From Deltaproteobacteria bacterium (GTDB lineage: Bacteria; Desulfobacterota; Syntrophia; Syntrophales; UBA2210), in NCBI GenBank assembly GCA_016930775.1, contig JAFGGB010000074.1:1-44855 (forward strand): a stretch of DNA of 44,855 nt. The letters are read 5' to 3'. A program made the translations under genes and the position numbers. This document shows positions 1-44,855 of the stretch, piece by piece; position 1 is the stretch's first letter, and every line of letters starts with the position of its first letter. The notes beneath the pieces were generated by a model that worked only from the letters and a program-made list of their open reading frames with translations, had not been told where the DNA came from and did no database searches.

Positions 1-127
1 GACCCAGGCCGCCCTCACGACGTACCAGATGGCTTTGAACCAGGATCTCGGAGATGAAAGCAAGGGCGCCATGGTGAAAGTCTGGGAGAAGGTGCTCAAC
101 GTCGAAGTTAAAAAATCTGGCGGTTGA
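1..127 (+). CDS. C-terminal end of an NAD(P)-dependent oxidoreductase, 3-hydroxyisobutyrate dehydrogenase-like (partial)
   Basis: An open frame enters from the left edge (codons in phase from base 2) and stops at TGA 125-127, leaving about 41 residues. The tail contains LGDESKGAMVKVWEKVL, which resembles the last helix of the beta-hydroxyacid dehydrogenase family (3-hydroxyisobutyrate and tartronate semialdehyde reductases), where a Gly-Asp-Glu-Asp turn precedes a helix rich in Val, Lys and Leu. The Rossmann domain and catalytic Lys lie outside the window, so the assignment depends on this short tail. A strong terminator follows 28 bases downstream, so this is the last gene of its transcript. 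Confidence 0.5.
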   Translation, partial: TQAALTTYQMALNQDLGDESKGAMVKVWEKVLNVEVKKSGG

Positions 128-154
128 TAGAGATTTCTTCCTTTGATCGCATAG

Positions 155-187
155 GCGGGACGCTTTTTCGAAGAGTCCCGCTTTTTT
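155..187 (+). terminator. Intrinsic terminator after the partial oxidoreductase gene
   Basis: GCGGGAC at 155-161 pairs perfectly with GTCCCGC at 175-181 around a 13-base loop, and six T residues follow at 182-187. It lies between the stop at 127 and the next start at 215, so it separates the two genes transcriptionally. Confidence 0.9.
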
Positions 188-214
188 AATAACGTCTATG
201 AAGAATTTTACGTC

Positions 215-1156
215 ATGAGAGAAATTCTCGAAGTAATCTCGACACTATTTCCCGTATTTTTCATCATCGGATTAGGATATGTTCTTAATCGCATAAACTT
301 TCTTTCCCATGAAGGTCTCGAAAACATAAGAAAGATTGTTTTTTATATTTCTCTGCCTGTGCTTCTTTTTACCAGCGCATCGAATTCATCTCTCAGCGAG
401 ACCTTCAATCCGGTGGTCCTTGGCGCTGTTTTCGTCATATCGTTGGTCATGGCAGTTGTGATCTACCTGTCTGCTGCAAAGGCTTCCCCGTCGCGACGGG
501 GAGTCATCGTTCAGGGGACCTTCAGAACCAATATGGTCTTTGTAGGACTGCCGATCATTGCTTATGCCTACGGCGATGCAGGGCTTGCCGCCGTTGTTGT
601 TCTCATAGCTTTTCTTGTTCCTTTTTTCAATTTTCTTGCGGTAATCGCTCTGTCGGTCCCCCATTACAGGGAGCCTCTCGGAACTACGGCCGTGAGAAAG
701 GTTATAGCCGATATTGTCATGAATCCGCTTGTCATCGGTTGCAGCATAGGTCTTATCTTTTCAGCGCTTGGAATAACGCTTCCCTCCGCCGTCAATCGCT
801 CCTGCGATCTCATAGGACGGCTGGCCCTGCCACTCGCTCTTATCATGGTCGGCGCCTCGCTCGAATTTTCCCAGCTAAAGGGTGAGATGAAAATATCTCT
901 GGCTGTTTCTCTACTGAAACTCATCATCTATCCCGGCATGATTCTGCTTGCGCTTGTCGCGTTCGACCAGAAAGGCATCGCCCTGAAAGCAACGGTCCTC
1001 ATGATGGCGGCGCCGGTATCGCCGTCCAGTTATATCATGGCCGTGGAAATGAAGGGAGACGGCCGCCTGGCTTCAGCCCTCCTTGTCGCCACGACGATGT
1101 TTTCCATGATAACAAGCGTCATCTGGCTGACATTCTTTCGTTGGCTGCCCTTTTAA
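215..1156 (+). CDS. AEC (auxin efflux carrier) family permease
   Basis: This 313-residue inner-membrane protein has about ten hydrophobic segments over its whole length, as in the AEC/bile-acid-arsenite-riboflavin fold. The N-terminal VFFIIGLGYVLNR resembles the first helix of the family. The middle FRTNMVFVGLPI and the later LPLALIMVGASLEF match the conserved repeats in which a Gly-Leu-Pro and a Gly-Ala-Ser mark broken helices. Bacterial members export or import small organic acids such as malate or malonate; the substrate cannot be read here. It follows a terminator with only a short leader and no strong Shine-Dalgarno (SD) sequence, and no partner gene is adjacent. Confidence 0.85.
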   Translation: MREILEVISTLFPVFFIIGLGYVLNRINFLSHEGLENIRKIVFYISLPVLLFTSASNSSLSETFNPVVLGAVFVISLVMAVVIYLSAAKASPSRRGVIVQGTFRTNMVFVGLPIIAYAYGDAGLAAVVVLIAFLVPFFNFLAVIALSVPHYREPLGTTAVRKVIADIVMNPLVIGCSIGLIFSALGITLPSAVNRSCDLIGRLALPLALIMVGASLEFSQLKGEMKISLAVSLLKLIIYPGMILLALVAFDQKGIALKATVLMMAAPVSPSSYIMAVEMKGDGRLASALLVATTMFSMITSVIWLTFFRWLPF

Positions 1157-1621
1157 GAGTTAAACATCTAGACTGTTTTTGGCGGAGCCGGCATCGATAA
1201 ACTCACAGAAAGGCATTTGAACCGTGGCTTTATCGCGGAAAGGATAGTGCAGCAATCTCTTTGCCACTAAGCGGCATGCACGCAGCCGTCGCTGTCTGTG
1301 GTTCATCGATAAACCGATTGATTCAATCTCATGCACGATATTTGTATAAAATACAGTAAAATAGACTGTTAAGGCCAACCTGAAGCTATACGTAAGGCAT
1401 CCTAATCAGAGAGAAAATACTGTTCAAGGGAGAATCTATCGTATATATTGCGATGAATGGGAATCAATGGATGAAACGATGTAATCAGGGGGCGGGAAAT
1501 CAGGCTGACGATATTTTCTAGGGGATGCGCCCGCCATGAAGGAGATATGAAAAACTCCCGTTCATCGAAAAAGGTATTGTTGCTTTTCGTGGCAGGGGAC
1601 AAATGTTTTGAGAGGTGAACT
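1157..1621. other. Gene-free interval of about 465 bases
   Basis: I see no convincing gene here. Minus-strand open frames at 1160-1378 and 1402-1602 lack recognisable domains. A 23-codon frame at 1547-1618 begins like an export signal (MKNSRSSKKVLLLFVAG), but its GGAG lies only 2 bases from the ATG, so it is doubtful. GGCGGG at 1491-1496 and CCCGCC at 1530-1535 could pair across a 33-base loop. A possible promoter is listed separately. The interval most likely carries the control region of the exported-protein cluster starting at 1622. Confidence 0.5.
1322..1350 (+). promoter_or_regulatory. Possible sigma70-type promoter upstream of the exported-protein cluster
   Basis: TTCAAT at 1322-1327 and TATAAA at 1345-1350 are separated by 17 bases. 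The -10 is close to consensus and the -35 is weak. Transcription would begin near 1357 and leave a leader of about 265 bases before the gene at 1622. Confidence 0.3.
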
Positions 1622-2323
1622 ATGTGGAATAAACGATCACTGATGGTTTATGTTGTTATAACGCTGGTCTTATTCCCCGCACCGCGTCTTTTCGCCTACG
1701 GAGGCGACGGAGGCGGGGGCGGCAGTGATGGAGGGAGCAATCAAGAAGCCGCCGATTCGGCAGGCGGCGGAGTCAGCTGGGCGCCCAACCCTAACGGTGT
1801 CAATGTGGTTGGGTCGTCAATTTATACCGGACGTTCAGCCGTTGTCGAGGCGGGACCCTATCAGAGCGGCACGGCAGTGGAAGACGCCGAGCAGGCCCTT
1901 CTGGATGGTTTTCAGAGCGGCGCATACACGGCAGATGAGGTCAAGGCCAATCTCGAATGGGCCGTAATGGTGGGCATAAAAATATCCGATCAGGCGCAAC
2001 AGGCACTGACCAGTCTGCAACAATCACCCTCTGCACAGATGCACTCTTCACAGCAGACAGCCCAAAGCGGATCAGGCGCTAAAACCGACGACGAAATTGT
2101 GCAAAGCCTTGCTGTTAAGGTATTTGTAATGACAAATTTTACAAAAGCGATTAAATCTGTATACGATAACATCCAGAAGGACAATCCCGACTGGAATACT
2201 TTTAAGGTGGAGGAAAAGCTTTTGCGAACAATTTTCACACCGGAAGAGATAGACTACCTGACAAAAAAAGAACCTCTGGGATATTTAGAGTTGTTGGCCA
2301 TGGTCGGAGAAGTGGTACGATAA
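1622..2323 (+). CDS. Secreted Gly/Asp-rich protein of unknown function
   Basis: This 233-residue protein begins with a clear Sec signal peptide: basic residues at 4-5, a hydrophobic core at about 8-18, and probable cleavage after LFA at residue 25. The mature N-terminus is a low-complexity stretch, YGGDGGGGGSDGGSN. A middle region has Gln/Ser-rich parts, and a helical C-terminal part (about 150-233) contains PEEIDYLTKKEPLGYLELL. I recognise no family and see no cysteine pair or enzyme motif. GAGAGG just before the ATG serves as ribosome site. It is the first gene of a same-strand cluster, 91 bases before a lipoprotein gene, so a shared envelope role is inferred. Confidence 0.7.
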   Translation: MWNKRSLMVYVVITLVLFPAPRLFAYGGDGGGGGSDGGSNQEAADSAGGGVSWAPNPNGVNVVGSSIYTGRSAVVEAGPYQSGTAVEDAEQALLDGFQSGAYTADEVKANLEWAVMVGIKISDQAQQALTSLQQSPSAQMHSSQQTAQSGSGAKTDDEIVQSLAVKVFVMTNFTKAIKSVYDNIQKDNPDWNTFKVEEKLLRTIFTPEEIDYLTKKEPLGYLELLAMVGEVVR

Positions 2324-2414
2324 TCAATGAATCGATAAAACCTTTCACGCTTGCGACCGGATATTCTTAGTCTGGAATATCCTTCATTGAACGCCGGTTT
2401 CAGGAGGGCGAAAA

Positions 2415-3455
2415 ATGAAAACGAAACTTCAATTATACATTGTTTGCATTTTGACCGTTGCGCTGTGTTCCTGTCAAGGCATGTCAAACGCCTTGAAGGG
2501 TGCTGCTCCAGGCGCGGCGCCGGCGGCTTATAAGGAAATACAGGTCTCAACGCTTCCAACTCATGCAAGAACAGCCATAACAACCTTCGAAATGGCGAGA
2601 GACGGACGTCTCGATTCAGATTCGATGATCTCTGTAGATAAGACGATAGTTGAAGCGCTGAAAGATCTTGCTAGTGATTTCAGGTTGCGGGCAGTCGCCA
2701 TTATGAATTTCAAGCAGTTGGAAAGCGGAGCCTTTTCAATGGACATGGTGGCGGAGTCTGTCGATACGCTCGGAAGAATCGATAGGCGGAAAAATCACAT
2801 CGTCTATGCAATAAGGCGGCCGTCGAGCGATGAGGCGGATCGCATAGCCGCTGCACTGTTGAAAACATACGGCGTTGCCCGTTCAATGAGCCAGAAAATG
2901 CAGCAACAATTGCGACAATCGTTCGTAACCTTTCAGCAATCCCGGAATCTTGCGGCAGACGGCATAATGGGAAGAAAGACCGCCGAGGAGATGGTCCGGG
3001 ATGTTCAGATTATGGATATTTCCGAGATGACAAGCAGTCCCATGCCCACTGCTTCGCCTCGCATAGAGGTCTATGTCGTTCCCTTTGAAATCGTTGAAGC
3101 GCAGCCCGGCAAATTTTCAGGAGGATTCAAAAGCCTGCCCGAAGTGAAAAAACAAGCTGTTGGCGCCGATGTCTTGCGAAGCGAGGAAGTTCTGAACAAG
3201 AAGATGGTCGCTTTCATCTATTTTTTTGACAGGTACGATCCGTCGAACGTAATACGGGTTTCCTTTGCTCCGACGGAGCGGCGCTGGACCTCGGTTTCAC
3301 CAGTGGAATACTACGCTCCGCCCGACGATTGGCCTGTCATTGTGGAGAGTTTTAGCATTGACAGGAAGTTGAGCGCGATAGATTTGTTGTATGTCAATTT
3401 GTTTACTAAAAAGCGATTTTTGTATGAATGCATAGCAAGCCGTCAAATTATGTAG
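2415..3455 (+). CDS. Lipoprotein with a peptidoglycan-binding-like segment, function unknown
   Basis: The 346-residue product has a type II signal peptide with lipobox LCSC, so Cys20 would be lipidated and the protein anchored to an envelope membrane. Residues about 155-193 contain FVTFQQSRNLAADGIMGRKT, which matches the FQ...gl..DGi.G..T pattern of the PG_binding_1 fold. The flanking regions are not recognisable; residues 215-330 look beta-rich. A strong GGAGGG lies before the start at 2415. The stop at 3455 is 11 bases before the preferred start of the next gene, which indicates cotranscription. The domain suggests the protein stays near the cell wall; no catalytic motif is seen. Confidence 0.7.
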   Translation: MKTKLQLYIVCILTVALCSCQGMSNALKGAAPGAAPAAYKEIQVSTLPTHARTAITTFEMARDGRLDSDSMISVDKTIVEALKDLASDFRLRAVAIMNFKQLESGAFSMDMVAESVDTLGRIDRRKNHIVYAIRRPSSDEADRIAAALLKTYGVARSMSQKMQQQLRQSFVTFQQSRNLAADGIMGRKTAEEMVRDVQIMDISEMTSSPMPTASPRIEVYVVPFEIVEAQPGKFSGGFKSLPEVKKQAVGADVLRSEEVLNKKMVAFIYFFDRYDPSNVIRVSFAPTERRWTSVSPVEYYAPPDDWPVIVESFSIDRKLSAIDLLYVNLFTKKRFLYECIASRQIM

Positions 3456-3466
3456 ACAGGGAGTCT

Positions 3467-5206
3467 ATGGATCCTGATGTTCATGAAAACGGCAGAATGA
3501 TCGTTCATACAGGCCATTCGTCGATCTTTGTATCATGGAAGCTCGTTTATTTCATGCTTGCATCTCTTTGCGGTGCAGCGGCGATTGCATCCTGCACCGG
3601 CAGGGTCGGCGAGGGGTTCCAGCACGTCGGCAATGTGTATCTTACGGATTTCAGCAGGGAGGCGCCATCCATTATTGTCGACGCGCGACAGTCAATCGAC
3701 GCCATCCTGAGCGCCGTCAAGAGGGATCAGGTCCTTCCTGGTCTTGATATTCTTGATCCCTATGATGGAACGATATTTCCACCGGATATGGCGCAGCCCC
3801 GTTTCCGCTGGATGCCCAAACCTGACTGGAGTTTCCTCTACCTGGTGGAAAGCCGTTCCCTTCGTTCCGGCCTGGTTGTATACGTCTTAACAGATAAAAG
3901 CGAATGGGAACCCTCGGAAAAGGTATGGACATTAATAAAAGACCGTTCAATGAACACGGCAGAGTGTTTTACTGTCTACGCTCTCGGAGAGCTTTCTCAT
4001 GATCGCATCGTCGCCAAGGGTTCCGTGACATTTACAACCTCTACGGACCCTCTGGGCTCGCCTGTCATGTACATCCAACTGCCATTGCCGTTCAGCAGGG
4101 CTAAACAATCGCCCGGAGTCTTCGCACTGAAGCTCGGAGATGTTGCCTCGCGGGGGAAACCAAGAACGGTGTTATCAGGCATGAACGCCTGCATGAACTG
4201 CCACGCCTTGTCGTCCGACGGGCGACTTTTCGGAATAGATATCGATTACCGGGGGGACAAAGGAGGATATATCGTTAAAGAAGTCGCTTCCACTATGGTG
4301 ATTGGCGAGGAAGACATAATTTCATGGAACGATGTTCGACGGTCCGACGGGATCGATAGCGCCGGTTTTTTCTCCCGCATATCGCCTGACGGGAAGTTCA
4401 TTGTCAGTACCGTAAAGGAAAAACCATTCTTCACAATGATTCCCGATATTGAATTTTCGCAATTTTTCTTTCCTGTAACGGGTCTCATCGCTTTCTACGA
4501 TGTGGAGAAAAAACAATTCAGTCTGTTGCCTGGTGCAAGCGATCCCGATTATGTGCAGACTTGCCCCGAATGGTCGCCCGACGGCAACTGGATTGTCTTT
4601 GCTCGGACGAAGCGGAATCCGGCATTGGAATCCCTTCTCGGGGACAAACGCTACATTACGATTGAACCGCACGAACGCATCCGCGACCTCAATAAGAAAT
4701 ACCGGATACATTTCGAACTCTGCCGCATTCCTTTCAACGGCGGCAAAGGGGGATCTCCGTTGCCGCTGGCAGGGGCCAGCGGCAACGGCATGAGCAATTA
4801 CTTTCCCCGCTGGTCTCCCGACGGACGCTGGATAGTCTTCACGCAGAGTCCCACGGGCCTTGCCATTCAACCGGAAAGCAAGCTTGTCATCATCCCGGCC
4901 GAAGGTGGCAATCCCCGGACGATGCAATGCAACACCGATATCATGAACTCCTGGCACAGTTGGTCTCCGAACGGCCGGTGGCTGGTCTTTTCATCGAAAG
5001 CCAACTCTCCCTATACGGAACTTTTTCTGACACATGTCGACGAAGATGGCAACGACAGCCCTCCCGTCATCCTGTCCCGATTCAGTTCTTCAAGGCTTGC
5101 CTGCGTAGCGCCCGAAATAGTCAATATTCCTGAAGGCGCCATGGACAGCGTGACGTTTTCGGGGTCACGAGAACAACCGAAATACATAGATCCAAATACT
5201 CGATAA
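3467..5206 (+). CDS. PD40 (TolB-like) beta-propeller lipoprotein with one c-type heme motif
   Basis: From 3467 the product is 579 residues. An in-frame ATG at 3428 would overlap the previous gene and lacks a ribosome site, whereas 3467 follows AGGGAG by a few bases. A hydrophobic segment at about 25-42 ends in lipobox IASC (Cys43). Residues 242-246 are CMNCH, a CxxCH heme c attachment motif in a segment reading NACMNCHALSSDGR. At least four propeller repeats follow with the WSPDG.WIVF signature, near residues 301, 366, 446 and 495, typical of PD40/TolB blades. The protein would sit outside the cytoplasm as a lipidated, heme-carrying propeller. Whether it transfers electrons, senses or binds protein partners is not evident. 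It is embedded in the exported cluster and followed closely by a GDPD gene. Confidence 0.75.
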   Translation: MDPDVHENGRMIVHTGHSSIFVSWKLVYFMLASLCGAAAIASCTGRVGEGFQHVGNVYLTDFSREAPSIIVDARQSIDAILSAVKRDQVLPGLDILDPYDGTIFPPDMAQPRFRWMPKPDWSFLYLVESRSLRSGLVVYVLTDKSEWEPSEKVWTLIKDRSMNTAECFTVYALGELSHDRIVAKGSVTFTTSTDPLGSPVMYIQLPLPFSRAKQSPGVFALKLGDVASRGKPRTVLSGMNACMNCHALSSDGRLFGIDIDYRGDKGGYIVKEVASTMVIGEEDIISWNDVRRSDGIDSAGFFSRISPDGKFIVSTVKEKPFFTMIPDIEFSQFFFPVTGLIAFYDVEKKQFSLLPGASDPDYVQTCPEWSPDGNWIVFARTKRNPALESLLGDKRYITIEPHERIRDLNKKYRIHFELCRIPFNGGKGGSPLPLAGASGNGMSNYFPRWSPDGRWIVFTQSPTGLAIQPESKLVIIPAEGGNPRTMQCNTDIMNSWHSWSPNGRWLVFSSKANSPYTELFLTHVDEDGNDSPPVILSRFSSSRLACVAPEIVNIPEGAMDSVTFSGSREQPKYIDPNTR

Positions 5207-5214
5207 CAAGATTG

Positions 5215-6117
5215 ATGATAATGTCCGGAGCATCCTTTAAGAAAGGCGCCTTAGCACGCCCCTTGGACGGGGAAGTGGATCTTCAGGGCCATCGTGGCGC
5301 CCGGGGCAGAAGGCCGGAAAACACGATTCCTGCCTTTCGATACTGTATCGATCAAGGGATGACGACCATTGAACTTGACACGAACGTGACGAAAGACGAC
5401 CAACTGATCGTCTGTCACGATACCATGCTGAACGGTTCGATCTGCCGTGACGAGCGGGGCAATGCCGCCCCTCCCATTCCGATCGGCGATCTCACGGTGG
5501 CGGAACTGAAGCTGTACGATTGCGGATCCGTCATGAATCCGGCCTTTCCTGAGCAGGTTCCTGTTCCGGGGACTTCTATGCCGACCCTTCCGGAGGCGTT
5601 CGCCTTTGCGAAGAATTACGAATCGGGACGAGAACTTGCAAGACCAATGCGCTTCAATATCGAAACAAAATTTGCCAGGGACTGCACGGCGAAAGATATT
5701 GAGAGAAGCGCCCGTCTCGTCGTTGCGGCTATCGTTGACGCCGGCATGGCTGAACGGGCCACCGTCCAGTCGTTCGTTCTGCCGGTCCTTCCGATCGTGA
5801 AGAGGCTCGATTCACGCATTTGCAGGTCCGCTCTCTTTGAATCGTCATTCATACAGCGCAGCGGCAATGAAATTATCTTAGCAGCGAGGGAAGCGGAGGC
5901 GGGCATTATTTCCCCTCACGTCAACGCAGTCACATCAGCTTTCGTTGAACAATGCCACGCAGCGGGCTTTCGGGTACTTGTCTGGACCGTTAATGAGGAG
6001 GTAGACATGCTGCGGCTTTTTGCCTGGGGTGTGGACGGCATCATTTCCGACTATCCCGACCGGCTGGCACGGGCATATTCGCAGCGGAAGACAGATTTCA
6101 TCGAAACGTCTCTTTGA
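5215..6117 (+). CDS. Glycerophosphodiester phosphodiesterase family protein (GDPD)
   Basis: The roughly 300-residue protein hydrolyses, by family, glycerophosphodiesters to glycerol-3-phosphate and an alcohol. The fingerprint HRGARGRRPENT is present at residues 26-37, with His26 and Arg27; Glu53 and Asp55 in ELDTN and His68 in VCHD complete the metal and catalytic set. NIETK in the middle and SDYPDRL near the end are also typical. No signal peptide is visible, so it is probably cytoplasmic although its upstream neighbours are exported. Start choice is open: TTG 5212, ATG 5215 and ATG 5221 are all in frame and none has a strong ribosome site. The gap to the previous stop is under 15 bases, so it probably shares that transcript. 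Confidence 0.88.
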   Translation: MIMSGASFKKGALARPLDGEVDLQGHRGARGRRPENTIPAFRYCIDQGMTTIELDTNVTKDDQLIVCHDTMLNGSICRDERGNAAPPIPIGDLTVAELKLYDCGSVMNPAFPEQVPVPGTSMPTLPEAFAFAKNYESGRELARPMRFNIETKFARDCTAKDIERSARLVVAAIVDAGMAERATVQSFVLPVLPIVKRLDSRICRSALFESSFIQRSGNEIILAAREAEAGIISPHVNAVTSAFVEQCHAAGFRVLVWTVNEEVDMLRLFAWGVDGIISDYPDRLARAYSQRKTDFIETSL

Positions 6118-6176
6118 TCGATTCCATTTCGTTTTGAAGCATGAAATCAAGATTCAATTCAATAGAGTCTGTTGCT

Positions 6177-6623
6177 TCAGTTCATTTTTACAACAAAAAC
6201 AGGCGCTGTTGATTTTCGGACGATCACTTCTGATTTTGATTTCATTAATTCTGCTCTCATATGGTCCATTCCGTGAGAACCGATAATAGTGACGGGAGAC
6301 CCCTCCTCCTGATCAACTTTGAGAATTTCGGAGGCGGGATCGCCCCAGCGGATGATGGTCCGAACCGAAATGCCTTCCCGTGCAAGCATTACAGCCAGAT
6401 CATCCATCAATTTCTGGGCGGAATTGTAATTGTCGGATCTCATTTTTTCAAGGTCGGCAAATGAGGCAACATATCGGGAAAGATTGTTGAAGGCGCCCTC
6501 ATCAAGAATATGCAGAAGCACTACTTCTTTAAGCCCGTTTTTTTTGAGTTTCTTTAATGTTTGAAGTATAGACAGAGTAACATCGCATGAGAAATCGACG
6601 GGGTATAATATCTTGGTAAGCAT
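6177..6623 (-). CDS. Universal stress protein (UspA family)
   Basis: The 148-residue single-domain protein starts with MLTKILYPVDFS, the first beta strand of the Usp fold. Its C-terminal half carries IIGSHGMDHMRAELMKSKSE, which is only a degenerate match to the ATP-binding G-2x-G-9x-G(S/T) pattern because the later glycine is missing, so nucleotide binding is uncertain. It ends with the usual APVFVVK strand. I prefer the ATG at 6623, ten bases after GGAGG; the upstream TTG at 6632 is too close to that site. It is a single gene, convergent with the GDPD gene and divergent from the DUF2779 gene. Confidence 0.88.
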   Translation of the reverse strand: MLTKILYPVDFSCDVTLSILQTLKKLKKNGLKEVVLLHILDEGAFNNLSRYVASFADLEKMRSDNYNSAQKLMDDLAVMLAREGISVRTIIRWGDPASEILKVDQEEGSPVTIIGSHGMDHMRAELMKSKSEVIVRKSTAPVFVVKMN

Positions 6624-7154
6624 GATCGACAATCCTCCATAGTGAGCACTGATGACCTATTGAAACTTTGCAATGAAGAGGCTAGGCGGGGGGTGTCATG
6701 GAAGATCTTCATCGCATAACCAAATCTGATAATAATGGTAATAATAGCTGATAACGCAATAAACACAATAAAGTAATAATATAGTAAATATGCCAGCATC
6801 TAACTGTATATGTTGCTATGGTAGTATCGCAATAGATAAACAATATAGGGTGTTACTCGTTAGTCATTTTTGAGATATTACAAGTCGGTTTTACGATATG
6901 CAAGGCAGCGAGAGGCGAGTTTGGAAAGAAGATGCTAACAATCGTAAAGCTAATAGGTGTCTTTGTCATGCTGGCAGTGGCAGTTCCTTCGCTGTGGGCG
7001 GCTGCCCTGCGGGTTTTTCATTTAGCAGGGTGAGTGAACCGAAAGAGGGGGCCTTTGCAATTCTCGGATTTATGCACCCTTTTCAATTACAGAAACCTAT
7101 TTTGGACAAATGTGTCTTGCAATATAAATCGTAATTCCGTAAAAAACAGTTCGG
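6624..7154. other. AT-rich divergent intergenic region of about 530 bases
   Basis: This interval separates the minus-strand stress-protein gene from the plus-strand DUF2779 gene. About 6720-6850 is strongly AT-rich with repeated ATAATAATGG- and AATAATAG-like words, so it is easily melted and probably carries promoters, but I cannot single out one -35/-10 pair. The only coding candidate is a 33-codon frame at 6932, listed separately. No RNA gene or convincing terminator was found. Confidence 0.5.
6932..7033 (+). CDS. Possible 33-residue signal-peptide-like small protein or truncated gene remnant
   Basis: The frame from ATG 6932 to TGA 7033 reads MLTIVKLIGVFVMLAVAVP followed by SLWAAALRVFHLAG. 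It therefore looks like an export signal with a plausible cleavage after WAA and almost nothing behind it. GGAAAG lies about five bases upstream. It could be a small membrane peptide, or the start of an exported protein cut off by a frameshift; no downstream frame continues it convincingly. Its sequence alone does not prove it is expressed. Confidence 0.22.
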   Translation: MLTIVKLIGVFVMLAVAVPSLWAAALRVFHLAG

Positions 7155-8660
7155 ATGCCGAATATGGTCGATACAATATTCCCGTTGCAATTAAGCAAAT
7201 CTCTTTTCATGAGAGGAATTGTCTGCCGCCGGGCGCTCTATTTTCTCTTGCGGAACCACGAATCCAATAAAAAGCATACTGCATCGCGCTCTTATCTTGC
7301 CGAGATAAGCGCAGAGGTCGAACTCCTGGCCCGAAAGCTTTTTCCTTCGGGCGTGACGATAAACGTGAAAAATACAGAATCCAAAGAGCAGATTGACGAA
7401 ACTGCAGATTGCATAATTCGAAAGGTCCCGGCTCTGTTCGGGGGCCGCTTTCGTTCTGGCGAACTTTGCGTACGCACTGACATACTGAAGAAGGCTGGCG
7501 ATAGCTGGGAACTGTTTGAAGTGAAGAGTGCAAGTTCTCTAAAAAAAGCCTATTTCGAAGATGCGGCTTATCAGTATTATGTTCTTCGAGGGGCAGGGAT
7601 TGCCGTGGAAAAGGTTTCTGTTATGCACATCGATTCCACGTATGTACGGGATGGTTCTTTGAGTCCTGAGAGCCTTTTCAGGATTCATGACGTGACAGAA
7701 GCGGTCAGGGAGCGGCAACCACTAATCGCTCAGGAAATAGGCGAGATGCGAAGAATTCTAAAGGGCAATCCGCCAGAAGCCGTCATAGGAAAAAAATGTA
7801 CAGAACCGGAGAATTGTGAATTCAAAGATTGCTGTTGGCATGACGTACCCATGGATTCCATTCTCGATCTCAGAGGCGAGGGTGTTGACAAGTATCGACT
7901 TTACAAGATGGGCATACGGTCGATGGCCGATGCACCCAGGCGCCTGCTTTCCGATTTCCAACGCATTCAGGCCGATGCCGCGGTCAGACGAAGCAATGTT
8001 GTGGACCGTCCTAAACTTAAGCAATTTCTTCAGTCGCTCTGGCATCCTCTGTGCTTCCTGGATTTCGAGATCATGCAACACCCCGTGCCTTTGTTCGAGG
8101 GCATGAGACCCTATCAGCAAATGCCTTTTCAGTATTCACTTCACCTGGTGAATCGACGGGACAGCGGTCTTATCCACTATGAATACCTGGCGGATCCGGG
8201 GATTGACGGACGGCGCATCATTGCGGAAAAACTTCTTTCAGAAATACCTGAAGACGCCTGCATTATCGTTTACAATGCTATGTCGGAACTGCTGATCCTC
8301 AGGGAACTGGCCGCCGCTGCGCCCGAGTTGGCTTCGAAATTCAATCGCATGGCGGACAATGTCCGCGATCTGATGACGCCATTCCGAGAACGGTATCTTT
8401 ACAAGAGTAAGATGATGGGCTCTTTTTCTTTGAAGACGGTATTTCGGGCTTTGACTGGGAAGAACTGCTACGAGAAAATGGCTATCACGAGCGGCGCCAT
8501 GGCAATGGCGGCCTATTTCAGGCTATCCCGGTCCGACGATCCTCGCGGACGGGAATCCATTGTTTCAAACCTTCGTCAATACTGCAAGCTCGACAGCCTT
8601 GCCATGGTTATGATTCTGGATAGAATTGAGCAACTGGTCAATGAAGGCGGTTCCTCATGA
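7155..8660 (+). CDS. DUF2779 protein: Cas4/RecB-like Fe-S nuclease domain joined to a DnaQ-like exonuclease domain
   Basis: The 501-residue protein has two recognisable parts. Residues 1-230 resemble RecB/Cas4-type PD-(D/E)xK nucleases: Asp109, Glu122 and Lys124 fit the D...ExK core in LFEVKSA. One early cysteine (Cys24 in RGIVCRRALYFL) plus Cys215, Cys221 and Cys226/227 fit the one-plus-three pattern of a Cas4-type 4Fe-4S cluster. From about 295, FLDFEIMQHPVPLFEG and QMPFQYSLH match DUF2779, whose LDFE (Asp303, Glu305) resembles motif I of DEDD exonucleases; YCKLDSLAMV near Asp480 resembles the last motif. The biological role is unknown. The start at 7155 has no strong ribosome site; ATG 7164 is an alternative. 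It is not next to CRISPR or repair genes. Confidence 0.8.
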   Translation: MPNMVDTIFPLQLSKSLFMRGIVCRRALYFLLRNHESNKKHTASRSYLAEISAEVELLARKLFPSGVTINVKNTESKEQIDETADCIIRKVPALFGGRFRSGELCVRTDILKKAGDSWELFEVKSASSLKKAYFEDAAYQYYVLRGAGIAVEKVSVMHIDSTYVRDGSLSPESLFRIHDVTEAVRERQPLIAQEIGEMRRILKGNPPEAVIGKKCTEPENCEFKDCCWHDVPMDSILDLRGEGVDKYRLYKMGIRSMADAPRRLLSDFQRIQADAAVRRSNVVDRPKLKQFLQSLWHPLCFLDFEIMQHPVPLFEGMRPYQQMPFQYSLHLVNRRDSGLIHYEYLADPGIDGRRIIAEKLLSEIPEDACIIVYNAMSELLILRELAAAAPELASKFNRMADNVRDLMTPFRERYLYKSKMMGSFSLKTVFRALTGKNCYEKMAITSGAMAMAAYFRLSRSDDPRGRESIVSNLRQYCKLDSLAMVMILDRIEQLVNEGGSS

Positions 8661-8727
8661 GAATCCACTCAATTGATTTCCTTGCAAGTGCTTAGCTAAA
8701 GTCCATGACGAGGCAGCGAGGCGTCGT

Positions 8728-10092
8728 TCAGGCGGGATTCTTCGACGCGATGGCGCCTGCGCCGATATAAATCCCTTCTATAGATTCTGTCACAGCAAAG
8801 AAACGATGGAGTTCATTGCCCTGCAAAATCCGTCCCGGCGGGAATTTGACCCTGGCCGGGTTGACTTGTCTGCCGTACTTGTGAACCTCGTAATGAAGGT
8901 GGGGACCGGTTGCCATGCCTGTATCGCCGACATAACCCAACACGTCTCCCTGACTGATTCGACCTCCCGAGCGAACCTTCGGGGCGATGCGGCTCAGATG
9001 GGCATAGGCGGTGCTGTATTCATGGTTGTGGCGTATTGAAACATATTTGCCGTAGTTGCCTTTCCATCCCCCAAATGTTACTGTTCCTGAGCCGGAGGCC
9101 ATGACGGGGGTTCCCAGAGGAGCGGCGAAATCGACGCCTTGATGCATGATGCTGAACCCTTTGATCGGATGGTGGCGGAGACCATAGCGGGAGCTGAGGC
9201 GAGCGCCGTTGATTGGTGTTCGAAGAAGCGTCTTGCGTACGGACTGACCCCGCTCGTTATAGTAGTCAGGGACTCCATCGGCGGCGGTGAATCGGTAAAC
9301 TTTCAACGATTCGCCGCGTACTAGCAGATGTGCGTAAAGTACGGGACCTTCACGAACGAGAACCCCATCCTGGTCAAAATATTCTTCATATACGACGTTA
9401 AAAGATTCCCCGCCCTTGAGATCGCGCTGAAAATCGACGTCAAAGGAAAAGGGTTCGATAAGCTGCATCAGAATGTTTTCCGACAGGCCGGCAGAACGGG
9501 CTGCTTCATAGAGCGTTTCCTTGACCACTCCTTCAGTGCGCACGATTCTCATAGTTAATGGGCATTCCCGTTCGCAGATATCGAATGCGCCTGTTTGTGT
9601 TGATGTTACAAGAAGTTCCTTGTCGTAACTAGTTTTTAACGATATTCCATGGAAAATTCTTTTGCTGTCCTTGCGGCCATCCGATCGAAAAAGTACCATC
9701 AATGCCTGGCCTGGAACGATTTGACGGGGGTCATATCGGAGCTTCAGGGCTTGGACGACTCTAATAATGAGATTGTTATCAAGACCTATGGAGGAGAGGA
9801 TGGAGTGAACCGTATCTCCCACACAAACATTCCTCCGTATACGTTCCAGCGACATCGACGATTTCAGCATCGAAGGAGAAATGATTTGTGCGGCGCTTCG
9901 AGACACACTCCTGTCATCGGTATGCAGATTTACTGTTTCGGGGATGGTACGGTCGTGAACGGGAGGGATGATGAAGAAGAACAGAACAATCATGCCGACC
10001 AGGAAAATGACGGAAAAGATGAAAAAATGCCTTTTCTTCCCGCCCTTTCCGGAGAACAAGCTCATTCTTGTTTCTTGTCGATCTTCGCTCAT
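8728..10092 (-). CDS. Membrane-anchored M23 family peptidoglycan endopeptidase with LysM-like domain
   Basis: The 454-residue protein has a basic N-terminus and one transmembrane segment (about 22-43), placing the rest outside the cytoplasmic membrane. Residues 85-135 contain VCVGDTVHSIL and later VPGQALMVLF, a LysM/OapA-like cell-wall-binding pattern. The catalytic M23 domain is at about 300-420: MHQGVDFAAPLGTPV gives the zinc ligands His317 and Asp321, and GPHLHYEV gives His398 and His400. All expected metal residues are present, so an active endopeptidase that cleaves peptidoglycan cross-links is likely, as in MepM. It is a single gene, divergent from the MBL-fold gene; GGAGAG precedes the ATG. 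Confidence 0.92.
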   Translation of the reverse strand: MSEDRQETRMSLFSGKGGKKRHFFIFSVIFLVGMIVLFFFIIPPVHDRTIPETVNLHTDDRSVSRSAAQIISPSMLKSSMSLERIRRNVCVGDTVHSILSSIGLDNNLIIRVVQALKLRYDPRQIVPGQALMVLFRSDGRKDSKRIFHGISLKTSYDKELLVTSTQTGAFDICERECPLTMRIVRTEGVVKETLYEAARSAGLSENILMQLIEPFSFDVDFQRDLKGGESFNVVYEEYFDQDGVLVREGPVLYAHLLVRGESLKVYRFTAADGVPDYYNERGQSVRKTLLRTPINGARLSSRYGLRHHPIKGFSIMHQGVDFAAPLGTPVMASGSGTVTFGGWKGNYGKYVSIRHNHEYSTAYAHLSRIAPKVRSGGRISQGDVLGYVGDTGMATGPHLHYEVHKYGRQVNPARVKFPPGRILQGNELHRFFAVTESIEGIYIGAGAIASKNPA

Positions 10093-10258
10093 AGATTATT
10101 ATTCTCTCCGCAACGGGCCATTCATATAGCATCCATTGCATTATTAGACAACCGGTGAGTGACAGAGTTTTTAAATTCTGATAGATAGAGGCGGTGTTTC
10201 ATCGCAGGCTCAAGGGCCTTCGGTAATTAAACTTCTGTGGGGAAAGGAGATACAGCCG

Positions 10259-11173
10259 GTGCGTGTTTGTACACCAGGGCCGATATGTACAGGATTGTGG
10301 ATGCTGGGGCGCGAAGAATCTAACATATATATTTTAGAGGGATCGAAAGAATCGGTCATCATCAGCGGAGGATTGTGCGTTATTGTTCCTGAGGTTCTCA
10401 GGCAATTAAAAGAATTCAACATCAACATTGCTTCAATCAAGAAGCTTGTCATACTGCATTCTCATTTCGACCACGTTGGCGTCGTTCCCTACTTTAAGCG
10501 CACTCTTGTGCCCGGAATCGAGCTTCTCGGATCTGCCCGGACATGGGACCTGCTTTCGCAAGACAAGGCCCTTGCAACGATAAATCTCTTCAATAAAATG
10601 ACAATTTCAAGAATGAACAATTCATCGGGAATCTCCATTGAAGATTGCCAATGGGCGGGGGATATCAAAGGCTCTGTGCTTCGCGAGGGCGATGAGATTG
10701 ATGTCGGCGGCTTAACGCTTACGGTCATCGAAACCCCCGGCCATTCTTCCTGTTCAATCTCACTCTATTGCCCTCAATTGAAGGCTCTTTTCCCGTCGGA
10801 TGGGGTGGGAATTCCTTTCCGCGGCAACATAATGCCCGCAGGAAATTCTAATTTTACTTTATACCAGAGCAATCTGGAACGTATGAAAAGTTATGATGCA
10901 AACTATGTCTGTGCGGATCATTACGGTTATGTATCCGGCGATGAGGCGGCAGGCTATATGAAAGATTCAATAGAGGCTGCGGCGAGATTCCGCAGGCACA
11001 TGGAAGGCGTCTATGAGAAAAAGGGCAATATAAATGAAACGGTGAGGTATCTTGTTGCCGCGAGTCTTAAGGCCTATCCCGAATATTTTCTTCCGAAGGA
11101 AATATTAGAGGGAATCTACAGACAGATGGTGCGCCACATTGCCGAGAAATTGGAAGAGCAGGGGTGTCGTTAA
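10259..11173 (+). CDS. Metallo-beta-lactamase-fold hydrolase
   Basis: The 304-residue protein has a complete two-metal MBL signature: His67, His69, Asp71 and His72 in LHSHFDHVG, His162 in TPGHS, Asp181 in SDG and His221 in ADHYG. It begins with GTG at 10259, nine bases after GGAAAGGAG. The residues after the core (about 230-304) form a helical C-terminal extension. Members act on thioesters, glutathione adducts, cyclic nucleotides or beta-lactams, and the substrate cannot be told from sequence. Its position 101 bases before an acyl-CoA synthetase gene fits a thioester hydrolase role, but that is inference only. Confidence 0.85.
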   Translation: MRVCTPGPICTGLWMLGREESNIYILEGSKESVIISGGLCVIVPEVLRQLKEFNINIASIKKLVILHSHFDHVGVVPYFKRTLVPGIELLGSARTWDLLSQDKALATINLFNKMTISRMNNSSGISIEDCQWAGDIKGSVLREGDEIDVGGLTLTVIETPGHSSCSISLYCPQLKALFPSDGVGIPFRGNIMPAGNSNFTLYQSNLERMKSYDANYVCADHYGYVSGDEAAGYMKDSIEAAARFRRHMEGVYEKKGNINETVRYLVAASLKAYPEYFLPKEILEGIYRQMVRHIAEKLEEQGCR

Positions 11174-11274
11174 CCATCGTTGCTCAAGGGACCAAATCGC
11201 AAAATCCCTATTAAGCGGGCAATGAAACCACAAACTTTTGTATCGTCCATCATCGACAGGCGGAGAGTGATGCA

Positions 11275-13443
11275 ATGAAAAAGGGAGAACCTAGAGGAGC
11301 CCTTTCAGAGAAAGAATCCCTCATAATTCTTGAGGAATACGGTATCCCCGTTGTGGCGTCGACAGTGGCGGCCGGCGAGGACGAGGCAGAAAAAGCAGCG
11401 AAGCGATTCGGCTATCCGGTGGCTGTGAAAGCTCTGGGACGGTCACTGCTCCATAAGAGCGATAAAGGACTCGTTCATCTGAATTGTAATGACGCTTCGG
11501 CCGTTCGACAGGCTGTCAGGGCTATACAAATCGGGGCAGGAGATGAGCTGGAAGCCGTTCTCGTGGCGCCCCAGGTGCCGGGAACCCGCGAATTTATGGC
11601 CGGTTTCTATCGTGACAAGCAATTTGGTCCGGTCATTCTTTTCGGTCTCGGCGGCGTATTAACAGAGGCCTTGGGGGATATAGCCATTAGGCTGGCCCCA
11701 TTGTCCCCGGGCGATGAAGAAGAGATGATCATGGCACTTAGGTCTAGAAGGCTTCTCGATGCCTTTCGAGGCGAGGCGCCGGCCAAACATGAGACCCTGA
11801 AGATTGTTTTGGCTGCCCTGTCGCGTATAGCCATGGAACGGCCCGATATCGGAGAAATTGATATCAACCCTCTCAAGGTAACCCCCAATGGTGGGATAGT
11901 GGCGGTAGATGCACTGGTTATAAGGAACGACAGTGAAGCAGTGGCAGAGGGTTCGAAACCCATCGATCCGGGAGACATTCAATCGATTTTTAATCCTGGA
12001 TCGGTGGCCTTTGTCGGCGCCTCGTCCCAGATGGGGAAATGGGGACATATGCTCCTGGTGAACACTGTAGCCGGTGGATTTGAAGGGGCCATTCATCTGG
12101 TGAATCCCAAAGGTGGAACAATCGCAGGACGGGAGGCATACCGATCCGTAGAAGATATTCCAGGACCTGTCGATCTTGCCGTAGTGACCATTCCCGCAGC
12201 AAAGGTTTTCGAACTGATACCTCAGTTCGAGAGAAAAGACATTCGACGGATGATCCTGATAACTTCGGGATTTGGTGAACTCGGCGAAGCGGGCAAGGAT
12301 CTCGAAAGGAAAGTTGTTGAAGCGGCCCGACGCGCCGATATCCTAATAGTTGGTCCGAACACGATGGGCATTAGCAATCCCCATATTCGTTTTTACTGTA
12401 CGGGGACGCCGGTGGCCTCCCAGGCGGGTTCCATCGCCATGATAGCACAGTCGGGGAATCTCGGCGTTCAACTTCTAGCCTTTGCAGAAAAACAGGGTAT
12501 CGGCATCAGGGCTTTTTGCGGATCGGGCAACGAGGCCATGATTACTATCGAGGACTATATCGATGGTTTTACCGACGATGATGCAACGAAGACTATTATG
12601 CTCTACGTTGAAAGCGTCAAGGACGGGCATCGGTTTTACGAGAGCGCCCGAAGAGTTGCATCGAAAAAACCCATAGTTCTGTTGAAGGGGGGTGAAAGTA
12701 AAGCCGGGAACCGAGCCGCTGCCAGCCATACCGGTGCAATGGCGTCGGACAGCAGAGTCTTCAGCGCCCTCTGTAGGCAGGCAGGCATTGTCAAGGTCGA
12801 TCAATCGACCGATTTGCTCGACTGTGCCGCAGCTTTTTCATCCCTGCCGCTGCCCCGTGGACAAAGAGTGGCCGTGATGACTATAGGTGGTGGATGGGGG
12901 GTAGTAACGGCCGATTTATGCGAAGCTTGGGGATTGGAGCTGCCGCCGTTGCCGGCGGACATTGTGCGGAAATTCGATGCAATGCTTCCAGACTATTGGA
13001 GCAGAGGCAATCCGGTTGACATTGTAGGCGAGAATAATCCTCTTCTTCCGATGACCATTATCGAAGAATTAATACAATGGGACGGCTGCGATGCCGTCAT
13101 CAATCTTGGAATACTCGGACGACGTATTTTCGTGAACCGGCTTGCCGATTCAGTGCGGAAGGCGGATCCGACATTCTCAAGGGATTTTCTCGACTATGCC
13201 GAAAAAGTCATGAGCGAAGTTGAGGATCAGTATATCGCACGGGTCGCCCGTCTCATGGAAGAACACAATAAGCCGATCTACGGAGTAAACCTCCTTCGTG
13301 ACGAGGAAGACCGTACTATCTATGCCGTTTCATCGAGTCGATACCAGAGCGTATTTTTCCCATCGCCTGAAAGAGCAGTAAAGGCCTGTGCGCGGATGTG
13401 CCAGTATTACCGTTTCAGGCAGCGGCTAAACACAGAACCGTAA
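11275..13443 (+). CDS. ADP-forming acetate/acyl-CoA ligase, fused beta-alpha order
   Basis: The 722-residue enzyme interconverts, by family, acyl-CoA + ADP + Pi with the free acid + ATP + CoA, allowing substrate-level ATP synthesis. An ATP-grasp domain (about 1-225, with GYPVAVKALG and LGGVLTE) comes first. A CoA-binding Rossmann domain follows at 235-330 (IFNPGSVAFVGAS), then two succinyl-CoA-ligase-like domains (about 385-700, starting IAMIAQSGNLG). His485 in ASHTGA is the likely phosphorylated histidine. The nucleotide-grasp part precedes the CoA part, the reverse of many fused forms. GGAG lies before ATG 11275. In a syntrophic organism this reaction would gain ATP from acyl-CoA intermediates. 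Confidence 0.9.
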   Translation: MKKGEPRGALSEKESLIILEEYGIPVVASTVAAGEDEAEKAAKRFGYPVAVKALGRSLLHKSDKGLVHLNCNDASAVRQAVRAIQIGAGDELEAVLVAPQVPGTREFMAGFYRDKQFGPVILFGLGGVLTEALGDIAIRLAPLSPGDEEEMIMALRSRRLLDAFRGEAPAKHETLKIVLAALSRIAMERPDIGEIDINPLKVTPNGGIVAVDALVIRNDSEAVAEGSKPIDPGDIQSIFNPGSVAFVGASSQMGKWGHMLLVNTVAGGFEGAIHLVNPKGGTIAGREAYRSVEDIPGPVDLAVVTIPAAKVFELIPQFERKDIRRMILITSGFGELGEAGKDLERKVVEAARRADILIVGPNTMGISNPHIRFYCTGTPVASQAGSIAMIAQSGNLGVQLLAFAEKQGIGIRAFCGSGNEAMITIEDYIDGFTDDDATKTIMLYVESVKDGHRFYESARRVASKKPIVLLKGGESKAGNRAAASHTGAMASDSRVFSALCRQAGIVKVDQSTDLLDCAAAFSSLPLPRGQRVAVMTIGGGWGVVTADLCEAWGLELPPLPADIVRKFDAMLPDYWSRGNPVDIVGENNPLLPMTIIEELIQWDGCDAVINLGILGRRIFVNRLADSVRKADPTFSRDFLDYAEKVMSEVEDQYIARVARLMEEHNKPIYGVNLLRDEEDRTIYAVSSSRYQSVFFPSPERAVKACARMCQYYRFRQRLNTEP

Positions 13444-13517
13444 ATTGAACAATCAAAAGCGTTCAACGGGCCGCGGCGTCCTGCTGGAATGGTTCATTGA
13501 CGAAGATATAATTGCAT

Positions 13518-14390
13518 ATGCCAGAACAAAGGATAATCCGGAAAATGAGCCTGCCGATTTTTTACATCCTTGCTTCTTGCCTGGTTTTCTATATCTCTCT
13601 GATCGCTATAATGACCTTCTTCCAGGAGAGATTTGTCTATCTTCCCGATGCCGTGCTTGTCGAGACGCCAGCCGTTCGGGGTATGCCCTATGAAAATATA
13701 TCCGTAAGAACACTTGACGGTCTCTTGATTCATGGCTGGATCGTGAAGGCTGAGAATGCAAAAGGCTGTGTTCTTTTCTGTCACGGAAATGCCGGCAATA
13801 TATCCCATCGGCTGGAATCAATGGCGATATTCCATTCTATTGGCTATGATGTCTGTATTTTCGACTATCGCGGGTATGGAGAGAGCGAGGGGAAGCCGTC
13901 GGAAGAGGGAACATACAGCGATGCCGTTGCGGTCTGGAAATATCTTACCGGTACAAGAGCATATGATCCCCTGTCCATCTGCATTTTTGGCCGATCGCTC
14001 GGCGGTTCGGTTGCCGCTTGGCTTGCCGCTCGGGTAGAACCAGGGAGTCTCATTGTAGAATCGTCATTCTCTTCCCTCCCGGCATTGGCAGCACATCTCT
14101 ATCCCTTCCTCCCGGTTCGGTTTCTCCTTCGCCTGCAATACAACACAGAGCAAGAAATAGGGAATGTTGCGTGCCCTATACTCATCGTCCACAGCCGTGA
14201 CGACGATATCGTACCCGTCAGTTTTGGCAGGCGTCTTTACGAGGCTGCCGGTCAATCTAAAAGATATCTTGAAATTTTCGGCTCGCACAATGACGGTTTT
14301 TATGTATCGGGATTAATGTATCGCAACGGTCTGCGGGACTTTCTCGATGAATACATGACAGGATTTCGAAAAAAGGAGAAACCATCATAA
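13518..14390 (+). CDS. Membrane-anchored alpha/beta hydrolase (BEM46/YfhR-like)
   Basis: The roughly 290-residue protein has one N-terminal transmembrane segment (about residues 11-36), then an alpha/beta-hydrolase domain. The oxyanion region reads FCHGNAGNI. The nucleophile elbow is GRSLGG (Ser160), Asp229 lies in HSRDDDIVP, and His257 lies in GSHND, so the triad is complete. This is the pattern of the BEM46/YfhR group of membrane-bound hydrolases, whose substrates are mostly unknown. Start options are TTG 13512, ATG 13518 and ATG 13545; the last has AAAGGA upstream and would remove only a basic leader. It lies about 75 bases after the acyl-CoA ligase gene on the same strand. Confidence 0.85.
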   Translation: MPEQRIIRKMSLPIFYILASCLVFYISLIAIMTFFQERFVYLPDAVLVETPAVRGMPYENISVRTLDGLLIHGWIVKAENAKGCVLFCHGNAGNISHRLESMAIFHSIGYDVCIFDYRGYGESEGKPSEEGTYSDAVAVWKYLTGTRAYDPLSICIFGRSLGGSVAAWLAARVEPGSLIVESSFSSLPALAAHLYPFLPVRFLLRLQYNTEQEIGNVACPILIVHSRDDDIVPVSFGRRLYEAAGQSKRYLEIFGSHNDGFYVSGLMYRNGLRDFLDEYMTGFRKKEKPS

Positions 14391-14464
14391 GCAGTTAACT
14401 GCCGGATGGTTGAAAGCGGCGCCGAATACAGCCATGGCGCAGAACAGGGAGGTCGGTTATTAAA

Positions 14465-14908
14465 TCAGCAATAGTCGCCTCGGTTGAACTTGATCGTTTC
14501 AATGGAAGCAATGACGAGAAGCTCATTTACGATAGGACGAAGGGGATGCGTGTCTTCAAGGGAAGTCAGAAGGGGAGCGATTTCGTCGCAGGACTCTTCC
14601 ATTGCCGAGATCGTGGGATAGATATCTTTGAGGGGTACTCCAGGATCGTTTAAGAGAGCATCGTACCGTTCTAGAAGTTCGAGAAGATTTTCGGATTTCT
14701 TCAAGGCCAATTCTGGCGTCCCTGTTGTGTGAAGGACGGCAAGGGGAAAAACCGATTGAGGGAGCGGTTCATGCCCCTGACATGTTGAATTTATTTTTTC
14801 AATTGATTTTTGCAGAATTCCGGCAAAAGATTCGGAGGGTGTTTTCGCTGGCCCCCGCATCAGCTGTGTACAGCCGGTTCCCGGACCGGCGGGCGGTTTG
14901 ATTGTCAT
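14465..14908 (-). CDS. Hypothetical protein, helical, with a FliE-like segment near the N-terminus
   Basis: The 147-residue protein is not one I can name. After a Pro/Gly-rich start, SFAGILQKSIEKIN resembles the amphipathic pattern of FliE and similar flagellar axial proteins. The rest is helical and leucine-rich, ends in ETIKFNRGDYC, and contains two Leu-Asn/Asp-Asp-Pro turns. No signal peptide or membrane segment is visible. GAGGAG seven bases before the ATG (minus strand) is an excellent ribosome site, which supports it as a real gene. It is divergent from the anchored unknown gene at 15013. No flagellar genes are in this window, so the FliE likeness stays a weak clue. Confidence 0.6.
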   Translation of the reverse strand: MTIKPPAGPGTGCTQLMRGPAKTPSESFAGILQKSIEKINSTCQGHEPLPQSVFPLAVLHTTGTPELALKKSENLLELLERYDALLNDPGVPLKDIYPTISAMEESCDEIAPLLTSLEDTHPLRPIVNELLVIASIETIKFNRGDYC

Positions 14909-14948
14909 TATACGTCTCCTCTCGGTATCGATGCGATAATTGCCGACA

Positions 14949-14961
14949 TATATTATATAAT
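14949..14961. promoter_or_regulatory. Possible shared, near-symmetric -10 region between divergent genes
   Basis: The 104-base space between the minus gene starting at 14908 and the plus gene starting at 15013 contains ATATATTATATAAT. This offers TATAAT on both strands (14956-14961 on the plus strand). No good -35 hexamer stands 17 bases away on either side, so this is only a candidate. Confidence 0.25.
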
Positions 14962-15012
14962 CGGTAATGGCGATATAAAATTAAGCAATTTGTACGAGGA
15001 GAGGTGAAATCC

Positions 15013-15480
15013 ATGAATCCGAAGTCCATAATGATCGTAATTCTTGTTGTTCTTGCGACTTTTGCTGTTTTCTTCGGTCCCAGGTTGTTGTCGACGTATG
15101 GCAAACTTAAACCAAGCGCCGATGTTACGGACACCTTTGATACACGACGCATCAAGGAGGGAATGACGTATTTTGCCAGCGGCAGCAATGTGTATCCCAT
15201 GGCTGTCATAGGCATTAACGAACAATGGATTCTGGAGTCGCAACTTTGGCGGAAACTCTCAGCGCAGGAGGTAGAGAACATGCTTTTCAACATGCAGGAG
15301 GAGGCCATGCGTTCGCAGCAGATTCTTCATGGCTATGAAATCATCGACCAGGATGGACATTATGTTGGAGATTGGTATTCCGTTGCCGGTCTTAATACGG
15401 TAATCAAAAAAATCATCGACTACCGAGTCAGGATTGACACACCCACAGGAAAACAACCTCCGGGTGCGGGGCGTTACTAG
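15013..15480 (+). CDS. Membrane-anchored small protein of unknown function
   Basis: The 155-residue protein begins MNPKSIMIVILVVLATFAVF, an N-terminal membrane anchor or uncleaved signal, then a soluble domain with no cysteine or recognisable motif. ATG 15013 is preferred over an in-frame GTG at 15004 because a GGAGAGG site lies about eight bases upstream. The soluble part contains RRIKEGMTYFASGSNVYPM and ends in a short Pro/Gly-rich tail. I recognise no family. It is followed, 149 bases on, by a universal stress protein gene. Confidence 0.6.
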   Translation: MNPKSIMIVILVVLATFAVFFGPRLLSTYGKLKPSADVTDTFDTRRIKEGMTYFASGSNVYPMAVIGINEQWILESQLWRKLSAQEVENMLFNMQEEAMRSQQILHGYEIIDQDGHYVGDWYSVAGLNTVIKKIIDYRVRIDTPTGKQPPGAGRY

Positions 15481-15629
15481 ATAAAAAGCAAGACAATGCC
15501 GCAATGGCTTCAATCTCTGGAGCCTGTCAACCATCTGTGTTATTGTTGATAGAGACAAAAAACAGTTGATTCATGCCTTGAAGAATCATGCAGTCAGTAT
15601 ACTGAGGCTTGGAAGGAGCGTGATCGATT

Positions 15630-16169
15630 ATGGCACGGAACATTCTTGTTGCAACAGACTTGTCAGACAATTCAGCCTTTGCCTTTCATTATGCCGTAGA
15701 CATGGCTGCGATTCATAATGCATCCCTGGTTGTTCTCTATGTAATGGAGGAGTTGCCGCAAAGTGTAAGGGCTCTCTTTCATGGATTGCCTGACAGTGGA
15801 CACATGGCAACATTGAAGGAGGACAACGTCCGGCGTATCAAGGAACGTCTCCATTTGTATTGCGATCAGGAGCGGGAGGAGAATCCATCCTGCCGAATGC
15901 TTGATATTGCAATTGAAGTCCGCGATGGATACCCTGCCGATGAGATTCTGAAAACGGCAGATCGCGTTCGGTGCGATCTTGTGGTCATGGCTGCCCATGC
16001 AAAAGGTTTTCTTAAACATACCTTCATTGGAAGCACTGCCGAAAAGGTTCTCAAAAGAAGTTGGATCCCACTGCTGATTGTACCGTTCCCTGAGAACGCA
16101 AAGGTACGATCAATTGAGGCCTCATACAGGGATCAAAACGAAATAATATCGGGACCGCGATCTGTTTGA
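15630..16169 (+). CDS. Universal stress protein (UspA family), upstream of ptsP
   Basis: The 179-residue protein begins MARNILVATDLSDNSAFAF, the typical Usp strand with the conserved Asp-Leu-Ser. The nucleotide-binding pattern is present: AHAKGFLKHTFIGSTAEKVL fits G-2x-H/G-9x-G(S/T). The partner strand WIPLLIVPF follows, then a charged tail of about 30 residues beyond the usual end. GGAAGGAG lies before the ATG. The next gene, ptsP, starts 34 bases later, so the two are probably cotranscribed, and a link between stress sensing and the PTS phosphorelay is inferred. Confidence 0.88.
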   Translation: MARNILVATDLSDNSAFAFHYAVDMAAIHNASLVVLYVMEELPQSVRALFHGLPDSGHMATLKEDNVRRIKERLHLYCDQEREENPSCRMLDIAIEVRDGYPADEILKTADRVRCDLVVMAAHAKGFLKHTFIGSTAEKVLKRSWIPLLIVPFPENAKVRSIEASYRDQNEIISGPRSV

Positions 16170-16203
16170 TGTACAAGGCATATTTACAGGAGAACGACAG
16201 AAT

Positions 16204-18477
16204 ATGGCACGAGACAACAATCATCGCTTCCGGTTGCTGTGCAACATCAATGAACTGACTGCACTGCTCACGGGAACAGGCAATATCGAGGACTTTCTTC
16301 AACAGACGGCCGAAATGGTAGCCCGCCATTTTGAGACCGACGTGTGTTCCATTTATCTCTTTGACGAGGCGATGAACGAACTTGTACTGAAGGCCACCGT
16401 GGGCCTCAACCCTCAAGCCATAGGTGTAATCCGCATGAAACTGGGCGAGGGTCTCGTGGGAACCGCGATGGATATACTTGAGGCAGTATGCGAGGGATGT
16501 GCAAGTAAAAACCAAAAATTCAAGTACTTTGAGGAGGCAGGAGAAGATAGGCTCGAGTCCTTCCTTGCGGTTCCTATTCTAAAGGGAGTAGAGCGCATCG
16601 GAGTTCTGGTGGTCCAGAACGAAAAACGGGACTTTTTTGATGAGCTTGATGTTATGGCATTGAAGGCTATCGCTTCGCAACTCGCAGGCGCCATAGAAAA
16701 CGCCAGGTTGCTCATGAACATCGCATTGGACCGACAGGTTGTCTCGGCGCCGACTGTTTATGAAAGGCTCCGTTTCATTAAGGGAGAGGGTGTTTCGCCC
16801 GGATATGTTTTAGGACCGTCGACGGTTTTTCGACGCAACCCCATAAACTTTCTTGTCGAGTCTCCCGATGATAGTGCGGCTACAATAGCTGATTTTCACA
16901 GGGCTCTCAAGGTGACCTCCGATCAGTTGCAGGAGCTCCAGGCGAGGCTTCCAGAGAGACTGGAAGAAAGCGATGCTATGATCTTCACTTCCCACTTCAT
17001 GATTCTTAAGGATGACGTCTTCATCAATAAAATATTGGAACGAATCGAAAAAGGTTTGACGCCCGCCGAAGCAATCAGAACCGTAGCCAGACATTACATG
17101 GCCATCTTCTCATCGAGTCATCATGGTTACATAAAAGAAAAAGTTAATGATCTTGAAGATTTGACGCTTCGTATTCTGAACAATTTAAAAGGAGGAACCG
17201 CCGACGACACATCGTTCTTGAAAGGTCGAATCGTCATTTCTCAGGATCTCTATCCTTCGGAGATACTCAGGCTTGCTTCGGAAGAGGTAACGGGCATCGT
17301 ATTGACGAGTGGGGGGATTACATCACATGTCGCAATCCTTTCGAGATCGCTGCAGATACCCCTTGTCATCGCCGATCATCCTGAATTCCTGGAGCTGCCC
17401 GACGATACGCTCATACTTGTTGACGGGGACATCGGCAACATATACGTTTGCCCGTCGCCGTGGATAATCAACCAATTTAAGAGCAGGGAAGAGGGGCGTC
17501 GCATAGCCAAGGAAAGGCGACAGGCTATCAGCGAAGTGACGCGCACGAAAGACGGCGCCCTCATCAAACTGCTTGCCAACATCAACCTTCTCAGGGAGTT
17601 GGATTTAACCAACGAACTGAAGCTTGAAGGCATTGGTCTCTACCGCACGGAGTTTCCTTTTCTCATACGTTCGAACTTTCCATCGGAAGAAGAGCAGTAT
17701 CTAATCTATAAAAAAGTGTTCGATGCAATGAGAGGACGAGAGGTGACGATCAGGACCCTCGATATAGGCGGCGACAAGATCCTCGCATACTCAGACATCT
17801 CCGGCGAGACAAACCCGGACCTCGGTCTCAAATCGATACGCTTCACCCTTCGTCATCGAGACGTCTTCGAGCAGCAAATACGGGCAATCCTGAGGGCGGC
17901 CGCTGAGGCGCCCGTGTTGAAAATCATGTTTCCAATGATAACATCGCTGGATGAGTTTCGCGAAGCACGGCAGATTATTATGAATGCCATGAACACCATG
18001 GATCGTCTAAATATTGATCATCATGACCGCCCAATGATCGGTATACTGATAGAAGTGCCGTCGGTAATGGAAATTATCAGCGAACTTACCGCCGAAGCCG
18101 ATTTCCTTTCGATAGGTACAAATGATTTTATCCAGTACATGCTCGCCGTCGACCGGTCGAACGAGAAAGTTGCTCATTATTACCGTCCCAACCATCCGGC
18201 CATATTGAGAAGCATTGCAAGAATTGTTCGAAGTGCTGAACAGCGTGAAAAAGAGATTTCTATCTGCGGTGAAATGGCTCATATGCCCGAATATGTGCCA
18301 TTTTTTATCGGCGTTGGGGTCCGTCGGTTGAGCATTGACCCTCAGTTTGTCTACCTCGTTCAGGATCTTATCGGTAATTTTACTATTGCCCAAGCTGACG
18401 AATACGCGAGACGATTGCTGGCAAAAACAACGATCAAGGAAACCCAGCGTATAATTGACAAGGGCATCATGGGCTGA
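16204..18477 (+). CDS. ptsP: PEP-protein phosphotransferase PtsP (EI-Ntr, GAF domain plus enzyme I)
   Basis: The 757-residue protein has an N-terminal GAF domain (about 20-165) and a full enzyme I (about 195-757). Enzyme I takes phosphate from phosphoenolpyruvate to its active histidine and passes it to an HPr-like protein. The active histidine is His375 in SGGITSHVAIL. The PEP-binding half contains GIGLYRTEFPFL, the substrate loop GTNDFIQYMLAVDRSN, and Cys688 in ICGEMAHMP, where many enzymes I read ICGEMAGDP. The GAF domain marks the nitrogen-related PtsP type rather than sugar-PTS PtsI. No HPr or EIIA gene is in the window, so the phosphate acceptor must be encoded elsewhere. Confidence 0.93.
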   Translation: MARDNNHRFRLLCNINELTALLTGTGNIEDFLQQTAEMVARHFETDVCSIYLFDEAMNELVLKATVGLNPQAIGVIRMKLGEGLVGTAMDILEAVCEGCASKNQKFKYFEEAGEDRLESFLAVPILKGVERIGVLVVQNEKRDFFDELDVMALKAIASQLAGAIENARLLMNIALDRQVVSAPTVYERLRFIKGEGVSPGYVLGPSTVFRRNPINFLVESPDDSAATIADFHRALKVTSDQLQELQARLPERLEESDAMIFTSHFMILKDDVFINKILERIEKGLTPAEAIRTVARHYMAIFSSSHHGYIKEKVNDLEDLTLRILNNLKGGTADDTSFLKGRIVISQDLYPSEILRLASEEVTGIVLTSGGITSHVAILSRSLQIPLVIADHPEFLELPDDTLILVDGDIGNIYVCPSPWIINQFKSREEGRRIAKERRQAISEVTRTKDGALIKLLANINLLRELDLTNELKLEGIGLYRTEFPFLIRSNFPSEEEQYLIYKKVFDAMRGREVTIRTLDIGGDKILAYSDISGETNPDLGLKSIRFTLRHRDVFEQQIRAILRAAAEAPVLKIMFPMITSLDEFREARQIIMNAMNTMDRLNIDHHDRPMIGILIEVPSVMEIISELTAEADFLSIGTNDFIQYMLAVDRSNEKVAHYYRPNHPAILRSIARIVRSAEQREKEISICGEMAHMPEYVPFFIGVGVRRLSIDPQFVYLVQDLIGNFTIAQADEYARRLLAKTTIKETQRIIDKGIMG

Positions 18478-18569
18478 ACCGATCGTTCACCTGTTCTGCG
18501 ACAAGGGCAGAGGGGAAGACGGCAAGTTCCCAAATCTGAGAGGTTAGAACATTTGCAGGAGGTGGAAAG

Positions 18570-20363
18570 ATGGAGCGGAGAAACTTGGCGTCGATGATCG
18601 AAGACAGTGCTGAGCGATTTGGAGAAAGAAAGGCAATGCGCTTTAGAGGACACAGTGGGTGGCAATACTTCACCTATGGAGAGGTAATTAAAAAAATCAA
18701 GGCGCTCGCTGCTTCAATGATGGAGTTGGGGGTCCAAAGGGGAGACAGAATCGGAATTTTTTCCAACAATTGTCCCGAGTGGGCAATTGCTGATTTCGCC
18801 ATTCTGAGCTTGGGAGCGATCTCTGTTCCCATATACGCAACAAATACTGCGGCGCAGGCACGGTTCATCATTGATGACGGTGAATTAGGATTGATTTTTG
18901 CGGGCAGCCGGGACCACTACGAAAAATTAAGTCCGATGAAGGGAGAGGGCGAATCTCTTAGACGCATCATTCTCTTCGACAGCAACACAGAAGGTGACGA
19001 CAGGGTGCTCAGTTTTCAAGATCTTCTTACGGGCGGTCAAAATGATGCAGCTGCGCAGGAGGCGGTCAATGCTCAGATCAGGGAAGGTGGAACGGACGAT
19101 GTAGCGACGATAATTTATACGTCAGGGACCACCGGCGATCCCAAGGGAGTAATGCTCACGCATGGAAACTTCTTTCATCAGTTTGAGGCCGTTGATTCAA
19201 GCTTTTCGGTCGGAGCGGAGGACCGATCGCTTTGTTTTCTTCCCCTGAGCCATGTTTATGAGCGTTGCTGGTCCTACTATATCTTCAGACGGGGGGCCGA
19301 GAACGCCTACATCTCCGATCCAAAAACTATCGTGGAGACGCTCCGAGAAGTGCAACCCACCGTTATGGTCAGTGTTCCCAGGCTGTATGAAAAAGTTTAT
19401 GCGGCCGTGACTCAGCGTGCCGAGATTTCATCGACAATGCGAAAAAAACTCTTCAACTGGGCAATCAGAACAGGAAAAGAATGGGAATACGGGATCCGGC
19501 AGAAACAATCGATGGCGCCGACAGATAAGATAAAACACAGCATTGCCGATCGTCTTGTACTGAGCAAGATACGTGCTGTCATGGGCGGTCCAAAGAACTT
19601 TCTTTCTGCCGGAGGGGCGCCGCTGGCGCGGGAAATTGAAGAATTCTTTTTTGCCGCAGGTATGTTGGTATGCCAGGGCTACGGCCTGACGGAGACATCG
19701 CCAATGATAACTTTCAACACACCCGGTTCCTTTCGGTTTGGCACTGTCGGAAAACCAGTGCCGGGTTGTGAGGTCAAAATCGGAGCGAATGGGGAGGTCC
19801 TCACCCGAGGGCCGAATGTCATGAAAGGATACTATAAGAAGCCGGAAGAAACTAAAGCGGTTTTTGATGGAGAGTGGTTGAAAACAGGAGACGTGGGAGA
19901 AATCGATGTCGATGGATTCCTGAAAATCACTGACCGGATAAAAGACCTCATCATAACCTCCGGAGGAAAGAACGTTGCTCCCCAGTATGTTGAAATGATT
20001 CTTTCTCGCGATATGTTCATAGAGCAGATTGTCGTCGTGGGCGACAAACGAAAATGCCTTGGCGCTCTTATCGTGCCGGCCTTTTCGGCCCTCGAGAACT
20101 ATGTTTCCGAACAAGGGATTGCCTATTCGTCGCGGGATGAACTGGTGAACAACCCCACGGTGAAAGAGTTTTTCAAAAAGCGGATAGATGAAAATTCGTT
20201 CGATTTGGCCAATTACGAGCGTGTAAAGGTCTTTTCCATTCTTCCAAGGGAATTCGAACAGGCCTCAGGGGAGATAACGCCCACATTGAAAATGAAACGC
20301 CGCATCATAACGGAAAGATATGGAAAAATCATCGATGCTATGTATGAATCGGCCGGGGAATAG
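18570..20363 (+). CDS. Long-chain fatty acid-CoA ligase (AMP-forming)
   Basis: The 597-residue enzyme activates, by family, fatty acids with ATP and CoA via an acyl-adenylate. The P-loop is IIYTSGTTGDPKG (about 181-193); GYGLTETSPM (about 370-379) is the A5 adenine-binding motif; TGDVGEIDVDGFLKITDR carries the conserved Asp of motif A7; and GEITPTLKMKRR near the end supplies the C-terminal catalytic Lys. FFHQFE after the P-loop and the overall length match the long-chain FACL/FadD15-like group. GGAGGTGG precedes ATG 18570. In a syntrophic fatty-acid oxidiser it would feed beta-oxidation; in another context it would serve lipid synthesis. Confidence 0.92.
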   Translation: MERRNLASMIEDSAERFGERKAMRFRGHSGWQYFTYGEVIKKIKALAASMMELGVQRGDRIGIFSNNCPEWAIADFAILSLGAISVPIYATNTAAQARFIIDDGELGLIFAGSRDHYEKLSPMKGEGESLRRIILFDSNTEGDDRVLSFQDLLTGGQNDAAAQEAVNAQIREGGTDDVATIIYTSGTTGDPKGVMLTHGNFFHQFEAVDSSFSVGAEDRSLCFLPLSHVYERCWSYYIFRRGAENAYISDPKTIVETLREVQPTVMVSVPRLYEKVYAAVTQRAEISSTMRKKLFNWAIRTGKEWEYGIRQKQSMAPTDKIKHSIADRLVLSKIRAVMGGPKNFLSAGGAPLAREIEEFFFAAGMLVCQGYGLTETSPMITFNTPGSFRFGTVGKPVPGCEVKIGANGEVLTRGPNVMKGYYKKPEETKAVFDGEWLKTGDVGEIDVDGFLKITDRIKDLIITSGGKNVAPQYVEMILSRDMFIEQIVVVGDKRKCLGALIVPAFSALENYVSEQGIAYSSRDELVNNPTVKEFFKKRIDENSFDLANYERVKVFSILPREFEQASGEITPTLKMKRRIITERYGKIIDAMYESAGE

Positions 20364-20420
20364 GAATAGAACAGGGTCTGCAGGCTAGCTTTTATCGACG
20401 GTTTTCGTAAGGAATATAAA

Positions 20421-21668
20421 GTGCTGGGATTAGAGGCAAATAATCAGTCGGCGGTGCATCTCGTTTTTTTTGTGGCGGGGGCTTTTTTCGGCGTTCTTGT
20501 GGTTTTTCTGGTTATTCTCATTCGTCGAAAGGAATCACGGGAGATAGCCAGAGAACTCTTCATGGAGGCGGAGGAAGAAAAAATACGGGATATTGAAGAA
20601 TTAATGAACGCTCTTAAAGATTCTTTCGGCGCCCTCTCTCTGGATGCTTTGTCTAGAAATACCAACGAGTTTCTTAAGCTTGCTCACGAAACGTTGTCCC
20701 GAAAGAGTGAAGAAGGAACGCTTGAATTGGAAGCCAGGAAACAACTCATCGACCAATCGATGACTGTTATGAAAGAAGACCTGGAAAAAGTGCGTATGCT
20801 TATAACATCTCTGGAGCGCGACCGTCAGGAAAAATTCGGGGAACTGGCTCATCAATTGAGAACGACTTCCGAGCAGACCTTGAAACTCCAGGAAACTGCG
20901 AGCAAGCTTCACCATGCTCTGTCAAACACTGCGGTACGGGGCCAATGGGGCGAACGGATGGCCGAGGATGTCCTCAGGCATGCCGGCTTTATTGAGGGTA
21001 TTAACTACCTGAAACAAAAAACTGTCGACTCGGGAGTGTCGCGCCCTGATTACACCTTTCTACTCCCACGGGGCTTCGTTGTAAATATGGACGTGAAATT
21101 CCCTCTTGACCACTATCTCAAATACATCGAAAGCGACAATGACCGCGACCGGGAACGACACAAACAACAATTTCTCCGGGACGTTCGTCGACGACTTAAA
21201 GAAGTGGTTACCCGTGATTATATAAATGCGGAGGGCAATACACTAGACTATGTAATTGTTTTTATTCCCAACGAGCAGGTTTACTCCTTCATCAACGAGG
21301 AAGACGATTCTATTCTGGACGAGGCGCTGAAACATAAAGTTATTATCAGCTCCCCCATCACGCTGTATGCAATCCTGGCCGTCGTAAGACAGGCTATGGA
21401 CAACTTCAATCTTGAACGAGCGGCAGCGGAAATTACCCAAATTCTCGGGATCTTTTATAAACAGTGGGAGGCCTTCATTGCCTCTTTTGATAAGATGGGC
21501 AAACGTCTCGACGAGGCCCGGACAGAATATGCATATTTGACGACAACACGGCGCAACCAGCTCGAGCGTCCCCTCAGGCAAATTGCTGATCTGAGGGGTC
21601 GAGAGTACGCAACGGCAGAATCCATTGCTGTTGTTCTTCCTGAAGGGAGTAGAGGGGAAACGTCATAA
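20421..21668 (+). CDS. rmuC: DNA recombination protein RmuC
   Basis: The 415-residue protein has one N-terminal membrane segment (about residues 10-32), a long coiled-coil region (about 35-165) and a C-terminal RmuC domain. That domain contains GQWGERMAEDVLRHAGFIEG, PDYTFLLPRG and VNMDVKFPLDHYLKYIE, the hallmark DVKFPL motif of RmuC. RmuC proteins are linked to genome stability and limit some inversion recombination; the nuclease-like fold is predicted. It starts with GTG 20421 after a TAAGGA ribosome site. It ends 34 bases before the CHAT-lipoprotein gene, so the two may share a transcript. Confidence 0.92.
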   Translation: MLGLEANNQSAVHLVFFVAGAFFGVLVVFLVILIRRKESREIARELFMEAEEEKIRDIEELMNALKDSFGALSLDALSRNTNEFLKLAHETLSRKSEEGTLELEARKQLIDQSMTVMKEDLEKVRMLITSLERDRQEKFGELAHQLRTTSEQTLKLQETASKLHHALSNTAVRGQWGERMAEDVLRHAGFIEGINYLKQKTVDSGVSRPDYTFLLPRGFVVNMDVKFPLDHYLKYIESDNDRDRERHKQQFLRDVRRRLKEVVTRDYINAEGNTLDYVIVFIPNEQVYSFINEEDDSILDEALKHKVIISSPITLYAILAVVRQAMDNFNLERAAAEITQILGIFYKQWEAFIASFDKMGKRLDEARTEYAYLTTTRRNQLERPLRQIADLRGREYATAESIAVVLPEGSRGETS

Positions 21669-21702
21669 AAATAAATATGGACAGGATGACGGAGGCGACG
21701 GC

Positions 21703-24700
21703 ATGAACGAAGAGGAGGAAAGCAGAAGAGCGCCAAACAAAACAACCGTTTCCATTATGTGGTTCATTGCATCTGTTGCAATTATCTGCTCAGGGTGCGT
21801 CAATCCTATAACGGCGGTTACAGATACGACCCGCGGCATCAAAATGGCCGCATGGTCCAGCAAAGAAAGACGCTATCAGGATCTTTTGAACCAGGGCAGA
21901 TACGGGGAACTTGTGACTGCCTATGAAGAGGAACTGACGAGAAGCATCCAAGAGGGCAGGAGCTATCGCCAGGTTGAACTGTTAAACAAGATCGCCATGA
22001 TTTACCTCAAGAATCTTAGAGAATACGCCAAATCTATAGAGCATTGCGAACATGCTCTTACGATCATAGACAAAGCCGAAAAAACTGGCGTAGAACAGGA
22101 AAACGACGATAATTTTTATCCGTTCATCTCGCCGCAAAACCGCAAAATTCATGGAGATGAATGGGTGCGGGCCAATAAGAGGAATCTGTACAGGAATCAA
22201 AAGGAATGGAGCTGGTCGAATCTTCAGATTGCCTATACAGAGATAGGCGATGGCGAACGGGCCTCTTATTATGAGCGGTTCTTAGCGACTCGCGCTGAAT
22301 CGACGGAAGAAAAGATGATGTCCGGCGCCGAGGCCTATGAAGAGACCCAGAAGAAAATAGATGACTGGGTGGAGAAACGGTATGGGAAGCAAATTGCCAA
22401 CCGAATGAAGGAGTCAAAGACCACAAACCCGAGTATGAAAGAAATAATGCAGAAAGCCGCAGAACGCCAGCGGTTCAGTGAAGATATCATGGCTGAAATG
22501 GATCGCCGTGCCGCAGAAGGTGATAAGGAGGGGATCGGCGATGCAATTTCAAGACTCTGGAATCTCTGGACTGCCGATTATCAAGGCCAAGAAGGCGTCG
22601 ATTGGGATTCTATTAATACAAATCTCTACCCTACGCTTGCCGATTTTGCCTTGAAATACGGCCTCTATGAAGAGGCCGTCGAATACAGCAGAAAGGGCTT
22701 CGATGCGGGAGAGCGAATGTACGCTCAGTTCAGCCGCTATGCCAAGAAGGCGTTTTTTGCAACAGATAAAGAACGGATCATGGCTCAGGGGGCGATCCCA
22801 GTACTGATGAATCGAATGAAGGCCGGCATTTTAACCGGAACTGCTCTCAACCATCTGGAACGATTCAGCGAGGCCATTCCTTTCCTGCGACAAGCGACGG
22901 AGCAGAAAGAGTTGGGATACGGTATGTGGGGGGGCATGAGTCTCCCTCAGGATCCTCGCATAGAATCCTTCAGGCAGTTGAGCATAGCTTACGAAGGAGC
23001 GGGAATGGTTAGCGAGGCCATCGAGAGCGCTTATCATCTTGTCGACTACTTCGAGGGAATCCGCGGGCGGCTCTTTACGGAAAAGCAGAAAATTAGCTAT
23101 CTGGGCGTTCAATACGAAGTTTATGATCGTTTGATCCGGCTGCTCCTCGATCAGAATCGTGTCGTTGAAGCCTTTGAGTGTCTCGAGCGTTCCAAGGCTA
23201 GAGCTTTCGTCGATCTTTTGGCGGGACGGAATCTTGAACCGAGGGATGAACACACCAAGCGACTCTACGCCGAACGAAGTGCCGTCGAGAGGAGATATTT
23301 TGATATCGGACAGATTAAAAGATCCGACCAGGAAGGAGAGAGGAGCATCCAGGTTATTGCCAAGGATTGGGAGTCACTTGTCAATAAGATGACTGATCAG
23401 GACCGTGAGTTTCTCTCGACAACAACGGTGAGCACTCTCGCCATAACGGACATTCAGGCGCTGCTTGACGGCAATACGGCTCTGGCGGCTTACTGTCTCG
23501 GAATGAACCGTCAATATGTCTGGCTCATAACATCGAACGACGTGAAGGTTCGGCCTATCGATGTTCCTTTATGGGCCATCGCCGATAAGATCATGGCTTT
23601 CAGGGAGGAAGTATCGCAACCGCCAACAGGAAAAAAGCGGTTGATGAGAAAGTCTAAACGACCCTCGATAAACCTCCGAATAAGCCCGGAACGATTCAGG
23701 AACGGCGATACGTACAGGGCCGTTGTGACAGTGGAAAACGGCGTTTCCTTATATCTGACGATAGAAGAGGCTGCATACCGGATAGGTGCGTGGTCGAATC
23801 CATTTGCATCGCTTATTTCTCGGGATGTCAAACCCTATGGGACTGCTGCCGTTTTCGACCGAACTTTCAAATGGCGGATCGCGCCGGGACGACACCAGGT
23901 AACCTTGAAGACAGACCAAGGTACTTTTGCCAGCAATACTGTCATAGTGGAGATCGACGATAAGGGCAATGTGACGGTTGCCGATGAAGGCTATTCCGGC
24001 AGTGGAGGAATTACGCGGGAAACCGCCTCGAAATTTGATAATGTCAGTCTCTATGACATTCTTATAGGACCGATTTCGGAAGATCTCGCCTGCCGGCGGC
24101 TGGGAGTGATTCCCCAAGGCATTCTTCACTATGTGCCTTTTGCAGCACTCAGAAAGGGCGAACGTTCTCTCATTCAGGACAGAGCCGTCTTTTACCTTCC
24201 TTCAGCGACAGTCCTCAAGTACTGTCGCGATAAGTCGCGAGTCTTCGGAGGAACGATCCTCGCCATGGGGAATCCTGATCTTTCAGAAAGCGGCCTCGAT
24301 CTGCCTTTTGCCGGTGAGGAGGTTCGTTCAATCGCCGCAATGTTTTCCGGGACAATGGTTTTCCTGGGTGGGGAAGCGACTGAAGGGGCATTTTTTGATA
24401 ACGCTCCAGCCGCAGATGTCATTCATCTTGCCTGTCACGGTCTTTTCGATGTCGAAAAACCGATGAATTCGATGCTGATGCTAGCACCGGAAGGGGACAC
24501 GGACGGGAGGCTAACCGTGAGAGAGATCTTCGATCTGCGTCTAAAAGCTTCTATTGTCACACTCAGCGCATGCCAGAGCGGCATGAGCAGAGTGAGAGCC
24601 GGCGACGAGCTTATGGGTCTTCCCCGCGCATTCATCTACGCTGGCGCTCCGTCCGTTACGGCGAGCCTCTGGAACGTAAACGATAGGGCTGCATTGGTCC

Positions 24701-24843
24701 TGATGAATAAGTTTTATCAATGTTTGCAAACCCTTGGATCTGCTGAAGCATTGCAACAAGCGCAGCTCGATATGATTGGCAGCGAAACATATCGGCATCC
24801 CTTCTATTGGGCTGCCTTCACAGTTACAGGCGATTATTTATGA
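21703..24843 (+). CDS. TPR-CHAT lipoprotein: caspase-like protease-fold protein, exported
   Basis: The 1046-residue protein starts at ATG 21703, seven bases after GGAGG; an upstream in-frame start would overlap rmuC. The N-terminus has a hydrophobic segment and a lipobox-like CSGC (Cys32), suggesting a lipidated envelope protein. A long helical region (about 50-560) contains TPR-like repeats such as DLLNQGRYGELVTAYEEEL and later VEAFECLERSKARAFVDLL. A beta-rich segment at about 650-755 (ISPERFRNGDTYRAVVTVEN) interrupts the region before the CHAT domain (about 800-1046). His912 in HLACHG and Cys957 in LSACQSG form the expected dyad. This fits the CHAT peptidase clan, with partners and substrate unknown. 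Confidence 0.85.
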   Translation: MNEEEESRRAPNKTTVSIMWFIASVAIICSGCVNPITAVTDTTRGIKMAAWSSKERRYQDLLNQGRYGELVTAYEEELTRSIQEGRSYRQVELLNKIAMIYLKNLREYAKSIEHCEHALTIIDKAEKTGVEQENDDNFYPFISPQNRKIHGDEWVRANKRNLYRNQKEWSWSNLQIAYTEIGDGERASYYERFLATRAESTEEKMMSGAEAYEETQKKIDDWVEKRYGKQIANRMKESKTTNPSMKEIMQKAAERQRFSEDIMAEMDRRAAEGDKEGIGDAISRLWNLWTADYQGQEGVDWDSINTNLYPTLADFALKYGLYEEAVEYSRKGFDAGERMYAQFSRYAKKAFFATDKERIMAQGAIPVLMNRMKAGILTGTALNHLERFSEAIPFLRQATEQKELGYGMWGGMSLPQDPRIESFRQLSIAYEGAGMVSEAIESAYHLVDYFEGIRGRLFTEKQKISYLGVQYEVYDRLIRLLLDQNRVVEAFECLERSKARAFVDLLAGRNLEPRDEHTKRLYAERSAVERRYFDIGQIKRSDQEGERSIQVIAKDWESLVNKMTDQDREFLSTTTVSTLAITDIQALLDGNTALAAYCLGMNRQYVWLITSNDVKVRPIDVPLWAIADKIMAFREEVSQPPTGKKRLMRKSKRPSINLRISPERFRNGDTYRAVVTVENGVSLYLTIEEAAYRIGAWSNPFASLISRDVKPYGTAAVFDRTFKWRIAPGRHQVTLKTDQGTFASNTVIVEIDDKGNVTVADEGYSGSGGITRETASKFDNVSLYDILIGPISEDLACRRLGVIPQGILHYVPFAALRKGERSLIQDRAVFYLPSATVLKYCRDKSRVFGGTILAMGNPDLSESGLDLPFAGEEVRSIAAMFSGTMVFLGGEATEGAFFDNAPAADVIHLACHGLFDVEKPMNSMLMLAPEGDTDGRLTVREIFDLRLKASIVTLSACQSGMSRVRAGDELMGLPRAFIYAGAPSVTASLWNVNDRAALVLMNKFYQCLQTLGSAEALQQAQLDMIGSETYRHPFYWAAFTVTGDYL

Positions 24844-24865
24844 TCATTCGTTAAGGAGGTCGCAC

Positions 24866-25336
24866 ATGTCGAAACAAAATGTTGTGGCAATCGGCGCTGA
24901 AGTGGCAGATTTTATACTGAAGGATCAAAATGGCCAGGCTTTCCAGTTGTCGGCCTATCTGGGGAAAAAGGTTCTTCTGTCGCTTCACCCCTTGGCGTGG
25001 ACGCCTGTTTGCGCAAGTCAGATGAAGAGTCTGGAGTCGAGGAAAGAAATATTCGATAGTTTCAACGCGGTGGCCGTAGGCATCAGCGTTGACAGCGTTC
25101 CCTGTAAAGCCGCCTGGGCCAAAGACTTGGGAGTTCTAAAGACCTCACTCCTTTCGGATTTCTGGCCTCACGGTCATGTTGCACAATCCTTGGGTCTCTT
25201 TCGAGAACCAGATGGTTTTTCCGAGCGAGCAAATGTCATTATCGGTGCCGCAGGAATCGCGGTTTTCGTGAAGGTCTATCCTTTAAGGGAGATTCCAGAT
25301 ATCAACGAAATAGTAACTTTCCTTGAAGGGATGTAG
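24866..25336 (+). CDS. Peroxiredoxin (AhpC/TSA family, AhpE/BCP-like)
   Basis: The 156-residue protein reduces, by family, peroxides through an active cysteine. HPLAWTPVCASQM holds the P-xxx-T-xx-C motif with peroxidatic Cys49, and an Arg in SERANVI matches the conserved catalytic arginine. A second cysteine, Cys80 in VDSVPCKAAW, could be resolving. No signal peptide is visible. ATG 24866 follows AAGGAGGT by five bases, a near-perfect ribosome site, so the longer frame overlapping the CHAT gene is rejected. It begins 22 bases after the CHAT gene, so the two are probably cotranscribed. Confidence 0.88.
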   Translation: MSKQNVVAIGAEVADFILKDQNGQAFQLSAYLGKKVLLSLHPLAWTPVCASQMKSLESRKEIFDSFNAVAVGISVDSVPCKAAWAKDLGVLKTSLLSDFWPHGHVAQSLGLFREPDGFSERANVIIGAAGIAVFVKVYPLREIPDINEIVTFLEGM

Positions 25337-25462
25337 AGCGTAGCGATCGACATGGGGGGTTCAGTCTGTTGGGAGAAGACAGGCCCTTGATGTGAGCCCG
25401 AAAAGCCTGGCAAATTTTATAAATATGAGAAAACTTCCATCTTTAGATCAATGAGGAAGACC

Positions 25463-26374
25463 ATGCGGCATCAACAATACCTGGGGTTGGCTCTTGGAAG
25501 CGGTTCTGCCAGAGGCTGGGCGCACATTGGCGTCATCAGAGCGTTGACAGACATGGGCATAATGCCAGGGATTATGTGTGGCAGTTCCGCTGGCGCACTC
25601 GTTGGCGGCACGCATGCGGCTGGCTATCTTGATGAATTTGAGAAATGGCTCCGAACGCTTACAAGGAAAAAGGTAGTTGCTTTTTTTGACATTACGATGA
25701 AAGGCGGCGGCATCATAACAGGAGATCGCCTTTTCGACTTTTTTAGAGAGAGGTTTGGAGACAGACTCATCGAATCCTTGCCCATCACTTTCGGCGCCGT
25801 GGCGACCAATCTTGAAACGGGCAATGAGGTCTGGCTGCGTTCAGGGTCTCTCTTCGAAGCTATCAGGGCATCGCTCTCCATGCCCGGAATTTTTACGCCG
25901 GTGTTAACGGAAGAAAGCTGGTTCGTCGATGGGGGGCTTGTAAACCCTGTACCGGTTTCACTGTGCAGAGCATTGGGAGCGCAAGTCGTTATTGCCGTAA
26001 ACCTGAATGGAAGACTCGTGGGAAAACGTTTTTTACGAGAAGAAACATCAATGAGCCCTTATAAGACCGTGAAGGCTTTGGCGATACGCATAAGAAATGA
26101 AATCAAAGGCAATTCATCAGGGGATGATGCCGAATTTCCCAGTGCAGCAGTTCGTCCCGGTCTCTTTGACGTGGTTTCAGGCGCTTTAAATATTATGCAG
26201 GACCGCATAACACGAAGCCGTATAGCGGGAGATCCTCCGGATATTGTCCTTTCTCCGAGATTGGAACACCTTGGATTGCTCGAGTTCCACCGTGTTTCCG
26301 AGGCTGTGGAGGAGGGAAGGCGGTGTGTCCAAGAGGCCCGCCAAGCCATTGAATCCGTTGTTGCCAGATTATAA
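25463..26374 (+). CDS. Patatin-like phospholipase (RssA/YchK-like)
   Basis: The 303-residue protein starts GLALGSGSARGWAHIGVIRAL, the patatin oxyanion strand-loop. The nucleophile motif GSSAG places Ser42, and DGG at about residue 156 (FVDGGLVNPVPV) supplies the catalytic Asp, so a Ser-Asp dyad lipase is predicted to be active. ATG 25463, six bases after GAGGA, is preferred over ATG 25451, which has no ribosome site. It lies 126 bases after the peroxiredoxin gene and converges with feoB. Bacterial members of this group include RssA and NTE-like phospholipases; the lipid substrate is unknown. Confidence 0.88.
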   Translation: MRHQQYLGLALGSGSARGWAHIGVIRALTDMGIMPGIMCGSSAGALVGGTHAAGYLDEFEKWLRTLTRKKVVAFFDITMKGGGIITGDRLFDFFRERFGDRLIESLPITFGAVATNLETGNEVWLRSGSLFEAIRASLSMPGIFTPVLTEESWFVDGGLVNPVPVSLCRALGAQVVIAVNLNGRLVGKRFLREETSMSPYKTVKALAIRIRNEIKGNSSGDDAEFPSAAVRPGLFDVVSGALNIMQDRITRSRIAGDPPDIVLSPRLEHLGLLEFHRVSEAVEEGRRCVQEARQAIESVVARL

Positions 26375-26421
26375 ACCTGTTAAAGGCGCAACCGGGCGAC
26401 AAGGGCATAACAGCAGTCGTT

Positions 26422-28128
26422 TCACAAAATTAGATTCAGCAGTCCTCCGACGGAAAAAGCCAATGTAATCATAAGAGCGACGGATTTGATCAGGTTCTTC
26501 ACGCCAAGCTCACTAAACAAAACTGCAAATGTGGCAATGCAGGGAAAGGACATTGTAAGGAAGACGCTTCCTACGACCAGTTGTTTCGGGGTTAGTGTCA
26601 ATAAGGCAAGCATTCCTAACGCGGCATCTTTCCGAAAGAACCCCAGGATAAGCGCTACAACCGCTTCTTTTGGCAGGCCGAGCACCCCTGTGATCAGCGG
26701 CGAGGTCACATCGGCGATTATTCCGAATATTCCGAAGTTAAAGAGTATATTGATAACCATGACGGCCGCTAGTATGATGGGTACAGCCTCAATGATGAAA
26801 CCGCGAATGCGAAGCCAAAGCTTCTGGACGAGCAATCTTATGGGGGGCATGCGATACGGCGGTATCTCAATCAGAAGTTCAGGGCTCAAACCCTTCATTA
26901 AACGGTTAAGAACAAACCCGAGAAGTATCCAGACGATCAAGAGAGTGAGGTAGACAAGAGCTATATAACGGCCGCCCTCTTTCCCGAGAAGACCGAAAAT
27001 CATTGCCTGAGATGAAGTGCATGGAACGGCTATGGCGATGAGAGTGGAGGCGATGAATCGTTCACGGCGGCTTTCCAGCACTCTCGTTGCGAGAATGGCA
27101 GGCACGTTGCATCCGAAACCGAGCATCGTAGGAATGATTGCATATCCGTGAAGGCCCAGTTTATGCATCGTGGTGTCAAGTAGAACGGCAAGACGCGGCA
27201 GATACCCCGTGTCCTCAATTATTCCGAGTATAAAGTAAAAAGAAATAATATAGGGAAGAACCATGGCTAGGGGAACATACAGTCCGCTGGATAGAAGGCC
27301 AAAAGACTGCGTAAAGCTTATTGTACCTTCGAAAAGTTTGCCGATGAAAATTCCGTGAAAGAAACCTTCACTGCCGAGAAGACCGCTGAGCTTCATTAAA
27401 TAAGGCTTCCAAATATTTTGGAAAAGAGGGTCCAAAATAAATTTAATGAGGGATTCTCCAATCAGCCTGATCACATAGAAGGAAGATGCAAGAATCGCCA
27501 GCGCCATGATGAAGCCTCCAACCGGTTTCACCGAGGCGTCTTCCAGACGTTCAAACCATCTGTGATGGCGATGGCTGAGCCGTTGGACCTCTTTGACGAT
27601 TCTGCCAACCTCGCCCCAGCGTTCCTCGCGACTTTTTTGTACGCGGCGGGATGATCGGGCGGAGGTAATGCTTTCAACCAGATCTTTGATGCCTTGTCCC
27701 GTTAGGCCCGATGTAGGTATGACGGGAGCTTCCAGCAGTGTCCGCAATCGGTCAAGATCGATTTCGATGCCACGATGCCTTGTTTCGTCCCAGAGATTCA
27801 GGGCGACGACAACCGGTATGTCCTGTTCCAGTAGTTCCAGTGTCAGATAGAGATTCCTTTCAAGGTTCGTTGCATCCACCACATTAATGACAACGTCACC
27901 CATTTCCAGAAATTTACTGGCGATTTCTTCAGCTTCGCAGGCGGGTTCAAGGGTATAGGTTCCCGGCACGTCGATTACCTGAGCGGACTCTCCCCCAATT
28001 TTCATGAATCCCTGGGTGAAGCCGACGGTCGTTCCGGGATAGTTGGATGAAATTACATTGATTCCAGTGAGACGGGAAAATATTACACTTTTCCCTACAT
28101 TTGGATTTCCCATCAGAAGTGTTTTCAT
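26422..28128 (-). CDS. feoB: Ferrous iron transport protein B
   Basis: The 568-residue inner-membrane protein has an N-terminal GTPase domain: GNPNVGKS (about 7-14), a conserved Thr in GTTVGF, DVPGTY, and NLWDE as the base-recognition motif. A long helical linker follows, then two Gate-like halves (GYLPRLAVLLDTTMHKLGLH, FGCNVPAILATR, PCIATFAVL) with Cys residues typical of FeoB. It lacks the long C-terminal extension of E. coli FeoB, which is usual for short FeoB. ATG 28128 or TTG 28137 could start it; neither has a strong ribosome site, so translation is probably coupled to feoA. It imports Fe2+. Confidence 0.93.
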   Translation of the reverse strand: MKTLLMGNPNVGKSVIFSRLTGINVISSNYPGTTVGFTQGFMKIGGESAQVIDVPGTYTLEPACEAEEIASKFLEMGDVVINVVDATNLERNLYLTLELLEQDIPVVVALNLWDETRHRGIEIDLDRLRTLLEAPVIPTSGLTGQGIKDLVESITSARSSRRVQKSREERWGEVGRIVKEVQRLSHRHHRWFERLEDASVKPVGGFIMALAILASSFYVIRLIGESLIKFILDPLFQNIWKPYLMKLSGLLGSEGFFHGIFIGKLFEGTISFTQSFGLLSSGLYVPLAMVLPYIISFYFILGIIEDTGYLPRLAVLLDTTMHKLGLHGYAIIPTMLGFGCNVPAILATRVLESRRERFIASTLIAIAVPCTSSQAMIFGLLGKEGGRYIALVYLTLLIVWILLGFVLNRLMKGLSPELLIEIPPYRMPPIRLLVQKLWLRIRGFIIEAVPIILAAVMVINILFNFGIFGIIADVTSPLITGVLGLPKEAVVALILGFFRKDAALGMLALLTLTPKQLVVGSVFLTMSFPCIATFAVLFSELGVKNLIKSVALMITLAFSVGGLLNLIL

Positions 28129-28137
28129 GCCGGCCAA

Positions 28138-28368
28138 CTACTCTGCCAAGACAATTATTTTTTCCGCCATGCCGTAACCGATGGCGATCTTGGTGCGATC
28201 AACCTGGATTGTCACTGGTCCATGGAAAGGAGAGGAGCTTATGTTGGTAACTTTTTTCCCGGGGATTATGCCTAGAGCGTTTAGCCTATCTGTAACTCCT
28301 CTTCCGCCCTGTATGGTTGCTATAATGCCGCATTCATTATTTTTCAACTCTGTTAACGCTTTTTCCAT
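28138..28368 (-). CDS. feoA: Ferrous iron transport protein A
   Basis: The 76-residue SH3-like protein is standard length for FeoA. It reads LNALGIIPGKKVTNIS, the conserved R/L-xxLG-hxPG-hxh turn, and ends with VDRTKIAIGYGMAEKIIV, where the family has ...h.g..haLG..eA..I.V. FeoA is a cytoplasmic partner of FeoB needed for ferrous iron uptake. It directly precedes feoB: the feoA stop and feoB start are adjacent or only nine bases apart, so the pair is transcribed and probably translated together. Confidence 0.93.
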   Translation of the reverse strand: MEKALTELKNNECGIIATIQGGRGVTDRLNALGIIPGKKVTNISSSPFHGPVTIQVDRTKIAIGYGMAEKIIVLAE

Positions 28369-28400
28369 ATATGATTGTCCGTTTCCTCAATATTTACATC

Positions 28401-28429
28401 ATATTAAGATTATTCAGATCAAAAAGCAA
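28401..28429 (-). promoter_or_regulatory. Possible feoAB promoter
   Basis: Read on the minus strand, TTGCTT (28424-28429) and TAATAT (28401-28406) are 17 bases apart and about 33 bases before the feoA start. The spacer contains GAATAATCT-like sequence, but I cannot call a Fur box from it. The surrounding region is strongly AT-rich, so chance matches are expected. Confidence 0.35.
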
Positions 28430-28557
28430 CAAGTGATGTTTGAAAAACTAAATTCTATTCATCATAAAATATGCATTTAACAAAATATAGCAAACGTTTT
28501 CCTCTCGAAGAAGATTTGAAGATTCAAAACGTCGGACGGCGAAAGGGTTATGTATTT

Positions 28558-29376
28558 TTATCGGAATGAATGCGCGTCGTCGGGGAACGTCGATTCTTTG
28601 ACTTCTTTTACATATTGGTTGACCGCTGATCTGACGTTGTCGCTTAGCGCGGCATATTTTTTTACGAATTTTGGGACAAAACGATCGTAAAAACCGAGCA
28701 TATCGTGGAGAACAAGAACTTGGCCGTCACATCCGACTCCAGCGCCTATGCCCACGGTTGGAATGTCAAGACTTGCAGTGATTTCGAAGGCCAGTTTAAC
28801 AGGCACACATTCAAGTATAAGAAGAAAAGCACCCGCTTCCTGTACGATAGCGGCGTCTTCCATCATTCTTTTGGCTTCCGGTTCTTTCTTGCCCTGTACC
28901 TTATACCCTCCAAGCTGATGCACGGACTGGGGCGTAAGTCCCAAATGGGCCATGACGGGGATGCCCGCAGCCACGATCTTACGGATTGTGTCGGCAATCT
29001 CCCGGCCGCCTTCAAGCTTGACGCCGTGAGCGCCCGATTCTTTCATGAGTCGGCCTGCGTTCTGTAAAGCCTCTTCACAGGAGACCTGGTAGGACATGAA
29101 GGGCATGTCCACAATCACCATGGCCCGTTCCGTTCCACGAACCGCGGCCTTGGTGTGATGGATCATATCTTCCATAGTAACGGGTAGAGTACTGTCGTAA
29201 CCAAGCACCACCATGCCAAGAGAATCGCCGACGAGAATTATATCAACGCCTGCTTCGTCCACAATTTTCGCCGTAGGGTAATCATATGCTGTGATCATGG
29301 CTATCTTCTCGTTTCTGCTTTTCATGTCACGGATTACCGAGAGATTTATCTTGTTCAACTTGCCTTCTTTGCTCAT
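28558..29376 (-). CDS. panB: 3-methyl-2-oxobutanoate hydroxymethyltransferase (ketopantoate hydroxymethyltransferase)
   Basis: The 272-residue enzyme makes ketopantoate from alpha-ketoisovalerate and methylenetetrahydrofolate, the first step to pantothenate and CoA. ITAYDYPTAKIVDEAGVD, VGDSLGMVVLGYDSTLPVT and VKLEGG match the Mg-binding and substrate motifs, and IPTVGIGAGVGCDGQVLVLHD is the typical GIGAG loop. ATG 29376 is preferred, behind AAGG about eight bases upstream; an in-frame GTG at 29385 is less likely. The DUF2520 gene lies immediately upstream with a 12-base gap, indicating one transcript. Confidence 0.95.
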   Translation of the reverse strand: MSKEGKLNKINLSVIRDMKSRNEKIAMITAYDYPTAKIVDEAGVDIILVGDSLGMVVLGYDSTLPVTMEDMIHHTKAAVRGTERAMVIVDMPFMSYQVSCEEALQNAGRLMKESGAHGVKLEGGREIADTIRKIVAAGIPVMAHLGLTPQSVHQLGGYKVQGKKEPEAKRMMEDAAIVQEAGAFLLILECVPVKLAFEITASLDIPTVGIGAGVGCDGQVLVLHDMLGFYDRFVPKFVKKYAALSDNVRSAVNQYVKEVKESTFPDDAHSFR

Positions 29377-29388
29377 TATTATCACCTT

Positions 29389-30261
29389 TTATTCAAGTAT
29401 TTTATTTATATGTTCAGCCTGTTCCGGAGTAATGAATTTGTTTGACTGCGCTATCTTGAGGGCGATCGCCCCGAGTATCCGGTAGAGATCCATGAAAGAG
29501 GGTGAAATATTCCTCAATGCTTCTGCATGACCTTCTATGGTGCCAATGTCTCCCCGGGCTATGGGACCGGTAAGCGAGTGACGCAATCCCCGTTTCCTGA
29601 TATTGGCCAAAGTGCCGTCCACAAGAGGCAATAGGCATCGCAGAGCATCATCTTCCGAAAGGCCGATGCTCTGATAAAGGTCAGACGAGGCATCGAGAAG
29701 GGCAACAAGATAGTTCGAGGCAATGCAGGCGGCGGCATGATAGAGCGGTTTATAACGATCATCAACGAATATTGGCTTACCGCCGAGAGCTTTCACGAGG
29801 GCCAAGGCTTTGCTTTTGGCAGTTTCTTCGGCGGCGGTTATGCCGAAGAAACTGCCGGGAAGAGTATCAATAATGCCCTCGATGGTTGTGAAACTTTGAA
29901 TAGGATGTATACAGGCTATGGAGGCGCCGCATTTTTTCGCGGCGGCAAAAAGGCTGAGACCACCGGCGCCGCTTGTGTGAATCACCAGTTTATTGCCGTT
30001 TAGCGCTCCACGACTGGCAATCTCATTACATACATTTTCGATGGAATCGTCATTAGTAGTAATAAAGACGATCTCGGCAGCAGCAGCAGCAGCGGATGCG
30101 TTGTCATATGAGGGCGCTCCTATCAGCGAATAGGCGCGCTTGCGGGCCTCGGGATTGAGATCCATAAGGGAGGAGACGGGGTATCCCGCGCGGTTCAAAA
30201 GAAATGCCACGGCCGTTCCAACCTTCCCGCAGCCGATGATGCAAATGGATTCTTTTTTCAT
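29389..30261 (-). CDS. Rossmann-fold plus DUF2520 oxidoreductase-like protein, upstream of panB
   Basis: The 290-residue protein begins MKKESICIIGCGKVGTAVAF, a GxGxxG dinucleotide-binding loop. Its C-terminal helical DUF2520 domain starts around VDDRYKPLYHAAACIASNYLV and contains a conserved-looking LTGPIARGD. This two-domain layout is like 6-phosphogluconate dehydrogenase and ketopantoate reductase. Because the next gene is panB and no panE-like gene is nearby, reduction of ketopantoate to pantoate is a reasonable guess, but the family has no settled general function. ATG 30261 is preferred because the upstream residues do not look like protein of this family; a run of six alanines at about 55-60 is unusual. 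Confidence 0.82.
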   Translation of the reverse strand: MKKESICIIGCGKVGTAVAFLLNRAGYPVSSLMDLNPEARKRAYSLIGAPSYDNASAAAAAAEIVFITTNDDSIENVCNEIASRGALNGNKLVIHTSGAGGLSLFAAAKKCGASIACIHPIQSFTTIEGIIDTLPGSFFGITAAEETAKSKALALVKALGGKPIFVDDRYKPLYHAAACIASNYLVALLDASSDLYQSIGLSEDDALRCLLPLVDGTLANIRKRGLRHSLTGPIARGDIGTIEGHAEALRNISPSFMDLYRILGAIALKIAQSNKFITPEQAEHINKILE

Positions 30262-30547
30262 GGTCCTGTTGTCGTTGCAGTATATAGTGCCGTTAATGCA
30301 CCCTGAATGCACTGCCCAACTTGGAAGGACAAATCGGAGAGGTTTCTCTCAGTGACTGGTGGAAATGGCCGGAACCTTGTGGTATAGAAATCGATTAATT
30401 TTCAAGAACCACTCAGTCTCAGTCCACGCGATCTGGATCCAAGCTGTGGAGGCTATATACATCAGCGGTGCAGACTATGTCAAGACAAGACGGCGGCAAC
30501 TGGTCATCTGTGGCAGAGCAAGTCATTAGATGATCGAAAGGTAGACG

Positions 30548-31195
30548 ATGCAATACATTGATTTAATGGTGTTTGATCTTGATGGAACCCTTGTTGATTC
30601 GGCTGATGATCTTACGGCGTCCGTTAATCATGCTCTCGAGACACTTGGCCTCGCGAGGTTGTCCCACAAGGACATACTCGGCTTTGTAGGCGACGGTGTT
30701 ACGCGTCTTATCGAGCGTTCACTCGGTGAGGAACACAAGATCCTGATTGAAGAGGCAATGACGATATTCAAGGATTATTACCGGCGGCATCTGCTCGACA
30801 GAACGATCCTCTATCCTGGTGTCAGGGAGATGCTCGATCACTTCAGCCGTAAGAAAAAAATTGTTATAACGAACAAACTTCAGGATTATGCTCAGGTTAT
30901 CATCAATGGTCTCGGTGTGAATGATTGCTTTGATGCCGTTATAGGGATGAAGAATAATAATTTGCTAGCCAAGCCGGACCCCCGGCTTCTTCGCCCTCTA
31001 ATGGATAAATATCGCATTATGCCTGGATGCACAGTGGTTATAGGCGATGGCGTAAACGATATCCTTATAGCAAAAAAGACGGGTGCGGTAAGCTGCGCCT
31101 TTCTCGGCGGTCTTACCGATCCGTCCCGGCTCAGTGCCTTGAACCCCGACTACTTGTACAGCTCTGCAACCGAACTGAAGGATTTTTTCAAGTAA
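30548..31195 (+). CDS. gph: Phosphoglycolate phosphatase-like HAD hydrolase
   Basis: The 215-residue HAD-superfamily protein starts with MVFDLDGTLVDSADDL; Asp10 is the nucleophile and Asp12 the acid/base. A helical cap domain follows (about 17-80), then KKKIVITNKLQ (motif II/III region with the conserved Lys later in LLAKPDP) and VVIGDGVNDILIAKK, which carries the Mg-binding aspartates. This matches Gph/PGP, which removes phosphate from 2-phosphoglycolate, although HAD phosphatases often have broad substrates. AAGGT precedes ATG 30548. The stop is 1 base before tilS, so both are cotranscribed. Confidence 0.82.
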   Translation: MQYIDLMVFDLDGTLVDSADDLTASVNHALETLGLARLSHKDILGFVGDGVTRLIERSLGEEHKILIEEAMTIFKDYYRRHLLDRTILYPGVREMLDHFSRKKKIVITNKLQDYAQVIINGLGVNDCFDAVIGMKNNNLLAKPDPRLLRPLMDKYRIMPGCTVVIGDGVNDILIAKKTGAVSCAFLGGLTDPSRLSALNPDYLYSSATELKDFFK

Positions 31196-31196
31196 C

Positions 31197-32603
31197 ATGA
31201 CGAATTTTGTAGATAAGGTAAGAAAAACAATAATAAGCCATGAAATGCTACAGGGAGGGGAGAAGATCGGTGTGGCCCTCTCGGGCGGCGCCGATTCGAT
31301 GGCCATGATGGCAGCGCTTGTGGAAATCGCATCATCGATGCAGCTCTCGATACACGTGCTTCATATGAATCACGGTCTTCGGGGGGAAGAATCGGACAGT
31401 GAGGAACTGTTTGCAAGAGATACGGCGGCGAAGAGCGGTCTTGCTTTCGAAGCGAAGCGGGTTTCCATACCGGCGCTACGAAAAAGGCGCAAGGGTTCCA
31501 TAGAAGCAGTCAGCAGGGAAGTTCGCTATAATTTTTTCACAGACGCTGCCCAGCGTCACGGACTCGATAGAATCGCTTTAGGCCACACAATGTGCGACCA
31601 GGCCGAGACTGTAATGATGAGAATCATTCGTGGCACGGGATCGAGTGGACTTCGCGGCATATTGCCAGTCAGGGAAGATCTTTTTATTCGTCCTCTCATC
31701 AATGTGACAAGGACTGAAGTGGAAAATTTTCTGAAGGTTCGAGGTATTCATTACGTGAATGACAGTTCGAACAAAGATGAAAGATACATGAGAAACCGGG
31801 TGCGTAAAAGGCTCATGCCATTGCTGCGGGAGGAATTTTCACGACTGATCGACAAACGACTGGCCGATATGGCGGCTATTGCCAATACTGATGATGAGTG
31901 CCTGGAAACGATTGTTGAAGAAACTCTTCAGAATTGGGGCTTCGCAGATAATTCAGAGAGAACGGTCATTCATCGAGAACAGTTTCTAAAGCTCCACAGG
32001 GCCATTCGGTGGAGGATAGTCAGGCGGTTGTTGCGCATCCCGGCACAGCAAAATTATGAAACGGGATATATCCATCTAAGGGCTGTCGTCAATCTTGCCG
32101 AGGGATCGACAAGCCACGGCATCGTGGACCTGCCTGGCGGAATGGAGGCGCGCCGCGAGTACGAAAAGATTTTTATCAGAAGAAAATCCATCAACGAACC
32201 ACGAAAAGAGCGGTGGCGCAGTTCCGGTTACTGTCACGCTGTTGAAATACCAGGTATTGTTGCTGTTCCTGAAGCAGGGATCTCTCTGGATTTTAAAAGA
32301 ATCCCCAGAGATGCCCTTCCTTTCGGACAGAACGACAGAGCATTCATTCCTTGGGAAGATCTTCAACCGCCCATAGTTGTCAGGACAGCCCGTCCCGGAG
32401 ACCGAATCAGATTTGCCGGCTTCGATGGGAGCAAGAAGATCAACGAAGTGTTCATTGACGAAAAAGTGCCGAGGTCGATGCGGTCAAAAATACCGCTTGT
32501 CGCCGACGAGAAGGGTATCCTATGGATCGTAGGAATCAAGATTGGAACAAGGACACGGCTTAAAGACGGCAAGCATGATGTGCTCGGGATACAAATTATT
32601 TGA
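31197..32603 (+). CDS. tilS: tRNA(Ile)-lysidine synthetase
   Basis: The 468-residue enzyme modifies the wobble cytidine of the AUA-decoding tRNA-Ile with lysine using ATP. ALSGGADSMAMM contains the PP-loop SGGxDS (residues 29-34), and LHMNHGLRGEES and YVNDSSNKDERYMRNRVR are specific to TilS. Middle and C-terminal domains are present (IRWRIVRRLLRI, ARPGDRIRFAGFDGSKKI, WIVGIKIGTR), so it is the full-length form. It lies directly after gph and 57 bases before ftsH, a common neighbour pair. Confidence 0.95.
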   Translation: MTNFVDKVRKTIISHEMLQGGEKIGVALSGGADSMAMMAALVEIASSMQLSIHVLHMNHGLRGEESDSEELFARDTAAKSGLAFEAKRVSIPALRKRRKGSIEAVSREVRYNFFTDAAQRHGLDRIALGHTMCDQAETVMMRIIRGTGSSGLRGILPVREDLFIRPLINVTRTEVENFLKVRGIHYVNDSSNKDERYMRNRVRKRLMPLLREEFSRLIDKRLADMAAIANTDDECLETIVEETLQNWGFADNSERTVIHREQFLKLHRAIRWRIVRRLLRIPAQQNYETGYIHLRAVVNLAEGSTSHGIVDLPGGMEARREYEKIFIRRKSINEPRKERWRSSGYCHAVEIPGIVAVPEAGISLDFKRIPRDALPFGQNDRAFIPWEDLQPPIVVRTARPGDRIRFAGFDGSKKINEVFIDEKVPRSMRSKIPLVADEKGILWIVGIKIGTRTRLKDGKHDVLGIQII

Positions 32604-32660
32604 TATACAAACTGTTTTATGCTTAATGGATACCACCATGAAAGTGAGGAGTAGCTATAC

Positions 32661-34514
<1,854 letters not shown>

Positions 34515-34527
34515 ACGGCTTAGGGCG

Positions 34528-35733
34528 ATGAAGGAAATTATCATCCGGTCTACTGAAGAAGCCAGGCAGGTGCTCATGGAAATAGGCGTCGACTCATACG
34601 GCGTCGAGACCATGGTTCCGAAGATCGGTTGCCATGCTATCGAAATATCAGGTATTCCTTGCGGGGTTGCCAACATTTTGAAACAGGAAATGCTCTCAAT
34701 AGGAGGGGACGTAGCTGTCGCCCGGGGAACGGTTGATTGCAGCATATCGGAAACCGATGCTGTCATTATGGGGTCTTTTAAGCAGCTTGCGCGTCTCGCG
34801 GAAAAGCTGGTCTTTCAGCCCTTTGGCCTACGAGCGATGGCGTCGGAACTGACGCAACTCTTAGAAAAGCTTCATAAACGTTTTTTAAAGATTTCGACGC
34901 CGAGAAGGGAAATCCTGATCGGAAAACGTACTCTTATAATGGGCGTTCTTAACGTTACACCCGATTCTTTTTCAGACGGCGGCGCTTACTTTTCAAAGCC
35001 TGAAGCGCTTGAGGCCGCACTCAGGATGGAGGAGGAGGGTGCAGATATCATTGACATAGGAGGAGAATCCTCCCGTCCGGGATCGAAACCTCTTGAAGCA
35101 GAGGAGGAATTGTCCCGCATAATGCCGGTAATATCGGCACTATCAGGACGTTTGTCCGTTCCTTTATCGGTTGACACAACGAAAGCCTCTGTCGCTGAAA
35201 CTGCCGCTCGGAAAGGTGTAGAAATCATCAATGACATATCTGCGATGACCAGAGACGCCAATATGGAGCATGTCGTCGCAGAGAATAAGCTGGCAGTGGT
35301 CCTGATGCATATGAGAGGCGTACCTGAAACGATGCAGGAAGGAGATCTTTCCTATGGATCTCTTAGAAAAGATATCATTGAATTTCTGGACGAGAGATTA
35401 AAAAAAGCCATAAGCGCCGGCATTGAAGAGGAAAGGGTCATCATCGATCCAGGCATAGGATTCGGAAAGACCGGAAGGGACAACCTTCGCTTGCTTAGAT
35501 ATCTTCATGAATTCAGAAGCTTAGGCAGGCCAATACTGGTTGGTCCGTCACGGAAACGATTCATAGGAGAAATTGTCGGCGGAACTCCGGCGGAACGTAT
35601 TGAGGGAACTGCAGCTTCGGTGACCGCTTCGATAATGAATGGCGCTCACATCGTCAGGGTTCATGATGTTGCCTTCATGAAGAAGGTCGTTCAGATGACT
35701 GACGCAATCGTGATGGATGATAGCGATGAGTGA
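34528..35733 (+). CDS. folP: Dihydropteroate synthase with N-terminal extension
   Basis: The 401-residue enzyme joins p-aminobenzoate to dihydropterin pyrophosphate in folate synthesis. The catalytic TIM barrel begins near residue 130 with GVLNVTPDSFSDGG, then DIIDIGGESSRPGS, LSVDTTKA, LMHMRGVPETMQ, IIDPGIGFGKTGRDN and GPSRKRFIGE, all standard. The first about 125 residues are an extra alpha/beta region not found in the short E. coli form, starting MKEIIIRSTEEARQVLMEIG. ATG 34528 was chosen because an earlier frame would run into ftsH. It overlaps acpS by 8 bases. Confidence 0.95.
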   Translation: MKEIIIRSTEEARQVLMEIGVDSYGVETMVPKIGCHAIEISGIPCGVANILKQEMLSIGGDVAVARGTVDCSISETDAVIMGSFKQLARLAEKLVFQPFGLRAMASELTQLLEKLHKRFLKISTPRREILIGKRTLIMGVLNVTPDSFSDGGAYFSKPEALEAALRMEEEGADIIDIGGESSRPGSKPLEAEEELSRIMPVISALSGRLSVPLSVDTTKASVAETAARKGVEIINDISAMTRDANMEHVVAENKLAVVLMHMRGVPETMQEGDLSYGSLRKDIIEFLDERLKKAISAGIEEERVIIDPGIGFGKTGRDNLRLLRYLHEFRSLGRPILVGPSRKRFIGEIVGGTPAERIEGTAASVTASIMNGAHIVRVHDVAFMKKVVQMTDAIVMDDSDE

Positions 35734-36103
35734 AATCGGTCTCGATATAGTTGAGATTGATCGCATATCTAAAGCCTCTGAGAGCTGGGGCGCGCGCTTC
35801 CTGGGGAGAATTTTTACCGAAGGAGAACTTAGTTACTGCATGTCAAAAAAAAGACCGGCGCAACATCTGGCAGCTCGATTCGCCGCCAAGGAGGCTTGCA
35901 TGAAATCTCTGGGTGTCGGAATCGGACAGGGGTTACGCTTGATCGACATTGAAGTTGTTTCGCCTCATGAGGGAGGGAAACCCCTGCTTAAGCTGCACGG
36001 TGGGGCCAAAGAACTTTTTTTTAGGCACGGCTATCGACAGATTTCCCTGAGCCTGACCCATGGAACTAAGACGGCTGCCGCCGTCGTAATAGCTCAACAA
36101 TAA
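35726..36103 (+). CDS. acpS: Holo-[acyl-carrier-protein] synthase
   Basis: The 125-residue enzyme transfers 4'-phosphopantetheine from CoA to acyl carrier protein. GLDIVEIDRI carries the Mg-binding Asp7 and RFAAKEACMKSLG carries Glu56; HISLTH-like QISLSLTHGTKTAAAV completes the fold. It starts inside the end of folP at ATG 35726, overlapping 8 bases, which suggests translational coupling. In several relatives cdaA, ybbR and glmM lie between folP and acpS; here they do not. Confidence 0.95.
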   Translation: MSEIGLDIVEIDRISKASESWGARFLGRIFTEGELSYCMSKKRPAQHLAARFAAKEACMKSLGVGIGQGLRLIDIEVVSPHEGGKPLLKLHGGAKELFFRHGYRQISLSLTHGTKTAAAVVIAQQ

Positions 36104-36128
36104 AGGGACAGAGGATTTTGGTCTGCAC

Positions 36129-36617
36129 ATGGAGAAAGGGGATGTCGCCATCCGCTCCCGGAGTTCGGACGATACGGATGAAGTAGGTTTTATCATAGGC
36201 GGGAATGCAGGACCAGGCGCCGTCATAGCATTGATAGGAGATTTGGGAGCGGGAAAGACCTGTCTTACCCGCGGCATAGCCAAAGCACTCGGAATAAATG
36301 AAGGATATTATGTTACCAGTCCCACATTCACGCTGCTGAACGAATATCCGGGAAGGCTCAACCTCTATCATTTTGACATTTATCGCCTGAGAGATTGGAC
36401 GGACCTGGAAGATATCGGTTGCGAGGAATATTTTGATAGCGACGGGGTCACGGTAATCGAATGGGCGGAAAAAATTGCCTCGGCTCTTCCGGAACGGGCG
36501 CTCTTTGTATACCTAGCACATAGCGGCGGAGAGGAAACCAGGACGATCAGGATTGAGGGAGACATTGATATGATATTAAGACTTCAAGAGGATTTTCAAA
36601 GAGGAGGTTTTCTCTAA
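36129..36617 (+). CDS. tsaE: tRNA threonylcarbamoyladenosine biosynthesis ATPase TsaE
   Basis: The 162-residue P-loop ATPase partners with TsaB and TsaD to make t6A37 in tRNA. The Walker A is GDLGAGKT (37-44), followed by SPTFTLLNEYPG, LYHFDIYRL and VIEWAEKI, all diagnostic of the family. It lies 25 bases after acpS, and its TAA directly abuts the ATG of lysC, so the three are cotranscribed. NnrD, often the neighbour between acpS and tsaE, is absent. Confidence 0.95.
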   Translation: MEKGDVAIRSRSSDDTDEVGFIIGGNAGPGAVIALIGDLGAGKTCLTRGIAKALGINEGYYVTSPTFTLLNEYPGRLNLYHFDIYRLRDWTDLEDIGCEEYFDSDGVTVIEWAEKIASALPERALFVYLAHSGGEETRTIRIEGDIDMILRLQEDFQRGGFL

Positions 36618-37841
36618 ATGGCGCTGATTGTACAAAAATTCGGAGGCACCTCGGTGGCGAATCTGGAAAGGATTCGAAATGTTGCTCGAAGAGTCATTGC
36701 AACAAAATTAGAGGGGAACCAGGTTGTTGTGATCCTTTCCGCCATGGCGGGCGAGACGGACAGGCTCATAAACATGGCAATGGAAGCCACCGACGGCAAG
36801 CCCGATGGTCGCGAGTATGATTCGCTTGTTTCAACGGGCGAACAAGTAACGGTAACGCTCATGGCAATGATGCTGACGAGCATGGGACACCAGGCTACGT
36901 CCTTGCTGGGCTTTCAGGTGAAGATACATACTGACAATACCCACAAGAGTGCACGCATACTTGATATTGATAGTGAAGCTATATCGAGTGAACTCAACAA
37001 AGGGCACATCGTAGTCATAGCCGGATTCCAGGGAATAACGAAGAACAATGATGTAACCACCTTGGGACGGGGCGGTTCCGATACGAGCGCAGTGGCCGTG
37101 GCCGCCGCTCTTAAGGCCGATGCCTGTGATATCTATACCGATGTAGACGGCGTCTATACAACCGATCCCAATATCTACGACAAAGCGAGAAAACTTAAGA
37201 AAATTTCATACGACGAGATGTTGGAACTGGCAAGCGCCGGCGCCAAGGTGCTTCAACATCGGTCCGTTGAACTGGCAAAGATTTATGGAGTCCCTGTCTA
37301 CGTCAAGTCATCATTTAATTACGAAGATGGAACCTTAGTTACGAAGGAGGATTCGGATATGGAAAAGGAAGTCGTTTCGGGTGTTACCTATGACAAGAAC
37401 CAGGCAAAGGTAACGATCGTGCGTGTTCCCGACAAACCGGGCGTTGCATCGAGACTTTTTTCTCCTCTTTCCGATCGTAGCATTGTTGTCGATATGATCA
37501 TACAGAATGCGAGCATTGAAGGATACACGGATCTTACCTTCACTGTGGGAAAGAAGGATGTGAAGGAAGTACGGTCGGTTCTTGACTTGGTGGCACGGGA
37601 GATCGGCGCTGAAAGAATCGTCTATGACGAGAAAATATCAAAAATTTCAGTCGTCGGCGTCGGCATGAAAAGCCATGCGGGAGTGGCGACGAAGATGTTC
37701 GAGTCTCTTGCAAAAGAAAATATTAACATACAGATGATCAGCACCTCGGAAATAAAGATATCCTGTGTCATCGAGGATAAATACACCGAATTGGCAGTGC
37801 GGGTGCTCCATGACGCTTTTGGACTGGACCAGGAGAGATGA
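36618..37841 (+). CDS. lysC: Aspartate kinase
   Basis: The 407-residue enzyme phosphorylates aspartate, the first step to lysine, threonine and methionine. KFGGTSVANLERI (residues 7-19) is the N-terminal kinase signature, TLGRGGSDTSAVAVAAAL binds the substrate and ATP, and DVDGVYTTDPNI is the conserved kinase strand. Two ACT domains follow (about 265-400; VSGVTYDKNQAKVTIVRVPD and ISVVGVGMKSHAGVATKMF), consistent with lysine/threonine feedback. It starts immediately after the tsaE stop. The next gene overlaps its end by about 30 bases. Confidence 0.96.
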   Translation: MALIVQKFGGTSVANLERIRNVARRVIATKLEGNQVVVILSAMAGETDRLINMAMEATDGKPDGREYDSLVSTGEQVTVTLMAMMLTSMGHQATSLLGFQVKIHTDNTHKSARILDIDSEAISSELNKGHIVVIAGFQGITKNNDVTTLGRGGSDTSAVAVAAALKADACDIYTDVDGVYTTDPNIYDKARKLKKISYDEMLELASAGAKVLQHRSVELAKIYGVPVYVKSSFNYEDGTLVTKEDSDMEKEVVSGVTYDKNQAKVTIVRVPDKPGVASRLFSPLSDRSIVVDMIIQNASIEGYTDLTFTVGKKDVKEVRSVLDLVAREIGAERIVYDEKISKISVVGVGMKSHAGVATKMFESLAKENINIQMISTSEIKISCVIEDKYTELAVRVLHDAFGLDQER

Positions 37842-38421
37842 GGATCGAAGCGACACAACAATAGTCCGCCAGTTGACTGGACTTGCGATTCTGGCAGCGG
37901 CCTTGATTGTGTTGTATGCTATCAAGTATCTCGGCGGAGGCGAACAGACAAGCCCTCCACGATACTGGGCGGAAGAAAAGGACACGATAACTGTTCAATT
38001 GACGGGAGTTGCGAAGGAAGGCATTTTTCGCCTTCCAAAAGATGCTGACGTTGCCGAACTTTTCGAGGCCGTCGGGTTGACTAACGCCATTTTGCCGGCA
38101 ACTGAGGGTAATAGACGATTGAAAACGGGTGATCGAGTAGACGCTGGAAAAGGCGTCGGCAATATCCTGGTTGGTTCGATGGCAGTGCCCGATCGTCTTG
38201 CCCTCGGACTTCCGGTTGATCTGAACAGGGTCTCCTATGAAGGACTTCTTCTCATCCCGCACATAGGCCCGGTTATTGCGGGAGCTATTCTTTCAAACCG
38301 TGAACTGAACGGCTCGTACGAAAGCTTGGAAGAACTGAAAAATCTACCGGAGATTAGGAGTAAAACCTATGAAAAGATCAAGGAGTTCTTTTTTCTCGAC
38401 ATAGAACGGGACGACACGTAA
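37810..38421 (+). CDS. ComEA-like helix-hairpin-helix protein with SLBB-like region
   Basis: The roughly 203-residue protein has one N-terminal transmembrane segment (about 23-40), then an SLBB-like stretch reading GVAKEGIFRLPKDADVAELF. The C-terminal helix-hairpin-helix pair reads VDLNRVSYEGLLLIPHIGPV and SLEELKNLPEIRSKTYEKI. This is the ComEA architecture, which binds DNA during uptake in competent bacteria, but many non-competent species carry it. ATG 37810 overlaps lysC by 32 bases; an upstream GTG at 37765 is also in frame. Neither has a strong ribosome site. It is the last protein gene before the tRNA-Pro gene. Confidence 0.8.
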   Translation: MTLLDWTRRDEDRSDTTIVRQLTGLAILAAALIVLYAIKYLGGGEQTSPPRYWAEEKDTITVQLTGVAKEGIFRLPKDADVAELFEAVGLTNAILPATEGNRRLKTGDRVDAGKGVGNILVGSMAVPDRLALGLPVDLNRVSYEGLLLIPHIGPVIAGAILSNRELNGSYESLEELKNLPEIRSKTYEKIKEFFFLDIERDDT

Positions 38422-38550
38422 GGATGCCGGAAACATCAGTGGATGAAATATTTTCAATCGACGATTTGCAGTTACTCCACATATTTTTTAGAACAGCGAT
38501 TTTGTTCTGATGACTGGCATCGAATTCTGAACTCCGGACCGTCAAGAATG

Positions 38551-38579
38551 TTGACAAATTTATACAATGGTGGTAGTCA
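38551..38579 (+). promoter_or_regulatory. Promoter of the tRNA-Pro gene
   Basis: TTGACA at 38551-38556 and TAGTCA at 38574-38579 are 17 bases apart. A start near 38586 would be ten bases before the tRNA. The -10 is poor, but a perfect -35 at the right distance supports the call. Confidence 0.6.
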
Positions 38580-38595
38580 CAGCATGCAAAAAAGT

Positions 38596-38672
<77 letters not shown>

Positions 38673-38673
38673 T

Positions 38674-38713
38674 GCAATAAAAAAAACCGCCCATGGGCGG
38701 TTTTTTTTATTGC
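38674..38713. terminator. Perfect 40-nt palindromic terminator after tRNA-Pro
   Basis: Positions 38674-38693 are an exact reverse complement of 38694-38713. GCAAT, eight A, CCGCCCA pairs with TGGGCGG, eight T, ATTGC. The GC-rich centre and the A-tract/U-tract flanks make an intrinsic terminator usable in both directions. It ends the tRNA-Pro transcript before the tRNA-Leu promoter. Confidence 0.93.
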
Positions 38714-38808
38714 TTTTGTCGATATGTATGAGAAGCGTTAAGGCGGTGAGTCACATACGATGTCAAGAGACACAAGACGGCAGAGAATCCTCCGGTGCGA
38801 TTGTCGCG

Positions 38809-38837
38809 TTGACAAGTATCCCGTGAGTCACTATATT
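38809..38837 (+). promoter_or_regulatory. Strong promoter of the tRNA-Leu gene
   Basis: TTGACA at 38809-38814 and TATATT at 38832-38837 are 17 bases apart, near consensus for sigma70. A start near 38844 falls 14 bases before the tRNA. No terminator is seen between the tRNA and the tig gene 25 bases on, so this promoter may also supply tig-clpP-clpX. Confidence 0.8.
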
Positions 38838-38857
38838 TGATCCAAGCTTCATAACGA

Positions 38858-38944
38858 GCGAGAGTGGCGGAACTGGAAGACGCACTGGACTTAGGATCCA
38901 GCCCGCTCATGCGGTTAGGGGTTCGACTCCCCTCTCTCGCACCA
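38858..38944 (+). tRNA. tRNA-Leu, anticodon TAG
   Basis: The 87-nt type II tRNA has acceptor stem GCGAGAG (38858-38864) with CTCTCGC, discriminator A and encoded CCA. The anticodon stem CTGGA/TCCAG encloses CTTAGGA with anticodon TAG, decoding CTA (and other CTN by wobble). A long variable arm (GCCCGCTCATGCGG region) confirms leucine type, and the T arm reads AGGGGTTCGACTCCCCT. Confidence 0.95.
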
Positions 38945-38969
38945 GTTGCATTATTAAAGGAGATTCGGT

Positions 38970-40295
38970 TTGGCAACGACGACAGCTGTAAACATCGAAG
39001 AAGTAAGCCAGGTAAAACGGAAAATAAGCGTTGAAGTTCCATGGGATGAAGTTGCTAAAGAGTTAGAAATCGTTTACAAAAAGATTAACAGGAAGGCAAA
39101 GGTCAGAGGATTCAGACCGGGACACGTTCCGAAGCCATACCTGGAGCGGTTTTACGCCGAAGAAGCCGAGCAGGAGACGATATCCAATCTCGTTACGAAA
39201 TATTATAGCGATGCAGTGGAACAGAAATCTCTTGCCGTAGTCGACAGTCCAGTGATTCATCAGGAAGGAATTCAGAAAGACAAGAGTTTCACCTTCACGG
39301 CGGATGTTGAAGTGGAACCCGAAATAGATCCGAAAGATTATGAAAACATTGCTCTGGCGAAACGACAGGTTGTGATTGCCGATACCGATGTTGAAGCCCG
39401 AACCGATCAGATACGAAACATGTATGCCACCTTGGAGGCCTTGGACAATGCTGATAGAGGCATTCAGGACGGTGACTTCGCACTCATCGATTTCGTAGGG
39501 ACAATCGAGGGGAAAGAGCGGCCGGAACTGACGCAAAAGGGTTATCTTTTTAATGTTGGTTCCCAGATGTTTTTTGAAGGATTTGGGGAACAGCTGCTTG
39601 GTATGAAGAAAGGCGAATCAAAAACGGTGACTGTCTCAGTGCCGCAGAAGTTTCATGATTCCGAGGCGCAGGGGAAAGAAGCCGTATTTCACGTGACATT
39701 GAAAGATATACGAATTAAAAAAGTTCCCGATCTAGACGATAGTTTCATCAAGAATTTCGAGAAATACGAAACTGTCGACGATTTCAGGATGGATGTTAGA
39801 AAATTATTGCAGGTCGAAGAGGATCAAAAGGTCAAAGCAGAGCTTGAAAATGCCATCATTCAGGAGATCATCGCGAAGAATGACTTCGAAGTTCCTTCTG
39901 TCCTGGTGGATCGGCAGGCGAGCTTATTGCTGATGAATGCACAACGTCGTATGATGTCCGAAGGAATGTCTCAAGATGAAGCAGGCAAGCTTATTCCCCA
40001 ACTAAAAGAACGCTTCAAGTCGCAGGCCATGCTCATGGTGAAATCGTCACTCCTCCTTGATGCGATTGCCAGAAAAGAATCCATAACCGTTGACGATGAC
40101 GATGTGGAAAAGCGGATTGAAGAAATGGCCAAGTACTATGGCAAATCCTACGAAACGCTGAGCGACAGCGAAGAGAGGGAGAATTTCCGCACAAGAGTCC
40201 GGGCGGAACTGATGGAGCGCAAGGCCCTGGAGTTCATCGAGCAACGGGCTAATGTGACTATTTCCGCCGCTACTGAGATGGAGGAATCTTCATGA
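38970..40295 (+). CDS. tig: Trigger factor (ribosome-associated chaperone and prolyl isomerase)
   Basis: The 441-residue chaperone binds the ribosome exit site through GFRPGHVP (47-54), matching the GFRxGxxP signature. A FKBP-type domain (about 150-245; [11 protein letters not shown]) and a long helical C-terminal domain follow. The start is TTG 38970, seven bases after GGAG, and the expected N-terminal beta strand begins directly after it, so the unusual start is well supported. Its stop overlaps clpP by ATGA, implying coupled translation. Confidence 0.96.
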
Positions 40296-40906
40296 CATTT
40301 GTTCCCATTGTTATCGAACAGGACGGCAGGGGAGAACGGGCCTTTGACATCTACTCACGCCTCCTGAAAGACAGAATTGTTTTTCTCGGATCGGCCGTTA
40401 CGGACGAGATTGCGAACCTTGTCATTGCTCAAATGCTGTATCTGGAATCGGACGATCCCGACAAAGAGATATTCTTTTATCTGAATACTCCCGGCGGTTC
40501 AGTAAGCGCCGGTCTTGCCATATATGACACGATGCAGTACATACGTCCTCCTGTTGCCACTGTATGCGTAGGACAGGCGGCCAGCATGGGCGCCTTGCTT
40601 CTCGCGGCGGGAAAGAAGGGGAGACGTTTTGCATTGCCCCATTCAAGGGTCCTGATCCATCAACCTCTTGGCGGCATCCAAGGCCAAGCATCCGATATAG
40701 GAATCCAGGCCCAAGAGATGCTCAGGTTAAAAAAGGAATTGAACCGCATCCTTGCTAACCACACAAGTCAGCCCGAGAAGAAAATCGAGAAGGACACGGA
40801 CCGGGATTATTTTATGACGAGTGAACAGGCAAAGGAGTACGGACTGATCGATGAGGTGATAAAGAGCAAGGACGCAGTGAATATAAAGGAGAAAAAAGCT
40901 TCATGA
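40292..40906 (+). CDS. clpP: ATP-dependent Clp protease proteolytic subunit
   Basis: The 204-residue serine protease forms a double heptamer used with ClpX. The triad is complete: Ser98 in [11 protein letters not shown], His123 in VLIHQPLGG and Asp172 in DRDYFM. The N-terminal sequence [19 protein letters not shown] and [20 protein letters not shown] are typical. It overlaps both tig and clpX by ATGA junctions, so the three form one translationally coupled unit. Confidence 0.97.
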
Positions 40907-42195
40907 CCACCAGCAAGAACGGCGAAAGGTCGACGTTAATATGCTCATTCTGCGGTAAAAATCAGAATGAAGTAAAAAAACTCGTAGCAGGACCGACCGC
41001 CTATATCTGCGATGAGTGCATCGAATTATGCCGGTGCATAATCGAGGAAGACGGCGATATAAAGGATTGTGCGGATGCCGGTGGCGATATGCCGGAGCCG
41101 AAGGAAATAAAGCATTTCCTCGATCAGTATGTAATCGGTCAGGATCGAACGAAAAAGATACTTTCCGTTGCAGTCTATAATCACTACAAACGTGTTTTTT
41201 CGACTGTTGAGAGTGACGGTGTGGAACTTCAGAAGAGCAATATACTGCTCGTCGGTCCTACAGGTTCGGGCAAGACCCTTCTTGCACAGACTCTCGCAAA
41301 ATTTCTTAACGTTCCCTTTACCATAGCAGACGCAACAACACTAACAGAGGCGGGTTACGTGGGAGAGGATGTAGAGAACATAATCCTCAGTCTTCTCCAG
41401 AACGCCGATTATGACGTTAAGAAAGCCTCTCGCGGCATTGTTTACATCGACGAAATTGATAAGATATCCCGTAAAGCGGGAAATCCATCGATAACGCGAG
41501 ATGTTTCAGGCGAAGGTGTGCAGCAGGCTCTCTTGAAAATTATCGAAGGCACTGTAGCGAACATACCGCCCAAGGGAGGCCGTAAACATCCGCAACAGGA
41601 ATTCATCCAGGTAGACACTACGAATATACTCTTCATCTGCGGCGGCGCCTTTAACGGGCTCGACGACATAATTCAGCGCCGTCTCGGCGCCAATGCACTG
41701 GGATTCGGAGCGGATATTAAAAGCAAGAAAAAAAGAAATATCGGAGAGGTACTTGCAGAAGTAAGAACAGAGGATTTTCTGAAATACGGGCTCATCCCTG
41801 AATTCATCGGCCGGCTGCCCGTTGTCGCGACCCTTAACGATCTCGAAGAATCGGATCTTGTGCGAATCCTCGTTGAACCGAAGAATTCCATAATCAAACA
41901 ATATCAGAAGATGTTCGAGATTGAGGATGTGAATCTTACCTTTACGGAAGAGTCTCTCAAGTCCATAGCGCGTATGGCCGTCGAACGCAAAGCAGGGGCG
42001 CGTGGACTCAGGGCGATCCTCGAACACATAATGCTCGACATTATGTATGAGATTCCCTCTGCCCGCGATGTAAAAGAATGTTTGATAAATGAAGATGTTA
42101 CAGTAAAAGGTGAAAAGCCCATCCTTCTCTACGAAGGCGGGAATGAAAAATGTGAAGAAATCCAAGATCAACTTGAATCCATAAGGTTAAAGTAA
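40903..42195 (+). CDS. clpX: ATP-dependent Clp protease ATP-binding subunit ClpX
   Basis: The 430-residue AAA+ unfoldase delivers substrates to ClpP. A zinc-binding domain with Cys14, Cys17, Cys36 and Cys39 (CSFCGKN, ICDEC) is followed by Walker A GPTGSGKT, Walker [11 protein letters not shown], and the IGF-loop region reading [10 protein letters not shown] in the expected place. The C-terminal small domain ends with KPILLYEGG. Start ATG 40903 overlaps the clpP stop. The next gene, lon, starts two bases after its stop. Confidence 0.97.
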
Positions 42196-42197
42196 AA

Positions 42198-44606
42198 ATG
42201 CTGACTTTCAATAGAGACAGAGATGATAAGACGGGAAAAAGCATCATTCCCCTGCTTCCTCTCAGGGATGTGGTGGTATTTCCCCATATGATAGTACCGC
42301 TCTTCGTTGGGCGTACAAAATCCATCAACGCGCTCGAAGCGGCCATGAAATCGGAATCTGCCATTTTTCTTGCCGCGCAGAAGAGCGCTGAGATAGACGA
42401 TCCCGGAGAGACTGATATCTACAGTGTGGGGACCATAGGTTCCATCATCCAGCTTCTCCGGCTGCCGGATAACACCGTGAAGGTCCTCGTGGAAGGAAAA
42501 ACAAGGGGGATCATAAAAGATTACCTTTCAAGCGACGAAGTTTTTATGGTCGGTGTCGAAGAAATCGGGGACATTCCGGAAAGTCTGACATCCGTCACAC
42601 AAGAGGCCATAATCCGGAATATATCCCAGGCTCTCGATAAGTATTCGAAGCTTTCAAAGAAGATTCCTCCTGAAATCCTATCATCGCTCCAGTCCATAGA
42701 AGATCCCGGCCGTCTGGCCGATACCGTTGCATCTCACTTGGGCGTTAAACTGGACGAGAAGCAGAAGGTCCTTGAAATATTCGACGTGAATGAACGGTTG
42801 GAAAAAGTATACGGTCTCATGATCGCCGAGCTGGAGATTCTTGAAGTTGAAAGCCGCATAAAGCGCCGTGTCAAAAAGCAGATGGAAAAGACTCAGAAGG
42901 ATTACTATCTGAACGAGCAGATGCGGGCGATTCAAAAGGAGATGGGCGAAGACGACAGTTTCAGGAATGAGATAAATGAACTCGAAAAGAAACTGAAACA
43001 AAAGAAACTCTCGGACGAAGGCCGAAAAAAAGTTGAACACGAAATAAAAAAGCTCAAACTGATGGCGCCCATGTCAGCGGAAGCCACTGTCGTAAGAAAT
43101 TACATAGATTGGATTCTTGGGCTGCCGTGGCATGACAAAACAGACGATGAGAAGGATCTCAGAAAATCGGAAAAGATTCTTGAAGAAGACCATTATGGTT
43201 TAAAGAAGGTCAAAGAGCGAATACTCGAGTATCTGGCCGTTCAAATCCTGTCGGAAAAGAGGAAAGGATCTATCCTCTGCCTCGTCGGGCCTCCCGGTGT
43301 AGGTAAAACTTCAATAGCGAAGTCAATTGCCCGGGCTACGAACCGGAAGTTTGTGAGACTTTCTCTGGGAGGTCTTCGTGACGAAGCGGAGATCCGTGGT
43401 CACCGCAGGACCTATATCGGAGCGCTACCTGGCAGAATCATCCAGTTATTGAAGAAAGCAGGTTCGAACAATCCCGTATTCTGCCTTGACGAGATCGACA
43501 AACTGAGTTCCGATTTCCGCGGCGATCCTGCCTCGGCACTACTGGAAGTTCTTGATCCGGAACAAAATGTCGCATTCAACGACAATTACCTTGAAGTAGA
43601 CTATGACCTCTCGGATATCATGTTTATCACGACGGCAAATGTAATTCAGACCATACCGGCGCCGCTCCTCGACAGGATGGAAGTGATCAGGATCGCGGGA
43701 TATACAGAGGAGGAGAAACTGAACATAGGGCTGAAATATCTTGTACAGAAGGAACTGGAAACAAACGGTCTCAAGGGCAAGGAAATCAGCTTCAGCAAGG
43801 GTGCGCTTCTGGAAATCATTCGGCAATTTACTCGGGAAGCGGGAGTTCGGAATCTTGAAAGGGAAATTGCATCGATCTGCCGTAAACTGGCCCGTAAAAT
43901 CGTAACAGATGGAGATTCTTCAAGAATAAAGATAACGGCGAAGTCCATCGAAAAATATCTCGGCGTTGCCAAGTATCGTTTCGGAGAAAAGGAAACGGAA
44001 GACCGGATAGGGCTGACAGTGGGTCTTGCCTGGACCGAAGTTGGTGGAGAGTTGTTGAATATCGAGGCTACCGTTCTCAAGGGTTCGGGCAAAACGATAC
44101 TTACGGGCAAGCTTGGCGACGTAATGCAGGAATCTGCACAGGCAGCCATTACATACGTGAGGTCCCGGGCAGATATGCTTGGACTTGACATCAATTTCTT
44201 CAAAGAATTGGATGTCCATATTCATGTACCAGAGGGTGCGATACCGAAAGACGGACCCTCAGCAGGCATAGCCATCGCCACATCCATTGCCTCAGCTTTT
44301 CTTAAGAGAAAAGTAAGAAGCGATCTCGCAATGACCGGCGAAATAACCCTCAGGGGCAGAATCCTCCCTATCGGAGGTCTTAAAGAAAAACTCCTGGCGG
44401 CTCACCGGGGCAACATCAGAACGGTTATTATTTCACGGGATAACAAGAAAGACCTAGTCGATATCCCGCATAATGTCATGAAAGAACTCACTATACGCTT
44501 TGTGGAAAACATGGATGAAGTTCTCCAATATGCCATGATATCGGAAGATCGAAGCAGTGAATGCAGCGGTATTCAGGATATTCAACAGGTGGCGCACCAC
44601 GCCTGA
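42198..44606 (+). CDS. lon: ATP-dependent Lon protease
   Basis: The 802-residue protease degrades damaged and regulatory proteins. An N-terminal substrate domain ([20 protein letters not shown]) is followed by an AAA module with Walker A GPPGVGKT and Walker [10 protein letters not shown], and a C-terminal serine-lysine peptidase. Ser688 in PKDGPSAG and Lys731 in [13 protein letters not shown] are 43 residues apart, the expected spacing. It begins two bases after clpX, whose 3' end supplies an AAGG ribosome site. A short His-rich tail ends the protein. Confidence 0.97.
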
Positions 44607-44623
44607 ACACGTCACTTTTGTGC

Positions 44624-44652
44624 TTGACAAGTTGAGCGTTTTTGTTTAGTTT
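44624..44652 (+). promoter_or_regulatory. Promoter of the tRNA-Val/tRNA-Asp unit
   Basis: TTGACA at 44624-44629 and TAGTTT at 44647-44652 are 17 bases apart, starting about 18 bases after the lon stop. A start near 44659 would be 25 bases before tRNA-Val. Confidence 0.65.
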
Positions 44653-44683
44653 CCACAACGCTGAACGGTGTAGCGAGAAACGT

Positions 44684-44759
44684 GGGCGGATAGCTCAGCT
44701 GGGAGAGCGCCACGTTTACACCGTGGATGTCACAGGTTCAAGTCCTGTTCCGCCTACCA
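44684..44759 (+). tRNA. tRNA-Val, anticodon TAC
   Basis: The 76-nt tRNA has acceptor stem GGGCGGA with TCCGCCT (one G-T closing pair), discriminator A and encoded CCA. The D arm is AGCTCAGCTGGGAGAGC, the anticodon stem CCACG/CGTGG encloses TTTACAC with anticodon TAC, and the T arm is ACAGGTTCAAGTCCTGT. Confidence 0.95.
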
Positions 44760-44771
44760 TGGGCAAAATGC

Positions 44772-44848
<77 letters not shown>

Positions 44849-44855
44849 GTAATTA

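What the first reader, a model, noticed from the sequence alone, without database searches (positions are those of the whole stretch)
7155..8660. DUF2779 protein combines a Cas4-like Fe-S nuclease with a DnaQ-like exonuclease
One chain carries D...ExK (Asp109, Glu122, Lys124) with Cys24 plus Cys215/221/226-227, the Cas4 cluster spacing, and then LDFE and YCKLD motifs of a DEDD nuclease. No CRISPR array, recombinase or mobile element is nearby, so its role is probably in general DNA or RNA processing. Two nuclease centres and an iron-sulfur cluster in one uncharacterised protein are worth biochemical attention.
Basis: partly seen in the sequence, partly recalled or inferred. Interest (0 to 1): 0.6.

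Follow-up and report, generated by a model that had tools for sequence, protein, structure and literature searches.

The report
DUF2779 double nuclease with iron-sulfur cysteines
This gene encodes a member of a known but untested protein family that joins two different DNA/RNA-cutting domains in one chain, and its relatives, though not this copy, often sit beside a type of regulator that is common at anti-phage defence genes.

Summary
ORF 7155-8660 (+), 501 aa, is a DUF2779 protein with an N-terminal Cas4/RecB-type PD-(D/E)XK domain carrying four candidate Fe-S cysteines and a C-terminal DEDD exonuclease fold. AlphaFold2 models plus structural alignment confirm both folds: Cas4 Z about 13-14; family B DNA polymerase exonuclease Z about 14-16. 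Across 62 divergent homologues (26-39% identity) D109, E122, K124, Q140, D303 and E305 never vary; E378, Y476 and D480 are nearly invariant.

Corrections: the exonuclease is DEDDy (Y476-x3-D480), PolB-like, not DnaQ/DEDDh; its motif II acid is Glu378; the last cluster cysteine is C227, not C226; the spacing is C-x5-C-x5-C, not Cas4's C-x2-C-x5-C.

The architecture is not new: Majorek et al. 2014 list DUF2779 as a predicted 3'-5' exonuclease family containing Cas4-like DUF83. New here is context: in two genome samples DUF2779 genes lie within 10 kb of WYL-regulator genes far more often than expected (12 vs 0.24; 8 vs 0.22), sometimes as adjacent pairs, and on plasmids sit among defence genes. 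The window copy has no such neighbours. Most likely it is a DNA end-processing nuclease that in many genomes serves a defence or mobile-element role. No activity has been measured.

The parts
7155..8660 (+). DUF2779 protein gene, 501 aa, ATG start, including stop codon
   Evidence: ORF; Pfam PF11074 E 5.1e-36; the only DUF2779 gene in the genome
7188..7850 (+). N-terminal Cas4/RecB-type PD-(D/E)XK domain (aa about 12-232)
   Evidence: AF2 of aa 1-240 pLDDT 87, pTM 0.85; VIA Z 14.0 Cas4 7mi5, 13.2 Cas4 8d3l, 12.9 SSO0001 4ic1, 11.6 EXO5, 11.5 MGME1 and AdnA
7479..7526 (+). PD-(D/E)XK catalytic core: Asp109 ... Glu122-Val-Lys124
   Evidence: D109, E122, K124 invariant 62/62
7572..7574 (+). Gln140, a RecB/Cas4-type motif IV glutamine (motif assignment from general knowledge of the superfamily)
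   Evidence: 62/62
7224..7226 (+). Cys24, first candidate Fe-S ligand
   Evidence: 54/62; replaced by Ser or His in 7, missing from one truncated gene
7797..7835 (+). Cys215-x5-Cys221-x5-Cys227, remaining candidate Fe-S ligands
   Evidence: 57, 58 and 55 of 62; all four Cys absent together in L046, L047, L053
7851..8039 (+). linker/helical region between the two nuclease domains (aa 233-295)
   Evidence: AF2 secondary structure
8040..8645 (+). C-terminal RNase H-fold DEDDy exonuclease domain (aa 296-497)
   Evidence: VIA Z 14-15.8 to family B DNA polymerases over aa 296-501
8061..8069 (+). Exo I: Asp303-Phe-Glu305
   Evidence: D and E 62/62
8109..8138 (+). family signature PYQQMPFQYS (aa 319-328), between Exo I and Exo II
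   Evidence: Q326 and S328 62/62, the rest 25-59 of 62
8274..8288 (+). Exo II: Asn374...Glu378 (Glu in place of the usual Asp)
   Evidence: E 61/62; the COG2251-type relative L083 also has Glu at this position
8580..8594 (+). Exo III: Tyr476-Cys-Lys-Leu-Asp480 (YxxxD)
   Evidence: Y and D 61/61 with a residue, C477 62/62

Best explanation
The protein is a two-headed nuclease. An N-terminal Cas4/RecB-type PD-(D/E)XK domain (D109, E122, K124, Q140), whose fold is probably locked by an Fe-S cluster held by C24, C215, C221 and C227, is joined to a C-terminal DEDDy 3'-5' exonuclease (D303, E305, E378, Y476, D480) of the kind found in family B DNA polymerases. Both centres probably act on DNA ends, most simply by removing the two strands with different polarity (compare 5'-3' resection by Cas4, EXO5 and lambda exonuclease with 3'-5' trimming by PolB exonuclease; polarity from general knowledge of those enzymes). 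In many bacteria the gene serves as a horizontally moving, WYL-regulated, defence- or mobile-element-associated nuclease; the window copy appears to be an isolated chromosomal copy of it. Shown by sequence and structure computation: both folds, conservation of both metal-binding sites, WYL co-localisation in relatives. Inferred: the Fe-S cluster, DNA as substrate, polarity, the defence or mobile-element role.
For: Both active sites essentially invariant in 62 divergent homologues, so both are probably used. High-confidence AF2 model (pLDDT 89, pTM 0.86); C-domain = PolB exonuclease, Z 14-16; N-domain = Cas4, Z 13-14, then EXO5, MGME1, AdnA, RecE, LHK-Exo, lambda exonuclease, AddB, Dna2, nearly all DNA nucleases. 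The four cysteines vanish together in three members that keep both active sites, as expected for one cluster. The COG2251-type relative L083 aligns over the full length and has the canonical C-x2-C-x5-C. WYL genes within 10 kb of DUF2779: 12 vs 0.24 expected (order sample), 8 vs 0.22 (phylum sample); per locus 17/44 vs 2/33 for RNase_H_2 genes in the same genomes, Fisher p 8e-4. WYL gene abutting DUF2779 on the same strand in L002, L003, L117, L122, L121 and viral contig L040, 93 nt away in L130. Plasmid homologues next to Qat, type I RM, SIR2 and helicase genes. Patchy distribution.
Against: No activity, cluster or phage phenotype has been measured. The window copy has no WYL or defence-type gene among the genes annotated (0-13.4 kb), and a Usp gene and an M23 peptidase gene flank it. 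Several chromosomal relatives sit among ordinary genes, e.g. the Clostridia L012-L014 with conserved metabolic neighbours. Co-localisation does not prove joint function. Some members lack the cysteines, so the cluster is not essential in all. The window copy has small departures at T306, F377 and T481.
Confidence: 0.55

Rival explanations
1. A housekeeping DNA repair/recombination nuclease, working at double-strand breaks or stalled forks like AddB, EXO5 or Dna2, with no specific link to defence.
For: N-domain resembles EXO5, AdnA, AddB and Dna2 as well as Cas4; the window copy and Clostridia copies have ordinary neighbours; single-copy in most genomes that have it.
Against: Absent from about 90% of genomes in the phylum and absent, apart from one sub-cut-off COG2251-type hit, from the other 18 of 19 genomes of the window's own family; plasmid-borne; WYL clustering; none of the 14 control genomes has it.
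Confidence: 0.25
2. A mobile-element or phage factor: plasmids and phages carry it for their own replication, recombination or counter-defence, and chromosomal copies are remnants or domesticated copies.
For: 29 plasmid records; 20 viral contigs, some with terminase large subunit, ParB-like, methyltransferase and integrase genes beside it; structurally similar two-domain proteins in giant viruses, TMq 0.57-0.65.
Against: No match in 50,697 GenBank phages; no integrase or Cas1 on the window contig; most matches found are chromosomal contigs.
Confidence: 0.15
3. An RNA 3'-5' exonuclease or RNA-processing enzyme (PF13482 is named RNase_H_2; other clade members such as RNase T and oligoribonuclease act on RNA).
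For: Weak RNase_H_2 match; RNase H fold.
Against: The closest solved folds of both domains are DNA nucleases; RNase T, RNase D or oligoribonuclease are not among the top 50 rows for the C-domain (weak evidence only).
Confidence: 0.12
4. A member of a CRISPR adaptation system (a true Cas4).
For: Cas_Cas4 Pfam and PADLOC matches; Cas4 is the best fold match.
Against: The genome's four Cas1 genes are all on other contigs; no direct repeats found in 4000-13000; C-terminal exonuclease and different Cys spacing.
Confidence: 0.02

Closest known systems
DUF2779 family PF11074 (family F.17 of Majorek et al. 2014, PMC3985635)
   Same: This is a member: PF11074 E 5e-36; the paper predicts 3'-5' exonuclease activity and notes the DUF83 (Cas4-like) domain
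   Different: The passages of the paper read here do not discuss the cysteines, motif II Glu, DEDDy class or genomic context; no purified member is described in the passages read of papers that use the name DUF2779
COG2251 / PF13482 RecB-family nuclease with RNase_H_2 domain (family F.13; example L083 in the window's own taxonomic family)
   Same: Same two-domain order and full-length profile match (hhalign prob 96.6, 22% identity), Glu at motif II, YxxxD motif III
   Different: Has canonical C-x2-C-x5-C spacing, lacks the PYQQMPFQYS signature; COG2251 often also carries AAA domains (PMC3985635); RNase_H_2 genes are less often near WYL (2/33 vs 17/44)
Cas4 (type I-C Cas4, Cas4 of the Cas4/Cas1/Cas2 complexes 7mi4/7mi5, SSO0001, Pcal_0546)
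   Same: N-terminal fold Z 13-14 (Pcal_0546 9.2), catalytic residues, four Cys of which three are C-terminal
   Different: Spacing x5 instead of x2 between Cys 2 and 3; extra C-terminal exonuclease; no Cas1/Cas2 partner
Family B DNA polymerase 3'-5' exonuclease domain (E. coli Pol II, KOD, Pol alpha fold)
   Same: C-terminal domain fold Z 14-16; DxE and YxxxD motifs
   Different: Glu at motif II; no polymerase; fused to a Cas4-like domain
Giant virus proteins (Faunusvirus, Cafeteria roenbergensis virus E3T4R0 'YprB ribonuclease H-like')
   Same: Foldseek hit across most of the model, TMq 0.57-0.65
   Different: Larger (594-892 aa), 10-13% identity; motifs not examined here

Membership tests
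DUF2779 (PF11074) | Profile match over the curated cut-off | tested here: met
   124.2 bits vs 23.3, full 1-126 of the model
DUF2779 (PF11074) | N-terminal Cas4-like (DUF83) domain, as reported by Majorek et al. 2014 | tested here: met
   PF01930 22.8 vs 22.7 bits; fold match to Cas4 Z 13-14
PD-(D/E)XK nuclease superfamily | D...(D/E)xK in the conserved core fold | tested here: met
   D109/E122/K124 62/62; fold
Cas4 (CRISPR adaptation) | Four cysteines with C-x2-C-x5-C in the C-terminal trio | tested here: not met
   C-x5-C-x5-C
Cas4 (CRISPR adaptation) | Encoded with cas1/cas2 or a CRISPR array | tested here: not met
   Cas1 genes on C222, C107, C91, C31, not on the window contig C99; no direct repeats in 4000-13000
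Fe-S nuclease (AddB/Cas4 type) | Bound 4Fe-4S (or 2Fe-2S) cluster | not testable with these tools
DnaQ-like DEDDh exonuclease | His in motif III (HxxxxD) | tested here: not met
   Y476-x3-D480 in 61/61
DEDDy exonuclease (family B polymerase type) | DxE, motif III YxxxD and PolB exonuclease fold | tested here: met
DEDDy exonuclease (family B polymerase type) | Asp in motif II | tested here: not met
   Glu378 in 61/62; Glu is shared with the COG2251-type relative. A conservative acidic replacement, so I claim the fold and motif class, not strict membership of the polymerase exonuclease family
COG2251 / PF13482 RNase_H_2 | PF13482 match over the cut-off | tested here: not met
   19 bits vs 22; sister family rather than member
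UU173 family (NF045869) | NCBIfam match over the cut-off | tested here: not met
   51.2 vs 225 bits
Known anti-phage defence system | Composition matching a described system | tested here: not met
   Only Cas4 models match in PADLOC; no partner genes among the window's annotated neighbours

The most novel reading that the evidence does not exclude
DUF2779 is the effector of an undescribed, WYL-regulated anti-phage or anti-plasmid module in which a Cas4-like Fe-S nuclease and a DEDDy exonuclease in one chain together degrade both strands of invading DNA.
Probability: 0.25. Interest if true: 0.65.

Novelty: new member of a known kind. Interest (0 to 1): 0.36.

Why it matters
A single chain holding two complete, nearly invariant nuclease centres of different fold is unusual, and no tested member was found here. 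If the WYL association means defence, it adds a testable candidate to the anti-phage repertoire; if not, it is an uncharacterised DNA-repair nuclease. Either answer would give a function to a DUF family found in Campylobacterota, Bacillota, Bacteroidota, Pseudomonadota, Patescibacteria, plasmids and viral contigs.

Tried and rejected
True Cas4 of CRISPR adaptation: rejected (no Cas1 or repeats nearby, wrong Cys spacing, extra domain). DnaQ/DEDDh: rejected by Y476-x3-D480. A fixed partner gene immediately upstream of DUF2779: upstream genes are usually co-directional but mostly fall in unrelated clusters; only WYL recurs widely. Phage origin of the window copy: no GenBank phage match. Synteny with relatives of the window's own taxonomic family to see an empty site: the flanking M23 gene has only 30-45% identical relatives, so no syntenic site was found. 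Sequence search of solved structures gave only chance aldolase hits, and the profile search gave none. Search for integrases close to DUF2779 in 40 genomes: none stood out among the rows shown, but the list was truncated. My simple ORF caller picked antisense shadow ORFs in a few GC-rich loci (L121, L123, probably L141), so the neighbourhood gene lists are incomplete there; the WYL distance test does not depend on it. The order-level control regions (20, about 10 kb or less) were shorter than the test loci (5-18 kb), so the 11/15 vs 0/20 comparison is cruder than the genome-wide distance test. PADLOC and Pfam neighbour tallies list only the 25 most frequent families, so general defence-gene enrichment was not quantified beyond WYL.

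Full report
OBSERVATION. The ORF at 7155-8660 (+) encodes 501 aa. It is the only DUF2779 gene in its genome. Pfam gives DUF2779 (E 5e-36, aa 300-425), Cas_Cas4 at its cut-off (aa 107-228) and RNase_H_2 just below its cut-off (aa 342-490). PADLOC Cas4 models match at E 7e-8.

CONSERVATION. I aligned 62 homologues, 26-39% identical to the window protein, from chromosomes, plasmids and viral contigs. D109, E122, K124, D136, Q140, D303 and E305 are invariant; E378 61/62; Y476 and D480 61/61 where a residue is present. C24, C215, C221 and C227 are kept in 54, 57, 58 and 55. C226 is not a family cysteine (4/62). Three viral-contig members (L046, L047, L053) have lost all four cysteines together while keeping both active sites, which fits one shared structural cluster. 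The trio spacing is C-x5-C-x5-C, unlike Cas4. A COG2251-type relative in the window's own taxonomic family (L083) aligns over the full length and has the canonical C-x2-C-x5-C.

STRUCTURE. AlphaFold2 on a 19-sequence alignment gives pLDDT 89, pTM 0.86. The C-terminal domain (aa 296-501) matches family B DNA polymerase exonuclease domains, Z 14-15.8. The N-terminal part folded alone matches Cas4 best (Z 14.0, 13.8, 13.2, 12.9), then EXO5, MGME1, AdnA, RecE, LHK-Exo, lambda exonuclease, AddB and Dna2. The motif pattern D-x-E / E / YxxxD makes it DEDDy with Glu in motif II, a feature shared with COG2251-type L083. Giant virus proteins have a similar overall fold.

KNOWN. Majorek et al. 2014 (PMC3985635) already place DUF2779 (F.17) in the 3'-5' exonuclease clade and note its DUF83 (Cas4-like) domain, the same as COG2251. 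So the architecture is not a discovery. Only six papers in the library use the name DUF2779 and one PF11074; the four whose passages I read give no experiment on the purified protein. One reports a transposon insertion in an M. bovis DUF2779 gene among mutants studied for survival in cell culture (PMC7373297).

CONTEXT OF THE WINDOW COPY. Neighbours are a Usp gene (opposite strand upstream), an M23 peptidase (convergent downstream), GDPD, metallo-beta-lactamase fold and acyl-CoA ligase-type genes. There is a 522-bp gap upstream. The genome's Cas1 and phage integrase genes lie on other contigs. Base composition around the gene is in the range of the window. Of 19 genomes of its taxonomic family it is the only one with a DUF2779 match over the cut-off.

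CONTEXT OF RELATIVES. On plasmids (regions) homologues lie beside a Qat system (L067), type I RM and Fic genes (L058), SIR2/DUF87/helicase genes (L066), and DEAD helicase, ATPase and PLD-family genes (L063). In chromosomes one neighbour recurs: a WYL-domain regulator. WYL domains: 7 of 115 neighbour proteins in the order sample, 4 of 82 in a wider sample, and none of 149 control proteins by a local WYL model. Using whole-genome WYL positions: order sample 12 WYL genes within 10 kb of 15 DUF2779 genes, 0.24 expected; phylum sample 8 near 29 genes, 0.22 expected. Per locus 17/44 for DUF2779 vs 2/33 for the RNase_H_2 genes of the same genomes (Fisher p 8e-4). Genomes are related and some order-level islands may share one origin, so p-values are nominal; one genome (G008) appears in both genome lists and was counted once. 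The pair is adjacent on the same strand in L002 and L003 (the two closest named relatives), L117, L122 (overlapping), L121 (WYL downstream) and viral contig L040, and 93 nt apart in L130. WYL regulators of the BrxR family are known to co-localise with phage defence systems (PMC9122601).

VIRAL CONTIGS. Twenty IMG/VR contigs encode it; neighbours include terminase, methyltransferase, ParB-like and integrase genes, so some are phages or elements that use the protein for themselves. No GenBank phage matches.

INTERPRETATION. Shown by computation: two folds, two conserved metal sites, conserved cysteines, WYL co-localisation in relatives. Inferred: the cluster, DNA as substrate, opposite polarity, defence role. 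I favour a DNA end-processing nuclease that in many lineages belongs to WYL-regulated defence or mobile loci, and regard the window copy as an isolated chromosomal copy whose own role is open.

Noticed in passing
L002:3993-6440, L003:3999-6497, L117:1-2398, L122:5693-8313, L121:665-3184, L040:6499-9509: A WYL regulator gene and a DUF2779 gene adjacent (gap -16 to 18 nt) on the same strand in unrelated bacteria and one viral contig: a possible two-gene module.
   Followed up: partly
L046:2442-3929, L047:8001-9509, L053:8001-9506: Three DUF2779 proteins from viral contigs lack all four cluster cysteines but keep both nuclease centres.
   Followed up: partly
L067:5952-13768: On an Aliarcobacter plasmid DUF2779 directly follows the qatC and TatD genes of a Qat anti-phage system and precedes an SF1-type AAA_11/AAA_12 helicase and, further on, a dGTPase gene.
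   Followed up: no
L058:6791-7918, L061:6923-8011, L006:247-1545: In Campylobacterota a second, separate nuclease gene (PDDEXK_4 in L058) lies immediately upstream of DUF2779.
   Followed up: no
L057:6684-9506, L060:7980-9755: DUF2779 proteins with long extensions (about 440 aa N-terminal, open frame only; about 80 aa C-terminal) without a Pfam domain.
   Followed up: no
G000 contig C91:18697-27834: The window's genome has four Cas1 genes; one lies about 8 kb from a WYL regulator gene.
   Followed up: no
BFVD A0A3G4ZWN9, E3T4R0, A0A3G5AGZ9, A0A5K0U8I2: Giant virus proteins share the overall two-domain fold of the DUF2779 model (TMq 0.57-0.65).
   Followed up: no
L070:2699-5617, L071:4146-6992, L081:3141-5984: In the order-level relatives an AAA ATPase gene paired with a Clp-protease-like gene recurs near DUF2779 and WYL.
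   Followed up: no
window 38596-38941 and 44684-44845: Four tRNA genes at the far end of the window (Rfam).
   Followed up: no
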